From assembly GCF_024464185.1 (NCBI RefSeq), contig NZ_JANHAU010000002.1, forward strand, positions 682,001-746,000: DNA of 64,000 bases, read 5' to 3'. The notes under the pieces were generated by a model that did no database searches, was not told where the DNA came from, and saw nothing but the letters and a program-made list of their open reading frames with translations. Positions 1-64,000 of the stretch are shown here, one piece after another. The translations under genes were made by a program, and so were the position numbers. Within the stretch, counting starts at the first letter, position 1. Each line of letters starts with the position of its first letter. Source of the DNA: Haloarchaeobius salinus. Lineage in GTDB: Archaea; Halobacteriota; Halobacteria; Halobacteriales; Natrialbaceae.

Positions 1-78
1 GTAGTCCCACTCGCGGTCGTGCTTGAGGGACATGCCCGTGTTCCGGAGGTCGCCCTCGGAGTACGATTCCTGGCTCAT
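1..78 (-). CDS. dph2: Diphthamide biosynthesis protein Dph2, N-terminal fragment
   Basis: Only the first 26 codons lie in the window; the gene continues past the left edge. The visible start reads MSQESYSEGDLRNTGMSLKH followed by DREWDY, which I recognise as the typical N-terminus of haloarchaeal 2-(3-amino-3-carboxypropyl)histidine synthase. The radical enzyme transfers the aminocarboxypropyl group of SAM to a histidine of elongation factor 2, the first step of diphthamide synthesis. The identification rests on recall of this short N-terminus. No catalytic cysteine is visible because the gene is cut. Confidence 0.6.
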   Translation of the reverse strand, partial: MSQESYSEGDLRNTGMSLKHDREWDY

Positions 79-150
79 TGGACCGGATTAGCCGGCACGG
101 ACGGTTAACTTCGACGGTTCGGAACGGTCACGAGAACCGGCGAGATACCG

Positions 151-657
151 TCAGGAGACGTCGACGAGGCGGAACGCCGCCTCGAAGTCGGTCGTGTCGA
201 AGCTGCCCTGGAGGGTGCGGGTCTCGTCGCGGAGCTGTGCGAGTCGGCTGTGGTCGGTGGTCGTCGCGCGCCGTGCCGCGGCGACGAACGCGTCGAGCCG
301 TTCGAAGTAGACCGCACGCGTCGCGAGGTGGTCCACCGTCGCGCGCAGGTCGTCCGGGGCGACCGGGGCCCCGAGGTGTGCGTCGTGAGGGGCCGTAGGC
401 GGGCGTTCGCCGCCGAGGGAGACCAGCGCACAGCCCGGCGCGCGCTCTGTGAGTGTCTCGAGGAGCGCCCGGTGCGAGCGGCTCCGGACCCGGCCGGCGA
501 CAGCGGCGACGGACGCCCGCTTGGCCGTCGCGAGCACCTCGTCCAGGACGCCGGTGGCGACCACGTCGTACGGGCCGCCGTCGAGCGCCGCCCGGTAGCG
601 TTCGCGCGTCAGTTCCTCCTCGGCGGCGACCAGTACCGTCGGGCTCCGGCGTGACAT
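151..657 (-). CDS. HalX-domain protein with a degenerate response-regulator receiver
   Basis: The protein follows the haloarchaeal receiver-HalX layout. A VLVAAEEE strand stands where VLVVDDE is normal, a VAAVAGRV strand where the phosphoacceptor Asp normally sits (VDVVLLDRRM type), and GAPV where KPV is normal. The C-terminal helical part (YFERLDAFVAAARR onward) matches the HalX tail. The acidic pair, the phosphorylated Asp and the conserved Lys therefore all appear lost, so this is a pseudo-receiver unlikely to be phosphorylated classically. The start at 657 (MSRRSPTV) is chosen over a longer reading from 690 because receivers begin just before the first strand. No kinase gene is adjacent. 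The target is unknown. Confidence 0.7.
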   Translation of the reverse strand: MSRRSPTVLVAAEEELTRERYRAALDGGPYDVVATGVLDEVLATAKRASVAAVAGRVRSRSHRALLETLTERAPGCALVSLGGERPPTAPHDAHLGAPVAPDDLRATVDHLATRAVYFERLDAFVAAARRATTTDHSRLAQLRDETRTLQGSFDTTDFEAAFRLVDVS

Positions 658-815
658 CGTAGCTTGCACTCCGGACCGTGCATACATCAAGTGCTCATTC
701 CGTTCAACGTTCGTTCAGACCGTTTAACGTGCCGTTAGCGCGGTCGAGACGCGAAGGACCGTGAGAACGTCGATGCTCCGGCAGGTTGAAACACGTCCAC
801 TCCCAATCGGTGCGC

Positions 816-1214
816 ATGAGCATCGAGACGAGTGGTGAGAGCACCGAGGCGTCGGACTCCGTCGAGCAGCGAGCGCGCGAACTCGGCCGTGCGCTCCGTG
901 ACCTGCCGGAGTACGAGCGCTTCGACGAGGCCCAGGCCGCCGTCGAGGCCAGCGAGGAGGCACAGGCGAAGATCGAGGAGTTCGAGCAGGTGCGCCAGGA
1001 GTTCATGCTCGCGCGCCAGACCGGTCAGGCGTCCCAGGAGGACCTCGAGGAGCTCCAGGACACCCAGGAGGAGCTCCACGACATCCCCGTGATGGCGGAG
1101 TACCTCGAGGCCCAGAACGAGCTCGACGCCCGGCTGGAGCGCGTCAACAGCACCATCTCCGCCGAGCTCGGCCTGGACTTCGCCGACGAGGCGAGTGGCT
1201 GCTGTAACGACTAG
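816..1214 (+). CDS. YlbF-family protein with C-terminal Cys-Cys motif
   Basis: This acidic helical protein of 132 residues belongs to the YlbF/YmcA-like family (former DUF964): long amphipathic helices with repeated EELQ/EEL heptads, for example [15 protein letters not shown]. It ends in SGCCND, a terminal Cys-Cys motif that I associate with a haloarchaeal subfamily called halo-CC-star (HcsL); that name is from memory. YlbF and YmcA in Bacillus act with YaaT in an Fe-S-binding complex that influences RNA processing, but no partner gene is adjacent here. The start at 816 (MSIETS) is preferred over an upstream Met at 786 because it opens the acidic haloarchaeal sequence. Confidence 0.72.
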
Positions 1215-1306
1215 TCGAGGCTGTTCTTCGCCGGTGCGTGATCTCGGTCGGACGAGTAGTGGCCGGAAGAGACACGCTTTTGGTCGCAGCGCAACCCGGT
1301 TCCGGT

Positions 1307-1951
1307 ATGTTCGTCCTCGTCAACCTGAAGGCGTACCCGTGTGACCCCGTCGAGGTCGCGACCGCGGCGGCGAACGCGGCCGACGACAGCGGCGTCCGCA
1401 TCGGCGTCGCACCGCAGGCGACCCATCTCGAGGCGGTGGCGGAGACCGGTGTCGAGACCTGGGGCCAGCACGTCGACCCCGTCGAACCCGGGAGTCGGAC
1501 CGGCCACACGCTCGCCGAGACCGTCGCCGACGCCGGCGCGACGGGCACGCTCGTCAACCACTCGGAGTACCGCGTGAAGCTCGCGGACCTCGACGGCGCT
1601 GTTCGGGCGGCCGAGCGCGCCGGGCTGGAGACGGTCGTCTGTGCGAACAACCCGGCGCAGGTCGGCGCGGCGGCCGCGCTCGGTCCCGACGCCGTGGCGG
1701 TCGAGCCGCCGGAGCTCATCGGTACCGGCACGCCCGTCAGCCAGGCCGACCCCGACATCGTCGAGGACGCGGTCGCGGCCGCGGCGGCGGTCGACCCCGA
1801 CGTCGACGTGTTCTGCGGGGCCGGTATCTCGACGGGCGAGGACCTCGCCGCGGCGGCGGACCTCGGCGCGTCCGGCGTCCTGCTGGCTTCGGGCGTCGCG
1901 AAGGCCGACGACCCGCGGGCCGCGCTCGACGACCTCGTCGAACCGCTCTGA
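1307..1951 (+). CDS. tpiA: Triosephosphate isomerase
   Basis: The enzyme interconverts dihydroxyacetone phosphate and glyceraldehyde 3-phosphate in glycolysis and gluconeogenesis. At 214 residues it has the short archaeal length. Visible motifs are NLK near the N-terminus (catalytic Lys), WGQHVDP, the catalytic His in LVNHSEY, the catalytic Glu in [11 protein letters not shown], and the phosphate-binding GAGIS and LLASGVAKA loops. The start at 1307 (MFVLVNLK) is fixed by homology; a longer reading from 1238 adds 23 residues unlike the family. The other gluconeogenic genes of the window, fba and fbp, lie 7 kb away and are not in the same operon. Confidence 0.97.
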
Positions 1952-1987
1952 ACTCGCAACCACATTCCGGTTGTACGTGACAACGAT

Positions 1988-2000
1988 GAAAATAATTAAG
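1988..2000 (+). promoter_or_regulatory. TATA box for the HNH gene
   Basis: An AT-rich stretch, AAAATAATTAAG, is centred about 29 nt upstream of the ATG at 2026 in otherwise GC-rich DNA. The spacing fits a haloarchaeal promoter giving a leaderless or nearly leaderless transcript. Confidence 0.6.
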
Positions 2001-2025
2001 TCAGTAGCTGTTGGAATAAAGCCCG

Positions 2026-2481
2026 ATGGGTGCGAGAGAACGGGTGACGAAGTTCGCGTCGGTGAACGTCGACGCGGCGGCCCGCGCAATCGCCGAGGTG
2101 GGAGGTATCGGACGCCGGCAGGAGCCAGCGCTGTCGCCCGACGTCTGCCGGAACTGCGGTGACGACGGTGCCAGCGAACGAGCCATCGTCCCGGAGTGTG
2201 ACCACGAGTGGAACGCCATCGCTCTCTGTCCGGACTGTGCCGCCGACCGGACCGAGGGCGGTTCGCGGGCGGACTGCGGCGGGCTCCCGGTCGACCGCGA
2301 CCGCGTGATCGACCGCGACGACGGTCGCTGCCGGGGGTGTGGGGTGCGCGAGGCGCTCGTCGTCGGCGACGTGCTCCACCTGCACGCGGTCGTCCCCGTC
2401 GCAACGGGCGGGCACCGACACGTCCACAACGTGGTCGCGCTCTGTCCGATCTGTCACGAACGCGTCCACGACCGTGGGTAA
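2026..2481 (+). CDS. HNH-type zinc-finger nuclease-like protein
   Basis: The protein has 151 residues with three zinc-binding segments. The N-terminal half contains CRNCG and CPDC pairs. The C-terminal half is an HNH module: CRGCG, then LHLHAVVPVATGG, then NVVALCPICHERVH, with the His, Asn and His of the HNH motif in their usual places. HNH domains cut or bind DNA; the substrate cannot be told here, and many haloarchaeal members are uncharacterised housekeeping proteins. It lies just upstream of the TIR gene on the same strand with 31 nt between them, so co-transcription is possible. Confidence 0.72.
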   Translation: MGARERVTKFASVNVDAAARAIAEVGGIGRRQEPALSPDVCRNCGDDGASERAIVPECDHEWNAIALCPDCAADRTEGGSRADCGGLPVDRDRVIDRDDGRCRGCGVREALVVGDVLHLHAVVPVATGGHRHVHNVVALCPICHERVHDRG

Positions 2482-2512
2482 GGATTTAGTAGCCGACCAG
2501 CGAGGTACCGCC

Positions 2513-3121
2513 ATGGCCGAAGAGCAGGTGTTCGTCTCCCACGCGCCGTCGGATATCGACCTCGTCCAGGAGCTGTTCTCGACGGTCCAGAACCTGTACC
2601 TCGACGTCCACATCGCGCTGGAGGAGATCGAGCCCGGTCGGAGCCGGCAGGACCTCGAGGGCAGGCTCGCCAACAGCGACCTGCTCGTCGCGGTCCTCAG
2701 CGACGAGGGCGCGACGAACGGCTGGGTGAACCAGGAGATCGGCTACGCGGTCGCCAAGGGGATTCCTATCCTGCCGCTGTACACCGAGGGTGTCGAGCCC
2801 GACGGCTACCTCCAGCGTCACGAGCGAGTCGAGCTCGACCCCGACGAGATGGACGTGTCGGTGTTCAACCTGCTCTGTCGACTGCGGTCGGAGCTCGCTC
2901 CGCTGGGTACCCTCTCGACGCCGAACTGGTTCGTCCGCTTCCCGTGTAACTTCGAGAGCTGCGGTACGGCGGTGACCCTCGACATCGGGGAGACCCAGAA
3001 GAAGCTCTGGCAGATGTACGACCACAATCAGGCGCTGGTGGCGACCTGCGAGGAGTGCGACGCGGGGTACTTCTTCAACCCGGCGACGCTCGGCTACGTG
3101 CGCCGCGAGGACCCGGTCTAG
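2513..3121 (+). CDS. TIR-domain protein with C-terminal zinc-ribbon-like tail
   Basis: Residues 1-120 form a TIR domain: VFVSHAPSD as strand A, a LEEIEPGRS loop, LANSDLLVAVLSDEGATNGW, and NQEIGYAVAKGIPILPLY. The Glu of NQEIGYA sits where NAD-cleaving TIR enzymes have their catalytic Glu, so NADase activity is possible. The last 70 residues carry CNFESCG and CEECD pairs, probably a zinc ribbon. Bacterial and archaeal TIR proteins often act as immune effectors, but stand-alone TIR genes are common in haloarchaea and no sensor gene is adjacent except the HNH gene 31 nt upstream. The start at 2513 lies directly before the first TIR strand; the longer frame upstream overlaps the HNH gene. Confidence 0.82.
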   Translation: MAEEQVFVSHAPSDIDLVQELFSTVQNLYLDVHIALEEIEPGRSRQDLEGRLANSDLLVAVLSDEGATNGWVNQEIGYAVAKGIPILPLYTEGVEPDGYLQRHERVELDPDEMDVSVFNLLCRLRSELAPLGTLSTPNWFVRFPCNFESCGTAVTLDIGETQKKLWQMYDHNQALVATCEECDAGYFFNPATLGYVRREDPV

Positions 3122-3810
3122 AACTCGTCCTGCAGGCGGTCGTAGGCGGCCTGCACCCGCTTGAACTCGGCTCGCGAGCCGTCGGCCCGGTCGGGGTGGG
3201 CCTGTTTGACCCGGCTGATGTACGCGTCGCGGAGGTCGTCGGCGTCCTCGAAGCCCGACGCACCGAGCACCTCGTAGGCCTCGGCCCGGCGCATCCGGAC
3301 GTCCTTGACGATGCCGTCGTCGCGGGCCTGCTCCATGCAGTCCGGACAGAACTTCTCCGTGCGGTCGTCGACCGTGACGACGCGGTAGAGCTCGATGGAG
3401 TACCAGTCGTTGCACTGCTGGCAGAGGTTGCGCTGGCGGCTCGCCTTCGAGGGTTCCTTGGACTCGAGTTCGGCCGCCGTCTCCGCCTCGTTCTCCTCCT
3501 GACGGCGGGCGTCGGAGCCGTCGCCGCTCGACGGAGCGTGTTCGGCACACGAGGCACAGCAGAGTACGCTCGTCCCGTCGGAGAGGATGACCTCCTCGAG
3601 CTCGGAGACGAGGTGCTCCTCGGTGCAGCCGTCGCACTCGCGGCGTCGCTGGTCGATGTCGGAGCCGTTGTCGCCGACCGTCTCCGCGTACTCGCGGCAC
3701 TCGGGGCAGCAGACGGCCCGCGACCCACCCGGCATCGTGACCGCATGGAGGTTGTCGAGGGAGAACTCGCGGTCACAGCCTTCACAGGCGTGTCGTTCGA
3801 CCACAGCCAT
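3118..3810 (-). CDS. J-domain protein with multiple zinc ribbons
   Basis: The protein has 230 residues with three CxxC-rich modules (CEGCDREF and CCPEC; CDGC and CCASC; CQQC and CPDC) followed by a C-terminal J domain ending HPDRADGSRAEFKRVQAAYD. The HPD tripeptide that stimulates DnaK ATPase is intact. The layout resembles a DnaK co-chaperone with a zinc-binding client or nucleic-acid module; the partner is not visible nearby. A TATA element on the minus strand at 3833-3840 lies 27 nt before the ATG at 3810, which favours MAVVERHAC over the ATG at 3822. The stop overlaps the stop of the convergent TIR gene by a few bases. Confidence 0.8.
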   Translation of the reverse strand: MAVVERHACEGCDREFSLDNLHAVTMPGGSRAVCCPECREYAETVGDNGSDIDQRRRECDGCTEEHLVSELEEVILSDGTSVLCCASCAEHAPSSGDGSDARRQEENEAETAAELESKEPSKASRQRNLCQQCNDWYSIELYRVVTVDDRTEKFCPDCMEQARDDGIVKDVRMRRAEAYEVLGASGFEDADDLRDAYISRVKQAHPDRADGSRAEFKRVQAAYDRLQDEF

Positions 3811-3832
3811 CGAATGGGTCAAACGGATTCAT

Positions 3833-3840
3833 CCTATATT
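3833..3840 (-). promoter_or_regulatory. TATA box of the J-domain gene
   Basis: AATATAGG on the minus strand is centred about 27 nt upstream of the ATG at 3810. It supports leaderless transcription and decides between two candidate starts. Confidence 0.6.
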
Positions 3841-4018
3841 AGTGTTCAGCCTTCGTGGAAGGAAACCGGCCGGTGTCCCGTCGGTGAGGTGGCCCGTCGT
3901 GGGGGAACTGACAGTGAACGCAAATGTGAGCGCGGGCGAACTGGGGAGGTGTCGACCGCCGACCCGAGAGCGAGGCAACGACAGTAGCTATTTCTTCCGT
4001 GCGATAGAAGTCGGAGCT

Positions 4019-4672
4019 ATGACAGCCACGGATTCGACGGACGGAGGGGGCTCGGAGTTCGACTGGCTGAGCCTCGACGAGGACGAGGAGATCATCTGGT
4101 CGGGCAACCCGCATCCGATGAGCATCGTCCCCGCGCTCATCTTCGGGGTGCCACTCATCATCCTGCTCGTCGGTATCGCCATCATCGTCGCCGCGTACCT
4201 GTGGCGCGAGAACACCGAGTACGTCGTCACGACCGACGGCCTCTACACGAAGTCCGGCGTGTTCTCGCGGAACGTCCAGCGCGTCGACTTCGACAAGGTC
4301 CAGAACATCTCGTTCAGCCAGGGCGTCGTCGGGAACTACTTCGGCTACGGCAACGTCGACATCTCGACCGCGGGCGGCTCCGGCGTCGAGATGCAGTTCC
4401 AGTCCGTCGCAGACCCGAAGTCGGTCCAGGAGCGCATCAACCGGCTCATCAAGGAGAACCGGCGTGGCAGCGACCGCCCCGAGGACGAACCCGAGAAGGG
4501 CCAGGTGCTGGACGAGATCCTCACCGAGCTGCGGGCGATGCGCGAGACGTTCGAGCGCATCGAGGGACACGATGGCGGCGGCGAGACCCCCGACGGCGCT
4601 GGCCAGCCTCGGCAGGGCACGTCCCGGGGGACGGCGGCCGACGGTCCGGGTGACGACCCGGACGGACGATGA
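4019..4672 (+). CDS. PH-domain (bPH2, YdbS-like) membrane protein
   Basis: After an acidic N-terminus and WSGNPHPMS, a hydrophobic segment (PALIFGVPLIILLVGIAI, about residues 40-60) spans the membrane. It is followed by a bacterial PH-like domain of the DUF304/YdbS type: TEYVVTTDGLYTKSGVFSRN, VDFDKVQNISFSQGVVGNYF, GYGNVDISTAGGSG. The C-terminus is a helix (LDEILTELRAMRETFERIEG) and a Gly/Asp-rich tail. The function of this family in archaea is unknown. The gene overlaps the next PH-domain gene by ATGA, so the two are translationally coupled paralogues and may form a hetero-oligomer. The start at 4019 is the first Met of the acidic sequence. Confidence 0.82.
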   Translation: MTATDSTDGGGSEFDWLSLDEDEEIIWSGNPHPMSIVPALIFGVPLIILLVGIAIIVAAYLWRENTEYVVTTDGLYTKSGVFSRNVQRVDFDKVQNISFSQGVVGNYFGYGNVDISTAGGSGVEMQFQSVADPKSVQERINRLIKENRRGSDRPEDEPEKGQVLDEILTELRAMRETFERIEGHDGGGETPDGAGQPRQGTSRGTAADGPGDDPDGR

Positions 4673-5247
4673 GCCGCGACTGGCTCACGCTGGAGGACGA
4701 CGAGGCGGTGCTCTGGGAGGCCTCGCCCCGGATCCAGAGCATCATCCCGGCGCTGTTCGTCGGGCTGGTGATCGTCGTCGTTCCGGCAGGGATGGCCCTG
4801 CTCGCGCCGGACACGTTCCCGGTACCGGTGTGGCCGGTCGCCCTGCTCGGCGTCGTCCCGCCGGTGCTCGCGTACGTCTGGATCAGCAACGTCGAGTTCG
4901 TCGTGACGAATCGCCGTTGTTACCGAAAGCAGGGTGTGCTCTCGCGGGACGTGCTCGCCGTCGGCTTCGAGAGCGTCCAGAACAGCTCGTACGAGCAGGG
5001 CGTGTTCGGGACCCTGTTCGGCCACGGCACGGTCTCCGTCGACACGGCGGGCGGGATGGGGACCGAGCTCCGGTTCTGGAACATCGAGGACCCGCGCTCC
5101 GTCCAGAACCTCGTGCTCGACCAGCGCGAGGCGTTCGACGGGGACGACGACGAGCTGCCGGGCACGGTCGAGCAGTGGCAGGCGGTGCTCGCGGAGGTAC
5201 GACGGCTGAGACGGGCGGCAGAACGGTACGAACGGTCGTCCCGCTAG
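4669..5247 (+). CDS. PH-domain (bPH2, YdbS-like) membrane protein, second paralogue
   Basis: The protein has 192 residues with the same plan as its upstream partner: a short N-terminus (WLTLEDDEAVLWEASPR), two hydrophobic segments (about residues 25-45 and 52-70), and a DUF304-type PH domain (VEFVVTNRRCYRKQGVLSRD, SVQNSSYEQGVFGTLFGHGT, VSVDTAGGMG). It overlaps the preceding gene by four bases (ATGA). Duplicated PH-domain membrane proteins in one operon are usual for this family. The C-terminal helix (VLAEVRRLRRAAERY) is basic, unlike the rest of the protein. The function is unknown. Confidence 0.82.
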   Translation: MSRDWLTLEDDEAVLWEASPRIQSIIPALFVGLVIVVVPAGMALLAPDTFPVPVWPVALLGVVPPVLAYVWISNVEFVVTNRRCYRKQGVLSRDVLAVGFESVQNSSYEQGVFGTLFGHGTVSVDTAGGMGTELRFWNIEDPRSVQNLVLDQREAFDGDDDELPGTVEQWQAVLAEVRRLRRAAERYERSSR

Positions 5248-5275
5248 AACCGCATCGGGACGTGACAGATGGGAT

Positions 5276-5586
5276 CTGCGGGCCGCCCGAGAGACGACTG
5301 GATGGTGTGGATGGGGTCGGGTGGCCCGCAGTGTCGAGATGGCGACGCAGTCGGCGTCGCCGTGGGGACGATGAATCTTCCCTCCCTGAGGGGGGAACCG
5401 GCGGATCGACGGTCCGCCGCGTTACCTGTCCCGACGGCCGAAACGGTCGTGGTCGACGAGTCGTCGCGGTCCTCGGGCAGGCCTTCTACGGGCGTCGATA
5501 ACCTATGTATGGCTCCGATACCGCCGGTCGACGGGATGGTTCGACGGGGCCGTAGCACGGCCCTGCCGACTCGAACGACCCGTTCG
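5276..5586. ncRNA. Candidate structured RNA or hairpin cluster between convergent genes
   Basis: No convincing ORF occupies this gap between two convergent genes, but stems follow one another. 5276-5290 pairs with 5317-5331 (15 bp, one G-U). 5341-5348 pairs with 5354-5361 (8 bp, perfect). 5378-5385 pairs with 5390-5397. 5399-5406 pairs with 5412-5419. An outer stem 5425-5434/5473-5481 encloses hairpins 5435-5449 and 5454-5466. 5546-5553 pairs with 5557-5564, and 5572-5576 with 5582-5586. An AT-rich element near 5493-5513, the only one in the gap, would serve a minus-strand transcript starting near 5475. It lacks recognisable signatures of RNase P or SRP RNA. It could also be bidirectional terminators. 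Confidence 0.4.
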
Positions 5587-5588
5587 GG

Positions 5589-7325
5589 CTACAGGACCGT
5601 GCCGTGTTTCTTGTCCGGGAGGTCCTTCTCGACGGTCTCGTAGAACCGGAACCGGTTCTCCAGTTCGGTCCGGAGCGACGACGGCGGCACGACGTCGTCG
5701 ATGACGACCTCGCTAGCCATCCGGCGCACGTCGATGTCCTCGCGGTACTCCTCGCGGAGCTCGGCCTCGCGCTGGGCGCGTTCCTCGGGGTCGTCGATCT
5801 CGTTGAGCTTCCGGGCGTACACCGCGTTGATGGCCGCCTCGGGCCCCATGATGGCGATCTCGCCCGAGGGGAGCGCGATGGTCGACTCGGGGTCGTACGC
5901 GGGACCGGACATGGCGTAGATGCCAGCGCCGTAGGCCTTCCGGACGACGACGCACTGCTTCGGGACCGTCGCCGAGGACGTGGCGTAGATCATCTTCTTG
6001 CCCTTCTCCAGGATGGCGTCCTTCTCGACCTGCGAGCCGGCCATGAACCCCGGCGTGTCCGCGAGGTAGAGCAGCGGGATGTTGAACGCGTCGGACTTCC
6101 AGATGAACTCCGCGGCCTTCTCGGCGGCGTCGGGGAAGATGGCCCCGGCGCGCTGGGCGGGCTGGTTGGCGACGATGCCGACCGGCCGGCCGTCGATGCG
6201 GGCGTAGGCCGTGATGATCTCCTTGCCGTAGTCGGGTTTGAGCTCGAAGTAGCTGCCCTCGTCGACGATGCGCTCGATGACCCGCTCCATGTCGTAGCCC
6301 TTGTTCGGCTCCTGCGGGACGACGGAGTCGATGCCCTCGGGCGACCTCGCGGGCGGCGTCGCCTCGGCACGCGGCGGCTTCTCGTCCGAGTTGTCCGGCA
6401 GGTACGTGACGAGCTGGGAGACGAGCTCGCGGGCGTGCTCCTCGCTCTCGGCGACGAGGTCGGCGCTGCCCGACTCCTCGGCGTGCATCCGTGCGCCGCC
6501 GAGCTCCTGCATCGAGATGTCCTCGCCGGTGACCATCTGGACCATCCGCGGGGAGGCGATGGCCATCGCGGACATCCCCTCGACCATGACGGTGTAGTCC
6601 GCGAAGACGGGCGTGTACGCCGCACCGGCGATACACGGGCCGTACAGCACACAGACCTGCGGGACGCGCCCGGAGAGCATCGAGTGGTTGTAGTAGTACT
6701 TCCCGATGCCCTCGCGGTTGGCGAAGAAGCCGGTCTGCTGGTCGATGCGGCCGCCCGAGGAGTCCATCAGGTACAGGACTGGTCGGCCGGTCTTCAGCGC
6801 GCGCTGTTGCATCCGGAGGAACTTCTCGACGCCCTTGGCGGCCATCGAGCCGCGCTTGACCGTGTAGTCGTTGGCCATGAAGTGGACGTCGCGGCCCTCG
6901 AACGTCGCGCCGCCCGTGATGAGGCCGTCGGCGGGGAGCTTGTCGTCGGCGTCGAACTCCGCGAAGCGGCCGTCCTCGAAGAGGAACGCGTCGTCGTCAT
7001 CGTCGGCATCGAACCACAGGTCGATGCGGTCCCGGACGAACAGCTTGTTCTCCTCGTGGAGCGTGTCCTTGTACTTCGCGGGGCCACCCGCCAGGATCTC
7101 CTCGATCTGTTCGAGCAGCAGCTCCTCGCGCTCGGTCGGGCCGAGGTTCTCGTACTCCTCCGGGACGTCGGTCTCGTCCGCGTCTTCCGGAGCGTCGTGG
7201 GTCGCGGCGGGTTCGTCGCTCCGGCCGACGTACACCTCGACGTCGTCCCCGACGTGTTCGGCGAGCGCGGCCGCGATGGCCGACGCCTCCTCGGCCGACG
7301 CGCCCTCGCTGATGCGCACCTTCAT
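5589..7325 (-). CDS. Acyl-CoA carboxylase carboxyltransferase subunit with fused epsilon-like N-terminus
   Basis: The protein has 578 residues. From about residue 85 it is a biotin-dependent carboxyltransferase of the propionyl/acetyl-CoA carboxylase beta type, transferring carboxyl from carboxybiotin to acyl-CoA. N-terminal half landmarks are VKRGSMAAKGVEKFLRMQQ, LMDSSGGRIDQQ and GPCIAGAAYTPVFAD. C-terminal half landmarks are RPVGIVANQPAQRAGAIF, LADTPGFMAGSQVEK and KAYGAGIYAMSG. The first ~35 residues ([20 protein letters not shown]) look like the small epsilon/PccX subunit normally encoded separately, followed by an acidic linker. The start at 7325 begins exactly this segment. No biotin carboxylase gene is adjacent, so the alpha subunit must be elsewhere. 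Substrate unknown; propionyl-CoA is plausible. Confidence 0.87.
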   Translation of the reverse strand: MKVRISEGASAEEASAIAAALAEHVGDDVEVYVGRSDEPAATHDAPEDADETDVPEEYENLGPTEREELLLEQIEEILAGGPAKYKDTLHEENKLFVRDRIDLWFDADDDDDAFLFEDGRFAEFDADDKLPADGLITGGATFEGRDVHFMANDYTVKRGSMAAKGVEKFLRMQQRALKTGRPVLYLMDSSGGRIDQQTGFFANREGIGKYYYNHSMLSGRVPQVCVLYGPCIAGAAYTPVFADYTVMVEGMSAMAIASPRMVQMVTGEDISMQELGGARMHAEESGSADLVAESEEHARELVSQLVTYLPDNSDEKPPRAEATPPARSPEGIDSVVPQEPNKGYDMERVIERIVDEGSYFELKPDYGKEIITAYARIDGRPVGIVANQPAQRAGAIFPDAAEKAAEFIWKSDAFNIPLLYLADTPGFMAGSQVEKDAILEKGKKMIYATSSATVPKQCVVVRKAYGAGIYAMSGPAYDPESTIALPSGEIAIMGPEAAINAVYARKLNEIDDPEERAQREAELREEYREDIDVRRMASEVVIDDVVPPSSLRTELENRFRFYETVEKDLPDKKHGTVL

Positions 7326-7420
7326 GTCTCGGGGTGCGCGGGGTTTCGTGAGAAAGGTTTCCCTTTCGGTTGCCGCGAGGATTGCCGGGTGGGGGGTGCT
7401 GCGAGCCGTCGACTGCCGGG

Positions 7421-7738
7421 TTACGTCTTCATGTCTGCGTGTCGGACCGTGCTGGACAGTCGTCGGGCAACGTTCACCGCCCCGACAACGAGTCCCGTGA
7501 TCGCGACGAAGATCGTGAGCGTCAGTCCGATGCCGAAGACGACGCCGGCGAACTCCTGCCCGTCCGGCCAAAGGAACGGGACGGTCACCGTCCACGCGAG
7601 CAGGAACACCTGGAGCGCCAGCCAACGGCTCGTCCACCTGTACCGACCGACCAGCTGTACCAGCGTCTCCTTCTCGAGGGTGAGGTCGATGCGCTCCCGT
7701 GATTCCGTGCCGGCCTGTCCGTGGAAGCTCTCGGTCAT
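7421..7738 (-). CDS. Small two-pass membrane protein
   Basis: This 105-residue protein has a hydrophilic N-terminus (about 35 residues) and two hydrophobic segments, WLALQVFLLAWTVTVPFLW and a long one around VVFGIGLTLTIFVAITGLVV. A short basic tail ends in MKT. I recognise no family. It sits between the carboxyltransferase gene on the same strand (95 nt downstream) and a divergent regulator gene. Codon use is normal for the chromosome, so it is likely a real gene. Confidence 0.6.
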   Translation of the reverse strand: MTESFHGQAGTESRERIDLTLEKETLVQLVGRYRWTSRWLALQVFLLAWTVTVPFLWPDGQEFAGVVFGIGLTLTIFVAITGLVVGAVNVARRLSSTVRHADMKT

Positions 7739-7980
7739 CGTTCACAGAAACATAGCCGATTCCACGGGAAAGGGAGTGATGCCTATTCCGGCTTCGTGAA
7801 GCTCGGAGAAGGTGATATCGGGGGAATAGTCTCTCGAAGGCTGTTCGTGAGTCGTCAACACAGCGAGTTCACCCGCGGAATCCCTCGCGTCACACCGACG
7901 TTCCCGTCTGTCTGGGCAACCGAGTGTCGCCGTCGAGGACGGCCGCGTTCTCACCTGATGAAGCTGCCGTGGAACGGACA

Positions 7981-7991
7981 CGTTTTTTGTC
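7981..7991 (+). promoter_or_regulatory. TATA-like element for the winged-helix gene
   Basis: A CGTTTTTTGTC element is centred about 28 nt upstream of the GTG at 8014. It supports that GTG as the start of a leaderless gene. Confidence 0.45.
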
Positions 7992-8013
7992 TCTGTGGTG
8001 CCACGCTTCCGGC

Positions 8014-8337
8014 GTGTCCAACGAGTGGGACGCGGACACGCTGTTCGACGTGTTCGAGCGCGCCGACGCCCGACGAATCCTCGCGCTCACCTCCGTCGAG
8101 GAGCTGTCCGCACAGGAGCTCGCCGACCGCTGTGACGCCTCGGAGGCGACCATCTACCGCCGACTCGACGTGTTGCAGAACCACGACCTCGTCGTCGAGC
8201 ACGAGCGCGTCGACGAGCACGGCAACCACTTCAAGACCTACGCGACGAACCTCGACGAGGTCTGTTTCCAGCTCCGCGACGGCGGGTTCACCATCGACGT
8301 GACGTACCGCCGTGACCTCGTCGACGAGGACCGCTGA
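8014..8337 (+). CDS. ArsR-type winged-helix transcriptional regulator
   Basis: This small winged-helix protein of 107 residues has DTLFDVFERADARRILAL, the recognition part ELADRCDASEATIYRRLDVL, and a wing around VVEHERVDEHGNHFKTYATN. It matches the common haloarchaeal family with TIYRRLD and NHFKxY motifs. I chose the GTG at 8014 because homologues begin near SNEWD and a T-rich TATA-like element lies 28 nt upstream; an ATG at 7924 would add 30 non-acidic residues. The adjacent genes do not reveal its target. Confidence 0.8.
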   Translation: MSNEWDADTLFDVFERADARRILALTSVEELSAQELADRCDASEATIYRRLDVLQNHDLVVEHERVDEHGNHFKTYATNLDEVCFQLRDGGFTIDVTYRRDLVDEDR

Positions 8338-8389
8338 TTGCTGACGAGAGAAGCGCTCCTTCGGGACGAGAGCGACTGGGGCCGGAACC

Positions 8390-9250
8390 TCACTCCAGCG
8401 CGGCTTCCAGCCGGTCGACGTACTCCTCGCTGCCGACGTGGACCGGGACGCGCTGGTGCAGCTCCGTCGGCTCCACGGAGAGCAGCGACTGGCTCCCGTC
8501 TGACGAGGCCCCGCCCGCCGTCTCGACGACGTAGCCGATGGGGATACCCTCGAACTGGAGCCGGAGCTTGCCGTCCGGGGCGGATTCGAGGGCGGGGTAC
8601 GCGAAGACACCGCCGTAGGTGACGACCTGGTTCACGTCGGCGATCATCGCGCCGCCGTACCGGAGCTTGAGCTCGTCCTCGACCTCGTCGACGTAGGCCG
8701 CGAAGTCGGCGGGCCAGTCGGGGACGCGCCCGCCGAAGCCGTAGACGACCGGGTCGTCGGGGATGGTCACGTCGCGCTCGATGACGCCGCGCTCGTCACC
8801 GGAGAGCTCGTACTCTATCACGGTGTCGTCCCGGGCGACGAGCATCGTCGTCACCGGGCCATACAGCACGTAGCCGGCGGCGACGAGGTCCTCGCCGCGC
8901 GCGGGGAGTTCGGCGTCGTACACGCCGAAGATGGTGCCCATCGCGTTGTTCGACTTGAGGTTCGACGAGCCGTCGAGCGGGTCGACCGCGACGGCGACGC
9001 CCTCGCCGCAGTCGACGATGTCGGGCCGCTCCTCGCTGGCGTACTGGCCGACGCCGTCGATGCTCGACAGCCGCTGTTCGAGCAGGTCGTCGGCCCAGAC
9101 GTCGGCCTCGACCTGCTCGTCGCCGCTCGGGTTCTCCTCGTCGACGGTGCCGCGGCGGCCGACGAGGCCCTGGCGGATCTCCGGGGCGGTCTCGGCGATG
9201 GCGTCGACGACGGCGTCGACCGTCGTGTCGGACGCTCCCTCCTGCATCAT
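8390..9250 (-). CDS. fbp: Fructose-1,6-bisphosphatase, class I
   Basis: The enzyme hydrolyses fructose 1,6-bisphosphate to fructose 6-phosphate, an irreversible step of gluconeogenesis. Its 286 residues carry the inositol-phosphatase-fold metal site: [24 protein letters not shown] (Glu ligand), [15 protein letters not shown] (the DPLDGSSN signature), [11 protein letters not shown], and a C-terminal [15 protein letters not shown]. The start codon at 9250 overlaps the fba stop (ATGATGA), so the gene is translationally coupled to aldolase and the operon order is fba then fbp. This gives a dedicated gluconeogenic pair. Confidence 0.96.
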
Positions 9251-10038
9251 CGGTCCAGCGCTTCCTCGGCGGAGGCCCCCTCGTAGATGACGGCCTCGAG
9301 GGCGTCGAGGATCTCGCGCGGGTTCTCGCGCTGCCAGACGTTCCGGCCGACGGCGAGGCCCTTCCCGCCCGCGGCCATGCAGCCCTCGACCTGCTTGAGG
9401 AACGCGTAGTCGTCGGTCTTCGAGCCGCCGGACATGACGACCTTGACCTTCCCGGCGGCGTCGACCGCCCACTCCATGTTCTCCGGGGAGCCTGGGTACT
9501 TGACCTTCGCCACGTCGGCACCCAGTTCGAGCGCCTGGCGGGCCGCGTAGGCGATGGTCTCGGGGTCGCGGTCGTTCTTCAGGCCCTGGCCACGCGGGTA
9601 GGACCACATGACCATCGGCACGTCGTGCTTCCGGGCGTCCTCCTGCGCGTCGCGGAACTCCTCGGCCATCTCGATCTCGTTGTTCGAGCCGCCGTAGAGG
9701 GTGAACCCGACCGCGTCCGCCCCGCACTCCTCGACGGCGTAGTCGACCGAGCAGTTCACGGCCGAGTCGGGCTCGCCCATCCAGAGGTTCGACGTGCCGT
9801 TGAGCTTCATGAGGAGGTTCACGTCGTCCTCGTAGGAGGGGTAGTACGCCTCGGCGACGCCCTTCTGGACGGCCATCGCCGTCACGGCGTCGTGTGTGCC
9901 CACGTCGAACACCGTCGACGGGTCGATGGTCTCGGGAACCGGTTCGAAGTCCACCGGGCCGTGCTCCAGCCCGTGGTCCATCGCGAGGATCAGTACCTTT
10001 CCGTCGCGGACGATGGGTGAGTCGTCGATGGGTCGCAT
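9247..10038 (-). CDS. fba: Class I (archaeal-type) fructose-bisphosphate aldolase
   Basis: The protein has 263 residues and is a DhnA-type class I aldolase condensing dihydroxyacetone phosphate and glyceraldehyde 3-phosphate. Visible marks are [13 protein letters not shown] near the N-terminus, MWSYPRGQG, the Schiff-base lysine in [21 protein letters not shown], and [10 protein letters not shown] for phosphate binding. The related ADH synthase (AroA-prime) is the main alternative, but coupling to fbp argues for aldolase. A TATA element (TTTAATAG, minus strand, 10063-10070) lies about 28 nt before the ATG, so the transcript is probably leaderless. Confidence 0.9.
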
Positions 10039-10062
10039 TCGGTTCCAAGTTCGCCGAAGCGC

Positions 10063-10070
10063 CTATTAAA
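10063..10070 (-). promoter_or_regulatory. TATA box of the fba-fbp operon
   Basis: TTTAATAG on the minus strand lies about 28 nt upstream of the fba ATG (10038). It is the only AT-rich stretch near the start. Confidence 0.6.
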
Positions 10071-10200
10071 GCGTGGTGTTCGGAACGGGGTATCGAACGA
10101 ACGCACGAGCTGGCCGGAGAGGGCTGCTACCGACCACTCGTCGCCGCTGGAGGCTCGGCGAAAACACACTACAGCGGTAGTAAATATTCCGGTGACTCCG

Positions 10201-10770
10201 TCACTCGCGCTGGAACGCCTCGCGCGCCGAGAACCGCCACGTTCTCGCCTGCATGACGTTCACCTCGAGCGCGTTCGCGAGCGCCGCCGCGTCGACCCAC
10301 GCGAGCTGCCGGACAGAGGTGATGCCGGCGTCGGCGAGCTGGTCGGCCACCCAGCCGTCGACGACGGTCTCGACCGGCGTCGGGCGCTCCCGGTCGGCCC
10401 AGACGTCGACGGGTTCGCGCTCGACCGGGTCGTACTCCCGCACGCCGAGCTCCTCCCAGTCGCTCGTCGAGGCCGCCACCCAGTCGCGCTCGTCGTCGTG
10501 CAGCCCACCCATCGACTCCGCGCGCTCGTCCAGCCCGTCGCCCAGCGTCGACGACCACGACAGCGAGTACTCGCGGCGCAGGTCGGTCGCCACGCCCTGC
10601 TCGACGCCCGCCTCGACCAGGTCCGTGTACGTCACCCGCTTCTCGGCCACGTCGCTCGCCGTGACACCTGCATCGGTGAGCTGGGCCGCCGCGACCGGGG
10701 TGACCCCGTCCAGGCCGGCCAGCGTCTCGGCGTCCGCTACCAGCTCCTCGCCACCGTCGTTCGTGCCCAT
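10201..10770 (-). CDS. Helix-hairpin-helix repeat protein, function unknown
   Basis: This acidic protein of 189 residues has helix-hairpin-helix-like repeats at both ends: LDGVTPVAAAQLTDAGVTA near the N-terminus and VADQLADAGITSVRQLAWVD near the C-terminus. The middle (SLSWSSTLGDGLDERAESMG) shows no known motif. HhH repeats usually bind DNA non-specifically, but these AGIT/AGVT repeats in haloarchaea also occur in proteins of unknown role. The gene is a single unit facing away from the transporter gene that follows. Confidence 0.68.
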   Translation of the reverse strand: MGTNDGGEELVADAETLAGLDGVTPVAAAQLTDAGVTASDVAEKRVTYTDLVEAGVEQGVATDLRREYSLSWSSTLGDGLDERAESMGGLHDDERDWVAASTSDWEELGVREYDPVEREPVDVWADRERPTPVETVVDGWVADQLADAGITSVRQLAWVDAAALANALEVNVMQARTWRFSAREAFQRE

Positions 10771-10973
10771 CCGTCACTGTTGTTCTCGCCAGCACCGGTC
10801 TTGAATCTTGTCGTGCCGGCCGTGATTCGTGGAACTGGTTGTGAGTGTTCGGCTGCGTGTCGTTTGCAGTTCGTGATCCGTGCGGTCCCTCCCGTCGCAT
10901 CCCCGGAGTTCGGGCGCTTTTTACCGACGGCAGCCCTTCCCGGAGATGACTCGTCCACCTCGAAGCGCCACGC

Positions 10974-11990
10974 ATGACAGGACTCTCGAAACGGTGGCTG
11001 CAACACAACCAGGTCGCCGTCTACGCCGTCGCCGTCCTCCTCGCGGTCGCCATCGGTCTCGGGGTTCCGAGCGCGAGCCCGGTGCTGGAAGCGTCCATCT
11101 ATCCCGTGCTGGCGGTGCTGCTGTACGTAACGTTCCTGGAGATCCCGTTCGTCCGCATCCGTCGTGCGTTCCGGAACCGGCGGTTCATGGCAGCCGCCCT
11201 CGGGACGAACTTCCTGGTCGTGCCGGTCGTCGCCTTCGCGCTCACTCGGTTCCTGCCCGACGAGCCGGTGCTCGTCGTCGGCGCGCTCATGGTCCTGTTG
11301 ACGCCGTGTATCGACTACGTCATCACGTTCACCGAGCTGGCCGGCGGCGACGCCGAGCAGATCACCGCCGCCACGCCGGCGCTGATGCTCGTGCAGTTGC
11401 TGTTGCTCCCGGTCTACCTCTGGCTGTTCGTCGGCCCCGAGGTCGCCGAGTTCGTCGAGGCCGGGCCGTTCGTGGAGGCGTTCGTCGTCATCATCGCCCT
11501 GCCGTTGCTGCTCGCGTGGGCGACCGAGTTCCGCGCGGAGCGGTCGGAGCGGTCGAGGCGGGCCGCACGCTGGCGGGACGCGATGGGCTGGCTGCCGGTG
11601 CCGATGATGGGTCTGACCCTGTTCGTGGTCATCGGCTCGCAGCTCCCGCGGGTTCGGGACTCTCTCGACAGTGTCGCGACGGTCGTCCCGGTGTACGTGG
11701 CCTTCCTCGTGGTCATGCCGCTGGTCGGTCGGCTGGTGGCGAGGCTGCTCGGGATGGACGTCGGCGAGAGTCGGGCGCTCGTGTTCACGTCCGTCACGCG
11801 GAACTCGCTGGTCGTCCTCCCGCTTGCGCTCGCGCTGCCGGCGGGCTACGAACTCGTCCCGGCCGTCGTCGTCACGCAGACGCTGGTCGAACTCTCGGGG
11901 ATGGTCGTCCTCACACGGGTCGTCCCGGCGTGGCTGGTCCCCGACTCGTTCGCGTCCGGCACGGTGGTCGAGGGCGGGACCGGGGACTGA
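10974..11990 (+). CDS. ACR3/bile acid:sodium symporter-type membrane transporter (arsenic resistance protein-like)
   Basis: The protein has 338 residues and about ten membrane segments. It matches the BART superfamily: a first helix AVYAVAVLLAVAIGLGV, LLYVTFLEIPFVRIRRAF, a conserved Cys in LLTPCIDYVITFTELAGGD (the position of the functional Cys in ACR3 arsenite pumps), and TSVTRNSLVVLPLALALPAG. It probably exports arsenite or an anion across the cytoplasmic membrane. No arsR, arsA or arsC gene is adjacent, so arsenite as substrate is an inference from family resemblance. Confidence 0.75.
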   Translation: MTGLSKRWLQHNQVAVYAVAVLLAVAIGLGVPSASPVLEASIYPVLAVLLYVTFLEIPFVRIRRAFRNRRFMAAALGTNFLVVPVVAFALTRFLPDEPVLVVGALMVLLTPCIDYVITFTELAGGDAEQITAATPALMLVQLLLLPVYLWLFVGPEVAEFVEAGPFVEAFVVIIALPLLLAWATEFRAERSERSRRAARWRDAMGWLPVPMMGLTLFVVIGSQLPRVRDSLDSVATVVPVYVAFLVVMPLVGRLVARLLGMDVGESRALVFTSVTRNSLVVLPLALALPAGYELVPAVVVTQTLVELSGMVVLTRVVPAWLVPDSFASGTVVEGGTGD

Positions 11991-12029
11991 CTGCCGCCCG
12001 TCGACCACTTCCGCCCCGCCCACCGAACG

Positions 12030-12037
12030 TCTATAAC
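12030..12037 (+). promoter_or_regulatory. TATA box of mre11-rad50
   Basis: TCTATAAC lies 26 nt upstream of the ATG at 12060 and supports this start and a leaderless transcript. Confidence 0.6.
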
Positions 12038-12059
12038 AGGGGAGGCGATAGGGGTGGGT

Positions 12060-13427
12060 ATGACACGGGTGATCCACACCGCCGACACCCACCTCGGATA
12101 CCGGCAGTACCACTCGCCCGAGCGCCAGCGGGACTTCCTCCGGGCGTTCGAGCGGGTGGTCGCGGACGCCGTCGAGGACGACGTGGACGCGGTCGTCCAC
12201 GCGGGCGACCTGTTCCACGACCGACGCCCCGGACTGCGGGACCTGCAGGGGACCGTCGCCGCGCTCCGGGACCTCGCAGACGCCGACATCCCGTTCCTCG
12301 CGGTCGTCGGGAACCACGAGGGGAAGCGCGACGGGCAGTGGCTCGACCTGTTCGAGGACCTCGGGCTCGCCACCAGACTGGACGCCACCCCCCACGTCGT
12401 CGGCGACACGGCATTCTACGGGCTGGACTTCGTCCCGCGGTCGCGTCGGGAGGACCTGGAGTACGAGTTCGCCGACCACGACGCCGACTACGCGATGCTG
12501 GTGAGCCACGGGCTGTTCGAGCCGTTCGCACACGCCGACTGGGACACCGAGCGCCTGCTCACCGAATCCACCGTGGACTTCGACGCGCTGCTGCTCGGCG
12601 ACAACCACGCGCCGGGCGTCGAGGAGGTCGACGGGACGTGGGTCACCTACTGTGGGTCGACCGAACGCGCGAGTGCGACGGAGCGCGACGACCGGGGCTA
12701 CAACCTCGTCGCCACCGAGGAGGGGACGGTCGCCATCAGCCGCCGGGGCATCCCGGACACGCGCTCGTTCCGGTTCGTCGACGTCGAACTGAAGGAGGGC
12801 GAGGGCGTCGAGCGCGTCCGCGAGGCGGTACGCGAGCACGACTGCGAGGACGCCGTCGTCGTCGTCACCGTGACTGGCGACGGCGAGCCCGTCTCCCCTG
12901 CGCCGGTCGAGGAGCTGGCCATCGACCGGGGCGCGCTGGTGGCGCGGGTGAACGACCGCCGGGAGTTCGACGAGGAGCAAGAGGTCGAGGTGACGTTCGC
13001 GGACCCGGACGAGGCCGTCCGCGAGCGCGTCCGAGAGTTAGGATTGAGCCAGGCCGCCCGCGACGTGGACGAGACGGTCCGCGCCTCGAAGGTCGCCGAC
13101 TCGAACGTCCGCGATTCGGTGAAAGAGCGCATCGAGCGCATCGTCGACGACGGCGACCTCGAGGCGTTCGAGGACGCGGAGCCCGCGGCGGAGGATGCCC
13201 CTGACGACGTGGCCGTCGACGACCCGGTCGCGGACGAGTCGACCGACGAGGGCAGCGAGGACGACCCACAGGGTTCGGAGCCGGCGTCGACGGACGGCGG
13301 TGATACGGTGCGCGCCGAATCCGACGGGGCCACCGGGAGCGAGGGCACGCCCGACGAACCCGCGGATGACGCCGACGAACAGGCCGCCGGAACCGACTCG
13401 CAGTCCTCCATGGAGGAGTTCCTGTGA
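12060..13427 (+). CDS. mre11: DNA double-strand break repair protein Mre11
   Basis: Mre11 is the nuclease of the Mre11-Rad50 complex that processes DNA ends. The metallophosphoesterase motifs are in order: [37 protein letters not shown] (GNHE), LVSHGLF and [12 protein letters not shown]. The C-terminal 130 residues are an acidic, low-complexity tail ending SSMEEFL. Length is 455 residues, with a Rad50-binding region before the tail. The TATA box 26 nt upstream fixes ATG 12060 rather than GTG 12054. The stop overlaps the GTG start of rad50 (GTGA), so the two are coupled. Confidence 0.96.
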
Positions 13428-16129
13428 GGGTCGACCGCGTCCGCCTCTCGAACTTCAAGTGCTACGGTGACGCCGACCTGCGTCTCGACCGCGGCGTCAC
13501 CGTCGTCCACGGCGTCAACGGCAGCGGGAAGTCCTCGCTGCTGGAGGCCTGCTTCTTCGCGCTGTACGGCTCGGCGGCCATCCCGGGCACGCGCGAGGAC
13601 GTCATCCGCACCGGCGAGGAGGAGTGCGAGGTCGAGCTCTGGTTCCGCCACGACGGCACGGACTACCACCTCGAACGCGGCCTGAAGGACTACGGCGACC
13701 GCGTCTCCCACGACTGCCTGCTGGAGGGCGGCGACGCCTCCTGGGAGGGGCCGAGTTCGGTCGATGCGGCCATCACGAACCTGCTCCGGATGGATGCCGA
13801 CGCGTTCGTCAACTGCGCGTACGTCCGCCAGGGCGAGGTGAACAAGCTCATCCACGCGAGCCCGAGCACCCGACAGGACATCATCGACGACCTCCTGCAG
13901 CTCGGCAAGCTGGAGGAGTACCGCGAACGGGCCAGCGAGGCCCGCCTCGGGGTGAACGACGTGCTGGACAACGCCCGCGGCCGGAAGGAGAGCCTCGACG
14001 AGCAGGTCGAAGAGAAGGAGGCGAAGGGGCTGCACGACCGGCTCAACGAGCTCCAGAGCGAGCTGAACGACACCCGGAGCGAGAGAGAGCGGCTGGAGGG
14101 TAACGTCGAAGAGGCGGAGTCGACCCGCGACGAGGCCCAGGCCGTCCTCGACGACCACGAGGAGAAGCGCGAGGAACTGGACGCGGTCGCGACCGATGTG
14201 GACGAGCTACAGGACGCCATCGCCGAGACGGAGCGCGAGCGCGAGGAGCTGAAGTCCGAAATCGCCGACCGGAGAGCCGACCGCGACGACCTGCGGGACG
14301 AACGCGACGAGCTCCGCGGCGAGATCGAGCTGCCCGACGCGGGCGACCTGCCCGACGACGCCGGCATCGACGCGGACGACACGCCGGCGCTCGTCGACCA
14401 CCGGCTCGACGAACTCGAAGCCGAGGCCGAGGAACTGCAGGAGCGCATCAACGAGCTATCGGTCGAGATCGGGACGAAATCGGACGAGGCCGACCGGCTG
14501 GCCGAGCGCGCCGACGAGCTGGCGAACGAGGCCGAGCAGAAACGCACCGAAGCCGAGGAACTCGAGACCGACGCGGACGAGGCCGACGCCGACCTCGACG
14601 ACCTGCGCGAGAAGCTCGACGGCTTCGACGACGACATCGAGAGCCACCGCGAGGCGTTCGACGACGCGCCCGTCGAGTTCGGCGCGGCCGACTCGCACCT
14701 CGAAACCCTCCGCGACGAGCGCGAGGAACTGCGCGAGGAGGCCAACGACCTGCGGACAGCGGTCGAGACGCTCCGGAACCGCATCGAGGAGGGCGAGGCG
14801 CTGCTCGACGAGGGGAAGTGCCCCGAGTGCGGTCAGCCCGTCGACGGCTCGCCCCACGTCGACTCGCTGGACGACGACCGTTCCGAGCTCGAATCGAAGG
14901 AGAACGACCTCGACGAACTCGAGGCGGAGATCGAGGCGCTCGACGAGCGCATCGAGCGCGCCGAGTCCCTCCGCGACGCCGAGCGCGAGGTCGAGAGCCT
15001 GCGCGAGAACCGGGAGAACCTGGCGCAGCTCCGCGAGCAGAAGGCCGAGAACGTCGCGGAGAAGCGCGAGCGTGCTGCCGACCTGCGCGAGGAGGCCGAC
15101 GAGCTCGAATCCGAAGCCGAGGGGAAGCGCGAGGAGGCCGATTCGACCCGCGAGGCAGCCGACGAGTTGCGGAGCGACCTCGGCGAGGCCAACGGCGAGC
15201 GTGCCGAGGTGAAGGCAACCGTGGAGACGCTGGAGCGGCTCTCGGAGCTGTTCGGCGACGTCGACTCGGTCGAAGCCGAGGTCGAGCGACTGCGCGACGA
15301 GCGCGCGAGCAAGGCGGAGCTCAACGAGGAACGCCGGGAGCGCCTCGCCGAGAAGCGCGAGCGCAAACGGGAGCTCGAGTCGGAGGTCGACGAGGAGCGC
15401 GTCGAGAAAGCTCGCAGTGAGAAACAGCGCGCCGAGGAGTACCTCGAGCAGGCGACGGAGGCGCTCGGGACGCTCGAATCGGAGGAGGCGGACCTTCGCG
15501 ACCGCATCGGTGGCGTCCGCAACGAGATCGAGGAGCTGGAGTCGCTCCGCGAGAAGCGCGACGCCGTCGCCGAGCGCGTCGATGCGCTCGAATCGCTGTA
15601 CGACGAGGCGCAGGACCTCCAGGAGATGTACAGCGACCTGCGTGCGGAGCTCCGGCGGCGCAACGTCGAGACGCTCGAACGGATGCTCAACGAGACGTTC
15701 GACCTGGTGTACCAGAACGACTCGTACTCGCACATCGAGCTGTCGGGCGACTACGAGCTGACGGTGTACCAGAAGGACGGCGAGACGCTCGACCCGGAAC
15801 AGCTCTCCGGCGGCGAGCGCGCGCTGTTCAACCTGAGCCTGCGCTGTGCCATCTACCGGCTGCTCTCCGAAGGTGTGGAGGGCGCGGCACCGATGCCGCC
15901 GCTCATCCTCGACGAGCCCACCGTCTTCCTCGACTCCGGGCACGTCTCGCAGCTGCTCACGCTGGTCGAGACGATGCGCACCGAGTACGGCGTCGAGCAG
16001 ATCATCCTCGTGAGCCACGACGAGGAGCTCGTCGGCGCGGCGGACTCGCTGGTCCACGTCGAGAAGGACCCGACGACGAACCGGGCGACGGTCAGCCGGG
16101 GCGAGCGGCCGATCCCCGGGCTCGACTGA
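13424..16129 (+). CDS. rad50: DNA double-strand break repair ATPase Rad50
   Basis: This is an SMC-like ATPase of 901 residues. The N-terminal Walker A is [17 protein letters not shown], and the Q-loop region is [13 protein letters not shown]. Two long acidic coiled-coil arms flank a zinc hook CPECGQPV (Cys 466 and Cys 469) that joins two molecules. The C-terminal signature is [14 protein letters not shown] and the Walker B is [12 protein letters not shown]. The start is a GTG overlapping the mre11 stop by four bases. The whole gene is intact and highly acidic, as usual for halophiles. Confidence 0.97.
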
Positions 16130-16134
16130 CGGCC

Positions 16135-16563
16135 CTACTCGTCCTCGCGGAGTGCCGTGACGCCGTCCGCCGCGAGCTCGGTCGCCGCGTAGCCGCGCTC
16201 GCCGGCGATGCGGGCCTCCTCGACGAGGCCGGCGGCGCGGAACTCGGTCAGCAGCCCGAGCAGGTCGCTCTCGCAGAGGTCGTAGTCGGCGAGGAGCTCA
16301 CGGACAGCCACGGCCTCGCGGTCGACGAGTTCGACGAGCAGGCCGAGCGAGCGGTCGTCGTGGGTGGCGCTCAGGATCCGGCGAACAGCGGGCGGGACGG
16401 CACCGGCGGCGACGGCGAGCGCGGACTCGTCGTCGACCGTGGCGAGGCCGTCGTTCGGTCTGAACTCCTCGGCACCGGTCTCCGGATCACGCACCAGCGT
16501 GGACCCGCCGGACTCCTTGACCACCAGCAACAGCCGACCGTCATCGTCGCGGACCGTTCGCAT
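16135..16563 (-). CDS. Haloarchaeal winged-helix-like conserved protein
   Basis: This 142-residue protein starts MRTVRDDDGRLLLVVKESG, has an acidic strand-rich N-terminal half (STLVRDPETGAEEFRPNDG), and then a helical part that looks like a degenerate winged helix: ELLADYDLCESDLLGLLTEFRAAGLVEE with a YAATELAADGVTAL wing. I recognise it as a conserved haloarchaeal family with no assigned function. It converges with rad50 (6 nt between stops) and lies 25 nt downstream of the next membrane-protein gene, with which it may be co-transcribed. Confidence 0.65.
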   Translation of the reverse strand: MRTVRDDDGRLLLVVKESGGSTLVRDPETGAEEFRPNDGLATVDDESALAVAAGAVPPAVRRILSATHDDRSLGLLVELVDREAVAVRELLADYDLCESDLLGLLTEFRAAGLVEEARIAGERGYAATELAADGVTALREDE

Positions 16564-16587
16564 GGCTCGAGGTTCGAGCGCAGGGGG

Positions 16588-16974
16588 TTAGTCGTTGTCG
16601 TCGTCGCTCGGGTCCCGGTCGCCGTCCCCGGTGGTGTCTCTGCTCCCGTCACCCGTCGGGAGGTCCCACGTCCGGAGCCGGAAGACGCCGTAACCGAAGC
16701 AGACGAGGCCGCCGGCCAGCAGCCGGCTCCCCAGCGTCCAGTCCCCACGGAAGCCGACGTACATCGCACCGAGGCTCACGCCGAGGAGCGCGCCGTTGAA
16801 GACGAGGACGAGCACCCAGAACTTCCGCTGGAGCCCCGCCGGTGCGTCGACGTCCGCTGTCGACGGTGGCGAGGGGGCCTCCGGAATCCGTATCGAGGGC
16901 GAGAGTTCCTCCTCGTAGTCCGGCAGGTCCTCCTCTGGATTGGGTTCGCCCGGCCCCTTCTCGTCCTCCAGCAC
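16588..16974 (-). CDS. Conserved haloarchaeal two-pass membrane protein
   Basis: The protein has 128 residues: an acidic proline-rich N-terminus (PEEDLPDYEEELSPSIRIPE), two transmembrane helices (FWVLVLVFNGALLGVSLGAM and SRLLAGGLVCFGYGVF) and an Asp-rich hydrophilic tail. I know no function. It lies upstream of the winged-helix-like gene on the same strand with a 25-nt gap, so the pair may be an operon. Confidence 0.62.
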   Translation of the reverse strand: MLEDEKGPGEPNPEEDLPDYEEELSPSIRIPEAPSPPSTADVDAPAGLQRKFWVLVLVFNGALLGVSLGAMYVGFRGDWTLGSRLLAGGLVCFGYGVFRLRTWDLPTGDGSRDTTGDGDRDPSDDDND

Positions 16975-17035
16975 GCGTCGCTGTTCGGTCGGCGGTAGGA
17001 AAAGGGTTGCTCGTTCGTGTCGTGTGTTGAGTGGC

Positions 17036-17218
17036 TCAGGCGTGCTCTCGGAGGGAGAACGTCTCTCCGGCCTCTAGCCACGCAAGCGGGTTCTCGGCGT
17101 CGTAGAATACGGTGCCATCGTCGGTCTCGTATGTCTCGATGGACTCGACGCCGTCAATCTCGTCTCTATCGGCCGTGCGTCCGTCAGTTTGCGTTGCGTG
17201 GTCGGACAAGCCGGTCAC
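17036..17218 (-). CDS. Small acidic conserved haloarchaeal protein
   Basis: This protein of 60 residues contains VESIETYETDDGTVFYDAENPLAWLE, split here by the pattern YE-DDGxVFYDxxNPLAWL, a recognisable signature of a widespread small haloarchaeal family of unknown function. It is divergent from polB, with about 140 nt between starts. Confidence 0.65.
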   Translation of the reverse strand: MTGLSDHATQTDGRTADRDEIDGVESIETYETDDGTVFYDAENPLAWLEAGETFSLREHA

Positions 17219-17330
17219 CTCAGACGGTGGTAGACAGTAACAGGGTATATGTCTTGTTGCCGCGGGGAATTCCGACCCGACCGACAGGTGCGGGCTGGTG
17301 GCTCCCCCTCGTGGGGGTGCGAACCACCGA

Positions 17331-17340
17331 CGTTTTTATC
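17331..17340 (+). promoter_or_regulatory. TATA box of polB
   Basis: CGTTTTTATC is centred about 26 nt upstream of the ATG at 17362 and supports a leaderless start there rather than the much longer open frame from 17017. Confidence 0.6.
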
Positions 17341-17361
17341 GCTGCCCCCGAACCGCCTCCA

Positions 17362-20151
17362 ATGACCGATGCAGGGGACTCCGAACAGCTGACACTCGGT
17401 GGCGCGTTCGGCGACGGCGGGTCCACCGACGGCGGGGAAGCCGGACCGAGCGAGTCCGACCTCGTCGCCGAGGCCGAGGCCGTCACCACGCCGGGTCTCG
17501 AGAACGCCGACTTCGTCGAGGCCGACGAGGCCCTGTTCCCCGACCCCGACGGGACCGTCTCGCTCTCCGTGATGCAGGTCGACTACACCGTGGAGGGGTC
17601 GGGCGAGCACGAACAGCCCGTGATGCACGTCTTCGGTCGGACCGCCGAGGGCACCGCCGAGCACGTGATGGTGTTCGGCTTCCAGCCGTACTTCTACGCA
17701 CCGACCGACTCGCTCGATGAGTCCGAACTCGAGGACGAGGACGTCATCACCGGCTGGGAGGAGACGGACGACGACGGCGAACCGTTCGAGAGCATCCGCG
17801 GCGAGCGCCTGACGAAGATCTTCGGGCGCACCCCGCGGGACGTCGGGAACATCCGCGACCGCTTCGACCACTACGAGGCCGACGTGCTGTTCCCGAACCG
17901 GTTCCTCATCGACAAGGGCATCAACAGCGGCATCACGGTCCCTGACCGCCGCGGCGAGAGCGGCACCGTCCGGGTGCCCCACGAGGAGGTCGAGGCGACC
18001 GACCTGACCGCCGAACCGCGCGTCAACACGTTCGACATCGAGGTCGACGACCGCAACGGCTTCCCCGAGGACGGCGAGGAGCCGATCATCTGTCTCACCT
18101 CACACGACTCCTACGACGACGAGTACGTCGTCTGGCTCGCCATCGCCGACGAGTACGACGGCGACGCGCCCGACGCACTCCCGGACTACGACGCCATCGA
18201 GGGCGAGCTGGACCTCCGCGTCGAGGTGTTCGACGGTGACGACCAGGCGGAAGCCGAGCGGAAGATGCTCGAGGCGTTCCTCGACTACATCGACGAGACC
18301 GACCCCGACGTGATGACCGGCTGGAACTTCGAGGACTTCGACGCGCCGTACTTCCTCGACCGGCTGGAGGTGCTCGACTCGAGGATGCACGAGCAGGACA
18401 TCCGCCCGGACCGTCTCTCCCGCGTGAACGAGGTCTGGCGCTCGGGCTGGGGCGGCCCGAACGTGAAGGGTCGCGTCGTCTTCGACCTGCTGTACGCCTA
18501 CAAGAGCCGCCAGTTCACCGAGCTCGACTCCTACCGGCTGGACGCCGTCGGCGAGACGGAGCTCGACGCCGGCAAGGAGCGATACACCGGCGACATCGGC
18601 GACCTCTGGGAGAACGACCCCGCCCGCCTGCTGGAGTACAACCTCCGCGACGTGGAGCTCTGCGTCGAGATCGACCGCAAGCAGGACATCATCTCGTTCT
18701 ACGACGAGGTCAGAACCTTCGTCGGCTGCAAGCTGGAGGACGCCCCCACCGCGGGCGACGCGGTGGACATGTACGTCCTCCAGAAGGTCAGCGGCGAGTG
18801 GGCGCTCCCCTCGAAAGGGAAACAGGAGTCCGAGGACTACGAGGGTGGTGCGGTGTTCGACCCCATCACGGGCGTCAAGGAGATGGTGACCGTACTCGAC
18901 CTGAAGTCGCTCTACCCGATGTGCATGGTGACCATCAACGCCAGCCCCGAGACGAAGGTCGACCCCGACGCGTTCGAGGGCGACACCTACCGCGCCCCCA
19001 ACGGCACCCACTTCCGCAAGGACGAGGACGGGATGATCCGGGCGATGGTCGACGAGCTGCTGGAAGAGCGCGAGGCGAAGAAGGAACTGCGGAACCAGCA
19101 CGACCCCGACACCGAGGACTACGAGCGGTACGACCAGCAGCAGGCAGCTGTCAAGGTTATTATGAATTCGTTGTACGGGGTGCTTGGTTGGGACCGGTTC
19201 CGTCTCTACGATAAGGAGATGGGAGCGGCTGTAACCGCAACGGGGCGTAAGGTCATCGAGTTTACCGAGCAGGCAGCGAACGAAATTAACTATCAGGTTG
19301 CTTATGGTGACACTGATTCCGTCATGTTGGAGCTCGGGAACGATGTCTCGCCCGAGGCCGCGATCGAGCAGTCCTTCGAGATAGAGGAGCACATCAACGA
19401 CTCCTACGACGCCTTCGCCGAGGACGAACTGAACGTCGACATCGACGGCGGCGAGGGGCACCGCTTCCAGATCGAGTTCGAGAAGCTCTACCGGCGGTTC
19501 TTCCAGGCGGGCAAGAAGAAACGGTACGCGGGCCACATCATCTGGAAGGAGGGCAAGCACGTCGACGACATCGACATCACCGGCTTCGAGTACAAGCGCT
19601 CGGACATCGCGCCGATCACGAAGGAGGTCCAGCACGAGGTCATCGACAAGGTGGTCCGGGGTGCCGCCGAATCCGATATCACGGAGTACATCCACGACGT
19701 CATCGAGCGGTTCCGGGCGGGCGAGTACAGCTACGACGAGATCGCCATCCCGGGGGGAATCGGCAAGCGCCTCGACAACTACGACACGGACACGGCCCAC
19801 GTCCGCGGGGCGAAGTACGCGAACCTGCTGTTCGGGACGAACTTCGACCGCGGCTCGAAGCCGAAGCGGCTCTACCTGCAGAAGGTCCACCCGGACTACT
19901 TCCAGGAGCTGGAGGCGGCGGGCGAGTTCGACCCCCAGCGTGACCACCGCTACGGCGAGTTCAAGCGCGAGCAGGACGTCATCTGCTTCGACTACGCCGA
20001 CCAGATCCCCGAGGAGTTCGAGGTCGACTACGACAAGATGCTCGACAAGACGCTGAAGGGTCCCATCGCGCGGGTCATCGAGGCGCTCGGCATCTCCTGG
20101 GAGGAGGTCAAGACCGGCCAGGAGCAGACCGGGCTCGGCAGTTTCATGTGA
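17362..20151 (+). CDS. polB: Family B DNA polymerase (PolB)
   Basis: This is the replicative family-B DNA polymerase, 929 residues, intein-free. Proofreading motifs are FDIEVDD (Exo I), NFEDFDAPYF (Exo II) and YNLRDVEL (Exo III). Polymerase motifs are DLKSLYPM (A, near residue 513), KVIMNSLYG (B, residues 598-606) and YGDTDS (C, residues 648-653). Haloarchaeal polB genes often carry inteins at motifs A, B and C; none is present here. Codons from motif B to motif C are markedly AT-ending, unlike the rest of the gene. The first ~60 residues are an acidic haloarchaeal extension (DSEQLTLGGAFGDGG). Confidence 0.97.
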   Translation: MTDAGDSEQLTLGGAFGDGGSTDGGEAGPSESDLVAEAEAVTTPGLENADFVEADEALFPDPDGTVSLSVMQVDYTVEGSGEHEQPVMHVFGRTAEGTAEHVMVFGFQPYFYAPTDSLDESELEDEDVITGWEETDDDGEPFESIRGERLTKIFGRTPRDVGNIRDRFDHYEADVLFPNRFLIDKGINSGITVPDRRGESGTVRVPHEEVEATDLTAEPRVNTFDIEVDDRNGFPEDGEEPIICLTSHDSYDDEYVVWLAIADEYDGDAPDALPDYDAIEGELDLRVEVFDGDDQAEAERKMLEAFLDYIDETDPDVMTGWNFEDFDAPYFLDRLEVLDSRMHEQDIRPDRLSRVNEVWRSGWGGPNVKGRVVFDLLYAYKSRQFTELDSYRLDAVGETELDAGKERYTGDIGDLWENDPARLLEYNLRDVELCVEIDRKQDIISFYDEVRTFVGCKLEDAPTAGDAVDMYVLQKVSGEWALPSKGKQESEDYEGGAVFDPITGVKEMVTVLDLKSLYPMCMVTINASPETKVDPDAFEGDTYRAPNGTHFRKDEDGMIRAMVDELLEEREAKKELRNQHDPDTEDYERYDQQQAAVKVIMNSLYGVLGWDRFRLYDKEMGAAVTATGRKVIEFTEQAANEINYQVAYGDTDSVMLELGNDVSPEAAIEQSFEIEEHINDSYDAFAEDELNVDIDGGEGHRFQIEFEKLYRRFFQAGKKKRYAGHIIWKEGKHVDDIDITGFEYKRSDIAPITKEVQHEVIDKVVRGAAESDITEYIHDVIERFRAGEYSYDEIAIPGGIGKRLDNYDTDTAHVRGAKYANLLFGTNFDRGSKPKRLYLQKVHPDYFQELEAAGEFDPQRDHRYGEFKREQDVICFDYADQIPEEFEVDYDKMLDKTLKGPIARVIEALGISWEEVKTGQEQTGLGSFM
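19141..19320 (+). other. Silent-site AT-rich patch in polB spanning motifs B to C
   Basis: Counting codons from 19141 to 19335, 25 of 65 end in A or T. The 20 codons before have 1 and the 20 after have 2. The protein sequence is normal across the patch. Its edges coincide with the motif B (MNS/LYG) and motif C (YGDTDS) positions that are known intein insertion sites in archaeal PolB. Confidence 0.85.
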
Positions 20152-20199
20152 CGCGGCCGGAGGGCCCGTGACGGGCACCCCGGCGGTCGACTGGGGGAC

Positions 20200-22398
20200 T
20201 CACGGCTCCTGGAACAGCTCCGAGAGCACTCGCTCCTCCGCCTTTCGGAGGTGTGCGTGGAGCGTCGCGGAGCTGATGTCGAGCGTCTCGGCGATCTCCT
20301 CGGCGTTCGAATCCCGCGGCCACTCGAAGTAGCCGGCGCGGTAGGCGACCTCGAGTACCTCGCGTTGGCGGTCGGTCAGCTCGGAGAGTTGCTCCTCGGA
20401 GAGCCCCCGTGCCGATTCGAGCGCCGACTCCCGTTCGCTTTTGCTCCGGACGCATGCCTCCGGGAATCTAGCCTCGAGGTGCTCGACGAGCGTCCGCACG
20501 GAGTCGTGGGACGCGATGTCGAGTTCGTACCGGGCGACGCCGTCGGCCGCCTCCGCGTGTCGGATGCTCGCCCCGTGGTCGACGACCGACCCGAGGAGTG
20601 CGTCGCCGGTCACCCGCCACTCGACCAGGCCCTCGACCCCGGAACGGACGACCCTGGCCTCGCCGGTGCCGGTGTCGGCGAGTGCGGCCGTCGCCGTCTC
20701 GGCATCGCAGTCGCGTGTGCGGAGGTACGCGGTCGCCCCCGACCCACCGGGGACGATCGCCGCGAGTTCGAACGCGACGTCGCCGTCGGCCGTCGCCGCG
20801 ACGAGGGGGTCGTCGTCCGTCTCGCTCGCCAGTTCGAGCGCGACCACGGTGTCGGCCGCGAGGAGCTGGTTGGTCTCGACGGCGTTGATCGCGTGGCCGA
20901 TCGTCCGCCCGAGCTCCCCGAGGATCGTCCGTTCGCGCTCTCCGACCGAGTTACGGTCGGTGTAGAGCCCGAGTGCTCCGTAGACGGTGTGTCCGTGGAC
21001 GAGCGGGACGATCACCCACACGCCGTCGTCGCCGTCGCCGAGTTCGGGGACGGGGGGGTCGTCGGTCTCGGCGTCGTCCGAAGTGGCCGTGTCGTCCCAG
21101 ATGCCGGGTCGGTCGATGTCCGGTGGCACCGTCTCGGGCAGGCCGCCGTCGCTCGCGACGGTCCAGCGGTCGCTCTCCCCGCGCCAGGTCCCCGCGTCCG
21201 CGATGGCCGCCTGGCGGTACCGGTCGGATTCGACGATACGGTCGCAGACGGCGTGCTCGACGTCCTCGCGCGTCCGCGCCGAGACGAGGGCCTGGTTCAC
21301 TCCCCGGATGACGGCGTTCAGGTCGTTGACTCTGGCGAGTTCGTCGCGCTGGCTCGCGAGCTCGCGCTCGCGACGCTTGCGCGCGGTGACGTCGTGGACG
21401 ACCAGTGTATGGCCGAGGAGCGTACCGTGCCGGTCGGTGACCTCGGAGACGCGTATCTCGTAGGTGCGGTCCTCGCGCGTGATCTCCGCGAGGGCGTCGT
21501 CGGCGTCGAAGTCGATGGCGTCCTCGTCGACGACCGTCCGCATGGGGTGACCGAGCACTTCCGCGGGGGCGACGTCGAAGACCTCGCCCGCTGCCTCGTT
21601 GCAGTAGACGATCCGTCGGTCGGTGTCGACGATGACGATGCCGGCGTCGAGCTGACCGACGGCGGTGCGCCGGCCGAGCAGCCGCGTCGCCGGGACGAGG
21701 TCGAACAGCTGTCGCCTGAACAGCGCGTAGCCGAACGCCAGGCCGCTGATGGCGAACGTGATTGGGGTGTAGTCGACCGCGACGGCCCCGTCGAGGAGGA
21801 ACACCTCGACGACGTTCGCGAGCAACGGCGTGGTGATGCCGACGAGCAGGAGGATGGACTGGTCCGCGTAGAGGTGCTCGGACCGGTACACCAGCTGGAG
21901 GACGAGGGCGATGGTGATCGCCTCCAGGCCGTAGACGTAGACGAGGTACGCCCAGAACAGTGGCTCGTACGAGGGCACGAGGATGACCATGCCGTCGACG
22001 AACGTGATCGCCTGCTCGGACCAGACGAGGTGGTGCCAGTGGTTCGTCCAGACGGCGACGAGGACGAGCGCCGGGAACGCACAGATCAGGGCGACGCTCC
22101 GGCGAGAGACGAAGCCGTCCCGGCCGGTGTACGCCAGCACGAAGAGGAGGAGTGTGACACTCAGCAGGGCGTTGCTGACCCACTGGACCCGGAGGACGAC
22201 AAGTCGCCAGAACGGGTCCGCGAGGTTGATGCCGACCGCGTAGGTCAGCGTCCAGTTCGCGAGCAGGACCATCAGCGCCGCGAACGGCGGTGCGCCGGGG
22301 ACGTCGCGGTTTCGGTAGGCGAACACGGCGAGCGCCGCTGTGATGGTGGCCGAGAGGACGAGGACGGCCGTGACGGCGACGGCCGCGACCGTCACCAT
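20200..22398 (-). CDS. Bat-type membrane-bound sensor-regulator (7TM, PAS, GAF, HTH-10)
   Basis: This 732-residue regulator combines an N-terminal seven-helix membrane sensor of the histidine-kinase N-terminal 7TM type (about residues 1-215), a PAS domain (LDAGIVIVDTDRRIVYCNEA, about 245-350), a GAF domain (RGVNQALVSARTREDVEHAV onward, about 370-520), a bacterio-opsin-activator module (about 540-660), and a C-terminal HTH-10 domain (LTDRQREVLEVAYRAGYFEW and IAETLDISSATLHAHLRKAE). There is no kinase core, so it is a one-component membrane regulator rather than a kinase. Targets are unknown. An AT-rich element (minus strand, CTTTATATTTCAGG, near 22478-22491) lies ~80 nt upstream, implying a short leader. 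Confidence 0.85.
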   Translation of the reverse strand: MVTVAAVAVTAVLVLSATITAALAVFAYRNRDVPGAPPFAALMVLLANWTLTYAVGINLADPFWRLVVLRVQWVSNALLSVTLLLFVLAYTGRDGFVSRRSVALICAFPALVLVAVWTNHWHHLVWSEQAITFVDGMVILVPSYEPLFWAYLVYVYGLEAITIALVLQLVYRSEHLYADQSILLLVGITTPLLANVVEVFLLDGAVAVDYTPITFAISGLAFGYALFRRQLFDLVPATRLLGRRTAVGQLDAGIVIVDTDRRIVYCNEAAGEVFDVAPAEVLGHPMRTVVDEDAIDFDADDALAEITREDRTYEIRVSEVTDRHGTLLGHTLVVHDVTARKRRERELASQRDELARVNDLNAVIRGVNQALVSARTREDVEHAVCDRIVESDRYRQAAIADAGTWRGESDRWTVASDGGLPETVPPDIDRPGIWDDTATSDDAETDDPPVPELGDGDDGVWVIVPLVHGHTVYGALGLYTDRNSVGERERTILGELGRTIGHAINAVETNQLLAADTVVALELASETDDDPLVAATADGDVAFELAAIVPGGSGATAYLRTRDCDAETATAALADTGTGEARVVRSGVEGLVEWRVTGDALLGSVVDHGASIRHAEAADGVARYELDIASHDSVRTLVEHLEARFPEACVRSKSERESALESARGLSEEQLSELTDRQREVLEVAYRAGYFEWPRDSNAEEIAETLDISSATLHAHLRKAEERVLSELFQEP

Positions 22399-22676
22399 GT
22401 GCGTAACGGCGGGTCGCTGGCTGGTCGGATGTGGTCCGGCACGGCTGTGCTTCGACTCTTTGTATCCGAAGCCTGAAATATAAAGATTCTGCCCACGACG
22501 GGCCCGGAATCACCGCCAACCGATACATGGGGGTCGTCCACCGCTGGCTCGAGCCACTCCCGCATCCTGTTCTATTATCGTGAACAATTTTTTCCGATAT
22601 GCGAATCAGAGACACGGGAATACGCAAGGATTATGGGGCCGACACCCTTTCGCTAGAACACGAAGAGGTAGCCAGT

Positions 22677-23588
22677 ATGGCAAAACTCGAACTCAACAAT
22701 CTCCACGCGAGCGTTGCAGAAGACGATGGCGAGAAGATCCTCGACGGCGTCGACCTCGAGGTCGAATCCGGCGAGATCCACGCCCTCATGGGCCCGAACG
22801 GCTCCGGCAAGTCGACGACGGCGAAGATCGTCGCCGGACATCCGGCCTACGAGGTGACAGACGGGCAGGTACTGCTCCACCTCGAACAGGGTGACTTCGG
22901 CGAGGACTTCGACATCCCCGAGGACAAGCGCACCTGGGACCTGCTCGACCTCGAACCCAACGAGCGCGCCGCCCTCGGAATCTTCCTCGGCTTCCAGTAC
23001 CCAGCCGAGATCGAGGGCGTCACGATGACGAACTTCCTCCGCACCGCCCTCAACGCGAAGCTCGAGGAGCGCGAGGAGCTCTTCGAGGACGACGACGAGG
23101 AGGCAGAAGAGGAGGAGGAGGCCGGCTACGACACCTCCCCGATGGAGGGCCCCGCGGACGAGGGCGAGGTCGGCGTCGCCGAGTTCCAGCAGCTCCTGCA
23201 GGCGAAGATGGAGCAGCTGGACATGGACGCGAAGTTCGCCCAGCGCTACCTCAACGCCGGCTTCTCCGGCGGCGAGAAGAAGCAGAACGAGGTGCTCCAG
23301 GCGGCCATCCTCGAACCGAGCATCGCGGTGCTCGACGAGATCGACTCCGGGCTGGACATCGACCGCCTGCAGGACGTCTCCCACGGCATCAACGCGCTCC
23401 GCGACGAGCAGGGCACCGGCATCCTGCAGATCACCCACTACCAGCGCATCCTCGACTACGTCGAACCCGACCACGTCCACGTCATGATAGACGGCCGGAT
23501 CGCGAAGTCCGGCGGCCCCGAGCTCGCGGAGCAGCTCGAGGACGAGGGCTACGACTGGGTCCGCGACGAGGTCTACGGCACCGCGTAA
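22677..23588 (+). CDS. sufC: Fe-S cluster assembly ATPase SufC
   Basis: This is the ABC-type ATPase of the SufBCD scaffold that builds Fe-S clusters. It has Walker A MGPNGSGKSTTAKIVAG, Q-loop FLGFQYPAEIEG, signature FSGGEKKQNE, Walker B IAVLDEIDSGLD and the switch His in LQITHYQRIL. Between Q-loop and signature it carries a very acidic insert (EEREELFEDDDEEAEEEEEA), a haloarchaeal feature. The start at 22677 is preceded by a Shine-Dalgarno-like GAGGT at 22665-22669, and an AT-rich element sits ~42 nt upstream, so this transcript probably has a leader, unlike most genes here. It is the first gene of sufCBD. Confidence 0.96.
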   Translation: MAKLELNNLHASVAEDDGEKILDGVDLEVESGEIHALMGPNGSGKSTTAKIVAGHPAYEVTDGQVLLHLEQGDFGEDFDIPEDKRTWDLLDLEPNERAALGIFLGFQYPAEIEGVTMTNFLRTALNAKLEEREELFEDDDEEAEEEEEAGYDTSPMEGPADEGEVGVAEFQQLLQAKMEQLDMDAKFAQRYLNAGFSGGEKKQNEVLQAAILEPSIAVLDEIDSGLDIDRLQDVSHGINALRDEQGTGILQITHYQRILDYVEPDHVHVMIDGRIAKSGGPELAEQLEDEGYDWVRDEVYGTA

Positions 23589-23612
23589 CCACCCCCGATA
23601 TACAACACAATC

Positions 23613-25043
23613 ATGAGTTCCGATCAAGACCACCTCAAAGAGACCGACACCGAAGCCCGGTTCGAGTTCAAGAAGGAGGAGAAGTCCGCCTTCCAGACCG
23701 AGAAGGGCCTGACCGAGGAGACCATCCGTCTCATCTCGGAGGACAAGGACGAGCCCGAGTGGATGTACGAGCGCCGCCTGCGGGCGCTGAAGCAGTTCCA
23801 GCAGATGCCGATGCCGACCGACTGGCCGGGCCAGCCCGACCTCTCGGAGGTCGACATCGACGAGATCGTCCCGTACATCCGGCCGGACATCGAGACCCGC
23901 GGCGGCGCGGACGACTGGGACGAGCTCCCCGAGGAGATCCAGGACACGTTCGAGAAGCTTGGCATCCCCGAGGCCGAGCGCAAGGCGCTCTCGGGCGTCG
24001 GCGCGCAGTACGAGTCCGAGATCGTCTACCAGAACATGCAGGAGCAGTGGGAGGAGAAGGGCGTCATCTTCTGTGACATGGATAAGGCCGTCCAGGAGCA
24101 CGAGGAGCTCGTCAAGGAGTACTTCATGACGAAGTGCGTCCCCCCGAGCGACAACAAGTTCGCGGCGCTCCACGGCGCGGTCTGGTCCGGCGGCTCGTTC
24201 GTCTACGTGCCGGAGGACACGACCGTCAACATGCCCATCCAGGCGTACTTCCGGATGAACAGCGAGGGCATGGGCCAGTTCGAGCACACGCTCATCATCG
24301 CCGAGGAGAACTCGGAGGTCCACTACATCGAGGGCTGTTCCGCCCCGAAGTACTCCGCGTTCAACCTGCACTCCGGCGGCGTCGAGGTGTTCGTCGGCGA
24401 GGACGCCCACGTCCAGTACTCGACCGTGCAGAACTGGTCGAAGAACACCTACAACCTGAACACCAAGCGCGCCATCGTCGAGGCGAACGGGACGATGGAG
24501 TGGGTCTCCGGCAGCATGGGCTCGAAGGCCACCATGCTCTACCCGGCGACCATCCTCAAGGGCCGCGGCGCGACGGACAACCACATCACCATCGCGTTCG
24601 CCGGCGAGGGCCAGAACATCGACACCGGCGCGAAGGTGTACCACAACGCGCCCGACACGAAGTCGACCATCGAGTCCAAGTCCATCTCGAAGGACGGCGG
24701 CCGCACGAACTACCGCGGCCTCGTCCACATCGCCGACGGCGCGGAGAACTCCTCCACGTCCGTCGAGTGTGACGCGCTGATGTTCGACAACGAGTCCACC
24801 TCGGACACCATGCCGTACATGGAGATCCAGGAGTCGAAGGTCGACGTCGCCCACGAGGCGACCGTCGGCAAGATCGGCGACGAGGACGTCTTCTACCTCC
24901 AGTCCCGCGGGCTGGACGACGACGACGCCAAGCAGATGATCGTCGCCGGCTTCATCGAGCCCATCACGGAGGAGCTGCCCATCGAGTACGCGGTCGAACT
25001 CAACCGCCTCATCGAACTCGAGATGGAGGGGAGCCTCGGATAA
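23613..25043 (+). CDS. sufB: Fe-S cluster assembly scaffold SufB
   Basis: The protein has 476 residues, in the operon 24 nt after sufC and 2 nt before sufD. It has the N-terminal SufB region (WMYERRLRALKQFQQMPMPT), the VPPSDNKFAALHGAVWSGGSF core, the cysteine-containing YIEGCSAPKYSAFNLHSGG, and the C-terminal SRGLDDDDAKQMIVAGF signature of the SufBD family. SufB with SufD and SufC forms the scaffold that assembles and delivers Fe-S clusters in the cytoplasm. The sequence looks intact. Confidence 0.96.
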   Translation: MSSDQDHLKETDTEARFEFKKEEKSAFQTEKGLTEETIRLISEDKDEPEWMYERRLRALKQFQQMPMPTDWPGQPDLSEVDIDEIVPYIRPDIETRGGADDWDELPEEIQDTFEKLGIPEAERKALSGVGAQYESEIVYQNMQEQWEEKGVIFCDMDKAVQEHEELVKEYFMTKCVPPSDNKFAALHGAVWSGGSFVYVPEDTTVNMPIQAYFRMNSEGMGQFEHTLIIAEENSEVHYIEGCSAPKYSAFNLHSGGVEVFVGEDAHVQYSTVQNWSKNTYNLNTKRAIVEANGTMEWVSGSMGSKATMLYPATILKGRGATDNHITIAFAGEGQNIDTGAKVYHNAPDTKSTIESKSISKDGGRTNYRGLVHIADGAENSSTSVECDALMFDNESTSDTMPYMEIQESKVDVAHEATVGKIGDEDVFYLQSRGLDDDDAKQMIVAGFIEPITEELPIEYAVELNRLIELEMEGSLG

Positions 25044-25045
25044 CC

Positions 25046-26299
25046 ATGAGCACACAGGTACACGCCAACCTCACACGAGACCAGGTCGAGCAGATCTCCG
25101 CCGAGCTCGACGAGCCCGAGTGGCTGCTGGAGACGCGCCTGTCCGCACTCGACGCGCTCGACAACCTCGACATGCCGAGCGTCATCCAGACGCCCGGGCG
25201 CACGTGGACGAACCTCACCGACCTCGACTTCGAGGGCTTCGTCGACCCACTCAACGCCGCCCAGGACAAGGAGCGCGAGCAGCCCGACGGCGTCGAGGTG
25301 CTCGAGTGGAGCGAGGCCGTCGCCGAGCACGGCGACCTCATCGAGGAGCAGTTCGGGAGCGTCGTCGACCCCGAGGAGAACTTCCTCACCGCGCTCTCGA
25401 CCGCGCTGTTCACCGACGGCACCGTCGTCTACGTGCCCGAGGGCGTCGACGCCGAGGACGTGAAGATCCGGACGACGATGAACAGCCGCTCGCTGTTCAA
25501 CTACACGCTCGTCGTCACCGAGAAGAACGCCTCGGTCACCATCCTCGAGCGCCAGTCGACTGGGGGTAGCGAGGCGCGAAGCGCCTCGGATGCGAGCGGC
25601 GAAGCCGCGAGCGTCGAGGGCGAGCGCTACTACAGCGGCATCGTCGAGGTCGCGGCCGGCGAGAACTCCCACGTCCAGTACGGGAGCCTCCAGAACCTCG
25701 ACGAGGAGACGTACAACTACACGCTCAAGCGGGGCACGGCCGACACGTACGCCACGGTCAACTGGATCGAGGGCAACATGGGCTCGCGCCTGACCAAGAG
25801 CGAGGTCGAGACGACGCTCGACGGCGACGGCTCCGAGAGCCACATCGTCGGCGCGTTCTTCGGCCACCACGACCAGCACTTCGACATCAACAGTCGGGTC
25901 TGGCACCGCGCCGAGCACACTACCGCCGACCTCGTCACCCGCGGCGTGCTCGCCGACCGCGCGCGCTCCGTCTACGAGGGCGTCCAGGACGTCGGTCGCG
26001 ACGCCTGGAACACCAGCAGCTACCAGCGCGAGAACACGCTGATGCTCTCCGACGACAGCGAGGCCGACGCCTCCCCGAAGCTCATCATCAACAACCACGA
26101 CACCGAGGCCAGCCACTCCGCGACGGTCGGCCAGGTCGACGCACAGGACCTGTTCTACATGACCAGCCGCGGTGTCGACCCGCGCAGCGCCCGCAACATG
26201 CTCGTCGAGGGCTTCTTCGTGCCCGTGCTCGACGAGGTGGCCGTCGACGAACTCCGCGACGACATCGAAGAGCTCGTCGCCGAACGGCTGCGCGAGTAA
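25046..26299 (+). CDS. sufD: Fe-S cluster assembly protein SufD, with in-frame palindromic insert
   Basis: This SufB paralogue of 417 residues ends with the family signature MTSRGVDPRSARNMLVEGF and contains the core GNMGSRLTKSEVETTLDG. It completes the sufCBD operon. Residues about 172-190 (GSEARSASDASGEAASVEG) are a Ser/Ala/Gly/Glu-rich segment without counterpart in homologues as I remember them. It is encoded by two consecutive hairpins with GAA loops (25570-25588 and 25596-25608), that is, a palindromic repeat translated in frame. The insert falls between two beta strands and probably forms a surface loop, so the protein may still work. Confidence 0.94.
   Translation: MSTQVHANLTRDQVEQISAELDEPEWLLETRLSALDALDNLDMPSVIQTPGRTWTNLTDLDFEGFVDPLNAAQDKEREQPDGVEVLEWSEAVAEHGDLIEEQFGSVVDPEENFLTALSTALFTDGTVVYVPEGVDAEDVKIRTTMNSRSLFNYTLVVTEKNASVTILERQSTGGSEARSASDASGEAASVEGERYYSGIVEVAAGENSHVQYGSLQNLDEETYNYTLKRGTADTYATVNWIEGNMGSRLTKSEVETTLDGDGSESHIVGAFFGHHDQHFDINSRVWHRAEHTTADLVTRGVLADRARSVYEGVQDVGRDAWNTSSYQRENTLMLSDDSEADASPKLIINNHDTEASHSATVGQVDAQDLFYMTSRGVDPRSARNMLVEGFFVPVLDEVAVDELRDDIEELVAERLRE
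25568..25612. repeat. Palindromic repeat element inside sufD
   Basis: There are two adjacent hairpins: CGAGGCGC-GAA-GCGCCTCG (8-bp stem) and GCGGC-GAA-GCCGC (5-bp stem). They are of the GCGAAGCGC type seen scattered in haloarchaeal genomes. The length keeps the sufD reading frame. Confidence 0.75.
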
Positions 26300-26395
26300 C
26301 ACGCTCGCCGCGTCCGGCCGCCGCGCTCGTCTCTCTTTGCGGTTCCTTCGCACACTGCCGGCAGCTTGAGATGGGTCCTTCTCGTCGACCAGCGT

Positions 26396-26839
26396 ATGCC
26401 CGATACCGACTGCGTGTTCTGCGACATCGTCGCGGGGGAGGCGGACGCGCTCGTCGTCGAGGACCGCGACGGTGGCGAGGAGCGGTCGGGGACGCTCGCG
26501 TTCTCGCCCCTGGACCCGGTCGCGCCAGGGCACGTGCTCGTGATTCCGAAAGGCCACTACGAGTCGCTGTTCGATGTCCCGGCGGACGTCCTCGGGGACG
26601 TGATGGCGCACGTGCAGGACCTCGCGACCCGGATGCGTGGCGGCGAGCGCAACGAACCGGGGTTCGACGGCGTGACCGTCCTCAACGACAGTACCGACTA
26701 CCAGTCCGTTCCACACCTCCATCTGCACCTCGTCGGACGTCACGACGGCGACCCGGACCTGTTGCCCGACAGCGGCGACTCCGACGTCGCGAAGCGCGAC
26801 GCCTACGACGCCGTCACCGGCGCCCTCGGCGACGACTGA
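26396..26839 (+). CDS. HIT-family hydrolase
   Basis: This histidine-triad nucleotide hydrolase has 147 residues. It has CVFCDIVAGE at the N-terminus (zinc-type cysteines), SPLDPVAPGHVLVIPKGHY, and the catalytic HLHLHLVGRH triad. Members split AMP-lysine, Ap4A or similar nucleotidyl conjugates. The start at 26396 (MPDTDCVFC) is taken from the family; an upstream Met at 26366 would add ten unrelated residues. The gene is monocistronic by spacing (96 nt after sufD, about 100 nt before the next gene). Confidence 0.88.
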   Translation: MPDTDCVFCDIVAGEADALVVEDRDGGEERSGTLAFSPLDPVAPGHVLVIPKGHYESLFDVPADVLGDVMAHVQDLATRMRGGERNEPGFDGVTVLNDSTDYQSVPHLHLHLVGRHDGDPDLLPDSGDSDVAKRDAYDAVTGALGDD

Positions 26840-26941
26840 CTCGACGACCGAGCACGCGGCTCGTCGACGCGACCGGTCGATCCAGGAGCTCGTCGACTGG
26901 AGAGGGAGAGCGTTAAGTGACCGGCTCTCTACCGTTCCCTC

Positions 26942-27436
26942 ATGAGCCTGGGGCAGCGCGTCGCGACCGACCACCAGCTCGCCCGTCTCCTGCAGATCGG
27001 GGCGGTGCTGGAGGAGGTCGTCGAATCCCGCGCGTACCATCACCTGGACTCCTTCGAGGACGAGCAGGGCGTCGACGACGACGTCCGCGACCTGCTCGAA
27101 CACGCCGCCGAGGAGTCCGCAGAGCACCGGAGCCGACTCGAGACGCTCATCGAGGAGCTGGACGCCGAGACGGTCCCGTACGAGGAGATCAACAAGCTGG
27201 TCGAGGCGCAGTACGCCCAGACGAAACCCGAGGACTTCGACGGGCTGCTGTACGACCAGCTCTGCAACGAGGAGACGGCGTACAAGTTCTACGACGACCT
27301 CATCGAGGCCATCGAGGCCAGCGAGAGCGAGTTCAGCATCGACCGCGACCACGTACTCACGACCCTCCGGCAGATCCGCGAGGAGGAGGCCGAGGGGGTC
27401 GAGGAGGTCACCGAAATGATGGAGCGACGAGCGTGA
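26942..27436 (+). CDS. Ferritin-like-domain protein paired with a DtxR regulator
   Basis: This acidic all-helical protein of 164 residues is probably a ferritin/rubrerythrin-like four-helix fold: LEEVVESRAYHHL, HAAEESAEHRSRLETLIEEL, LCNEETAYKFYDDLIEAI and LRQIREEEAEGVEEVTEM. ExxH-type pairs in helices 2 and 4 could bind metal. It is followed after 10 nt by a DtxR-family metal regulator gene, an arrangement I know from other haloarchaea, suggesting a role in iron or manganese handling. Metal binding is not shown by sequence alone. Confidence 0.7.
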   Translation: MSLGQRVATDHQLARLLQIGAVLEEVVESRAYHHLDSFEDEQGVDDDVRDLLEHAAEESAEHRSRLETLIEELDAETVPYEEINKLVEAQYAQTKPEDFDGLLYDQLCNEETAYKFYDDLIEAIEASESEFSIDRDHVLTTLRQIREEEAEGVEEVTEMMERRA

Positions 27437-27446
27437 GGACCCACCG

Positions 27447-27881
27447 ATGAACACCGCAGACCAGTACCTCAAGGCGATCTACCTGGTGCAACGGATGGAA
27501 GACGGGCCGGCGGCGACGGGTGCGCTGGCGGACATGCTCGACGTCTCCCCCGCGAGCGTCAACGAGATGGTCGGCAAGCTCCAGGAGCGCGGGCTCGTCG
27601 ACCACGAGAAGTACAAGGGCGCGACGCTCACCGACGATGGGATCGTCCGCGCCGAGGACGCGCTCCAGACCTACTGCATCATCGAGCGGTTCCTCGCGAA
27701 CGTCCTGGAGGTCGAGGACTACCGCGGCGAGGCCGGCGCGCTGGAGGCCGTCATCGACGACACCGTCGCCGAACGGCTGGACACCATCATCGACCGCCGC
27801 GACGAGTGCCCCGACTGCTTCGACGCCGAGGCCGACCAGTGCTGCTACCTGGAAGTCGGCGTCGGCGAGCACGCGGACTGA
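27447..27881 (+). CDS. DtxR/SirR-family metal-dependent transcriptional regulator, short form
   Basis: This protein of 144 residues has the DtxR winged helix (NTADQYLKAIYLVQRMEDGP, LADMLDVSPASVNEMVGKL, GLVDHEKYKGATLTDDG) and the metal-binding dimerisation domain. A cysteine-rich tail (ECPDCF and CCYLEVG) replaces the usual C-terminal SH3/FeoA domain. Such proteins repress metal-uptake genes when loaded with Fe or Mn. Upstream by 10 nt lies the ferritin-like gene. It is the last chromosomal protein gene before the tRNA-Gln. Confidence 0.88.
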   Translation: MNTADQYLKAIYLVQRMEDGPAATGALADMLDVSPASVNEMVGKLQERGLVDHEKYKGATLTDDGIVRAEDALQTYCIIERFLANVLEVEDYRGEAGALEAVIDDTVAERLDTIIDRRDECPDCFDAEADQCCYLEVGVGEHAD

Positions 27882-28092
27882 GGGCGGTTTTTTCGGACTC
27901 GGTTGGCGCGTCCGACGTGACGCACCTGAACGCGACTACGTCCTCACGCTGTGTCGGACCTGACACCGACGGGGCGAATCCGGCGCGGTGCCGGCGTCGA
28001 AGCCACCGACTGAAAGATAATCTTATTGTATCGCCATCGCCTACGCCAATTCGAAGTCCCGTGGTGTAGTGGCCAATCATATGGGCCTTTGG

Positions 28093-28124
28093 ACGTGGAT
28101 GGAGTCCGTCCATTTGCGGAGGAG
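28093..28124 (+). other. tRNA-Gln intron
   Basis: This 32-nt sequence sits between tRNA positions 37 and 38 and contains a 6-bp stem with a GAGTC loop. The location is the canonical one for archaeal introns cut at a bulge-helix-bulge; the boundaries are inferred from base pairing of the flanking exons. Confidence 0.75.
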
Positions 28125-28135
28125 AGCCTATGACG

Positions 28136-28158
28136 GCGGTTCGAATCCGCCCGGGACT
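28136..28158 (+). repeat. attL: 3' end of tRNA-Gln
   Basis: This 23-bp stretch covering the T arm and 3' acceptor strand is repeated exactly at 47164-47186, about 19 kb away. It is the expected crossover site for a tRNA-targeting tyrosine integrase. Confidence 0.85.
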
Positions 28159-28159
28159 A

Positions 28160-28521
28160 TTATTTCGGGCGTTTGAATCCTTGAGCGGCAGATGTACCCA
28201 ACGGCCGGTTGGTATCGCGGCCCGTCGCAGCGCGCCACGTCTCGCGGCTGCTCCTCGTTCGCCCTCGAAACGTTCCGCCGCCGGTAGGCATCAGTGCCCC
28301 TCAAAGGGAATGCAAGCACGATGGAGCCAGCGCGATCCAGCGAGAAAGCGTTGGCCGGTAGCCGAGAGGCCCCCGACAGAATCCGGACGGCGTTTACGTT
28401 CTTCTCACGTCTAGGACCAGGCCACGCGTACGGCAAGCACCTGTATTAGAAGGTCGTGAATTCAGCAGAAGTTTCTCACAAAATGTGCCAACTTAATACT
28501 CGATGCCTTTTACTGTTAGTA
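28160..28521. other. Gap between tRNA-Gln and tbp
   Basis: The island's left edge. The only long frames here are arginine/serine-rich and unlike halophile proteins, so I see no gene. The last 30 nt hold the TATA element of the TBP gene (CTTAATAC, 28492-28499). Confidence 0.5.
28492..28499 (+). promoter_or_regulatory. TATA box of the island TBP gene
   Basis: CTTAATAC lies about 26 nt upstream of the GTG at 28522, which is why I chose that GTG over the ATGs at 28456 and 28483. Confidence 0.5.
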
Positions 28522-29070
28522 GTGACGGAGCTTGAGCTCGCTAACGTCGTCGGGACGATTACCTACCAGCAAGAGCTTGATTTGGCGGCGCTAACGGAGA
28601 CGTTCGCGGATCGAGACGAAATCACGAGCGTTACCTACGAACCAGCCGAAAACCACTGGCTCCAATCTCGTTTCCCACCGGATGAGACCTACGTCGCGTT
28701 CTATCGGAGTGGGCGATGCTCGATTGCGGGTTGCAAGTCAGTCGAACATTTCGAGACCGTCGTCGAACAAGTTAACAACGTGATGCGCGAGCTGCTGGAG
28801 TTTGAGTATATGCCCGCGGTCGATGTGAGCAATATCGTCGCGTCAGCCGATCTTGGCTTTAACTTCTCTCTTGAGGCACTGACAATCGAACTCGGCATGG
28901 AACGCACAGAGTACGAACCAGAACAGTTCCCCGCACTGATCTACCGCGATTCCGAGTTTGTCATGCTCGTCTTTTCGAGTGGGAAGCTACTCTGTACCGG
29001 ACTTACTGACCGCCAAGCTGTCTCAGAGGCGATCGAAAACATGGCCAGTAGGATTCAGGCGGTCGTGTGA
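28522..29070 (+). CDS. tbp: Divergent TATA-binding protein encoded on the island
   Basis: Its 182 residues match TBP along their whole length: LELANVVGTITYQQELDLAA corresponds to the VVASTGIGQELDLEAL opening, followed by YEPAENHWLQSRF, YVAFYRSGRCSIAGCKSVEH (first repeat) and NIVASADLGFNFSLEALTIE, FPALIYRDSEFVMLVFSSGKLLCTG (second repeat). The two TBP repeats are intact but diverged from the housekeeping type. TBP recognises promoter TATA boxes and recruits TFB and RNA polymerase. Haloarchaea often carry extra TBPs on plasmids. Here it sits directly upstream of the Type I operon (93-nt gap) and may direct its transcription; that link is inference. Confidence 0.87.
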   Translation: MTELELANVVGTITYQQELDLAALTETFADRDEITSVTYEPAENHWLQSRFPPDETYVAFYRSGRCSIAGCKSVEHFETVVEQVNNVMRELLEFEYMPAVDVSNIVASADLGFNFSLEALTIELGMERTEYEPEQFPALIYRDSEFVMLVFSSGKLLCTGLTDRQAVSEAIENMASRIQAVV

Positions 29071-29133
29071 TTGCAGGTCTTCCACAGAGAATATTCGAAG
29101 ACCGCTATGCGTGTTCAATCACTGGGACGCTGC

Positions 29134-29140
29134 TATTATA
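29134..29140 (+). promoter_or_regulatory. TATA box of the hsd operon
   Basis: TATTATA lies about 27 nt upstream of the hsdM ATG at 29164, so the operon has its own promoter between tbp and hsdM. Confidence 0.6.
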
Positions 29141-29163
29141 TGTGCGGGGGTGATGATTGAGTT

Positions 29164-30726
29164 ATGGCTGAAAACGACCAGGCAACGCTACCTGGAACGG
29201 GACCAGATCTACTCACACTCCCCACTCTCGAAAAACATCTATGGGCGGCCGCGGACAAGCTCCGAGGAAGCATCGACTCGGCCGACTACAAGAACTACAT
29301 TTTCGGTTTGCTGTTCCTCAAGCGGGCCAACGACCGCTTCGAGGAGGAGACCGAAGAGGTCGCTGAGGACCTCGGGATTCCAGTCGAGACTGCCAAGGAC
29401 GACCGGGACCTCCACGAGGAGTTCTGGATCCCTGAACGCGCTCGCTGGAACCACATCAAGGCTCAGGAGACCGACGTTGGCGCGGCGCTGAACAAGGCAC
29501 TCGCGGCGGTCGAAGACGAGAACGATCCCATCGCTGACCGCGTGCTCACTACGGTCGATTTCAACGACAAAGAACGGTTGCCCGACTCACTACTCTCCGA
29601 TCTCGTCTCGCACTTCTCGAAGCACCGCTATCGGAACGCGGATCTCGAAGACCCTGACATCTTCGGACGAGCCTACGAATACCTCATCCGCGAGTTCGCC
29701 GACGACGCCGGCAAGAAGGGCGGCGAGTTCTATACGCCGCGCGAGGTCGTCCGGCTGATCGTTAAGTGCGTGAATCCGGAGCCGGGCCATCGTGTGTATG
29801 ACCCTTGCTGTGGCTCCGGTGGGATGCTCATCTACTCCGCCGAGCACATCCGTGAGTCGGGCGGCGACATGACCGACATCTCGCTGTACGGCCAGGAGAA
29901 GAACCTGAACACGTGGGCGATCGGCCAGATGAACGTCTTGCTCCACGAGCTGTACGACGCGAAGATTGAGAAGGGCGATACCATCACCGAGCCCAAGCGC
30001 GTCACGAAACACGACGAACTAGAGGTGTTCGACCGGGTCATCGCGAACCCGATGTGGAACCAGAAGGAATGGAGCAAGGACTGGGTGGAGGACAACGAGC
30101 CGTACAACCGCTTCCCGTACGGCCTCCCGCCGTCGAACCGCGGCGATTGGGCGTGGGTTCAGCTCATGATCGCTTCGCTCAACGAGACCGGAAAGGCGGG
30201 TGTCGTCATGGACAACGGCGTGCTGTTCCGCTCGCGCTCGGAAAAGAAAATCCGCAAACCGGTGCTGGAGAACGACCTCGTTGAGGCTGTTATTGCCTTA
30301 CCGGAGAATCTGTTCTACAATACAGGCTCGCCGGGTTGTATCCTCATCCTGAATAAGGACAAGCCCGAAGAACTCGAGGACAAGGTCCACTTCATCTACG
30401 CCGAGGACCAGACCCTTCGGGAGTCAGAAGTCCAGGTATTTGAAGAACTCTCAAATCAGAATCAGCTCACCGACGAGGGCGTAGATTATATTGCAGAGAC
30501 GTTCCTGGCAGGCCGTGAGGAGGGCCACCACAGTCGGCTGGTCGATATGGAAGAGATTGAGGAAAACGACTGGAATCTGAATGTCCCGCGGTACATCGAT
30601 ACTACCGAACCTGATGAACCGATCGACGTGAGCGAGAAGCTTCGGGAATTGGACAAACTGGCTGAGGAGCGTCGAAAGACCGACGAGGAGCTTCAGCAGT
30701 ACATGGAGGAGTTAGAGTACCAATGA
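29164..30726 (+). CDS. hsdM: Type I restriction-modification system methyltransferase subunit HsdM
   Basis: This N6-adenine methyltransferase has 520 residues. The HsdM N-terminal helical domain (LEKHLWAAADKLRGSIDSAD, FGLLFLKRANDRFEE) precedes the SAM-binding motif I in YDPCCGSGGMLI and the catalytic motif IV in VIANPMWNQKEW. The latter is NPMW rather than the commoner NPPF/NPPY, a variant I believe occurs in this HsdM clade. GGEFYTPREVVRL is typical. Together with HsdS it methylates the target. The gene overlaps hsdS by four bases (ATGA) and heads the operon hsdM-hsdS-hsdR-metallopeptidase. Confidence 0.95.
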   Translation: MAENDQATLPGTGPDLLTLPTLEKHLWAAADKLRGSIDSADYKNYIFGLLFLKRANDRFEEETEEVAEDLGIPVETAKDDRDLHEEFWIPERARWNHIKAQETDVGAALNKALAAVEDENDPIADRVLTTVDFNDKERLPDSLLSDLVSHFSKHRYRNADLEDPDIFGRAYEYLIREFADDAGKKGGEFYTPREVVRLIVKCVNPEPGHRVYDPCCGSGGMLIYSAEHIRESGGDMTDISLYGQEKNLNTWAIGQMNVLLHELYDAKIEKGDTITEPKRVTKHDELEVFDRVIANPMWNQKEWSKDWVEDNEPYNRFPYGLPPSNRGDWAWVQLMIASLNETGKAGVVMDNGVLFRSRSEKKIRKPVLENDLVEAVIALPENLFYNTGSPGCILILNKDKPEELEDKVHFIYAEDQTLRESEVQVFEELSNQNQLTDEGVDYIAETFLAGREEGHHSRLVDMEEIEENDWNLNVPRYIDTTEPDEPIDVSEKLRELDKLAEERRKTDEELQQYMEELEYQ

Positions 30727-32003
30727 ATTGGATTCCAGACCAACAAGTCAGAGAAGATTATCAAAAGGTGTCTTGGGGACCAAATGAGGAATACATTCCG
30801 TCTGACTGGGATATAAAATCTATAAATGAAATTTCTGAGGATGTTATTTACCCGCAGCGAGACAAACCTGAGGATCTCAATGGTGAGATTCCATGGATTC
30901 GAATTGAGGATCTTGAGGGAAAATATATTGCTGAATCAGACTCAGGGAAGGGAGTAACTCAAGAAACTATCCGGGATATGAATCTAAGCGTCTTCCCCCG
31001 GGGAACACTAATGTGTTCCTGTAGCGGGAATATGGGGGTTTGTGCAATTACTGAACGCGAACTAATATCCAATCAGACTTTTGCAGGAATCGTCCCTTCT
31101 GAGACGATTGAAACGGAATACCTGTATTATGCTCTCGGGAATCGCAGTGAAGATTTACAACGAATGTCCACTGGTACGACCATCGCTTACTTGTCAAGCG
31201 ACAAGTTGAACAAGTTCTCAATTCCGTACCCACCACTCCGTGAACAGCGTAGGATCGCTGAAATCCTCTCGACGGTCGACGAGCAAATTCAGCAAACAAT
31301 CGAGATCATCAAGAAGACAAAAGAACTGAAGAAGGGACTGATGCAGGATCTCCTGATTGAAGGCTTTTCTAAGAATTCTACCCAAGAGGTTCAGATCGGT
31401 CCCCGATCACTACAGATTCCGGAGCATTGGGAGATGAAATCCTGTGGCCAGTTATTCAACGCAGTGAATGGACGTGCTTTCAAGACAGAAGAGTGGGCCG
31501 AAGAAGGGACTCAAATAATTAGGATTCAAGACCTAAGGCCCGATGCAAAAGCAGAAACCAATTACGCAGATTTCGATGTTGACAAAAAATACCACGTTAC
31601 GGAAGGCGACTTACTCTTCTGTTGGGCAGGAAATATTAAAACCTCACTTGGCGCATATATTTGGTCGGGCGAGAGAGCTTATCTTAATCAGCATATTTAT
31701 AACCTTCGTGCTAAATCAGAACTCGACAAAAGATTCTTTGCATATTCTCTAAACCAGCACCTAAAGTTGTTAAAAACAATGGTTGGAGGGTCAGCAGGCC
31801 AAGTACATATAACAAAAACAGACTTCGAGGCATTTCGGCTTCCGGTTCCACCTATTGAGGAACAAAAGAAGATCGGTGATATTATCGAAAAATCGAAAAT
31901 GAAGACGCAAGAAGAAAAAGAGCGGAAGTCAAAGCTAGAAGATCTTAAGAGTGGACTGATGCAAGACCTACTAACTGGAAAGATTCGTACGAGATTTAAC
32001 TAG
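30723..32003 (+). CDS. hsdS: Type I restriction-modification specificity subunit HsdS
   Basis: The protein has 426 residues with two target-recognition domains (about residues 10-165 and 225-370), each followed by a conserved spacer helix: PLREQRRIAEILSTVDEQI...LKKGLMQDLL and PPIEEQKKIGDIIEKSKMK...LKSGLMQDLL. It recognises a bipartite DNA site. The recognition domains are strongly AT-rich with AT-ending codons, while the central helix is close to chromosome composition. This mosaic is expected when recognition domains are swapped from foreign sources. The start overlaps hsdM (ATGA), and a 2-nt gap separates it from hsdR. Confidence 0.94.
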   Translation: MNWIPDQQVREDYQKVSWGPNEEYIPSDWDIKSINEISEDVIYPQRDKPEDLNGEIPWIRIEDLEGKYIAESDSGKGVTQETIRDMNLSVFPRGTLMCSCSGNMGVCAITERELISNQTFAGIVPSETIETEYLYYALGNRSEDLQRMSTGTTIAYLSSDKLNKFSIPYPPLREQRRIAEILSTVDEQIQQTIEIIKKTKELKKGLMQDLLIEGFSKNSTQEVQIGPRSLQIPEHWEMKSCGQLFNAVNGRAFKTEEWAEEGTQIIRIQDLRPDAKAETNYADFDVDKKYHVTEGDLLFCWAGNIKTSLGAYIWSGERAYLNQHIYNLRAKSELDKRFFAYSLNQHLKLLKTMVGGSAGQVHITKTDFEAFRLPVPPIEEQKKIGDIIEKSKMKTQEEKERKSKLEDLKSGLMQDLLTGKIRTRFN

Positions 32004-32005
32004 GT

Positions 32006-34969
32006 ATGCCCAACGAGTACGCTGAGTCGGAACGACCCGCCCTTGACACCCTCCAGCGAATCGGCTGGGAGGTCGTCGACCAACAACAGACAACCTGGGT
32101 TGACCCCCGCGAGACGGAGTCCTCGGCCGTGCTCGAACCTCGACTTCGCGATGCTGTCAACCGTCTGAATCCGTGGCTTGACGAGAACAATCTGAACAAG
32201 GCCGTCCGGGAGATCCAGCAGGTCGCTGGTACGAGTACGATGGACGAGAACGAGCAGATTCACGAGAAGCTTGTTCGCCACATCTCTGTCGAGCAGGACC
32301 GGGGCCACGGCAAGCAACATCAGACGGTCCAGTACATCGATTACGAGAACCCCGGGAAAAACGACTTCTTTGCGCTCAACCAGTTCCGGGTTGAGGGCCC
32401 TGTCGAAATTGTCAAGCCAGACATCGTGCTGTTCGTCAACGGGATTCCGCTCGGGGTCATCGAGTGCAAGAGCCCGCTGATTCCTGAACCGAAGTCCGAG
32501 GCGCTCGATCAGATCACGCGCTATCAGAACGAGCGCGACGGTGAGTCGGAGGGCGCCGAGGAACTGTTCCGGTACAATCAGTTCTCGGTCGCCACCTGGA
32601 TGGAGGGCGCGGTGATGGGGACGTACCGGACGCCGAAGGACCAGTATAAGCCCTGGCGTGACGCCTACCCGCTGGAGGACGACGAGCTCATCGAGCTGTT
32701 CGATCTCGACGGCTACCTCCCGGACCAGTATCGCATGCTCTATGCGCTGTTCGAGCCCGAGCGCCTGCTCGACCAGCTCCGGCACTACACGGTGTTCGAG
32801 GAGCGCCAGAGCGGGACGATCAAGATGGTCGCTCGCTACCAGCAGTACCGGGCGGTCCGGAAGGCGCTCGAACGGATCGACAAGCGCGGGACGCGCGAGG
32901 CCAACGGGGGCGTCGTCTGGCACACCCAGGGGTCGGGGAAGTCGCTCACGATGCTGTTCCTCGCGCTGAAGCTGCGCCGCCTCAAGGACGACCCGACGTT
33001 GGTGCTCGTCACCGACCGGCGGGCGCTCGATGACCAGATTCACGCGACGTTCCAGCGCTGCGGGTTCCCGAACCCAAAGAAAGCCCAGAGCGTCGAAGAT
33101 CTCCGGGAGCGCCTGAGCTACGACGCCGGCGAGACGATTACGACGCTCATCCACAAGTTCCAGACGACCGACGACGAGGACGACGAGTTCCCGGTGCTCT
33201 CGCATAACGAGAATATCTACGTGATGGCTGACGAGGCCCACCGCACGCAGGACAAGCAATTCGCGAACAACATGCGGACGGCGCTCCCGAACGCGTTCTA
33301 CGTCGGGTTCACGGGAACGCCGATCGAGAAGGACGAGCGTAACACCCGCCGTACGTTCGGGAACTACATTGACACGTACACGATCGACCAGTCGCTGGAG
33401 GACGGTGCGACCGTTCCGATTCTATATCAGGGCCGACTCGCCGACATCCATCTTGAGGGTGAGACGCTCGACCGGCTGTTCGACCGCATCTTCTCGGACA
33501 AGAGTCCCGAGGAGAAGGCCGAGATTCAGAAGCGCTACGCGCGCTCGCAAGACCTCGCTGAGGCGCAAGCGCGCATCGATCGGGTGGCCTTGGACATCAT
33601 CGAGCACTACGAGAACGAGATCGCGCGCCCGTTCAAGGGGATGGTCGTGACCACTAGCAAGGAGGCAGCGATTCGGTACAAGGAGACGCTGGACGGCCTC
33701 AACGGGCCGGAGTCTCGTGTGGTCGTCTCCGAGGGTCACAACGACCCCGAGCACATCAAGCGGTGGACGCCGTCGGACTCGGAGAAGAGCCAGTACAAGG
33801 AGTCGTTCGTCGACCCGAACGGCGAGGTCGAACTGCTGATTGTCTGTGATATGCTCCTGACGGGGTTCGACGCGCCGATTGCGCAGGTGATGTACCTCGA
33901 CAAGCCGCTCCGCGAGCACGGCCTCCTGCAGGCGATCGCTCGGGTCAACCGGCCGTTCGAGGAGAAGAACCACGGGCTCATCATCGACTACTATGGCGTC
34001 TCCGACGAGCTCAAGGAGGCGCTCTCGATGTTCAGCGCGAAGGACGTCGAGCGGGCGATGGTGCCGCTGAAGGACAAGCAGCCCGAGCTTGAAGCCGCCC
34101 ACAGCAAGGCCATCTCGTTCTTCGACGACCTCGATGAAGTAGAGAAGTGTGTTCAGTCGCTCGAGCCGGAGGACCGCCGGATCGAGTTCAAGAACGCGTT
34201 CAAGCGGTTCTCGCAGCTGATGGACATCGTTCTGCCGGACCCGATGGCGAATCCGTATCGCGAGGACTTGGAGCAGCTCAGCACCATCTTCGGGAAGGCC
34301 AAGGAGCGCTACCGTGACGACACGATGAACTTGGAGGGCGCTGGGGCGAAGGTCCGAAAGCTCATCCAGGACCACATCAGCTCGCAGGGCATCGAGATCA
34401 TCAATGAGGAGCCGGTCTCCATCATGGACGAGGTCGAGTTCGATGCGAGACTTCAAGACCTAGAGAGCGACGAAGCCCGGGCGAGTGAGATGCAGAATGC
34501 CATCAAGCACGAGATCAACGTCCGGTTCGACGAGGATCCGGTCCAGTACGGGTCGCTCAGGGAGCGGCTCGAGGAGCTCATCGAGAAGTACCGTGAGGGG
34601 CGCCACAGCGAGCGCGAAACAATCGAGGAGCTGCGCTCGCTGATGGACGAGATTCGCTCGCGCGACAAGGCGGCCCGCAGCAAGGGGCTGCGTGACGAGA
34701 CGGACCTGTCGTTCTATCACGCGGTCGAAGACGTGCTGGACGAACACGACACCGAGCAGGAGGACCTCGTCCAGCTCACCGGCAACCTTGTGGGGACTGT
34801 CGAGCAGTTCGTGACGATGGTCGAGTGGAAGGACCGCTCGCACCTCCAGAACAAGATGCGCAAGAAGGTGACCGGCGAGCTGTATCGCTCTGACATCGAC
34901 CTGTCGGCCGACGAACGCCGGGAGCTGACCAACCGCGTGATCGAGCTGGCGCGCGCGCACTACCAATGA
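32006..34969 (+). CDS. hsdR: Type I restriction endonuclease subunit HsdR
   Basis: The protein has 987 residues. The N-terminal PD-(D/E)xK nuclease is KPDIVLFVNGIPLGVIECKS (about residues 137-156). The helicase/translocase core has Walker A HTQGSGKSLTMLFLA (about residue 308), VLVTDRRALDDQ, the DEAH-type box MADEAHRTQ (about 408), VGFTGTPIE, and the later LLTGFDAPIAQVMYLDKPL and QAIARVNRPF motifs. A helical C-terminus for HsdM/S docking follows. It translocates on unmodified DNA and cuts at a distance. All key residues are present, so the system looks active. It overlaps the next gene by four bases. Confidence 0.95.
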   Translation: MPNEYAESERPALDTLQRIGWEVVDQQQTTWVDPRETESSAVLEPRLRDAVNRLNPWLDENNLNKAVREIQQVAGTSTMDENEQIHEKLVRHISVEQDRGHGKQHQTVQYIDYENPGKNDFFALNQFRVEGPVEIVKPDIVLFVNGIPLGVIECKSPLIPEPKSEALDQITRYQNERDGESEGAEELFRYNQFSVATWMEGAVMGTYRTPKDQYKPWRDAYPLEDDELIELFDLDGYLPDQYRMLYALFEPERLLDQLRHYTVFEERQSGTIKMVARYQQYRAVRKALERIDKRGTREANGGVVWHTQGSGKSLTMLFLALKLRRLKDDPTLVLVTDRRALDDQIHATFQRCGFPNPKKAQSVEDLRERLSYDAGETITTLIHKFQTTDDEDDEFPVLSHNENIYVMADEAHRTQDKQFANNMRTALPNAFYVGFTGTPIEKDERNTRRTFGNYIDTYTIDQSLEDGATVPILYQGRLADIHLEGETLDRLFDRIFSDKSPEEKAEIQKRYARSQDLAEAQARIDRVALDIIEHYENEIARPFKGMVVTTSKEAAIRYKETLDGLNGPESRVVVSEGHNDPEHIKRWTPSDSEKSQYKESFVDPNGEVELLIVCDMLLTGFDAPIAQVMYLDKPLREHGLLQAIARVNRPFEEKNHGLIIDYYGVSDELKEALSMFSAKDVERAMVPLKDKQPELEAAHSKAISFFDDLDEVEKCVQSLEPEDRRIEFKNAFKRFSQLMDIVLPDPMANPYREDLEQLSTIFGKAKERYRDDTMNLEGAGAKVRKLIQDHISSQGIEIINEEPVSIMDEVEFDARLQDLESDEARASEMQNAIKHEINVRFDEDPVQYGSLRERLEELIEKYREGRHSERETIEELRSLMDEIRSRDKAARSKGLRDETDLSFYHAVEDVLDEHDTEQEDLVQLTGNLVGTVEQFVTMVEWKDRSHLQNKMRKKVTGELYRSDIDLSADERRELTNRVIELARAHYQ

Positions 34970-35709
34970 GCGAACGCCTGCAACGCCACCACCACATCGG
35001 GCAGACGAGCGTCCCCTACACCGTGGAGTGGTCCGAGGACCGGGAAACGATCGGCCTCTCCATCGACGAGTCGCTGGAAGTGACGGTGCGGGCGCCGATG
35101 ACCGCGACGCACGACGACGTCGAGTCGGTCCTCGACTCACGGCAAGAGTGGCTGCTGGAGAAGGTCTACGGGTTGAAAGAGCAGGAAGGCCCTCCGTACC
35201 CGAAGGAGTACCTGAGCGGCGAGAAGCTCCAGTATCGCGGCCGGCAGTATCCCCTGGAGGTCGTTGAGGCGGACGTCCCGGAGCCCGAGCTGTCGTTTGA
35301 CGAGCAGACGTTCACGCTGCGGGTGCACCGCTTCGATGCAGACGCGGACGGGGTGAGCGTGCGACGGAAGCGCCAGGCGATCGTCGACTGGTTCGTCAAT
35401 CGCGCAGCGGAAGAGCTCCCGGACCGGGGGTCGCGGTTCGAGTCCCGGCTGGGGCTCGAAGATGTGCCCGTTGAGGTCGGAGAGATGGAAAGCCGGTGGG
35501 GCGAGTACGATGATGGCGTTGTCCGCCTCAACTGGCGGCTGGTGCTGGCGCCCGTCCGGATCCAGGACTACGTCCTCGCGCACGAACTGGCGCACTCCCT
35601 GCACGACGAGCATTCGGACTCGTTCTGGAACACGGTCGGTGCTCTCATCCCTGACTACGAGGAGCGCCGTGAATGGCTCAGGCTGAACGGCAACACACTG
35701 ACAGTTTGA
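34966..35709 (+). CDS. YgjP-like zinc metallopeptidase of the hsd operon
   Basis: This 247-residue protein with a YgjP/DUF45-type metallopeptidase domain has YTVEWSEDRETIGLSIDESL at the N-terminus and, at the C-terminus, MESRWGEYDD, WRLVLAPVRIQDYVLAHELAHS and HDEHSDSFW, giving zinc ligands HExxH plus a third His. The gene overlaps hsdR by ATGA, so it is translated together with the restriction subunit. YgjP-like genes are frequent neighbours of Type I systems. Proteolytic control of HsdR, as ClpXP does in enteric bacteria, is a possible role but not established. Confidence 0.85.
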   Translation: MSERLQRHHHIGQTSVPYTVEWSEDRETIGLSIDESLEVTVRAPMTATHDDVESVLDSRQEWLLEKVYGLKEQEGPPYPKEYLSGEKLQYRGRQYPLEVVEADVPEPELSFDEQTFTLRVHRFDADADGVSVRRKRQAIVDWFVNRAAEELPDRGSRFESRLGLEDVPVEVGEMESRWGEYDDGVVRLNWRLVLAPVRIQDYVLAHELAHSLHDEHSDSFWNTVGALIPDYEERREWLRLNGNTLTV

Positions 35710-35803
35710 TTGCCATCTGCGCGTAAATCCGAATCACGGTTGGAAATCGCAAGACAACGGTGACCTCACGGGGGCCCTCGTATGTTCACGCAATACATGG
35801 TGT

Positions 35804-36544
35804 ATGGGCAAACAAAACCATGCCCGCGGTAGTGCAGCTAGTAACCAGTGTACGGAGCAGCGACGGACCGTAGCCGGACGGCTCGAAAAGGCCGGGCTCC
35901 ACAGTGAGCGCTTTATCGACGTCACGGACGGACGAAAGCAGTCCTACGACCACACCCGACTGTCCCCCGATGCAGTCGCGGGCAACTACGGGGTCTACTG
36001 CGGCCGTGGGCTGCTGGGGTTCGACATCGACGATTACAACGGGCATGCCGATACCCGTGCGCTGGAAGGTCTGCCGGCGACCTTCACGGTGCGCACCCCG
36101 CACGGCGGCGAGCACCACTACTTCAAGAGCGTCCGCGGAGCCTCAGCCACGATCAGGGCGGCCACGGGGGGCGCCCGGAACGTCTCGCTGAACTGGGGCG
36201 AGATCTATGGCGGCGGGAAATATCTCGTTGGCCCGGGCTCCGAGATCACTGACTGCAACAAAACCGGGTGTACAGACACAGAGAACCACGAGTCGTACGC
36301 GATACTCGACGACCGGCCGATTGCAGAGATAGGGCCAGAATCGGTGCGGAGCGTGCTGTCCGCTCAGGCGGGCCATGCCGGGGATGTACCCCAATCAGCG
36401 CTCGCCACATACGGCGTTCAGGACGGCGAACGCATCCCGAGGACCAATAATCGTACCCGAAGCCGGCAGTCTGGCGCCAGTGCGTCGTCCGAGGAACAAC
36501 GCGCGGTTGACAGCGAACAAGCGGGGCTGGATTCGTTCCGATGA
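35804..36544 (+). CDS. PrimPol-like (bifunctional primase/polymerase N-terminal domain) protein
   Basis: The protein has 246 residues. The archaeo-eukaryotic primase prim-pol domain is visible: GNYGVYCGRGLLGFDIDDYN with catalytic acidic residues (Asp 74, Asp 76), FTVRTPHGGEHHYFKSV with the conserved His, and WGEIYGGGKYLVGPGSEI. A short cysteine segment (CNKTGCTD) and a polar tail follow. On plasmids and viruses such proteins prime or replicate DNA together with a D5-type helicase, which is encoded 0.9 kb downstream (37403). The C-terminal 60 residues are low complexity. Confidence 0.83.
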   Translation: MGKQNHARGSAASNQCTEQRRTVAGRLEKAGLHSERFIDVTDGRKQSYDHTRLSPDAVAGNYGVYCGRGLLGFDIDDYNGHADTRALEGLPATFTVRTPHGGEHHYFKSVRGASATIRAATGGARNVSLNWGEIYGGGKYLVGPGSEITDCNKTGCTDTENHESYAILDDRPIAEIGPESVRSVLSAQAGHAGDVPQSALATYGVQDGERIPRTNNRTRSRQSGASASSEEQRAVDSEQAGLDSFR

Positions 36545-36890
36545 GATCCACACCGATCTCAACGGCGACTGGCGGCCGTCCCTCGGTGCGAGGTGCTAGC
36601 CCACCGCTCGGGACGGAGCAGATGAGTGCGGGCAGGATGGAAACGCTGAGTCGGTCCCTCTCCGAGCGGCGACTCGTGTCAGCACGAGCATGGAGCGCGA
36701 AGCTGCCTCGCTCGGCTCGCGCTGGCGCCCGCGCTTCGATGCGTGGGCTCGGCCCATTCGTGCCTGAGACGCGAGCAGAGCGCAAGAGAGCGCCAGCGAG
36801 AAGCGGTCATCCCTCACGAGCCGCCGTGCTTTGTGTGCTTGTCAGTCAGTGGGGGCCCCTCAGAACAGCGTCCAAGAGTAACAAACGGCG
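36545..36890. other. Non-coding gap in the replication cluster, possible origin region
   Basis: The open frame running through here is Arg/Ser/Ala-rich and does not look like a halophile protein. The stretch contains an inverted repeat GCTGGCGC (36721-36728) / GCGCCAGC (36790-36797). Lying between primase and helicase genes it could hold a replication origin, but I see no clear ORB element or repeat iterons. Confidence 0.35.
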
Positions 36891-37070
36891 ATGCACGACA
36901 AACCGATACGGAACGACAGGACACAGATATACTGTCGCACGGAAACCAAGGAGGAGGTCCGCGCTCTCAAGCGCGGCGGCGAGACGTTCGACGAGGTGCT
37001 CCGCCGCATGGCAGAGCAGTGCGATCCCGAAGCCGGTCGTGAGCTGGAGGGCAGCAACGATGGCGTCTGA
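36891..37070 (+). CDS. Small antitoxin-like protein (VapB/UPF0330-like), copy 1
   Basis: This 59-residue protein starts MHDKPIRNDRTQIYCRTETK and has the core VRALKRGGETFDEVLRRMAEQ, similar to the GESYDDVIRRL core of VapB-type archaeal antitoxins. It is homologous to the small protein encoded on the other strand at 38846-39013 (17 of 29 core residues identical). No PIN-domain toxin is adjacent. It overlaps the next small ORF by 11 nt and belongs to a chain of overlapping small genes leading to the D5-type helicase, so it may be a transcription factor of the replicon rather than an antitoxin. Confidence 0.65.
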   Translation: MHDKPIRNDRTQIYCRTETKEEVRALKRGGETFDEVLRRMAEQCDPEAGRELEGSNDGV

Positions 37071-37227
37071 GCCCAGTGCCCACCACCGGGCGCTCGCCGC
37101 GTTCGTGACGGAACACCGGGACGAACTCGAAGCATACGCGGGCAGCGAGAAGGAGAACGCGAGGCTGGCCGAAGCGCTCCTCGCCTGGGAACGCGAGGAC
37201 GGGAGCCGACAGGGGGGACAGAGATGA
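37060..37227 (+). CDS. Small hypothetical protein of the replicon operon
   Basis: This protein of 55 residues has an acidic helical sequence (HHRALAAFVTEHRDELEAYA and RLAEALLAWERED). It overlaps the preceding antitoxin-like ORF by 11 nt and the following zinc-finger ORF by 4 nt (ATGA), which argues for a real, translationally coupled gene. I recognise no family. Confidence 0.55.
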   Translation: MASEPSAHHRALAAFVTEHRDELEAYAGSEKENARLAEALLAWEREDGSRQGGQR

Positions 37228-37406
37228 GGCCACTCCGTCCGGCCGAGTTCCCTCTCGATCGCTGCGTCACGGGCCCGCACGCAATCCGAGATGGAAATGG
37301 CGACTACAGGCTCGTCTACCGATGCGAACTGTGCGACACGGCTTCCACAGACCCCGCGCTCCGCAGAGGATGCTGGAACTGTGACGGCGGGGTAGGCTGG
37401 CGATGA
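37224..37406 (+). CDS. Small zinc-finger protein of the replicon operon
   Basis: This 60-residue protein has two CxxC pairs (CELC and CWNC) separated by 15-20 residues, a likely zinc ribbon. It overlaps both neighbours by four bases (ATGA at each end), directly preceding the D5-type helicase. It may assist DNA binding by the replication proteins; no function is known. Confidence 0.6.
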   Translation: MRPLRPAEFPLDRCVTGPHAIRDGNGDYRLVYRCELCDTASTDPALRRGCWNCDGGVGWR

Positions 37407-38836
37407 CAGACGAGACATCTGCCGAGGACGACCACGACGAGCCAGAGCGCAATGCCCTCCGGATTCAGTGGGAAGCGGAGCGGGAATCGCTCAGTAACAA
37501 CGCACAGCGAGCCTACACAGGGTGGGAGCTGATTCGAGAGCAGGAGGACCTGCTGGCGGTGCGCGAGACCAGCGAGTTGTATGCCTGCCACGACGGCGTC
37601 TGGCACGACGACGGCGAGCAGGTGCTCCGCGAAAAGGCGAGAGAGATGATGACCAGCGACTATTCAACCGCGCTCTTCAGGGAGCTGAAGGGCCAGGTTC
37701 ACGCGACCAACGCCGTGACGGTGAGCGACCTCGGGGTCGCCGACGGGACTGTGGCTGTCGGGAACGGGCTGCTGGATCTCCGAGAGCGCACTCTCCGAGA
37801 TCTCCGGCCTGACGACTACGCTCTCCACCGGCTGCCTGTCAAGTACGACCCCGAGGCCGGCTGTCCGTGCTGGCGGGCGTTCCTTGAACAGGTAGTCAGC
37901 AGTGAGTCGGGCCGCAACCAACTCCAAGAGTTCGTGGGCTACTGCCTCGCCGGGGGCGAACCCTGGCTCAAGAAGGCGCTGATGATCTTCGGCCCGACCG
38001 ACGCTGGCAAGACCGTGTTCCTCGAAGTTGTCGAGCGACTGTTCGGCAACGGCGCGAACGCCGCGCAGACGCCGCAGTATCTCGCAAGCGAGCGGTGGGG
38101 TGTTCACCAGCTCGCGGACAAGCCCGTAAACATCCGGCACGACGTCGACGCGGAGCGTCTCCAGCGCCTCGGCGTCCTGAAGGAGATCATCGACGGCAAC
38201 ACAGTCACCGCCGAGCAGAAGGGAAGAGACCCCTACTCGTTCAAACCGGAGACGAGGCATCTGTTCGCTGCCAACCGGGCTCCGAAGCGACCCGTTGACG
38301 ACGAGGCCTTCTGGAACCGATGGCTCACAATCGTGTTCCCCGAGAGCGTGCCTCCAGAAAAGCAGACACCGAAGACAGAGCTCCTGGACGGGCTGATGGA
38401 AGAGCTCCCGGGTGTCCTGAACTGGGCGCTGGACGGGCTCGACAGGCTACGCGAGAACGATGGGTTCACCGATGCGCCGAGCCCCGACGAGGTAAGGCGG
38501 CGGTGGGAGCAGTTCGGCAGTCCCGTCGAGCGGTTCAAGTATACCCGGCTGGTGAAAGACCCGGACGTGGTGGAGCCCAAGCGGCGAGTTCAGGAGGAGT
38601 TCACGATGTTCTGCCTCGATAACGGCTACGAAGACCTCTCCGATCAGGAACTAACAAGAGAACTAACGAAGGACCCCGCGATCGGACAGAGCCAGCGGCG
38701 CGTGGACGGCGACCGGCCGCGGGTCTACACCGGCGTTTGTCTCGCCGGCGACGAGCGCGGGGGCAGTGCCGACAGTGACGACGGCGACGGCGAGGAACCG
38801 GATTCTGAGTCGGGCGGCCTGTCCGGCTTTGTCTGA
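37403..38836 (+). CDS. D5-type phage/plasmid primase-associated helicase (SF3)
   Basis: The protein has 477 residues. The D5 N-terminal region (LADGTVAVGNGLLDLRERTL type, here VADGTVAVGNGLLDLRERTL) precedes an SF3/AAA+ ATPase with Walker A FGPTDAGKTVFLEVV (residues 197-204), an acidic strand after NIRHDVDAERL, FAANRAPKRPVDDEAFWNRW (sensor and Arg-finger region) and a winged-helix-like C-terminus (FTMFCLDNGYEDLSDQELTR). It acts as the replicative helicase of the element with the PrimPol-like protein. The ATGA overlap with the small zinc-finger gene shows coupling. The tail is acidic. Confidence 0.88.
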   Translation: MTDETSAEDDHDEPERNALRIQWEAERESLSNNAQRAYTGWELIREQEDLLAVRETSELYACHDGVWHDDGEQVLREKAREMMTSDYSTALFRELKGQVHATNAVTVSDLGVADGTVAVGNGLLDLRERTLRDLRPDDYALHRLPVKYDPEAGCPCWRAFLEQVVSSESGRNQLQEFVGYCLAGGEPWLKKALMIFGPTDAGKTVFLEVVERLFGNGANAAQTPQYLASERWGVHQLADKPVNIRHDVDAERLQRLGVLKEIIDGNTVTAEQKGRDPYSFKPETRHLFAANRAPKRPVDDEAFWNRWLTIVFPESVPPEKQTPKTELLDGLMEELPGVLNWALDGLDRLRENDGFTDAPSPDEVRRRWEQFGSPVERFKYTRLVKDPDVVEPKRRVQEEFTMFCLDNGYEDLSDQELTRELTKDPAIGQSQRRVDGDRPRVYTGVCLAGDERGGSADSDDGDGEEPDSESGGLSGFV

Positions 38837-38845
38837 ACGCCCGAC

Positions 38846-39013
38846 TTAGCGGGCCCGCTCCTCTCGACTGGTAGCATCCGGGTCGTACTGGCTCACCATC
38901 TTCCGGAGGACCTGGTCGTAGGTCTCGCCGCCGCGCTTCTGGTTTCGAACCAGTTTTCGCGTCTCGCTGGACACCGCGATTCGGGCATCAGCCTTCCGCT
39001 CCGTTTCAGGCAT
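38846..39013 (-). CDS. Small antitoxin-like protein (VapB/UPF0330-like), copy 2
   Basis: The protein has 55 residues: MPETERKADARIAVSSETRK, then VRNQKRGGETYDQVLRKMVSQ. It is homologous to the protein at 36891-37070. The gene converges with the helicase gene (9 nt between stops). Directly upstream of its ATG lies the inverted repeat GTTCA-N7-TGAAC (39014-39030), a good place for autorepression. No toxin gene is adjacent. The longer frame upstream (to 39166) is not acidic and was not used. Confidence 0.65.
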   Translation of the reverse strand: MPETERKADARIAVSSETRKLVRNQKRGGETYDQVLRKMVSQYDPDATSREERAR

Positions 39014-39030
39014 GTTCAGCGCTGTTGAAC
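39014..39030 (-). promoter_or_regulatory. Candidate operator of the copy-2 antitoxin-like gene
   Basis: Perfect 5-bp arms GTTCA and TGAAC spaced by 7 nt, immediately before the start codon at 39013. Confidence 0.35.
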
Positions 39031-39373
39031 GGTGTTCCGAAGATTCCCCAAGCGCTTCGCCGAGCCAGAGCCGCGGTGACGGGGGTTCTAAGCGCGGCCG
39101 CGCGAGCCCGTGTTCGGAACGATGTCGGCCTCTGCCTGCGGTTTCAGCCGCTGCGCTGGCGCGCACAGACGCGGCGGTGTCTTCACACGAGGAGCGCCGT
39201 CACGCGCGTCACAGGCTTTGTCTACAAGCCTTGCCTGTCTGTATGCTTGAAAAAGCACAAGAAGTGGCCTGCATCGCCGTGACAGCTGTGACGGCGACCC
39301 GCGGCCACGGTGGATCGGCCCCCGACTCGCTCCCTGCCCCGGGTCAAACGCGGGGCCCACCCCTGTGCTGGTG
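39031..39373. other. Non-coding gap with a hairpin
   Basis: This lies between two genes transcribed on the minus strand. I see no coding sequence. A hairpin is formed by ACAGGC (39211-39216) and GCCTGT (39233-39238), with further inner pairing of AGGCTT and AAGCCT. It could terminate the integrase-led operon arriving from the right. Confidence 0.4.
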
Positions 39374-39751
39374 TCACGCCCCGTCGTATACGCCATCCCA
39401 TACTTCGAGCGGCTTGCGAGCCGCCATCTCCGCGGGGTCGATTCCCGCGGCTTCGAGGCTCACGGGAGACACCTGGCCGTAGACGAACCTGTCGAACGCC
39501 TCGGGGTCCTCACCCGACCGGACCAACGTCTCGCAGTGGTCCAGCAGGGCGTCCGTCTTCTCCCGCAGGGAGCCGCCAACAACGGCGCTGTCCGCGCTGT
39601 GACCGCGCAGCCACTCGTCGAGCATGCCGTGGTCCAGGTGGGGGAACTCCAGTATTGCGGACCGGGCGAGCCGGCGCTTCTCCTCGGTAGTCAGCCGCGC
39701 CAACGTCTCCTCTTCCGAGAGTTCGCCGAGATCGCCAGAGTGGTCACTCAC
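39374..39751 (-). CDS. Hypothetical protein of the integrase operon
   Basis: This acidic helical protein of 125 residues (LSEEETLARLTTEEKRRLAR, EFPHLDHGMLDEWLRGHSAD, LLDHCETLVRSGEDPEAFDR) matches no family I know. The start is a GTG at 39751, which overlaps the upstream gene's end by 8 nt. The start is chosen for this coupling and because upstream residues are not acidic. It is the last gene of the int-orfA-orfB chain. Confidence 0.55.
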   Translation of the reverse strand: MSDHSGDLGELSEEETLARLTTEEKRRLARSAILEFPHLDHGMLDEWLRGHSADSAVVGGSLREKTDALLDHCETLVRSGEDPEAFDRFVYGQVSPVSLEAAGIDPAEMAARKPLEVWDGVYDGA

Positions 39752-40064
39752 AGGCTCGCCCCTCGGAAGCCGCGACCTTCTTGACAACCCACTCGACGCA
39801 GCGCTCCCGGACGCCAATTACTCGTTCGGATACCGAGCGAGGGTCGTCACCTAGATCGTGGGGACTCTTCCAAATCGCTGCCCAGAGGCCGCTGTTGGGG
39901 TGGATGCTGAAGCAGGCCGGCACCCCCTTCGGGCCCAGGAACACTGCCGGCGCGTGTCCGTCCGCGTACCCATACACTCCTTCTGCGTCGGTCTCAACCC
40001 GCCACTTGTCGGGGAGGCGCGCCCGCAGCTCTTCTGCGTCGATTGTGCTAGACGCCTCAGTCAT
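39744..40064 (-). CDS. Hypothetical protein following the integrase
   Basis: The protein has 106 residues. The central part (GVYGYADGHAPAVFLGPKGV and FSIHPNSGLWAAIWKSPHDL) looks like a small beta-rich fold, with a helical end (RVIGVRERCVEWVVKKVAAS). The ATG at 40064 overlaps the integrase stop by 8 nt and its end overlaps the next gene by 8 nt. I recognise no family. Confidence 0.55.
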   Translation of the reverse strand: MTEASSTIDAEELRARLPDKWRVETDAEGVYGYADGHAPAVFLGPKGVPACFSIHPNSGLWAAIWKSPHDLGDDPRSVSERVIGVRERCVEWVVKKVAASEGRACE

Positions 40065-41328
40065 CAGCCCCGCCCTCCACAGCCTGGAGGGCTGCGTCCA
40101 CGGCCTCCGGGTGGTCCTCGACGAGCTCCCGGAGATCGCGGAGCATCGCCACCTCGTCCTCGTCGCTGGCCTCGGCCGCGTCCTCGAAGATGTCGTCCTC
40201 GGCTTGGTCGAGGTCATGGGCGGCCTTCTGGCTCAGCGCGAGCCCACAGCCGGGGCAGAACCGTGGGTCGCCACGCAGGGTGGTCTGGCACTGCGGGCAG
40301 TCGTCGATGTCTGGCTTGTTGCGCTCAGTCTCCTCCTCGGCGAGCCCGTACTGTTCGAGAATCTGCTGGTTCATCTCCTCGTCCGTGACCTGCGAGTAGG
40401 TCTCGAACTGCCGGCTGTCCTTGACCCAGGTCGCGCGGTGCTTGATCTCCTGCTCGGAGAAGCCCTGGCGGATCCATTGGGTAATCGCCGTCTTCCGGAA
40501 GTTATGGGGGTTGACCTTGTCGCGCGGGACGCCTGCCTCCTCGGCGATCTGCTTGAGGATGCGCTGGAGGTGGTAGTAGGTGAGCGCGCCATCGTCCCCA
40601 TCACCCTCGCTGGCCCAGCCTCCATTGGGCTTCGTGAGGCGGTGGAACAGCGGCGCATCCGGGTCATCGCTGCGGGGGTGGACGTCCAGCCAGTTGGCGA
40701 CGTAGGGCTTGCTCCAGGTGAGCGGCCGCTTCCCGCTGGCACCCTTCCGGCCGACCGCCTCCTGGTTGAGCGTGACCGTGCCGGCCCGGCCGTTCAGGTC
40801 GACGTCCTGCACGCGGAGCGTCCCGACCGCGCTGATCCGGAGCCCGGTGTCCAGCAGCATCTCCAGCAGGGCCTTGTTGCGCGGGTGGTCGGCCGACTCA
40901 CGGAGGCGGCCGATCTCGTCCTCGTCGAGGGTCTTGTCGGCGTCCACCTCACGGTCCGGGATGGCGCCGATCTCGATGTCCTCGGCCCACTCGCGGTCGT
41001 GGTAGCGGAAGAACTTCCGGAAGGCCTTGCGATAGTTCCGGAGCGTGCCCTCCGCCATGTCGTAGTTGTGCTTGTACTCGAACAGGAGCGCGTCGACGTC
41101 TTCCCTGTCCATGTCGACGAGCGGCGTGTCCGCGCGCTCTGCGCTGAGTCGGAGGTCCGAACAGTTGTTGACGTTGGTACTGGCCGCGAGCCCGCGCTGG
41201 GTGTCCTGGTAGCGGATCAGGTCCTTGATCGCCTTCCTGTCGCGGTCGTCGATGTCCGCCCCATCGAGCTTGTCGAGTTGGTACTGGAACTGGTCGTCGA
41301 AGTTGTGGATGTCGGTTACGTTTGCCAT
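40057..41328 (-). CDS. Tyrosine recombinase/integrase with C-terminal zinc ribbon
   Basis: The protein has 423 residues. The N-terminal SAM-like core-binding domain (about 30-130) precedes the catalytic domain: DTGLRISAVGTLRVQDVDL (first Arg), NPHNFRKTAITQWIRQG (His-x-x-Arg), HRATWVKDSRQFETYSQV (Trp and the nucleophilic Tyr). After it comes a zinc ribbon (CPQCQTTLRGDPRFCPGCG) and an acidic helical tail. This is the XerC/D-like archaeal plasmid integrase and is the likely enzyme for recombination at the tRNA-Gln. The ATG at 41328 is preferred to a TTG at 41337. Confidence 0.92.
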   Translation of the reverse strand: MANVTDIHNFDDQFQYQLDKLDGADIDDRDRKAIKDLIRYQDTQRGLAASTNVNNCSDLRLSAERADTPLVDMDREDVDALLFEYKHNYDMAEGTLRNYRKAFRKFFRYHDREWAEDIEIGAIPDREVDADKTLDEDEIGRLRESADHPRNKALLEMLLDTGLRISAVGTLRVQDVDLNGRAGTVTLNQEAVGRKGASGKRPLTWSKPYVANWLDVHPRSDDPDAPLFHRLTKPNGGWASEGDGDDGALTYYHLQRILKQIAEEAGVPRDKVNPHNFRKTAITQWIRQGFSEQEIKHRATWVKDSRQFETYSQVTDEEMNQQILEQYGLAEEETERNKPDIDDCPQCQTTLRGDPRFCPGCGLALSQKAAHDLDQAEDDIFEDAAEASDEDEVAMLRDLRELVEDHPEAVDAALQAVEGGADD

Positions 41329-41398
41329 TCCTGACAAAAAATAAATACGATGGAAACGCGTTGCTTACGATCTCGGCAACTCGTGCACGAGAATGGCT

Positions 41399-42733
41399 CT
41401 ACTGCGATTTCTCGGGGATCCAGTGGGTCGGGAGCGAATCCGACCCAAGGTTCACCGCAGAAATGTGCGTGACTTGGCCATCCAGCGGGGAGGGCTCATC
41501 CACGTCGATATCGTCCGTCAGCAGGAGCCCGTGGATCTCCACGCCTCGCTCGGAAAGGTAGCCGTGGCCGTCCTTCTGGGCGAACTCGATGTACTTCAGT
41601 AGCTCTTCCAGTCCGTGCGTGAACGTCTGCTGGCTCTCGCTGTACTTGATCTCGCCGAGCACGACCGCCGTTGGAAGCTCCCTGTCGCTGGTGTCGTAAA
41701 CCTCGATGACGAGATCCGGACGCCCGTGGAACAGCGACGGTTCCGTGCTGTTCCCGAGGAACGCCTCGGTCAACCGCTGGTGTCGGCGTTGTGCGTGCCT
41801 GACCCGTTCAGCGTAGTCCGCCTCCACGCCGTCGAGTTCGGACAGCGGGACGTGGAACGAGAGGCTACCGCTCCTGTCGTGGTATATATCGACTGTTCGC
41901 TGGTCATCCTCCAATACGGCGAGCTGCTCGGCCCCAGGTTCGATTGGCTGGAGCCGGAGCGCCTCCGTGCGGAGCCCACGGAGCAGCCGAAACACGCAGA
42001 AGAGCTCGAACAGCCGCGGTATCCGTTCGGGCACCACGAGAGTGTCCGTCAACAGGTCGGAGATGTCCGGGTCGTCGTAGGCCCCGGATAGCAGGCGGCG
42101 GTAGCGGTCGTACAGTTTGAACGCTTTCGTATACAGCGTCTGTCGCGACCGTCGGGCGGTGTTGAGCATCCGGTGGGTGACCTGGATGTCAGCGCCGTCT
42201 CGGATGCGGTTCAGATGGACGTTCCTGGCGTACACCCGGTCGAGCATCGCGACGCGGTCGTCCGGCCACGCGTCCGTCCGCCAGTCGTAGTCGATCGCGG
42301 CGATGTCCTCGCTCACCGTCGAGTGGATCGTCCAGAGGAGCTTCTTCAGAACCAGGTTCTCGTCGATATTGTATTCGGTGTACGGCGTCTTGCAGGCGAA
42401 CCGGGTCCGATCGCCGGACTGGTCGGCGTACCGCAGCCGCGTCGTCGCCGGCCAATCGATCCCGCCCCGGACCTCTCCGCGCGTGACCTCGCGTTCACGC
42501 TGGTTGGCGGTCTTGACGCGCCGGAGGCGGCCCTGAAGCTCCGTGACAAACTCGACGACCTCGTCGCTAAGGCAGAAGTGGATCCGCTTGAGCCGGTCGA
42601 GGTTCTCGATGTTCAGATCGGTGATGTCGAGGTGTCGAGTCAGTGCGCGCTGGTTGACCGTCCCGTTCCGGAGGTACGTGACCAACTCCTCCTGAACTCC
42701 GTCCACCAGCGCACTGCGGCCAAGCTTACTCAT
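41399..42733 (-). CDS. McrC-like PD-(D/E)xK nuclease partner
   Basis: The protein has 444 residues. The middle (RGGIDWPATTRLRYADQSGD and YTEYNIDENLVLKKLLWTI) matches the GRIDW...TPEN-type domain of McrC/DUF2357-like restriction proteins. The C-terminal nuclease has GRPDLVIEVYD and VVLGEIKYSESQ, giving the D-(E)xK catalytic residues (about Asp 338, Glu 361, Lys 363). The start at 42733 (MSKLGRSAL) overlaps the end of the mcrB-like gene by 8 nt. By analogy with McrBC it cuts DNA when the GTPase/AAA partner binds modified sites and translocates. Confidence 0.83.
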   Translation of the reverse strand: MSKLGRSALVDGVQEELVTYLRNGTVNQRALTRHLDITDLNIENLDRLKRIHFCLSDEVVEFVTELQGRLRRVKTANQREREVTRGEVRGGIDWPATTRLRYADQSGDRTRFACKTPYTEYNIDENLVLKKLLWTIHSTVSEDIAAIDYDWRTDAWPDDRVAMLDRVYARNVHLNRIRDGADIQVTHRMLNTARRSRQTLYTKAFKLYDRYRRLLSGAYDDPDISDLLTDTLVVPERIPRLFELFCVFRLLRGLRTEALRLQPIEPGAEQLAVLEDDQRTVDIYHDRSGSLSFHVPLSELDGVEADYAERVRHAQRRHQRLTEAFLGNSTEPSLFHGRPDLVIEVYDTSDRELPTAVVLGEIKYSESQQTFTHGLEELLKYIEFAQKDGHGYLSERGVEIHGLLLTDDIDVDEPSPLDGQVTHISAVNLGSDSLPTHWIPEKSQ

Positions 42734-45700
42734 CGGAGCGTGGCGGGAGGTCGAAGAAGTCCTCGGCTTTCCGTTCCAGCCGGTCGCCGTCGAGCGTGAG
42801 GGCGACCGCGCCCGCCTCGGTCCGTACGTCGGTCGCACTCAGGGAGCTGATGAGGCTTCGTTGCTCCTGCGGTGCCATCCCTTCGAGTTGGGGGAACACC
42901 AGCGCGACGACTGCGTCGGTGAGGGCGGGGCCAGGGTCGTCGGTCACTTCAGGGCCCGCTGCAGCGAGGTACCCAAGGATGTCTCGTACGATGGAGGGGC
43001 CGATGGTCTGGTGTTGGTTCACCCTGTGCCAGACGACGGCGACCTGTTCGTACGTCGCCTCCAGAATGTCTCGGAGAGAGTCGTCGGCGTCGAGCCACGC
43101 CTCCGCGTAGTTGTCTTCGCCATCCGGGTCCAGCAGGGAGGTACGCACTCGACCGTCATCCTCGAGCGGTGGAACCCCGACGTGGATGAAGTTGAACCGG
43201 CGCATGAACGCGTACGAGAGCTCGTAGAGCGATGTCTTATCATAGGTGTTCATCGTGGCCAGGAGTCGCCAAGCGGGCGTAACCGGGAAGATATCCTCGT
43301 TCGTGACGACCGACTTCAGCCGCTCGCGTGCAACGCCCTCCTCGAGCGACGCGATTTCGACCGGTTCCTCCCGCTCGTAGGGGAGTTGGACCGAGTCCCC
43401 TGACAGAACAGAGAACAACTGGCCGAACGCCTTGTCTATGTCCGAGCGGTTGATCTCGTCGATGACCAGCCACTCGTTTCTGATCTCGCCGTCCCTGCGG
43501 AAGCAGTCCAGGAAGATCCGCGGTTGGAAGACCAGTTCGTCCCCCTCAGCGGTTCGGTTGGGAACGTAACCGCCGATTGTATCGAAGGTCGTCCACTCGG
43601 CTGTCGCCGTCGTGAACTGGTAGTCGTCCACGACATCGCCCTGTGACTCGGCGACCTGCTCGCAGACGTGTTTGGCCAGCTTCGTCTTCCCCGTTCCGGG
43701 GGGACCGGTGAAGATGATGTGCTTCCCGGAGTTGAGCGAAGCCTGGATCTGCCGCCGGAGTTCCGCCTCCTCTTCGTAATAGAGGCTATCGGGTAGGCTA
43801 ACCGATACCGACAGGGGACTGAGTCGGTCCTGCAGGGCCTCGATCCGCTCCTCGATTGGAGCACCCGAGCAGATCGCCTCGAACGCGGTGGCGGACAGCG
43901 GGAATATCGCCCCCCTGCCATTCGTTCGCACGAGTGCCGTGTCCGCCAACTCCGGCATCGACGTCACGGTACCCCAGTCGACAGGGTCGACTGGCCCGTC
44001 ATACTGAATCGTGATTCCATTGACCGGTTCGTCTCGGTACTCGGGTTGGTTCGAGTGAAGCCCCTCTACAACGGTCCCTTCGCCGACCACAGCGCTCATC
44101 GGCGACGATGCATAGAATAGGACCCGGTCGCCTGGGCCAGCCGCCTCGAAGGCCTCCTGTTGATTTCGGGTGCGGCCCGACTCATTGGTGGCGGTGTAGA
44201 ACACCTCGTCGCCTTCGTCCATCGACTGGACGTCCCACTGCTCCGGTTTTGCGGTTACCCAGTAGTGGGCGGGTCCACCCGCCTCAGCGAGCCGGAGGAG
44301 TGTTTCATACGCTGCTCTGGAGAGCTCGGTCACGACATAAGGGTTGTTCGACTCGACCACGGGGTTTCCTTCGAGCTGCGGGAGCTGCTCGATATCATCC
44401 CACCCGACCCCTTCGAGCGAGTAGTCCCATTCAATCGTGATCCCTTGGGCTGGACTGTCGTACGATTCGACCTCCTCCTCGTGGAGGCCTTCTGTGACGT
44501 GTGCCTTCCCGACGATCGCTCGTCTTGGAGCGTTCCGGTAGATGAGAACCTGATCGCCAGGCTGGGCTCGCTCGTACGCCTCGATATTGCGCCGTTCCGT
44601 TCCATCGGCTTGTGTGGTCTTGTAGAACGCCTCTCCACCTTCCTGATACCACCCTGTGCTGGCGGAGTTGATCCAGAAGTATTGGGTCGAGCCTTCTTTT
44701 CCGTTCGTGGATCCTGTTGATTGCGCGTCCTCGGCTTGTAGATCGAGGATGAGCTTGTACAGTTTGCGTGCGGGTTCAGATGTCTCAGCCTTGATGCTCT
44801 GCTCATCGGCCTTATCTATGACGTTAAATAGTTGGTCGATTTCCAGCCGAATCGGCACCTCGACTCCGTGATCTGCCTCGTCGGTTGCATGCCCAACGAC
44901 CTGTTCGTACGTGTTCATGAAGTCGTTGAACGCCGCGAGACCGTCGGCGTAGGATGTCGGCTTTTGATATCCAAAGAAGGAGAGCCCCTCCTTCGTCGCG
45001 GCGTTGATGATTGGATACTCGTCGATATGTAGTGACCCGAATAGTTCCCAGACTGTGGTTTGACCACCGAGACGACTTGTATCAGTCCAGGACTCGTCGA
45101 ATTCGTCAGCGTCACGGATTTCCTTGATGAGCTCTGCGAGATCTTCAATCGACCCATCCCATTGTTTTAATCGCCCTGCTGCGTTCCCGCGTTGGACTGC
45201 TGAGTGCATGCGATCCCACATCGCTTTGAATCTCTCCTCGGATGGGTTCGCAATGAATTCGTCCGCACGAGAGGTGATGTCTCTTGTGCGGTCGTGATTC
45301 GCGAAATCGAATTCTTCGCCTGCCGATTGTGTACGAGCAACTGTTCGCCATTGCTCGAGTACTCTGTGCCGTCCTGGGAGAAGAGACGAGTCCCCATTTC
45401 GGTCTACGTTCGTAGCGAGTAGTGCTGTTCCTTCGGGGGGAACCTCAACTCCGTCGCGCTCGCTTAGCACTGTGAGTAGGTCAACGAAGCCAGACGGCGT
45501 GATGTTGAGTTCTTCAATCGTCAGGTGGGGTTGGGTGTAGTACACGCTCTCCTGCCCGCCCTGTCGAAACCGATCGGGTAGCGATCTCTTTTTGATCCCG
45601 GTGTCGCTGGACGTCGTCGCAAGATGATCGACCATCCTCCAGTAAGCGTGGCTCTGAGCGCTGGGTAGACCGTCCTCCTGATATATGAAATCACCCACAC

Positions 45701-46565
45701 GAGCCACTGCCTGGATCGACGCGTCCCCATGAATAACAACAAAATCGCCGAGTTCCATGCTTGGAACCTCACCAATAACGAACTGGCGAATCTGCCGCCA
45801 GGGGGTGACTGATGAGCCTCCTCCATGTTGGTTTGCTATCCGCTGCTTTACTTCTTCCTCATCAGTAAAATCAACTTCGTCAGGATGTCCGATATCCCAA
45901 CCAATGGTGATCTTTGGCCCCGGTTCGTCGTTCCACTCGTCCCAGAGGCTGCCGCTCTTACCGGCTCGAATGTTCCAAAAGGTAACGTCACGGAACGGGT
46001 CTGTCAGATAATCGTGCGCCTCCAAGTACTCCCTGATGTCACCAGAGGCATCCGACAGCACTGCAGCGAGTGAGTCCGGAACTACGGTTAAATAACCGCC
46101 CTGAGCGAGACTAAGCCGCTTCGTGTAGAACAGGTTTTTGTTATTCTCCCTGATATCTGATAGTTTATCTCTGTACTGCGGATCATCGAACAAATCGGCG
46201 CTCAGATCGAGGGGCGTATCGAAACGGGTGAATTCCCGAAGATGACGCAAATAGCCGCCCTGTTCCTGCTGTTGCGGTTCCCAGCGCTCCAAAATATAAT
46301 CCGGGAACTCATGATCGGTAATCAGCTCGGAGTCAACGATGGAGGCTCCCGCTATTGTGTAGTCTTCTTGTAATAAATGAAGGACGATATCGCCCGCGTC
46401 TGCTTCTCTGAGTGGCCAGTAGAAGTCCTGGCCTCCCGCCGCCTCCTGTGGGGAAACAATGGCACTGCCGAGACTATACGCTGATGAACCTGGCTTCTTC
46501 CATTCCCCATGAATCGCCGTCTTTTCAACCCAAATATCGGGCTGTGAATTCTCGGAATCGGTCAC
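42726..46565 (-). CDS. McrB-like AAA+ protein with multiple PUA/EVE-like reader domains
   Basis: This 1279-residue protein ends in an McrB-type AAA+ motor: Walker A FTGPPGTGKTKLAKHV (residue 954), Walker B NEWLVIDEINRSD and the McrB-family MNTYD (residue 1105, MNTxD signature). Upstream lie two tandem EVE-like domains (about 628-770, starting TQYFWINSASTGWYQ with AQPGDQVLIYR; and about 766-905, starting AHYWVTAKPEQWDV with AGPGDRVLFYA). Further upstream are a PUA-like segment with MELGDFVVIHGDASIQAVAR (about 200-330) and a possible N-terminal one with READAGDIVLHLLQEDYTIA (residues 1-105). EVE domains read modified cytosines. The 5' half is AT-rich. It is coupled to the nuclease gene. Confidence 0.85.
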   Translation of the reverse strand: MTDSENSQPDIWVEKTAIHGEWKKPGSSAYSLGSAIVSPQEAAGGQDFYWPLREADAGDIVLHLLQEDYTIAGASIVDSELITDHEFPDYILERWEPQQQEQGGYLRHLREFTRFDTPLDLSADLFDDPQYRDKLSDIRENNKNLFYTKRLSLAQGGYLTVVPDSLAAVLSDASGDIREYLEAHDYLTDPFRDVTFWNIRAGKSGSLWDEWNDEPGPKITIGWDIGHPDEVDFTDEEEVKQRIANQHGGGSSVTPWRQIRQFVIGEVPSMELGDFVVIHGDASIQAVARVGDFIYQEDGLPSAQSHAYWRMVDHLATTSSDTGIKKRSLPDRFRQGGQESVYYTQPHLTIEELNITPSGFVDLLTVLSERDGVEVPPEGTALLATNVDRNGDSSLLPGRHRVLEQWRTVARTQSAGEEFDFANHDRTRDITSRADEFIANPSEERFKAMWDRMHSAVQRGNAAGRLKQWDGSIEDLAELIKEIRDADEFDESWTDTSRLGGQTTVWELFGSLHIDEYPIINAATKEGLSFFGYQKPTSYADGLAAFNDFMNTYEQVVGHATDEADHGVEVPIRLEIDQLFNVIDKADEQSIKAETSEPARKLYKLILDLQAEDAQSTGSTNGKEGSTQYFWINSASTGWYQEGGEAFYKTTQADGTERRNIEAYERAQPGDQVLIYRNAPRRAIVGKAHVTEGLHEEEVESYDSPAQGITIEWDYSLEGVGWDDIEQLPQLEGNPVVESNNPYVVTELSRAAYETLLRLAEAGGPAHYWVTAKPEQWDVQSMDEGDEVFYTATNESGRTRNQQEAFEAAGPGDRVLFYASSPMSAVVGEGTVVEGLHSNQPEYRDEPVNGITIQYDGPVDPVDWGTVTSMPELADTALVRTNGRGAIFPLSATAFEAICSGAPIEERIEALQDRLSPLSVSVSLPDSLYYEEEAELRRQIQASLNSGKHIIFTGPPGTGKTKLAKHVCEQVAESQGDVVDDYQFTTATAEWTTFDTIGGYVPNRTAEGDELVFQPRIFLDCFRRDGEIRNEWLVIDEINRSDIDKAFGQLFSVLSGDSVQLPYEREEPVEIASLEEGVARERLKSVVTNEDIFPVTPAWRLLATMNTYDKTSLYELSYAFMRRFNFIHVGVPPLEDDGRVRTSLLDPDGEDNYAEAWLDADDSLRDILEATYEQVAVVWHRVNQHQTIGPSIVRDILGYLAAAGPEVTDDPGPALTDAVVALVFPQLEGMAPQEQRSLISSLSATDVRTEAGAVALTLDGDRLERKAEDFFDLPPRSDE

Positions 46566-46717
46566 AATACCGCCACTGATTCAGGCCACGTGTATATATA
46601 TTGGTGAGAAAATGACAACAAGATCTCGGCAACTCATGCAGATCTCGTATCACGGACCAGGTCACGACTAACATCTGGGTTAGATTCACAATGCGGCGGT
46701 CTGAACTTCCAATCAAC

Positions 46718-47005
46718 ATGCGTGAAGAAGAGCCAATTAAGTGCGGGATATGTGGCAAAGGAATACTCGAAACAGCGGAACCCTCTGGACCAAAAGAGGG
46801 GACAGAAAAGATGGCTCAGCCAAAGCAGGCATGGGATATGAAAGGGTCTAACGATCTCAAAAGAGAGGCGGAAAAGGCTTGGGCATTGAAGATCGGGTTT
46901 TGTGACAACCACACGAAAAAACACGGCCTCAATAGTGGCGGAAATCTTAATCAGATCTTGCCCAAGGTCTCGCTCCAATGGGTTGCAAGGATACCCGAGC
47001 AGTAA
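46718..47005 (+). CDS. Small zinc-finger hypothetical protein
   Basis: This protein of 95 residues begins MREEEPIKCGICGKGILETA and has one CGIC pair and a later CDNH that could complete a zinc site. It is Lys-rich and AT-ending, unlike chromosomal proteins, and so clearly foreign. It lies divergently upstream of the mcrB-like gene at the island's right end. An earlier Met at 46691 is possible. I recognise no family. Confidence 0.5.
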   Translation: MREEEPIKCGICGKGILETAEPSGPKEGTEKMAQPKQAWDMKGSNDLKREAEKAWALKIGFCDNHTKKHGLNSGGNLNQILPKVSLQWVARIPEQ

Positions 47006-47073
47006 ATCTCTGAGTCACCACCCGACTCACCTAGCCTGCTCGCTGTCAAGATTTGAACTTCGGAAGGTCAGCC

Positions 47074-47088
47074 CCGCCCGGGACTATT
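47074..47088 (+). repeat. Partial att-like copy 1
   Basis: These 15 bp are identical to 28147-28161, including 3 nt beyond the tRNA 3' end, so this copy matches the left junction and its downstream flank. Confidence 0.7.
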
Positions 47089-47123
47089 CTCGCGCGAACG
47101 ACTCCGTGAGCGCGGAACTTCCC

Positions 47124-47135
47124 CGGCGGTTCGAA
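47124..47135 (+). repeat. Partial att-like copy 2
   Basis: These 12 bp (CGGCGGTTCGAA) are identical to the T arm at 28134-28145. Confidence 0.5.
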
Positions 47136-47163
47136 CCCAGAGGACGAGAGGATTCGAGTCCTC

Positions 47164-47186
47164 GCGGTTCGAATCCGCCCGGGACT
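47164..47186 (+). repeat. attR: 23-bp copy of the tRNA-Gln 3' end
   Basis: This is an exact repeat of 28136-28158 in the same orientation and the outermost copy of the tRNA end on the right. Confidence 0.85.
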
Positions 47187-47323
47187 GCTACAAGTTCTGT
47201 CGAAGTTTTCGGGCCACCTGGGCCGAGGTAATCCCACCTTACGGTCGCACGTTCCAGCGCTGCCGTCGGTCGCCGCGAGTAAGCGGTATATGAGTAAGTA
47301 ACCGACCGGCGAACTCCTGCGAC

Positions 47324-48361
47324 ATGGATCAGGACATCGAGAGACGGAGAGTGCTCAGAGGGGCCGGACTCGCGGGACTGGCGGGTCTCGCGGGCTGTCT
47401 CGGCAACGGCAACGGCGGTGACGGGACGGACCAGCCGAACGGGACCGAGACGGAGGACGGCAACGGCGACGGGACGGCCACGGAGACGGACGACGGTGGC
47501 GGAACCGGCGAGACGCGTCTCTCCTGGCACGCCGGGGGCACGGGTGGGACGTACTTCCCGCTCTCGAACGAGTTCAAGCAGATCGTCGAGGCGAACACGG
47601 AGTTCACGCTCCAGGTACAGTCGACCGGCGCGTCGGTCGAGAACGTGGGGTCGCTGGCCAACGGCAGCGCCGACTTCGCGCTCATCCAGAACGACGTGGC
47701 GTACTTCGCGCGCAACGGCGAGAGTATCGACGCGTTCGTCGGGAACGCCGTCGAGACACTGCGTGGGGTCGCCACGCTCTACCCCGAGACCATCACGATC
47801 GTCACGCTCGCGGGGACGGGCATCAGTCAGCCGGCGGACCTCGAGGGTGCGACCATCAACACCGGCGACCTGGGCTCCGGGACGCAGGTCAACGCGACGC
47901 AGATCCTGGAGGTGCTCGGCATCGAGGAGTACGACGAGCAGAACGCGGGCTTCGCGACGGCGGCCGACCAGCTTCGGAACGGGGACATCGACGCGGCGTT
48001 CGTCGTCGGCGGCTGGCCGGTCGGTGCCATCGCCGACCTGGCGACCTCGAGCGACATCGAGATCGTCGAGATCACCGGCGACAACCTCCAGGCCGTGCTG
48101 GACGCAGCGCCGTTCTACGCCGAGGACACCATCCCCGGTGGCACCTACAACGGCGTCGGGGAGGACCGTGGCACGGTGTCCGTCCAGGCGATGATCGCGA
48201 CCCGGTCCGACCTCGCGGCGTCGACCGTCGAGTCCGTGACCGCCGCCATCTTCGACAACACCGGCGAACTGAGCATCAAGTCGGAGTTCATCACCCGGGA
48301 AACCGCCCAGGACGGGATGTCCATCGAACTCCACGAGGGCGCAGCCGCGTACTTCGGCTGA
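47324..48361 (+). CDS. TAXI-family TRAP transporter substrate-binding lipoprotein
   Basis: The protein has 345 residues. A twin-arginine signal with lipobox (RRRVLRGAGLAGLAGLAGCL) directs export by Tat and lipid anchoring, followed by an Asp/Gly/Thr linker. The mature part is a TAXI solute receptor: WHAGGTGGTYFPLSNEFKQI, VQSTGASVENVGSLANGSAD, NTGDLGSGTQVNATQILEVL and AAFVVGGWPVGAIADL. It captures a substrate, often glutamate or another carboxylate, for the fused permease encoded two genes downstream. Substrate unknown. Confidence 0.93.
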   Translation: MDQDIERRRVLRGAGLAGLAGLAGCLGNGNGGDGTDQPNGTETEDGNGDGTATETDDGGGTGETRLSWHAGGTGGTYFPLSNEFKQIVEANTEFTLQVQSTGASVENVGSLANGSADFALIQNDVAYFARNGESIDAFVGNAVETLRGVATLYPETITIVTLAGTGISQPADLEGATINTGDLGSGTQVNATQILEVLGIEEYDEQNAGFATAADQLRNGDIDAAFVVGGWPVGAIADLATSSDIEIVEITGDNLQAVLDAAPFYAEDTIPGGTYNGVGEDRGTVSVQAMIATRSDLAASTVESVTAAIFDNTGELSIKSEFITRETAQDGMSIELHEGAAAYFG

Positions 48362-48365
48362 GCCG

Positions 48366-48854
48366 ATGGACCGGCGTCTGGCCGTCCCCCTGGCGGTGGT
48401 CGTCTGCGTCGTGCTGACCGTCTTCGTCGCTGGCCTCGTGGCCGGGCTCCCCTCCGAGCGCGTCCTCGTCGTCTCGGACGCGTCGACCGGTGAGCACCTC
48501 CTGACGGTCCCCGTCGAGGAGGGGGCACCGGTGACGCTCGCGTACACCCACAGCGTCGAGCGCACGCCGGTCGAGGACCGGTACGTCGTTCGGGGCAGCG
48601 CCCTCGACAACGTCGAGATGCGCTTCCAGTCGTACGGCTGGGGCCTCCCGGCCGACGCGAACGTGACGACCCGCGACGGCTGGTTCGTCTTCGACCCGGA
48701 TCGCACCTACGAGAGAGTCGTCGTCAGCCCGGGTGAGATCGCCGGGCACGAGCTCCGCGTCGACGGGACCACCTACGATCTGGTCGCGCTGTCGTCGGGG
48801 CGCTCGGTGCGCCTCTCCGTCGAACGTCGAAGCGTCCTCCCCCGGCTCAGTTAA
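48366..48854 (+). CDS. DUF1850 protein of the TRAP operon
   Basis: The protein has 162 residues. An N-terminal hydrophobic signal/anchor (LAVPLAVVVCVVLTVFVAGL) precedes a small beta-rich domain with VTLAYTHSVERTPVEDRYVV, characteristic of DUF1850. It lies 4 nt after the receptor and 2 nt before the permease, the usual gene order for TAXI-TRAP systems. It probably sits in the membrane facing outward. The molecular role is unknown. Confidence 0.85.
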   Translation: MDRRLAVPLAVVVCVVLTVFVAGLVAGLPSERVLVVSDASTGEHLLTVPVEEGAPVTLAYTHSVERTPVEDRYVVRGSALDNVEMRFQSYGWGLPADANVTTRDGWFVFDPDRTYERVVVSPGEIAGHELRVDGTTYDLVALSSGRSVRLSVERRSVLPRLS

Positions 48855-48856
48855 CC

Positions 48857-51475
48857 ATGCCTGACGAGCCCGACCCGACAACAGACACCACGACCGACGA
48901 ACTGAGCGAGGTCGAGCGCGAGGAACTGCTGAAGGAACTGGAACGCCGACGGACGCTGACCGGCTGGGTCGCGGTCGTCGTCTCGCTCGTCGCCATCCTC
49001 TTCTCGTCCTACCAGATGTGGCTGGCCGCACGTGGCTTCGAGTTCGCCGTCTCGCTCCCGCTGTACGGCGAGTTCGAGTTGGCGACGCTCCAGCAGCTGC
49101 AGGTGAACGCGGTCCACGTCGTGTTCGCGCTCGTGCTCGCCTTCGCCATCTACCCGCCGTCGACGGGGCAGGGGTTCGTCTCGCGCCGGGTGGCCCGTGT
49201 TCAGCCGGCGGTGCGTGCGCGTGCTGGCGAGGAGTCCCCGGTCACTGCCGCCGTCGACGGATTCGCGAGCGCGGTGAGCTGGCTGCTCGGCGACCCGAGG
49301 AACGACCGCATCACGCCGCTCGACTACCTGCTGATGGGGCTGTCGTTGCTGACGGCGTACTACTACCTGACCGAGTTCCGCGAGATACTGCGGATGCGTG
49401 CGCTGGGACTCGACGCCGGACGGACCATCGGGGAGGTGTACACGTTCCTCTCGCCGCTGAACACCCTGCCGATTCTCGGGGAGTCGTCGCTGGCGTACCT
49501 GCTGGGGGTCGCGGCGGTCCTGCTCGTCCTGGAGGCGACCCGCCGGGCGCTCGGCTTCTACCTGATGGTCATCGTCGGCTCGTTCGTCGTCTACGCCAAG
49601 TACGCCTACCTCATCCCGCAGGACATCGCCTACCTGGGCGTGCTCTCGACGGCCGAGGCGCGGTGGTCGACCATCGTCAGGAACCTCTGGTACACCGACC
49701 AGGGTATCCTCGGCGTGCCCGTGCTCGTATCCGTGCAGTTCATCTACATCTTCATCCTGTTCGGGGCGTTCCTGGAGGCGTCGGGGGCCGGCAAGTGGTT
49801 CATCGACCTCGCGTACAGCCTCACGGGCCGGCGGAAGGGCGGCCCGGCGAAGGCATCAATCCTCGCGTCCGGGTTCATGGGGACCATCTCGGGGTCGTCC
49901 ATCGCGAACACGGTGACGACCGGCGCGTTCACCATCCCGCTGATGAAGCGCTCGGGCTATCGCCCCGCCTTCGCCGGGGCGGTCGAGGCGTCCGCGTCCT
50001 CCGGTGGGCAGATCCTCCCGCCGGTGATGGGTGCGGCCGCCTTCCTCATCGTCGAGTACACGCTCACACCCTACGCGGACGTCATCGTGGCGGCGTCGGT
50101 CCCCGCCATCGTGTTCTTCTTCGGCGTCTGGGTGATGGTCCACCTGGAGGCCTCCCGCCAGGGGATCGGGGGCGTCGACGGCGTTGACCTCGTCGACGTG
50201 GTTCCGCACCTGAAGCACGGCTGGTTCTACCTCGTCCCGCTCGGGCTCCTGCTCTACTACCTCATCGTCGAACGGCTGTCGGTCGCGCGGTCGGCCTGGT
50301 TCACGGTGCTCGCCATCGCGGCCCTCACGGCGTTCGTCGCGGCCTACGGCCGGCGGAACCGGCTCCCGCTGGTCGGGGCCGTCGCACTGCTGGCGGCGGT
50401 CCGGGGTGCGGTCGCCTGGACCAACGGCGCGGCACCGGTGCCGGTCATCCTCGGGTCGGCCGGGTGGATTCTCCTCGGAGCCAGCCTGGCGGTGCTGCTC
50501 GCCCGCCCCCGACACGACGCGCCGCTGCTGGAGTACGACGACTCGGTCGAGGCGGTGGCGTCGGATATCGCGGACGCGCTCCGGCGACCGGGACTGGCGG
50601 GGAGCGGACCGTTCCGCTACGGGGCGTTCATCGTCCGGTCGATGGATGGCGGGGCGCGCACGGCAACCGCTGTCGTCGTCGCCGTCGCGGCCGCGGGCAT
50701 CATCCCCGGCGTCATCGCGACGACCGGGCTCGGGCCGAACCTCACCGCGCTCATCCTCTCGCTCGCCGGCGGTTCGCTGGTCGTCCTCCTGCTCATCACG
50801 GCCGTCTCGTGTATCATCCTGGGGATGGGGATGCCGACGACGGTCACGTACATCATTCTCGTCTCGATGCTCGCGCCGGCCATCGAGGAGTTCGGCGTCC
50901 CCATCCTCGCGGCCCACCTGTTCATCCTCTACTTCGGCGTCATCGCCGACATCACGCCGCCGGTCGCCGTCGCCGCCTACGCGGCCTCCGGCGTCGCGAA
51001 GTCGGACCCGTTCGACACCGGCGTCGAGGCGTTCTCGCTGTCGCTGAACAAGGCCATCGTCCCGTTCGCGTTCGTCTTCTCGCCGGGCATCCTCCTGTTG
51101 CGCCCCACCGGGAACGGCCAGGAGATGCGGGTCATCAACGCGGGAGACGTGGCCGACCTCGGCTTCTTCCTCCCGGAGGTCGTCGTCCCGATCGTCGGCG
51201 TGTTCGTCGGCGTCGTCGCCCTCGCGGCGACGGTCATCGGCTACCTCTACACCGACGTGTCGCGGCTGGAGCGGGCGGCGTTCGCGGCTACCGCCCTGCT
51301 GTTGATGGCACCGACCCTGCTGATCGGCCCCCTCTCGGCACTCGTCGTGCCGGCTGCAGACTTCGGCATCGTGGCGCGGGCGGTCGGCGGCGTCGGCTTC
51401 GCCGCGCTGGTCTACCGGAACCGTCGCCGGGACGAACGCGGCGGTGGGACCGACGCCGTCTCGACGCCCGCGTGA
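48857..51475 (+). CDS. TRAP transporter fused permease (DctQM-type)
   Basis: This large integral membrane protein of 872 residues has roughly 18-20 membrane segments. An N-terminal DctQ-like portion is followed by the DctM-like permease, with GFMGTISGSSIANTVTTGAF, ASASSGGQILPPVMGAAAFL, LGMGMPTTVTYIILVSMLAP and FGVIADITPPVAVAAYAASG conserved. It imports the substrate bound by the TAXI receptor using an ion gradient. It is the last gene of the three-gene operon. The acidic cytoplasmic N-terminus (ELSEVEREELLKELERRR) is a normal halophile feature. Confidence 0.93.
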   Translation: MPDEPDPTTDTTTDELSEVEREELLKELERRRTLTGWVAVVVSLVAILFSSYQMWLAARGFEFAVSLPLYGEFELATLQQLQVNAVHVVFALVLAFAIYPPSTGQGFVSRRVARVQPAVRARAGEESPVTAAVDGFASAVSWLLGDPRNDRITPLDYLLMGLSLLTAYYYLTEFREILRMRALGLDAGRTIGEVYTFLSPLNTLPILGESSLAYLLGVAAVLLVLEATRRALGFYLMVIVGSFVVYAKYAYLIPQDIAYLGVLSTAEARWSTIVRNLWYTDQGILGVPVLVSVQFIYIFILFGAFLEASGAGKWFIDLAYSLTGRRKGGPAKASILASGFMGTISGSSIANTVTTGAFTIPLMKRSGYRPAFAGAVEASASSGGQILPPVMGAAAFLIVEYTLTPYADVIVAASVPAIVFFFGVWVMVHLEASRQGIGGVDGVDLVDVVPHLKHGWFYLVPLGLLLYYLIVERLSVARSAWFTVLAIAALTAFVAAYGRRNRLPLVGAVALLAAVRGAVAWTNGAAPVPVILGSAGWILLGASLAVLLARPRHDAPLLEYDDSVEAVASDIADALRRPGLAGSGPFRYGAFIVRSMDGGARTATAVVVAVAAAGIIPGVIATTGLGPNLTALILSLAGGSLVVLLLITAVSCIILGMGMPTTVTYIILVSMLAPAIEEFGVPILAAHLFILYFGVIADITPPVAVAAYAASGVAKSDPFDTGVEAFSLSLNKAIVPFAFVFSPGILLLRPTGNGQEMRVINAGDVADLGFFLPEVVVPIVGVFVGVVALAATVIGYLYTDVSRLERAAFAATALLLMAPTLLIGPLSALVVPAADFGIVARAVGGVGFAALVYRNRRRDERGGGTDAVSTPA

Positions 51476-51578
51476 GTCCCACCTGCGGCGGTCGGGTGAG
51501 TCGGGCCGACGATGCCGTCTTCCCAGTCGGGCCAAGAACGGACCCTTTTCATACGTCGGGGGCGTCCCTTCGAATCCA

Positions 51579-51761
51579 ATGGGCTTTGGGAGCTACGACG
51601 AATCCGAACAGCAGGACCAGGACAACGACATCGATGAAGACGACGCGGTCACCGTGCACGAGCACGACCACGAGGGCGAGGTCTCGTTCGACCAGGGGGA
51701 CATGTCGAACGAGGACCTCGTCGGGCAGCTCCAGCAGATGAAAGACGGCGACGACGAATAG
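51579..51761 (+). CDS. Small acidic haloarchaeal protein (DUF5786-like)
   Basis: This 60-residue protein begins MGFGSYDESEQQDQ, has an Asp/Glu-rich middle and ends FDQGDMSNEDLVGQLQQMKD. I believe it is the widespread haloarchaeal DUF5786 family. An AT-rich CTTTTCATAC (51545-51554) lies about 30 nt upstream, consistent with a leaderless start at 51579. The function is unknown. Confidence 0.7.
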   Translation: MGFGSYDESEQQDQDNDIDEDDAVTVHEHDHEGEVSFDQGDMSNEDLVGQLQQMKDGDDE

Positions 51762-51789
51762 CGCGACGTCGAACGCTCGCGGTCGCGGA

Positions 51790-52797
51790 CTACTCGTCCC
51801 CGTAGAAGGCGTCGGGACCGTGGTCGTCCTGCCAGGCGAACGCGAACAGCCGACGGCTCGGCAGTCGCTCCAGCGAGCGGCCGTCGTCGCTCTCGCCGGT
51901 CGCACCGTCCCAGCGGGTGTCGTCGGCGACGAACGTGCCGGGTTCCACGGTGCGCTCGAACACGAAGCCGGGGTTCTCGAAGGCGTGGATACCGTCGGGC
52001 GTGGCGAAGACGACCGCGTCGCGGTCGCCGACGGTCGCGTGGGCGACGCTTCCGTTCTCCTCGACGCGCGGAAGCGGGAAGCCGAGGGCGTCGTCGCCGA
52101 CGGTGAGCCCGAGGACGACGGTCTTCGGCTCGATGTCCGTGCGGTCCCAGTCGCGTTCGTCGTCGGTGCCGCGGTGCGCGGCCAGCCCGAAGCCGTCCAT
52201 GTCGAAGTAGCGCTCGTACGGCGCGGCGTCGTAGTCGATGGGCGCGGGGTCGTCGTCGTCGCTGGCGGCCTCGCTCTCGCCGCCCGGCGGGGCGAGCACC
52301 TCGCCCTCCGGGTTCGCCTCGCGGAAGCGTTCGACGGTCGTCATCGCCGCCGGGAGGACGGTGAGCTCGGTGCCGGCGAGCGGGCCGTCGATGGCGACGC
52401 CGCGGCTCTGCTTCCACTCGCTGTCGGTCTCCCGGTCGTACATCACGAGGTCGTCGTCCGCCAGCTTGCCGGAGACGCCGAATGTGAGGGTCCGGGGTTC
52501 GTCGCCACCGTCCGCCGCCACCGTCCGCTCGTAGACCACGGCGCTCCCGCAGAGGGGGCACCAGGTGACGGCGACGGGCCGTCCGTCGGCGTCGGTGGCG
52601 TTGACGATCTCGTGGTAGTGGAGGTAGCGGACGGGATAAGCGCGGGCCGGCTCGCCGTCGACGACGACCACCTCGTCGTCGGGCTCGCCGTCGTACTCCG
52701 CGACGGGCTCGTAGGTCGGGTCGTCGACGCTGGGGATGGCGTCGCGCGGGAGGACGTTCCTGACGTTCACGTCCGTCGGTGCGTGCGACTGCGGCAT
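51790..52797 (-). CDS. DUF3179-domain protein
   Basis: The protein has 335 residues. Conserved DUF3179 features are DAIPSVDDPTYEPV, PARAYPVRYLHYHEIVNAT, VAVTWCPLCGSAVVYER (a CxxC pair), FGVSGKLADDDLVMYDRETD and a C-terminal beta-rich part. The family is widespread but unassigned. The start at 52797 opens with a short hydrophilic sequence and no signal peptide, so the protein is cytoplasmic. An acidic insert (SEAASDDDDPAPID) sits in the middle. Confidence 0.82.
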   Translation of the reverse strand: MPQSHAPTDVNVRNVLPRDAIPSVDDPTYEPVAEYDGEPDDEVVVVDGEPARAYPVRYLHYHEIVNATDADGRPVAVTWCPLCGSAVVYERTVAADGGDEPRTLTFGVSGKLADDDLVMYDRETDSEWKQSRGVAIDGPLAGTELTVLPAAMTTVERFREANPEGEVLAPPGGESEAASDDDDPAPIDYDAAPYERYFDMDGFGLAAHRGTDDERDWDRTDIEPKTVVLGLTVGDDALGFPLPRVEENGSVAHATVGDRDAVVFATPDGIHAFENPGFVFERTVEPGTFVADDTRWDGATGESDDGRSLERLPSRRLFAFAWQDDHGPDAFYGDE

Positions 52798-52863
52798 AAG
52801 GAGTCGGGTGTGTGGTGAACTCGATGCACGCCAGCCGGCCGGGGAGCCTCGGCCGAGACCGAC

Positions 52864-53616
52864 CTACGCCAGCTCGAACCGGATGCGCTCGCCGTCGGAC
52901 CCACGCGTCTCCCGGCCGGTGACGGTGACGGTACCGATGTCCGCCGTCGACTCGACGTGGGTGCCGGCACAGGCGGTGCGGTCGTAGGGAACTGCTGCGG
53001 CGTCGGTCCGGTCGCAGGGGCCGGCGGGCCCGTCGCCGCCGATCTCCACGATGCGGAGCTCCGTGATCGAGTCGGGGAGGAGGTCGATGCGGGTGCGGTC
53101 GGTGTCGAGTTCGGCCTCGGCGGTCTCGCGGTCCATCTCGTACCAGCGAACCGGGAGCGCCTCGGCGACGAGTCCGTTCAGGCCGTCCTCGATGGTCGCG
53201 AGGTCGTCCTCGTCGAAGCGGTCGTAGGCACAGTCCAGTCGGGCGCGGTCCTCGTACACCTGGTTGCCCGTCGTCGGCGCGTCGAACTCGTCGAGCAGGA
53301 GCGCCGAGAGGAGGTGCTGGGCGGTGTGGTAGCGCATGTGGGCGTGGCGGCGGTCCCAGTCGAGCTCGCCGACGACGGCGGTGCCCGGCTCCGGCGGGTC
53401 GCCGTCGAGCGTGTGGTAGATGGTGTCCTTCTTCGCGACGTCGGTGACGGCCCACCCGGTGCCGTCGGCGGTGATGGTGCCCCGGTCGTCGGGCTGGCCG
53501 CCACCCGATGGGTAGAAGCAGGTGCGGTCGAGGACCACCCGGTCGCCGGCGACGCGCTCGACGGTCGCCTCGAAGCGACGGGTGGACGAATCTGTCAGGT
53601 AGAGCGCTTCTGTCAC
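52864..53616 (-). CDS. alaX: Alanyl-tRNA editing protein AlaX
   Basis: This stand-alone editing domain hydrolyses mischarged Ser- or Gly-tRNA(Ala). It has 250 residues: RTCFYPSGGGQPDDRG, then the zinc-binding HTAQHLLSALL (HxxxH) and CAGTHVESTADIG (CxxxH). A glycine-rich GGDGPAGPC segment precedes the Cys. The GTG at 53616 is preferred over an ATG at 53697 because family members begin at this TEALYL strand and a TATA-like GATTAAG on the minus strand (53641-53647) is centred about 28 nt upstream. Confidence 0.9.
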   Translation of the reverse strand: MTEALYLTDSSTRRFEATVERVAGDRVVLDRTCFYPSGGGQPDDRGTITADGTGWAVTDVAKKDTIYHTLDGDPPEPGTAVVGELDWDRRHAHMRYHTAQHLLSALLLDEFDAPTTGNQVYEDRARLDCAYDRFDEDDLATIEDGLNGLVAEALPVRWYEMDRETAEAELDTDRTRIDLLPDSITELRIVEIGGDGPAGPCDRTDAAAVPYDRTACAGTHVESTADIGTVTVTGRETRGSDGERIRFELA

Positions 53617-53731
53617 GTCCGGAGCGAGGCTCTCCGAACACTTAATCGGCACTGTCGTAACGCCTAAGAGTTGTAGCGCCGTTTGTACGGGTAACAATGA
53701 CTACGGACCGTCTAATCTGGTGGGATTCTCT

Positions 53732-54427
53732 ATGGGTGTCGAGATAAAGGAATCACGGGTCACCGACGAGGAGTACGAGGAGATGCAGGCGTTCGTGCAC
53801 GACTACCTCCTCGCCAGCGTCGAGAACGAGGACGAGGGCGGCCGGATGCGCTGGTACCCGTGGCACTCCGCGGAGTACCGCTTCAACCACATCCTCAACG
53901 TCGTCGCCCTCGCGACGAAGATCGCGAAGCAGGAGGGCGCTGACGTCGACGTGACGCGGGTCGCCGCGCTCTTTCACGACATCGCGAAGCTCGACGCCGA
54001 CCAGGACGTCCACGCCGAGGAGGGTGCCCGGGTCGCCCGGCAGTACCTCGAGACCCGCGGCGAGTTCCCGTCGTCGTTCGTCGACGAGGTGTGTCGCGCC
54101 ATCGAGAACCACTCGTACCAGGGCGACCTCTCGGACCTCTCGCTGGAGACGCAGTGTCTCATCGAGGCCGACGTGCTCGACAAGGTCGGCGCGAACGGCA
54201 CGGCGCTGATGCTGCTCCGGATGGGCTACGAGGCACGCACGCACATGGACGCCGCCGAGATGGTCGACCGGGTGCTCGAACGGGGGCACGACGCCGCCGA
54301 CCGCATCGAGAGCGACACCGCCGAGAGCATCGCACACCAGCGGCTCAAGCGCGTGAAGTGGTTCCGCGAGTGGCTGGAGCTGGAGGTCGCCGAGATGGAA
54401 CTCGGCGACGTCGACCCCGTCCTCTGA
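53732..54427 (+). CDS. HD-domain metal-dependent phosphohydrolase
   Basis: The protein has 231 residues and the HD superfamily motifs: FNHILNVVALATKIA (first His), AALFHDIAKLDAD (HD), a middle EEGARVARQYLET, IENHSYQGD and ADVLDKVGANG (final Asp). Such enzymes hydrolyse nucleotides or phosphoesters. The start at 53732 (MGVEIKES) is the second Met in the frame and begins the acidic sequence. It is divergent from alaX. Substrate not predictable. Confidence 0.85.
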   Translation: MGVEIKESRVTDEEYEEMQAFVHDYLLASVENEDEGGRMRWYPWHSAEYRFNHILNVVALATKIAKQEGADVDVTRVAALFHDIAKLDADQDVHAEEGARVARQYLETRGEFPSSFVDEVCRAIENHSYQGDLSDLSLETQCLIEADVLDKVGANGTALMLLRMGYEARTHMDAAEMVDRVLERGHDAADRIESDTAESIAHQRLKRVKWFREWLELEVAEMELGDVDPVL

Positions 54428-54477
54428 GACGGACAGACCCGCCGTACTCCCCCCGGGTCGCGCCGACTCTGGAACGG

Positions 54478-55173
54478 CTAGACGACCATCGGTGCGAGCG
54501 TCTGCACCGCGTCGACGAGGAAGAAGACGCCGAACAGCGCGAGCACCACCGCGCTCGCGCCGGCGACGACGGGCGCGAAGCGGTCGACCCGTTTGCCGAC
54601 GGCGACGAGCGTCGCCGGGAAGCCGGTGACCCAGACGAGGATGCCGCCGAAGAAGCCGACGACGAGCGCGAGCGACCCCGCCTGCACGACGACCGTACCA
54701 GCGAGCGACTCGCTCACGTAGGGGACGTGGCTGAACACGTCGATTGCGCGGTCGTCGAGCATGTGGACGCCGACGGTGAGCCAGAAGACGATCTGGTAGG
54801 GGTTCGTGAGCGCGAGCACGAACGCCTTGGAGAAGCCCTTGCGGTCGTCGTCGGGGTCGACGTCGACGAAGTCGGTCTCGCTCATCGCGTCCCGGGCCGC
54901 GCCGTAGGCGAAGTAGCACATGAGCACGCCGCCGGCGAGGACCATGACGCCCTTGACAGCCGGGACGGTCTCGACGAAGGCGACGACGCCCAGCCACGCG
55001 AGCACGAAGAAGCACGCGTCGGCGGTGAACGCACCGAGGCCCGCACGGACGCCGGAGAGCCAGCCACCGAGGACGCTCTCCTCGGCGATGATCGCGTTCA
55101 TCGGTCCCGGTGGGGAGGCGAGTGCGAAGCCGAACAGGAGCCCCGCGAACAGCGAGGCGAGCGTCGATGCCAT
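54478..55173 (-). CDS. LysE-family exporter
   Basis: The protein has 231 residues and six membrane segments with the LysE/RhtB pattern: LLFGFALASPPGPMNAIIAEESV near the N-terminus (GPxN), SGVRAGLGAFTADACFFVLAW, FSKAFVLALTNPYQIVFWLT (the NP motif), and a final helix ending SAVVLALFGVFFLVDAV. It probably exports an amino acid or similar small molecule. It stands alone downstream of the GDT1/MntR-like pair, with which it shares direction but not spacing (51 nt). Confidence 0.85.
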   Translation of the reverse strand: MASTLASLFAGLLFGFALASPPGPMNAIIAEESVLGGWLSGVRAGLGAFTADACFFVLAWLGVVAFVETVPAVKGVMVLAGGVLMCYFAYGAARDAMSETDFVDVDPDDDRKGFSKAFVLALTNPYQIVFWLTVGVHMLDDRAIDVFSHVPYVSESLAGTVVVQAGSLALVVGFFGGILVWVTGFPATLVAVGKRVDRFAPVVAGASAVVLALFGVFFLVDAVQTLAPMVV

Positions 55174-55223
55174 CGGCGGCCGTACGCGAGTGTGCTACAA
55201 AAACCGACCGGAGGCGGCGAAGG

Positions 55224-56006
55224 CTACGGCAGCAGCGGGGCCGCGTCGAAGGCCAGCGGGAGGACGCCACCGAGCCAGTTCACGACGGCGAAGACGGCAT
55301 CCGTGGCCACACCGACGAACGTCTCCCAGAACGAGAAGCCCGTCAGGAGCGCGAGGAACGTGTCCAGCCCGAAGAAGCCGAAGAGCGCGGCGGAGGCGAT
55401 GTGGGCCTTCCGGAGGTTCACTCGGTGGGCGAACCGGTGGAAGAAGTAGGCGTTCGCGAGGCTCACCGGGACGATGGCGAGCATCTCGCCGGTCCAGATG
55501 GCCGGCGTCGCGCCGTACTGGGCGGCGAGGCCGATGGTGACGAGCTGGGTCTTGTCGCCGAACTCGCCGGCGGCCATCATCCCGAAGATCGGGAACCACG
55601 CGGCGAGGCTGGCGGGCATCTCGTGGCCGAACACGGTCCGCGTCTCGTCGAGCCCCCCGGCCGACCCGAAGACGCCACCGTCGGTCTCGACGGAGCCGTC
55701 CCCGACGCTGTCGAAGCTCCGGTCGCCGTCCTCCGGTATCGAGTGCCACAGCAGCACGGCGAAGACGAGGAACAGCCCCCCGGTGAACACGTCGAGGTAG
55801 ACGCCGGGGAGCACCCGGAGCAGGAACTCCCCGAAGAGGATCTCCAGGGCGGTCCAGCCCGCGAACGCCGTGGCCGCGGCGGAGACGACGACGAGGGGGT
55901 GGTACCGCGTCGAGAGCCCGGCGATGATGAACTGCACCTTCTCGCCGGGCAGCACGGCGAGCTGGGCGACGAACGCGACGACGACGATCTCCGCGAAGCC
56001 GGTCAC
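55224..56006 (-). CDS. TMEM165/GDT1-family cation transporter
   Basis: This 260-residue membrane protein has two repeats of the GDT1 signature E-x-G-D-(K/R)-(T/S): an altered first copy in VAQLAVLPGEKVQFIIAGLS and a clear AAGEFGDKTQLVTIGLAAQY in the second half. It has six to seven membrane segments. GDT1 proteins move Mn2+ (and Ca2+) across membranes. The start overlaps the end of a DtxR-family regulator gene by ATGA, so manganese handling under metal-dependent control is likely. Confidence 0.83.
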   Translation of the reverse strand: MTGFAEIVVVAFVAQLAVLPGEKVQFIIAGLSTRYHPLVVVSAAATAFAGWTALEILFGEFLLRVLPGVYLDVFTGGLFLVFAVLLWHSIPEDGDRSFDSVGDGSVETDGGVFGSAGGLDETRTVFGHEMPASLAAWFPIFGMMAAGEFGDKTQLVTIGLAAQYGATPAIWTGEMLAIVPVSLANAYFFHRFAHRVNLRKAHIASAALFGFFGLDTFLALLTGFSFWETFVGVATDAVFAVVNWLGGVLPLAFDAAPLLP

Positions 56007-56701
56007 GCCTCGGGCACCTCCTCGGCGGAGACGGTGCCGGTCTCGACCCGCTTGACGCGGATGGAGTCGGCGATCTCCTCCGGGAGGCTCTGTCGGCCCC
56101 CGTCGCTGACCGCGACGGTGACCATCCCGAAGGGGGCCACGTCGACGATGCGGACGACCGTGCCGGGGGTGATGTTCGCGTCCTTCAGGTAGCGGAGCTC
56201 GTCCTCGTCGCGGTCGCTGACTCGGGATATCTCGACAGTCGTCCCGGGCTCGTGGTCAGACAGCCTGGTGTGCTCGGCGTCCGCCGGTGGCGAGAGGTCG
56301 GCGTCTGGAATGGGGTCGCCGTGGGGGTCGACGGTGGGGTTGCCGAGTGCATCCGCGACTCGTCGCTCGAACTCCTCGGAGATGTGGTGTTCGAGCACGT
56401 CGGCCTCCTCGTGCACCTCGGACCAGTCGTAGTCGAGGTGCTCCGTGAGGTAGGCCTCCAGCAGCCGGTGGTGCCGCAGGACCTCGAGCGCGACGGTGAC
56501 GCCCTCGTCGGTCAGCTCGACGCCCTTGTACTTCTCGCGCTCGACGAGCCCCCGGTCGTCGAGCTTCTCGACCATGCTCGTCACCGTCGGCGGAGTGACG
56601 TCCAGGTACTCCGCGATCTCGGAGGTCGAGACGGGTGGGTCGCCGTGCTTCTGGAGGATGTAGATCGCCTTGAGATAGTCCTCCATCACGTCCGAAAGCA
56701 T
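56003..56701 (-). CDS. DtxR/MntR-family metal-dependent regulator, full-length
   Basis: The protein has 232 residues. It has the DtxR winged helix (MEDYLKAIYILQKHGDPPVS, IAEYLDVTPPTVTSMVEKLD, LVEREKYKGVELTDEGVTVA), the metal-binding dimerisation domain (HRLLEAYLTEHLDYDWSEVH and EADVLEHHISEEFE) and a C-terminal FeoA/SH3-like domain (ANITPGTVVRIVDVAPFGMV). It likely senses Mn or Fe and controls the overlapping GDT1 transporter gene. Its C-terminal domain distinguishes it from the short SirR-type regulator at 27447. Confidence 0.92.
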   Translation of the reverse strand: MLSDVMEDYLKAIYILQKHGDPPVSTSEIAEYLDVTPPTVTSMVEKLDDRGLVEREKYKGVELTDEGVTVALEVLRHHRLLEAYLTEHLDYDWSEVHEEADVLEHHISEEFERRVADALGNPTVDPHGDPIPDADLSPPADAEHTRLSDHEPGTTVEISRVSDRDEDELRYLKDANITPGTVVRIVDVAPFGMVTVAVSDGGRQSLPEEIADSIRVKRVETGTVSAEEVPEA

Positions 56702-56786
56702 CCTTGCCGAGGATTAGACGGCTCTAAAGGAAAAGTTGCCCGGTTGCAGCAGCGCGACGTCGGTGGTCGCCGTCCGCGAGCGGCCC

Positions 56787-57986
56787 TCAGATACCCTGGC
56801 CCATCAGATGACTCCGGAGGATGTCGTCGTCCTTGTTGCCCGTGCCGGTGTTGACGAGCACGACGGTGTCGTCCTCGTCGAACTCGCCCTCCTCGGCGAG
56901 CTCCCACGCGCCCGACGCCGCGGCGGCGCAGGTCGCGCCCATCTCCAGGCCCTCGTGCTGGGCGACGGTGATGGCCGCGTCGAGGATGTCGGGGTCGTCC
57001 GTCGCCACCGCGCCGCCGTCGGACTCGCGGAGCACGTCGAGGATCCACGGGCTCGCACCCGGGTCGGGGATCTCGATGCCGCCGCAGATGGTGTCGGGGT
57101 GCTCCCACGCCTCGTGGACGTCCTTGCCCTCCTGGAACGCCGCCACGATGGGCGCACAGCCGGTCGCCTGCGCCGCGTAGAACCCCGGCACGTCGTCGGT
57201 GAGCCCGAGGGATTCGAACTCCTCGGCGGCCTTGTACATCCCGATGAGCCCCACACCGCCGCCGGTCGGGTACACCACCGCGTCGGGGGCGTCCCAGTCG
57301 AGCTGCTCGGCGATCTCGTAGTACATCGTCTTCTTGCCCTCGTGGCGGTACGGCGTCTCGAACGTCTTCACCGAGTACCAGTGCTCGTTCTCCGGGTCGG
57401 CCATGGCGTCCGCGAACGCCGCGCCGGCGTCGCTGATGCGCCCGCCGACGACGGTCATGTCGCCGCCGTGGACGTTCACCATCGCCTTGTTCGTGAACCC
57501 GGAGCGGGCCGGCAGGAACACGTGCGAGTCGAGCCCGGCGCGGGCGGCGTACGCCGACGCCGCCTGTCCCGCGTTACCGGCCGACGCGAGCGCCACGTCC
57601 GTCGCGCCGTGCTGGGCCGCCGCCGTCATCGCGACGGTCTGGCCGCGGTCCTTGAACGTCCCCGTCGGATTCCGGCCCTCGTCCTTGATGTACACCTCGG
57701 CGACGCCGAGCTCGTCGGCCAGGGTCGGGCACTCCACGAGCGCCGTCGCCCCCTCGTCCATCGTCACCGCCGACTCGGGCGTGAACGGCAGCAGCTCGGC
57801 GTACCGCCACATCGTCTCGAACGGCCGGTCGGCCAGCTCGTCACGCGAGAGCGATACCTCGTCGTAGTCGTAGGACGGGTCGAGGATGCCGCCGCAGTCC
57901 GGACAGCGGTGCGTTGCCTCGGCGGCGTCGAAGCGCTCGCCGCAGTCGACGCAGTCCAGTCCGACGAAGGCCTCGGTCGTCTCCAT
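56787..57986 (-). CDS. thrC: Threonine synthase
   Basis: This PLP enzyme converts O-phosphohomoserine to threonine. Its 399 residues begin with a zinc-ribbon (CVDCGERFDAAEATHRCPDCG), then WRYAELLPFTPESAVTMDEG, the PLP lysine in GRNPTGTFKDRGQTV, the phosphate-binding ASAGNAGQAASAYAARAG, and GGGVGLIGMYKAAEE. The end of the gene is followed by a divergent-convergent arrangement without an adjacent homoserine kinase. A cysteate synthase or a cystathionine synthase is less likely because of the N-terminal ribbon and motif spacing. Confidence 0.92.
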   Translation of the reverse strand: METTEAFVGLDCVDCGERFDAAEATHRCPDCGGILDPSYDYDEVSLSRDELADRPFETMWRYAELLPFTPESAVTMDEGATALVECPTLADELGVAEVYIKDEGRNPTGTFKDRGQTVAMTAAAQHGATDVALASAGNAGQAASAYAARAGLDSHVFLPARSGFTNKAMVNVHGGDMTVVGGRISDAGAAFADAMADPENEHWYSVKTFETPYRHEGKKTMYYEIAEQLDWDAPDAVVYPTGGGVGLIGMYKAAEEFESLGLTDDVPGFYAAQATGCAPIVAAFQEGKDVHEAWEHPDTICGGIEIPDPGASPWILDVLRESDGGAVATDDPDILDAAITVAQHEGLEMGATCAAAASGAWELAEEGEFDEDDTVVLVNTGTGNKDDDILRSHLMGQGI

Positions 57987-58181
57987 GAACCGGGGTTGGA
58001 ACGGGGTGGCCTAAGCCCTGTCCATGTCGGTGTCCGTCGTCCAGGTCCTCCCCGCCGACGGCACCGGACCCGCGGACGGTCCTGGCCTCTCGGGCCCCGC
58101 GCCGCAGACCGGGCGACGGCGGAAGGGGACGCCAGCACCGGGACCACCGCGGTTTTCAGCACGGTGTCCGAAGGACGTGGT

Positions 58182-59450
58182 ATGGACGCAGACGTCATCG
58201 TCGCCGGGGGCGGCCTCGCGGGGCTGGTCGCCGCCCGCCGACTCGCGGACGCGGGTGCCGACGTGCGGCTGTTCGAGCGCGAGGACACGGTCGGCGGGCG
58301 CGTCCGGTCGACCCACGAGGACGGGTTCACCTTCGACCGGGGGTTCCAGGTGCTGTTCACCGCGTACCCCGCGGTGCAGGCGGAACTGGACCTCGACGCG
58401 CTCGACCTCCGGACGTTCGCCCCGGGGGCGTGCATCTGCCGGCCCGGGCACCGCTCCATCCTCTCGGACCCGTTCCGCGACCCGTCGGCGCTGACCGAGT
58501 CCCTGCTGAACCGGGACGTGACGGTCACGGACAAGCTCCGGACGCTGAAGCTCAAACGGGAGCTCGCGGGGCGCTCGGCGGAGGCAATCTTCCAGGGACC
58601 AGACACCGACATCGAGTCCTCCCTCGTCTCGCGTGGCTTCTCGCGGAAGTTCGTCGACAACTTCGCCGCACCCTTTTACGGCGGCATCACGCTCGACCGG
58701 TCGCTCTCGACCTCGAAGCGCGTCTTCGAGTACACGTTCAAGATGCTCTCGGAGGGCGAGACGGCGGTGCCGGCCGGTGGGATGGGCGAGATATCGGCAC
58801 AGCTCCGCGAGCGTGCCGAGTCGGCGGGCGTAGACGTGCGGACGGGTGCGACCGTCACGGAGGTCGACCCCGACGAGGGCGACGCGACGGTCGCGGTCGA
58901 CGGCGAGAACCTGGCGGTCGACGCGGTCGTCGTCGCCACCGACCCGACGGCTGCGCGGGAGCTGACCGATGTCTCGGCCATCCCGCGGACGGCACACGCC
59001 TGCGTCACGCAGTGGTTCTCGCTCTCGCACCGGGACGAGTTCGACGCCGGCACGCGGCTCATGCTCAACGCGGCGGAGGACGGCCCCAACCAGATTGCCG
59101 ACCACACCGCCGCCGCACCGGAGTACGCACCCGACGGTGTCCGACTCCTGAGCGCGACGTTCCTCGGCGAACGCGCGGAGAGCGACGAGGAACTGGCGGC
59201 GCTGGTGAAGGAGACCCTGGAGTCGTGGTACCCCGAGCGACGGTTCGGCGACTTCTCGCTCGAACACACCGACCGCATCCCGTTCGCACAGTTCCAGCAA
59301 CCGCCCGGCTTCACGGACTCCCTACCGGACACGCGCGACCCGGCCGGGCCGGTGTACCTCGCCGGTGACTACACGCGCTGGTCGTCGATCCAGGGTGCGA
59401 TGGCCAGCGGGCAGGATGCCGCGACGGCGGTCCGCGAGGACCTGGGCTAG
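58182..59450 (+). CDS. FAD-dependent amine-oxidase/protoporphyrinogen-oxidase-like oxidoreductase
   Basis: The protein has 422 residues. The N-terminal Rossmann fold binds FAD (VIVAGGGLAGLVAARRLADA, with a following GGRVRSTHEDGFTFDRGFQV), and the C-terminal FAD contact is AGPVYLAGDYTRWSSIQGAM. The middle has a substrate domain with FAAPFYGGITLDRSLSTSKR. The family includes phytoene desaturases, protoporphyrinogen oxidases and amine oxidases; the substrate is not defined. The start at 58182 begins the Rossmann strand. The gene is divergent from thrC. Confidence 0.85.
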   Translation: MDADVIVAGGGLAGLVAARRLADAGADVRLFEREDTVGGRVRSTHEDGFTFDRGFQVLFTAYPAVQAELDLDALDLRTFAPGACICRPGHRSILSDPFRDPSALTESLLNRDVTVTDKLRTLKLKRELAGRSAEAIFQGPDTDIESSLVSRGFSRKFVDNFAAPFYGGITLDRSLSTSKRVFEYTFKMLSEGETAVPAGGMGEISAQLRERAESAGVDVRTGATVTEVDPDEGDATVAVDGENLAVDAVVVATDPTAARELTDVSAIPRTAHACVTQWFSLSHRDEFDAGTRLMLNAAEDGPNQIADHTAAAPEYAPDGVRLLSATFLGERAESDEELAALVKETLESWYPERRFGDFSLEHTDRIPFAQFQQPPGFTDSLPDTRDPAGPVYLAGDYTRWSSIQGAMASGQDAATAVREDLG

Positions 59451-59520
59451 GCGGACCGTCGATTCCCGCGAACTGACATCGACCGGAGGTTTATCCGGGA
59501 TAGCGTGTGACGATACCGTC

Positions 59521-60207
59521 ATGTCCCCGCAGACCGGCCGCCGACTCGATGACGGCGACCCGATCCCCGGCACTGGCTTCAAGTACGATACCGACGGCCC
59601 GCTCGCCGACCACCTCCACGACCGGGTCACCCCGCTGTTCTCCAACCCTGTCGCCGGCGAGTGGACGACAGGGCTCGTGACGCCGGCCGAGACCGACGGT
59701 GCGTCCGTCACCGGGCTCGGCGTGTTCGCACCCGGCAACGAGGGGCCGCCCGAACACTACCACGTCGGCTACGAGGAGTCGTTCGCGGTCCTCCGCGGTG
59801 AGTTCGTCGTCGACGTCGACGGCGAGACGCACCACCTCTCGCCCGGCGACGAGATCACCGTCCCGCCGGAGACCCCCCACGGCTTCGCGGTCGGTGGCGA
59901 CGACCTGGCCGCGACGCTGACGACCACGCGTCCGGCGGCCCGGACGTTGGACGTGGTCCGAACGCTCGCCGGACTCGCACACGAGGGGGCGCTCGACGAC
60001 GACGGTCGGCCCGGGCTGTTGCAGGCGATGGCGCTCGCGGCGGCGATGTCCGACGATACGGTGTTCACGTCGCCGCCGCCGGCGGTCGCGAAACCGCTCG
60101 CGACGCTGGTCGCGCCGCTCGCGAACCGGCTCGGCTACGAGGCCACCTACGGCCGGTTCGAACGGCCGCAGTTCTGGCGCGAGCGGGTCGAACAGCCGGA
60201 GCCCTGA
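59521..60207 (+). CDS. Cupin-domain protein
   Basis: The protein has 228 residues. The cupin motif 1 is PPEHYHVGYEESFAVLRGEF (with HxH and Glu metal ligands) and motif 2 is LSPGDEITVPPETPHGFAVG. It binds a metal and may bind or modify a small molecule. The C-terminal 100 residues are helical and hydrophobic (LLQAMALAAAMSDDTVF, VAPLANRLG) with no known motif. It follows the FAD oxidoreductase by 70 nt on the same strand and may be co-expressed. Confidence 0.8.
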   Translation: MSPQTGRRLDDGDPIPGTGFKYDTDGPLADHLHDRVTPLFSNPVAGEWTTGLVTPAETDGASVTGLGVFAPGNEGPPEHYHVGYEESFAVLRGEFVVDVDGETHHLSPGDEITVPPETPHGFAVGGDDLAATLTTTRPAARTLDVVRTLAGLAHEGALDDDGRPGLLQAMALAAAMSDDTVFTSPPPAVAKPLATLVAPLANRLGYEATYGRFERPQFWRERVEQPEP

Positions 60208-60219
60208 GGAGCCGGGCGA

Positions 60220-60918
60220 TCAGAGCACTCGCCGGAGCTCGCCCAGCGGCGGGAACCGGAGCGTCTCGGCAGCGTCCGAGTCGCGGACGACCGGGTGGAA
60301 GCCGCCCGCCCGACGGACCAGCGGCGAATCGAAGTCGCCGGCGCGCATCCCGTTGACGACGACGCCGGGCGCGAGCGTGGTGAAGGACGGGAGCATCACC
60401 ACCGGGACGCCGTCGTAGGCGTCGGGGCCGTACAGCAGACAGGGGTGGCGTTTCCCCTCGACCTCGAGGACGGGATGGTCGTGGCCGACGACGTATCGGT
60501 CGCCCGTCACGGCGGGCTCCTCGTGGCCGTGGCAGACGACGGTGCCGGAATCCAGCCGGTGGGCGTCGTGGACGGGCTCGCTCGCGACGCGGTCGAGCTG
60601 GCGGTCGTGGTTCCCCCGCACCAGCACCGGCTCCGCGCCCGCATCACGGACCGCGGCGACGACGGCGTCGAGCGACTCGCGCACCGGCACGGGCACCGCG
60701 TCGAACCGGTGGAGCACGTCGCCGGCGAGGACGACCGTCTCGGGGTCGAAGCGGTCGCACAGCGTGCCGAGGCGGTCGAGCGTGTCCCGTCGCTCGTTCA
60801 GTGGGAACTCGACGTTCGAGGCGTGGGCACGGCCGAGGTGGACGTCGGCGACGACGAGCGCGTCGTCGGCCGGGAGGTAGACACCCCGGTCACCGACGAC
60901 GAACTCACTCCGTGACAT
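60220..60918 (-). CDS. Metallophosphoesterase (PdeM/YfcE-like)
   Basis: The protein has 232 residues with calcineurin-like phosphoesterase motifs in order: VVADVHLGRAHASN, VVLAGDVLHRFD, LVRGNHDRQLD, VCHGHEEP and VVGHDHPVLEV. It is close to the archaeal DNA-ligase-associated phosphoesterase (PdeM) group. The start at 60918 overlaps the end of archaeosortase A by 14 nt. No ligase or helicase gene is adjacent, so its DNA role is uncertain. Confidence 0.85.
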   Translation of the reverse strand: MSRSEFVVGDRGVYLPADDALVVADVHLGRAHASNVEFPLNERRDTLDRLGTLCDRFDPETVVLAGDVLHRFDAVPVPVRESLDAVVAAVRDAGAEPVLVRGNHDRQLDRVASEPVHDAHRLDSGTVVCHGHEEPAVTGDRYVVGHDHPVLEVEGKRHPCLLYGPDAYDGVPVVMLPSFTTLAPGVVVNGMRAGDFDSPLVRRAGGFHPVVRDSDAAETLRFPPLGELRRVL

Positions 60919-61855
60919 CGCCGCCGTCGGTCCGCACGTCGGGCGAGACGCCCAGTGCGTCCTCGAGGTCGTACTCCGTTCCGGTCGCGACGAACAGCAC
61001 CTCCTCGAGGATGGCCAGCAGCTCGGGGACGACCTTGACGACCAGCCAGGTGATGCCGACGAGCGCGATGACGGAGCCCACCTGAGAGAGGACGCTGTGG
61101 GAGAACCAGAACGACGCCTCGATGGGCTCGACACCGGCGAGACCCGCGATGGTGAGGACGGGCTCCATCGCGAACCAGCCCTGGCCGGCGGCGACCGCGA
61201 CGAACACGTTCCGCACGATGTTCAGCACCCAGATGACGGGGATGGCGATGGCCAGCGATTTGAGCTTCCGGCGGAGCGGTGCCTCGACGGCGACGATGAG
61301 CCCCGCGAAGATGGCCATCGAGCCGATGCCGGTGCAGGCGTAGACGATGTACGTGCTGAACGCGTCCGGCCCGAAGTAGAAGTAGTTCATGTAGCCGTAC
61401 TCCGGGCCGGTCGTGAACTCGGGGTGGTAGCCGAGCTGGTTGATGCCCCAGAGCGTCTGGACCGCGACCGTCTCGATGAGGAACTCGCGGACGGCGGGGA
61501 TCGCCTGGGTCGGGAAGTAGACGAGACCCATGACGCCGACCGCCCGCGAGAGGACGTGCAGCCGCTCGCGGCCCTGGTAGATGAGGTAGCCGGTGTAGAT
61601 GCAGGCCGGGACGGCGAAGATCGCGAGGCCGCCCTCGACGAAGCTCTTGACCTCGAACGCGAAGTGCGGGAACACCGCCAGCCAGAACAGGCCGAACAGC
61701 CCCCACGTGACCGCGAGGACGTACCGGGCGGTCTCCCTGTCGAAGACGTCGACCAGCGCGCCGACGAGGAACGCCGCGATCATGACCCAGGCGAACAGGT
61801 CTGTCGCGGTCATCCCGAACACCGTCGGCCCGACGACGGCCGGGAGGAAGTTCAT
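60905..61855 (-). CDS. artA: Archaeosortase A (transpeptidase for PGF-CTERM proteins)
   Basis: This membrane-embedded enzyme of 316 residues removes the PGF-CTERM tail of S-layer and other surface proteins and attaches lipid. The catalytic Cys lies in VYACTGIGSMAIFAGL, the conserved Arg in VLNIVRNVFVAVAAGQG, and the third conserved site in SFWFSHSVLSQVGSVIALV; all are present. It has about eight to nine membrane segments. The ATG at 61855 is used; a GTG six bases upstream (61861) is an alternative. An AT-rich stretch in the minus strand (TTTAACC near 61880) is about 25 nt upstream of either. Confidence 0.92.
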   Translation of the reverse strand: MNFLPAVVGPTVFGMTATDLFAWVMIAAFLVGALVDVFDRETARYVLAVTWGLFGLFWLAVFPHFAFEVKSFVEGGLAIFAVPACIYTGYLIYQGRERLHVLSRAVGVMGLVYFPTQAIPAVREFLIETVAVQTLWGINQLGYHPEFTTGPEYGYMNYFYFGPDAFSTYIVYACTGIGSMAIFAGLIVAVEAPLRRKLKSLAIAIPVIWVLNIVRNVFVAVAAGQGWFAMEPVLTIAGLAGVEPIEASFWFSHSVLSQVGSVIALVGITWLVVKVVPELLAILEEVLFVATGTEYDLEDALGVSPDVRTDGGDVTE

Positions 61856-61950
61856 ATCCACTGCAAGGTGGTTCTCGGTTAAAGTCCTAACGCCATCCTA
61901 CGACGGGCTTACCGCGAAGTAACCGTCCGCGGGCATCGGGGGCGTCGTGC

Positions 61951-62571
61951 TCAGTCCGCGTGCTCCTTCGCCGTCGTGTACGCGTCGCGGACCTCCCGGA
62001 ACGCCTCCTCGTCGCCCCCGTGGTCCGGGTGGACCTCCATCACCCGTTCGCGGTAGGCGTCGCGCACCTCGTCGGTCGAGGCGGCGGGGGAGAGCCCGAG
62101 CGCCCGGTACGCACGCTCGACGGTGTCGGGTTCGCTCGCCGGCTCCCACTCCAGCTCCGGCACCTCGAAGGGCAGTCGCCGGCCGAGGTGGTGGCCTGGC
62201 ATCTCGTGCTCGCACAGCACCGCGTCGATGCCCGCGCCCTGGATGTCGAAGAACGCCTGCGCGTCGAACGTCACCGCCACGTCCCGTTCGGGCAGGTAGA
62301 ACGCCACGGTGTGTCCGGCGACGGGATGGCGCTCGGCGTAGCGCTCGCCGATATCGTCGAGGTAGCGACGGATCTCCGTGTGGCGGCGTGCCTGTCCCTG
62401 CTCGTCGTCGTCGCTCCGGCGACCCGGCGGGCTCGGGAACAGCTGCTCGCCGACGACGAACATCGCCGCCGAGAACGCGCCGAAGACGAGGCCGAGCGAG
62501 AGCCCAGCCAGCACCCACGACGGGAGCGCCGCGGCCCACTCGAGCCCGAGGGCGAGCGGTTGTAGTCCCAC
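61951..62571 (-). CDS. J-domain-containing membrane protein
   Basis: The protein has 206 residues. An N-terminal hydrophobic anchor (LPSWVLAGLSLGLVFGAFSA) is followed by a region with VAFYLPERDVAVTFDAQAFF and GHHLGRRLPFEV, and a C-terminal J domain (ERAYRALGLSPAASTDEVRD, VMEVHPDHGGDEEAFREVRD) with an intact HPD. It may recruit DnaK to the membrane. It is the last of a minus-strand series before the PAC2 gene. Confidence 0.8.
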   Translation of the reverse strand: MGLQPLALGLEWAAALPSWVLAGLSLGLVFGAFSAAMFVVGEQLFPSPPGRRSDDDEQGQARRHTEIRRYLDDIGERYAERHPVAGHTVAFYLPERDVAVTFDAQAFFDIQGAGIDAVLCEHEMPGHHLGRRLPFEVPELEWEPASEPDTVERAYRALGLSPAASTDEVRDAYRERVMEVHPDHGGDEEAFREVRDAYTTAKEHAD

Positions 62572-62643
62572 GCTGGGCCGTAGGTGTTGCGCGGTAAAGA
62601 AAACAGCGGACCGAACCCGTTCGGTCCGACGGGCGCGCTCGAC

Positions 62644-63405
62644 TCAGCCGATGTAGCGCAGGTCGTCGTCGCTCGGGACGTTCGCCTGCTGTTGTTGCTC
62701 CATCTCCTGTATCTTCCCGATGACCTCCTCCATCTCGTCGGCGCGCTCCTCGAGCGAGGCGTAGTCCACGTCCATCCCGAGCATGCCCTCGAGTACCTCG
62801 AGGACGGCACGCGCGCTCTTGGGGTCGACGAGGTAGCCCGAGGTCTCCCCCATCAGGCAGGCGGCCTCGACGTCACGGCGCGCGCCGAGCCCGAGCAGCA
62901 GCCCGGAGACGCCGACGATGCCGCCCGCGGGCTCGTCCTCGCGGAACTCGACGCCCTCCTCTTCGAGCGCCTCGACGACGGACTCCCGGGTCGCCGCCCC
63001 GAGCACCGCGTACTCCTCGATGAGCTCGCCGGTGGGGACGCCGCCGAGCGCGTACAGCTCCTCGCAGCCGAACTCCGCGGCCACGTCGAGCACCGCGCTC
63101 GCGAGACGGTAGTGCCCCTCGTTGGTCTGTGCCTGGTGGTCGCCGGTCAGCACCAGCAGGTCGCGTCCCTCGGTCTCGACGGCGTGGAACTCGAGGTGGG
63201 TGAGCTCGGCGATCCCGTCGTCGCCGACGTCGACCTGCGGCGGCAGGTCGTGCGAGTAGAGCCGCCGAACGAGCGTCCCCTCGTACTGGTCGAGGATGTG
63301 CTCGGCCGCCAGCTTGCCAACGTGACCGACGCCCGGCAGTCCTTCGATGAACGCCGGATCGGAGAGTTCGGCCGAATCGACGGTCTCGATGTCGAGTGGC
63401 TCCAT
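62644..63405 (-). CDS. Proteasome assembly chaperone family (PAC2) protein
   Basis: The protein has 253 residues of the archaeal PAC2/DUF75 family: ETVDSAELSDPAFIEGLPGV, GHVGKLAAEHILDQYEG, LLVLTGDHQAQTNEGHYRLA, ELYALGGVPTGE, and a C-terminal helical tail (LEERADEMEEVIGKIQEMEQ). It lies directly downstream of nop10 (5 nt gap) and the IF2-alpha gene, a conserved archaeal arrangement, and may assist proteasome assembly. The last ~40 residues are a coiled coil. Confidence 0.9.
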   Translation of the reverse strand: MEPLDIETVDSAELSDPAFIEGLPGVGHVGKLAAEHILDQYEGTLVRRLYSHDLPPQVDVGDDGIAELTHLEFHAVETEGRDLLVLTGDHQAQTNEGHYRLASAVLDVAAEFGCEELYALGGVPTGELIEEYAVLGAATRESVVEALEEEGVEFREDEPAGGIVGVSGLLLGLGARRDVEAACLMGETSGYLVDPKSARAVLEVLEGMLGMDVDYASLEERADEMEEVIGKIQEMEQQQQANVPSDDDLRYIG

Positions 63406-63410
63406 ACCCG

Positions 63411-63593
63411 CTACTCGCGGTCGGCGCGCTTAAGAGCGCGTCGGTAGTCGCCGTAGCTGTCCTCGGGGTCGACCGGGGCCGGCGCGCTGTTTATCGCGTC
63501 GGCTCCGCAGTCGGGACAGGTCGCAGAAAGGGTGTACACCGGGCGTTCGTGGCGGTCGCGCCACGCCGAGCACACCCGGATGTCCGACTTCAT
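63411..63593 (-). CDS. nop10: H/ACA RNP component Nop10
   Basis: This 60-residue archaeal Nop10 is the small protein of the box H/ACA complex that makes pseudouridine in rRNA. It has a CxxC zinc-like segment ([10 protein letters not shown]) followed by the conserved [20 protein letters not shown]. It overlaps the aIF2-alpha stop by ATGA and precedes PAC2 by 5 nt. The N-terminal Cys pair of the typical family (CPxCG-type) is reduced here to one visible CxxC and a separate Cys, which is a mild divergence. Confidence 0.93.
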
Positions 63594-64000
63594 TCGTCGT
63601 CGGAACGACGCTCGCGGTGGTACTCGCCGGACCCACCGTGTTCCTCGATGGCGACCGCCGCCCGATCGGCGGCCGCCTCGAGCTCCGACTCCGCGGTCTT
63701 GTAGTTCGGTGCCTTCACGCGGATGCGGTACTCGGGCGAGCCGACGTAGGTCACGTCGAGTTCGACCTCGTCCGGCACCTCGCCGTTGCCCTCTGCCGCC
63801 TGCAGCGCCTCCTGTACGTCGTCGACGCCGTTCGAGTTCGGGCTTCGGAGGTCGACGTAGCCCGTGACGGTGACGTACGGGACGGAGACGTTGTCGCGCG
63901 CGGTGTCGACGAGCTGTTCGACCTCCTCGTCGGTGAGGTCGCTGTCCGAGAGCGCCTCGGGGCCGTGGATGGCCGCCTGCTCGAAGCCGTCGTAGAGGCT
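63590..64000 (-). CDS. Translation initiation factor aIF2 subunit alpha, C-terminal part
   Basis: The frame is open to the right edge and the gene continues outside; only its C-terminal ~136 residues are visible. These include [60 protein letters not shown] and [20 protein letters not shown], the alpha-beta C-terminal domain of aIF2-alpha. It binds the aIF2-gamma subunit in initiator-tRNA delivery. Overlap with nop10 by ATGA confirms the conserved operon. Confidence 0.95.

Follow-up and report, generated by a model that had tools for sequence, protein, structure and literature searches.

The mcrBC operon of Haloarchaeobius salinus analyzed here probably encodes a type IV McrBC system whose McrB carries four PUA-superfamily readers working with OR logic, namely a VcaM4I-like module (segment A), a module of the Mrr/NucS type (segment B) and two EVE subfamilies. 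The operon lies in a stretch of 64,000 nucleotides, hereafter the window, and its exact A-B-EVE-EVE combination was found once in 392 haloarchaeal genomes. An earlier annotation made from the letters alone, hereafter the sequence-only reading, had counted up to four reader domains in this protein, and a count of four is most likely correct; its proposal that such a protein could recognize several modifications or a bipartite modified site is plausible.

Domain organization of McrB and McrC

The operon comprises the following features, given as positions in the window.

42726..46565, minus strand: mcrB, 1279 aa, GTG start, no internal stop
46041..46565, minus strand: segment A, aa 1-175, divergent VcaM4I-type EVE-like module by prediction; P39, W95, Q155 and Y158 kept
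45441..45998, minus strand: segment B, aa 190-375, sensor module common to Mrr_cat and NucS_C nucleases, EVE/YTH-like by profile
44700..45413, minus strand: segment H, aa 385-622, conserved stretch separating reader modules of several McrBs (alignment, profile matches)
44280..44690, minus strand: EVE1, aa 626-762, Pfam PF01878; invariant W631, Y676 and W722
43866..44270, minus strand: EVE2, aa 766-900, Pfam match; 36% identical to EVE1, separate clade
42729..43853, minus strand: McrB-type AAA+ GTPase, aa 905-1279; GPPGTGKT, LVIDEINR, MNTYDK (NxxD)
41399..42733, minus strand: mcrC, 444 aa from the ATG at M36 of a 479-aa ORF; overlaps the mcrB stop

A Pfam scan of the mcrB product matched EVE (PF01878) in two stretches (E 6.8e-14) and AAA_5 at residues 949-1124 (E 2.2e-13). 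Profiles built in this study delimited A (2-174), B (189-356), H (386-621), EVE1 (628-757), EVE2 (767-899) and the GTPase (929-1273), so that four separate modules and one segment, H, predicted to be helical, precede the GTPase. The gene coordinates in the sequence-only reading were exact, and its description of a giant protein with four segments agrees with the length of 1279 aa and with the four modules placed by profiles. Both motifs that it quoted were also located, GDIVLHLLQEDY at residues 58-69 in segment A and GDFVVIHGDAS at residues 273-283 in segment B. An AT-rich TATATATAT element, read by eye about 26-35 nt upstream of the GTG, has a position consistent with a leaderless archaeal transcript.

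The Walker A motif GPPGTGKT, the motif LVIDEINR and the signature MNTYDK were fixed or nearly fixed in an alignment of 12 sequences; together with the AAA_5 match, this conservation across relatives confirms the identity of the protein as an McrB, an AAA+ GTPase with Walker A, Walker B and NxxD motifs. CoCoNuT McrBs are defined by an NxD signature motif (PMC11090510), and the CoCoNuT branch was ruled out because the signature here, MNTYD, is of the NxxD type.

The adjacent mcrC gene lies beyond the interval covered by the sequence-only reading and belongs to the same system. Comparison with relatives made residue 36 of the longest ORF the likeliest start. The Pfam scan of mcrC returned no match, the McrBC family included; its relatives adjoin other McrBs (27-78% identity), and R338, P339, D340, E361 and K363 were invariant in 43 sequences, leaving the PD340...E361xK363 site of a PD-(D/E)xK nuclease intact. 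The operon therefore resembles E. coli McrBC in pairing an NxxD McrB GTPase with a PD-(D/E)xK McrC, but differs from it in the N-terminal part, where E. coli McrB has one reader (DUF3578/MrcB_N) and the present protein has a helical-looking segment and four modules, none of which belongs to that family.

Segment A and the VcaM4I EVE domain

Segments A and B lie outside any curated domain, because neither gave a meaningful Pfam match; for segment A this held in all 18 family members. A query of residues 1-371 matched 24 of the 392 haloarchaeal genomes, most of which contained segment A, and a scan of genome contigs returned only five segment A relatives. AlphaFold modeling with six sequences gave segment A a pLDDT of about 62-94 per ten-residue block at residues 51-190 and low values at 19-50. 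When this model was compared with solved structures using Foldseek (matches 6yex, 2p5d, 2gbs, 5eim, 6n0s, 5j3e and 6p0f), the best match was the VcaM4I EVE-HNH protein (E 5e-6), followed by MJECL36, the Mmi1 YTH domain, the Staphylothermus McrB N-domain, Rpa0253 and THYN1 and, more weakly, the T. gammatolerans McrB N-domain. The Foldseek output came without aligned residues and the model spanned both A and B; the matches are assigned to A because B had a pLDDT below 50 over most of the model. On this model of moderate confidence, segment A would have the PUA/EVE fold of the EVE superfamily.

Profile comparisons connected segment A to VcaM4I through a second module family, F (A10), whose profile matched the VcaM4I EVE domain from end to end (E 1.8e-8) and which was related to segment A by hhalign (96.7%, E 3e-10). 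The direct hhalign comparison of segment A with EVE was weak (31%), and the segment A profile searched alone against the PDB gave nothing meaningful, VcaM4I not being reached at E <= 1. In VcaM4I, the base pocket consists of P24, W82 and Y130, with Y130 stacking, and Q128 serves as the wedge (PMC7897488). A joint alignment placed P24 at P39 (16/18 sequences), Q128 at Q155 (17/18) and Y130 at Y158, which is present in all 18; W82 has no exact partner, and the near-invariant W95 is close by. Structure prediction, which the sequence-only reading had proposed as a check, thus returned a PUA/EVE fold for segment A, and the alignment shows the pocket and wedge positions P39, Q155 and Y158 as conserved and W82 as unaligned; the combined evidence supports segment A as a divergent VcaM4I-type EVE domain with this predicted fold.

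The A and F families resemble the 5mC/5hmC EVE domain of VcaM4I (PMC7897488) in fold and in pocket or wedge residues, whereas VcaM4I itself has an HNH nuclease and a single reader. The N-domains of the Thermococcus gammatolerans and Staphylothermus marinus McrBs (PDB 6p0f and 6n0s) are likewise archaeal McrB readers of the PUA superfamily and both match the segment A fold, but each of these proteins has a single reader.

Segment B and its nuclease-fused relatives

The family of segment B, which as a whole had no meaningful Pfam match, extends to a wider set (A5, A9) with the pattern W...GxxxxxW...IGW...GDxV...H, found in 43 of 392 haloarchaeal genomes. Some members make up the N-terminal half of proteins of 290-350 aa, the C-terminal half being Mrr_cat (E 3e-26 and 2e-26) or NucS_C (best E 4e-15), showing that the same domain is fused to restriction nucleases. 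One such protein is encoded in the same genome (L146:9978-10856, minus strand); it joins a B-type sensor to a NucS_C nuclease, gives a Pfam EVE match over the B region at E 8.6e-4, below the cut-off, and is a candidate modification-dependent restriction enzyme. Its gene is located about 3.4 kb upstream of that of a second McrB of this genome (877 aa, F and EVE).

By hhalign, B was related to the F family (75.5%, E 2e-5), and the comparison between the E family and B gave 15%. The B profile matched 2eve weakly in the PDB (E 0.42), and segment B searched alone gave nothing meaningful there. Two AlphaFold models of segment B had a pLDDT below 50, a low confidence attributable to their having been made without an alignment of relatives. 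The sequence-only reading had called both upstream segments PUA-like: for segment A this is now backed by AlphaFold and Foldseek, profiles and pocket positions, while for segment B the evidence is of family and profile kind and suggests a PUA/EVE/YTH-like fold.

Since YTH domains, which read m6A RNA, were among the fold matches, and RNA targeting has been predicted for some McrB branches (PMC11090510), the array might read modified RNA or another ligand rather than modified DNA, a role already suggested for McrBs of the CoCoNuT type. We consider this very improbable: the signature is NxxD (MNTYD) and not the NxD of CoCoNuTs, the PD-ExK nuclease site of McrC is intact, and segment B is shared with DNA nucleases.

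The tandem EVE domains

The two EVE domains proposed from the sequence are confirmed by the two Pfam EVE stretches and by a joint profile that matched the EVE structures 1zce (8e-5), 2gbs (5e-4) and 2eve. W631, Y676 and W722 (EVE1 numbering) are invariant aromatic positions in the EVE alignment, and EVE1 lacks the ARGxLF pattern that EVE2 retains. The two domains, separated by only 3 residues, fall into separate tree clades (support 0.997 and 0.994), and the same EVE1-EVE2 order occurs in L082-L084, which are in the tree, and in L080 and L081, together representing several genera. Separate clades and an order shared across several genera indicate that the two domains were paired long ago and have evolved separately, and rule out a recent duplication. 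Tandem EVE McrBs were counted by hand in 7 of the 392 genomes. EVE-McrB fusions described previously (Bell et al. 2020, PMC7641849) also place EVE N-terminal to the McrB GTPase, but differ from the present protein, in which two EVE subfamilies stand in tandem and are joined by A and B; a term search of the text of that paper did not find a multi-EVE McrB.

The divergence of A and B, both without a Pfam match, and the loss of the ARGxLF pattern from EVE1 could mean that modified bases are still read by no more than one or two modules, the rest having decayed or serving as sequence-binding, structural or oligomerization parts. This interpretation appears doubtful, because conservation of the module families extends across many genera and includes Q155 and Y158 in segment A and the equivalents of W631 and Y676 in the EVE domains.

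Module shuffling among haloarchaeal McrBs

The best genome matches to the mcrB product (59-81% identity) spanned only residues from about 610 onward, and none of the plasmid records matched over 80% of the protein. In two genomes (G385 and G328), the EVE1-EVE2-GTPase part was 81% identical and the N-terminus was an unrelated, helical-looking stretch of 240 aa. The N-terminus was DUF3578/MrcB_N-like by eye in L082, and consisted of a helical-looking segment and B in L083. Segment A or B occurs as the sole module of the A, B, E and F families in other McrBs (e.g., L071 and L065), as does F or, in proteins compared over their E domain, E elsewhere. In a sample biased by the selection of McrBs through similarity, 30 proteins had one module of these families, 16 had two, 9 had three and one, the present protein, had four. 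The statement of the sequence-only reading that most McrBs have one reader is therefore a poor description of this haloarchaeal subtype, in which many members have two or three modules. The F module adjoins EVE in many haloarchaeal McrBs.

An McrB of 1285 aa (L085:4648-8505, minus strand) consists of MrcB_N (E 2e-30), B, H, F, EVE and GTPase. It also reaches four reader-type modules if MrcB_N is counted, so that four readers in one McrB are not unique in principle. B, EVE and H are common to this protein and the present one, but L085 has MrcB_N and F and lacks A and EVE1. The coordinates of L085 (G073) equal those of a match on the Halalkalicoccus sp. CGA53 plasmid NZ_CP144124. In IMG/VR, searches with the A, B, H and B-NucS alignments gave no relatives, and a search with the McrB GTPase found 11, most of them distant; a DNA pattern search had no match.

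These arrangements raise a broader idea, which we advance tentatively and somewhat short of an even chance, that haloarchaeal McrBs are combinatorial readers with a constant EVE-EVE-GTPase-McrC core and swapped modified-base readers, the present protein being a member with four readers for several chemically distinct modifications of viral DNA, or for one set combination of these.

Proposed mechanism and host methylation

By analogy with characterized McrBC and VcaM4I (PMC7897488; reviewed in PMC12707154 and PMC7641849), modified bases would be flipped into the reader pockets, the GTPase ring would translocate and McrC would cut. McrB is expected to form the GTP-driven ring and McrC to provide the PD-(D/E)xK nuclease. 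The modules probably act independently, each flipping out and binding a modified base, and the array may thereby allow more kinds of modified DNA to activate the motor and the nuclease. The fold of segment B, base binding by all four modules, the OR logic, the target bases and an anti-virus function are what we infer from these comparisons.

Alternatively, two or more modules might bind modified bases simultaneously at a composite site, which would raise specificity and leave the range unwidened. E. coli McrBC already requires two modified half-sites, and EVE1 and EVE2, only three residues apart, stay together in unchanged order in L080-L084. Such obligatory cooperation is nevertheless unlikely, since there are other McrBs in which A, B, E or F stands without a further member of these families, and A and B are swapped independently of the EVE pair. 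The occurrence of A or B as sole module is easier to reconcile with additive detection than with a bipartite site that is mandatory.

The methylases of the host bear on the bases that such additive readers could recognize. A C5-cytosine methylase was not found in the genome, which is compatible with readers of 5mC or 5hmC, as these would not be self-destructive. The genome does contain an N4/N6-type methylase gene and type I HsdM-type genes (N6-adenine methylase). The McrB of T. gammatolerans reads 6mA; here, the type I N6-adenine methylase would expose the host's own DNA to any general 6mA reader, and a broad reader of 6mA or 4mC is unlikely unless limited by context.

If the additive model is true, modification-dependent restriction can become multivalent through stacked readers, and haloarchaeal viruses would be expected to carry more kinds of base modification than have been documented. 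The natural module swaps could be used to ask how readers pass DNA to the McrB motor, and A and B, families lacking a Pfam entry, become recognizable reader candidates in tens of genomes.

Genomic surroundings and possible mobility

The surroundings of the operon include the following features.

46622..46640, no strand: copy of a 19-bp direct repeat, 57 bp upstream of mcrB
41369..41387, no strand: copy of the 19-bp direct repeat, just downstream of mcrC
35804-38836: primase-polymerase (PF09250) and D5-type primase/helicase, mobile-element genes between the hsd and mcrBC operons
29164-34969: type I restriction-modification operon, with hsdM (29164-30726), hsdS (30723-32003) and hsdR (32006-34969)

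The 19-bp repeats, which differ by one mismatch, flank the mcrBC operon, and a tyrosine integrase lies just outside. The chance expectation of such a repeat in the window was 0.09, and a search of the 3.85-Mb genome that tolerated two mismatches at most found no further copy; none of 16 related operons (0/16) had a comparable repeat pair. The mcrBC operon may be a mobile unit, with the repeats as a possible att pair of the cassette. Repeated stretches resembling tRNA 3' ends (GGTTCGAATCCGCCCGGGACT) occur at 47070-47190, where ARAGORN found no tRNA; they are possibly a remnant integration site. The type I hsd operon is complete and lies about 6.4 kb from mcrC, a proximity of hsd and mcrBC that recalls the immigration control region of E. 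coli.
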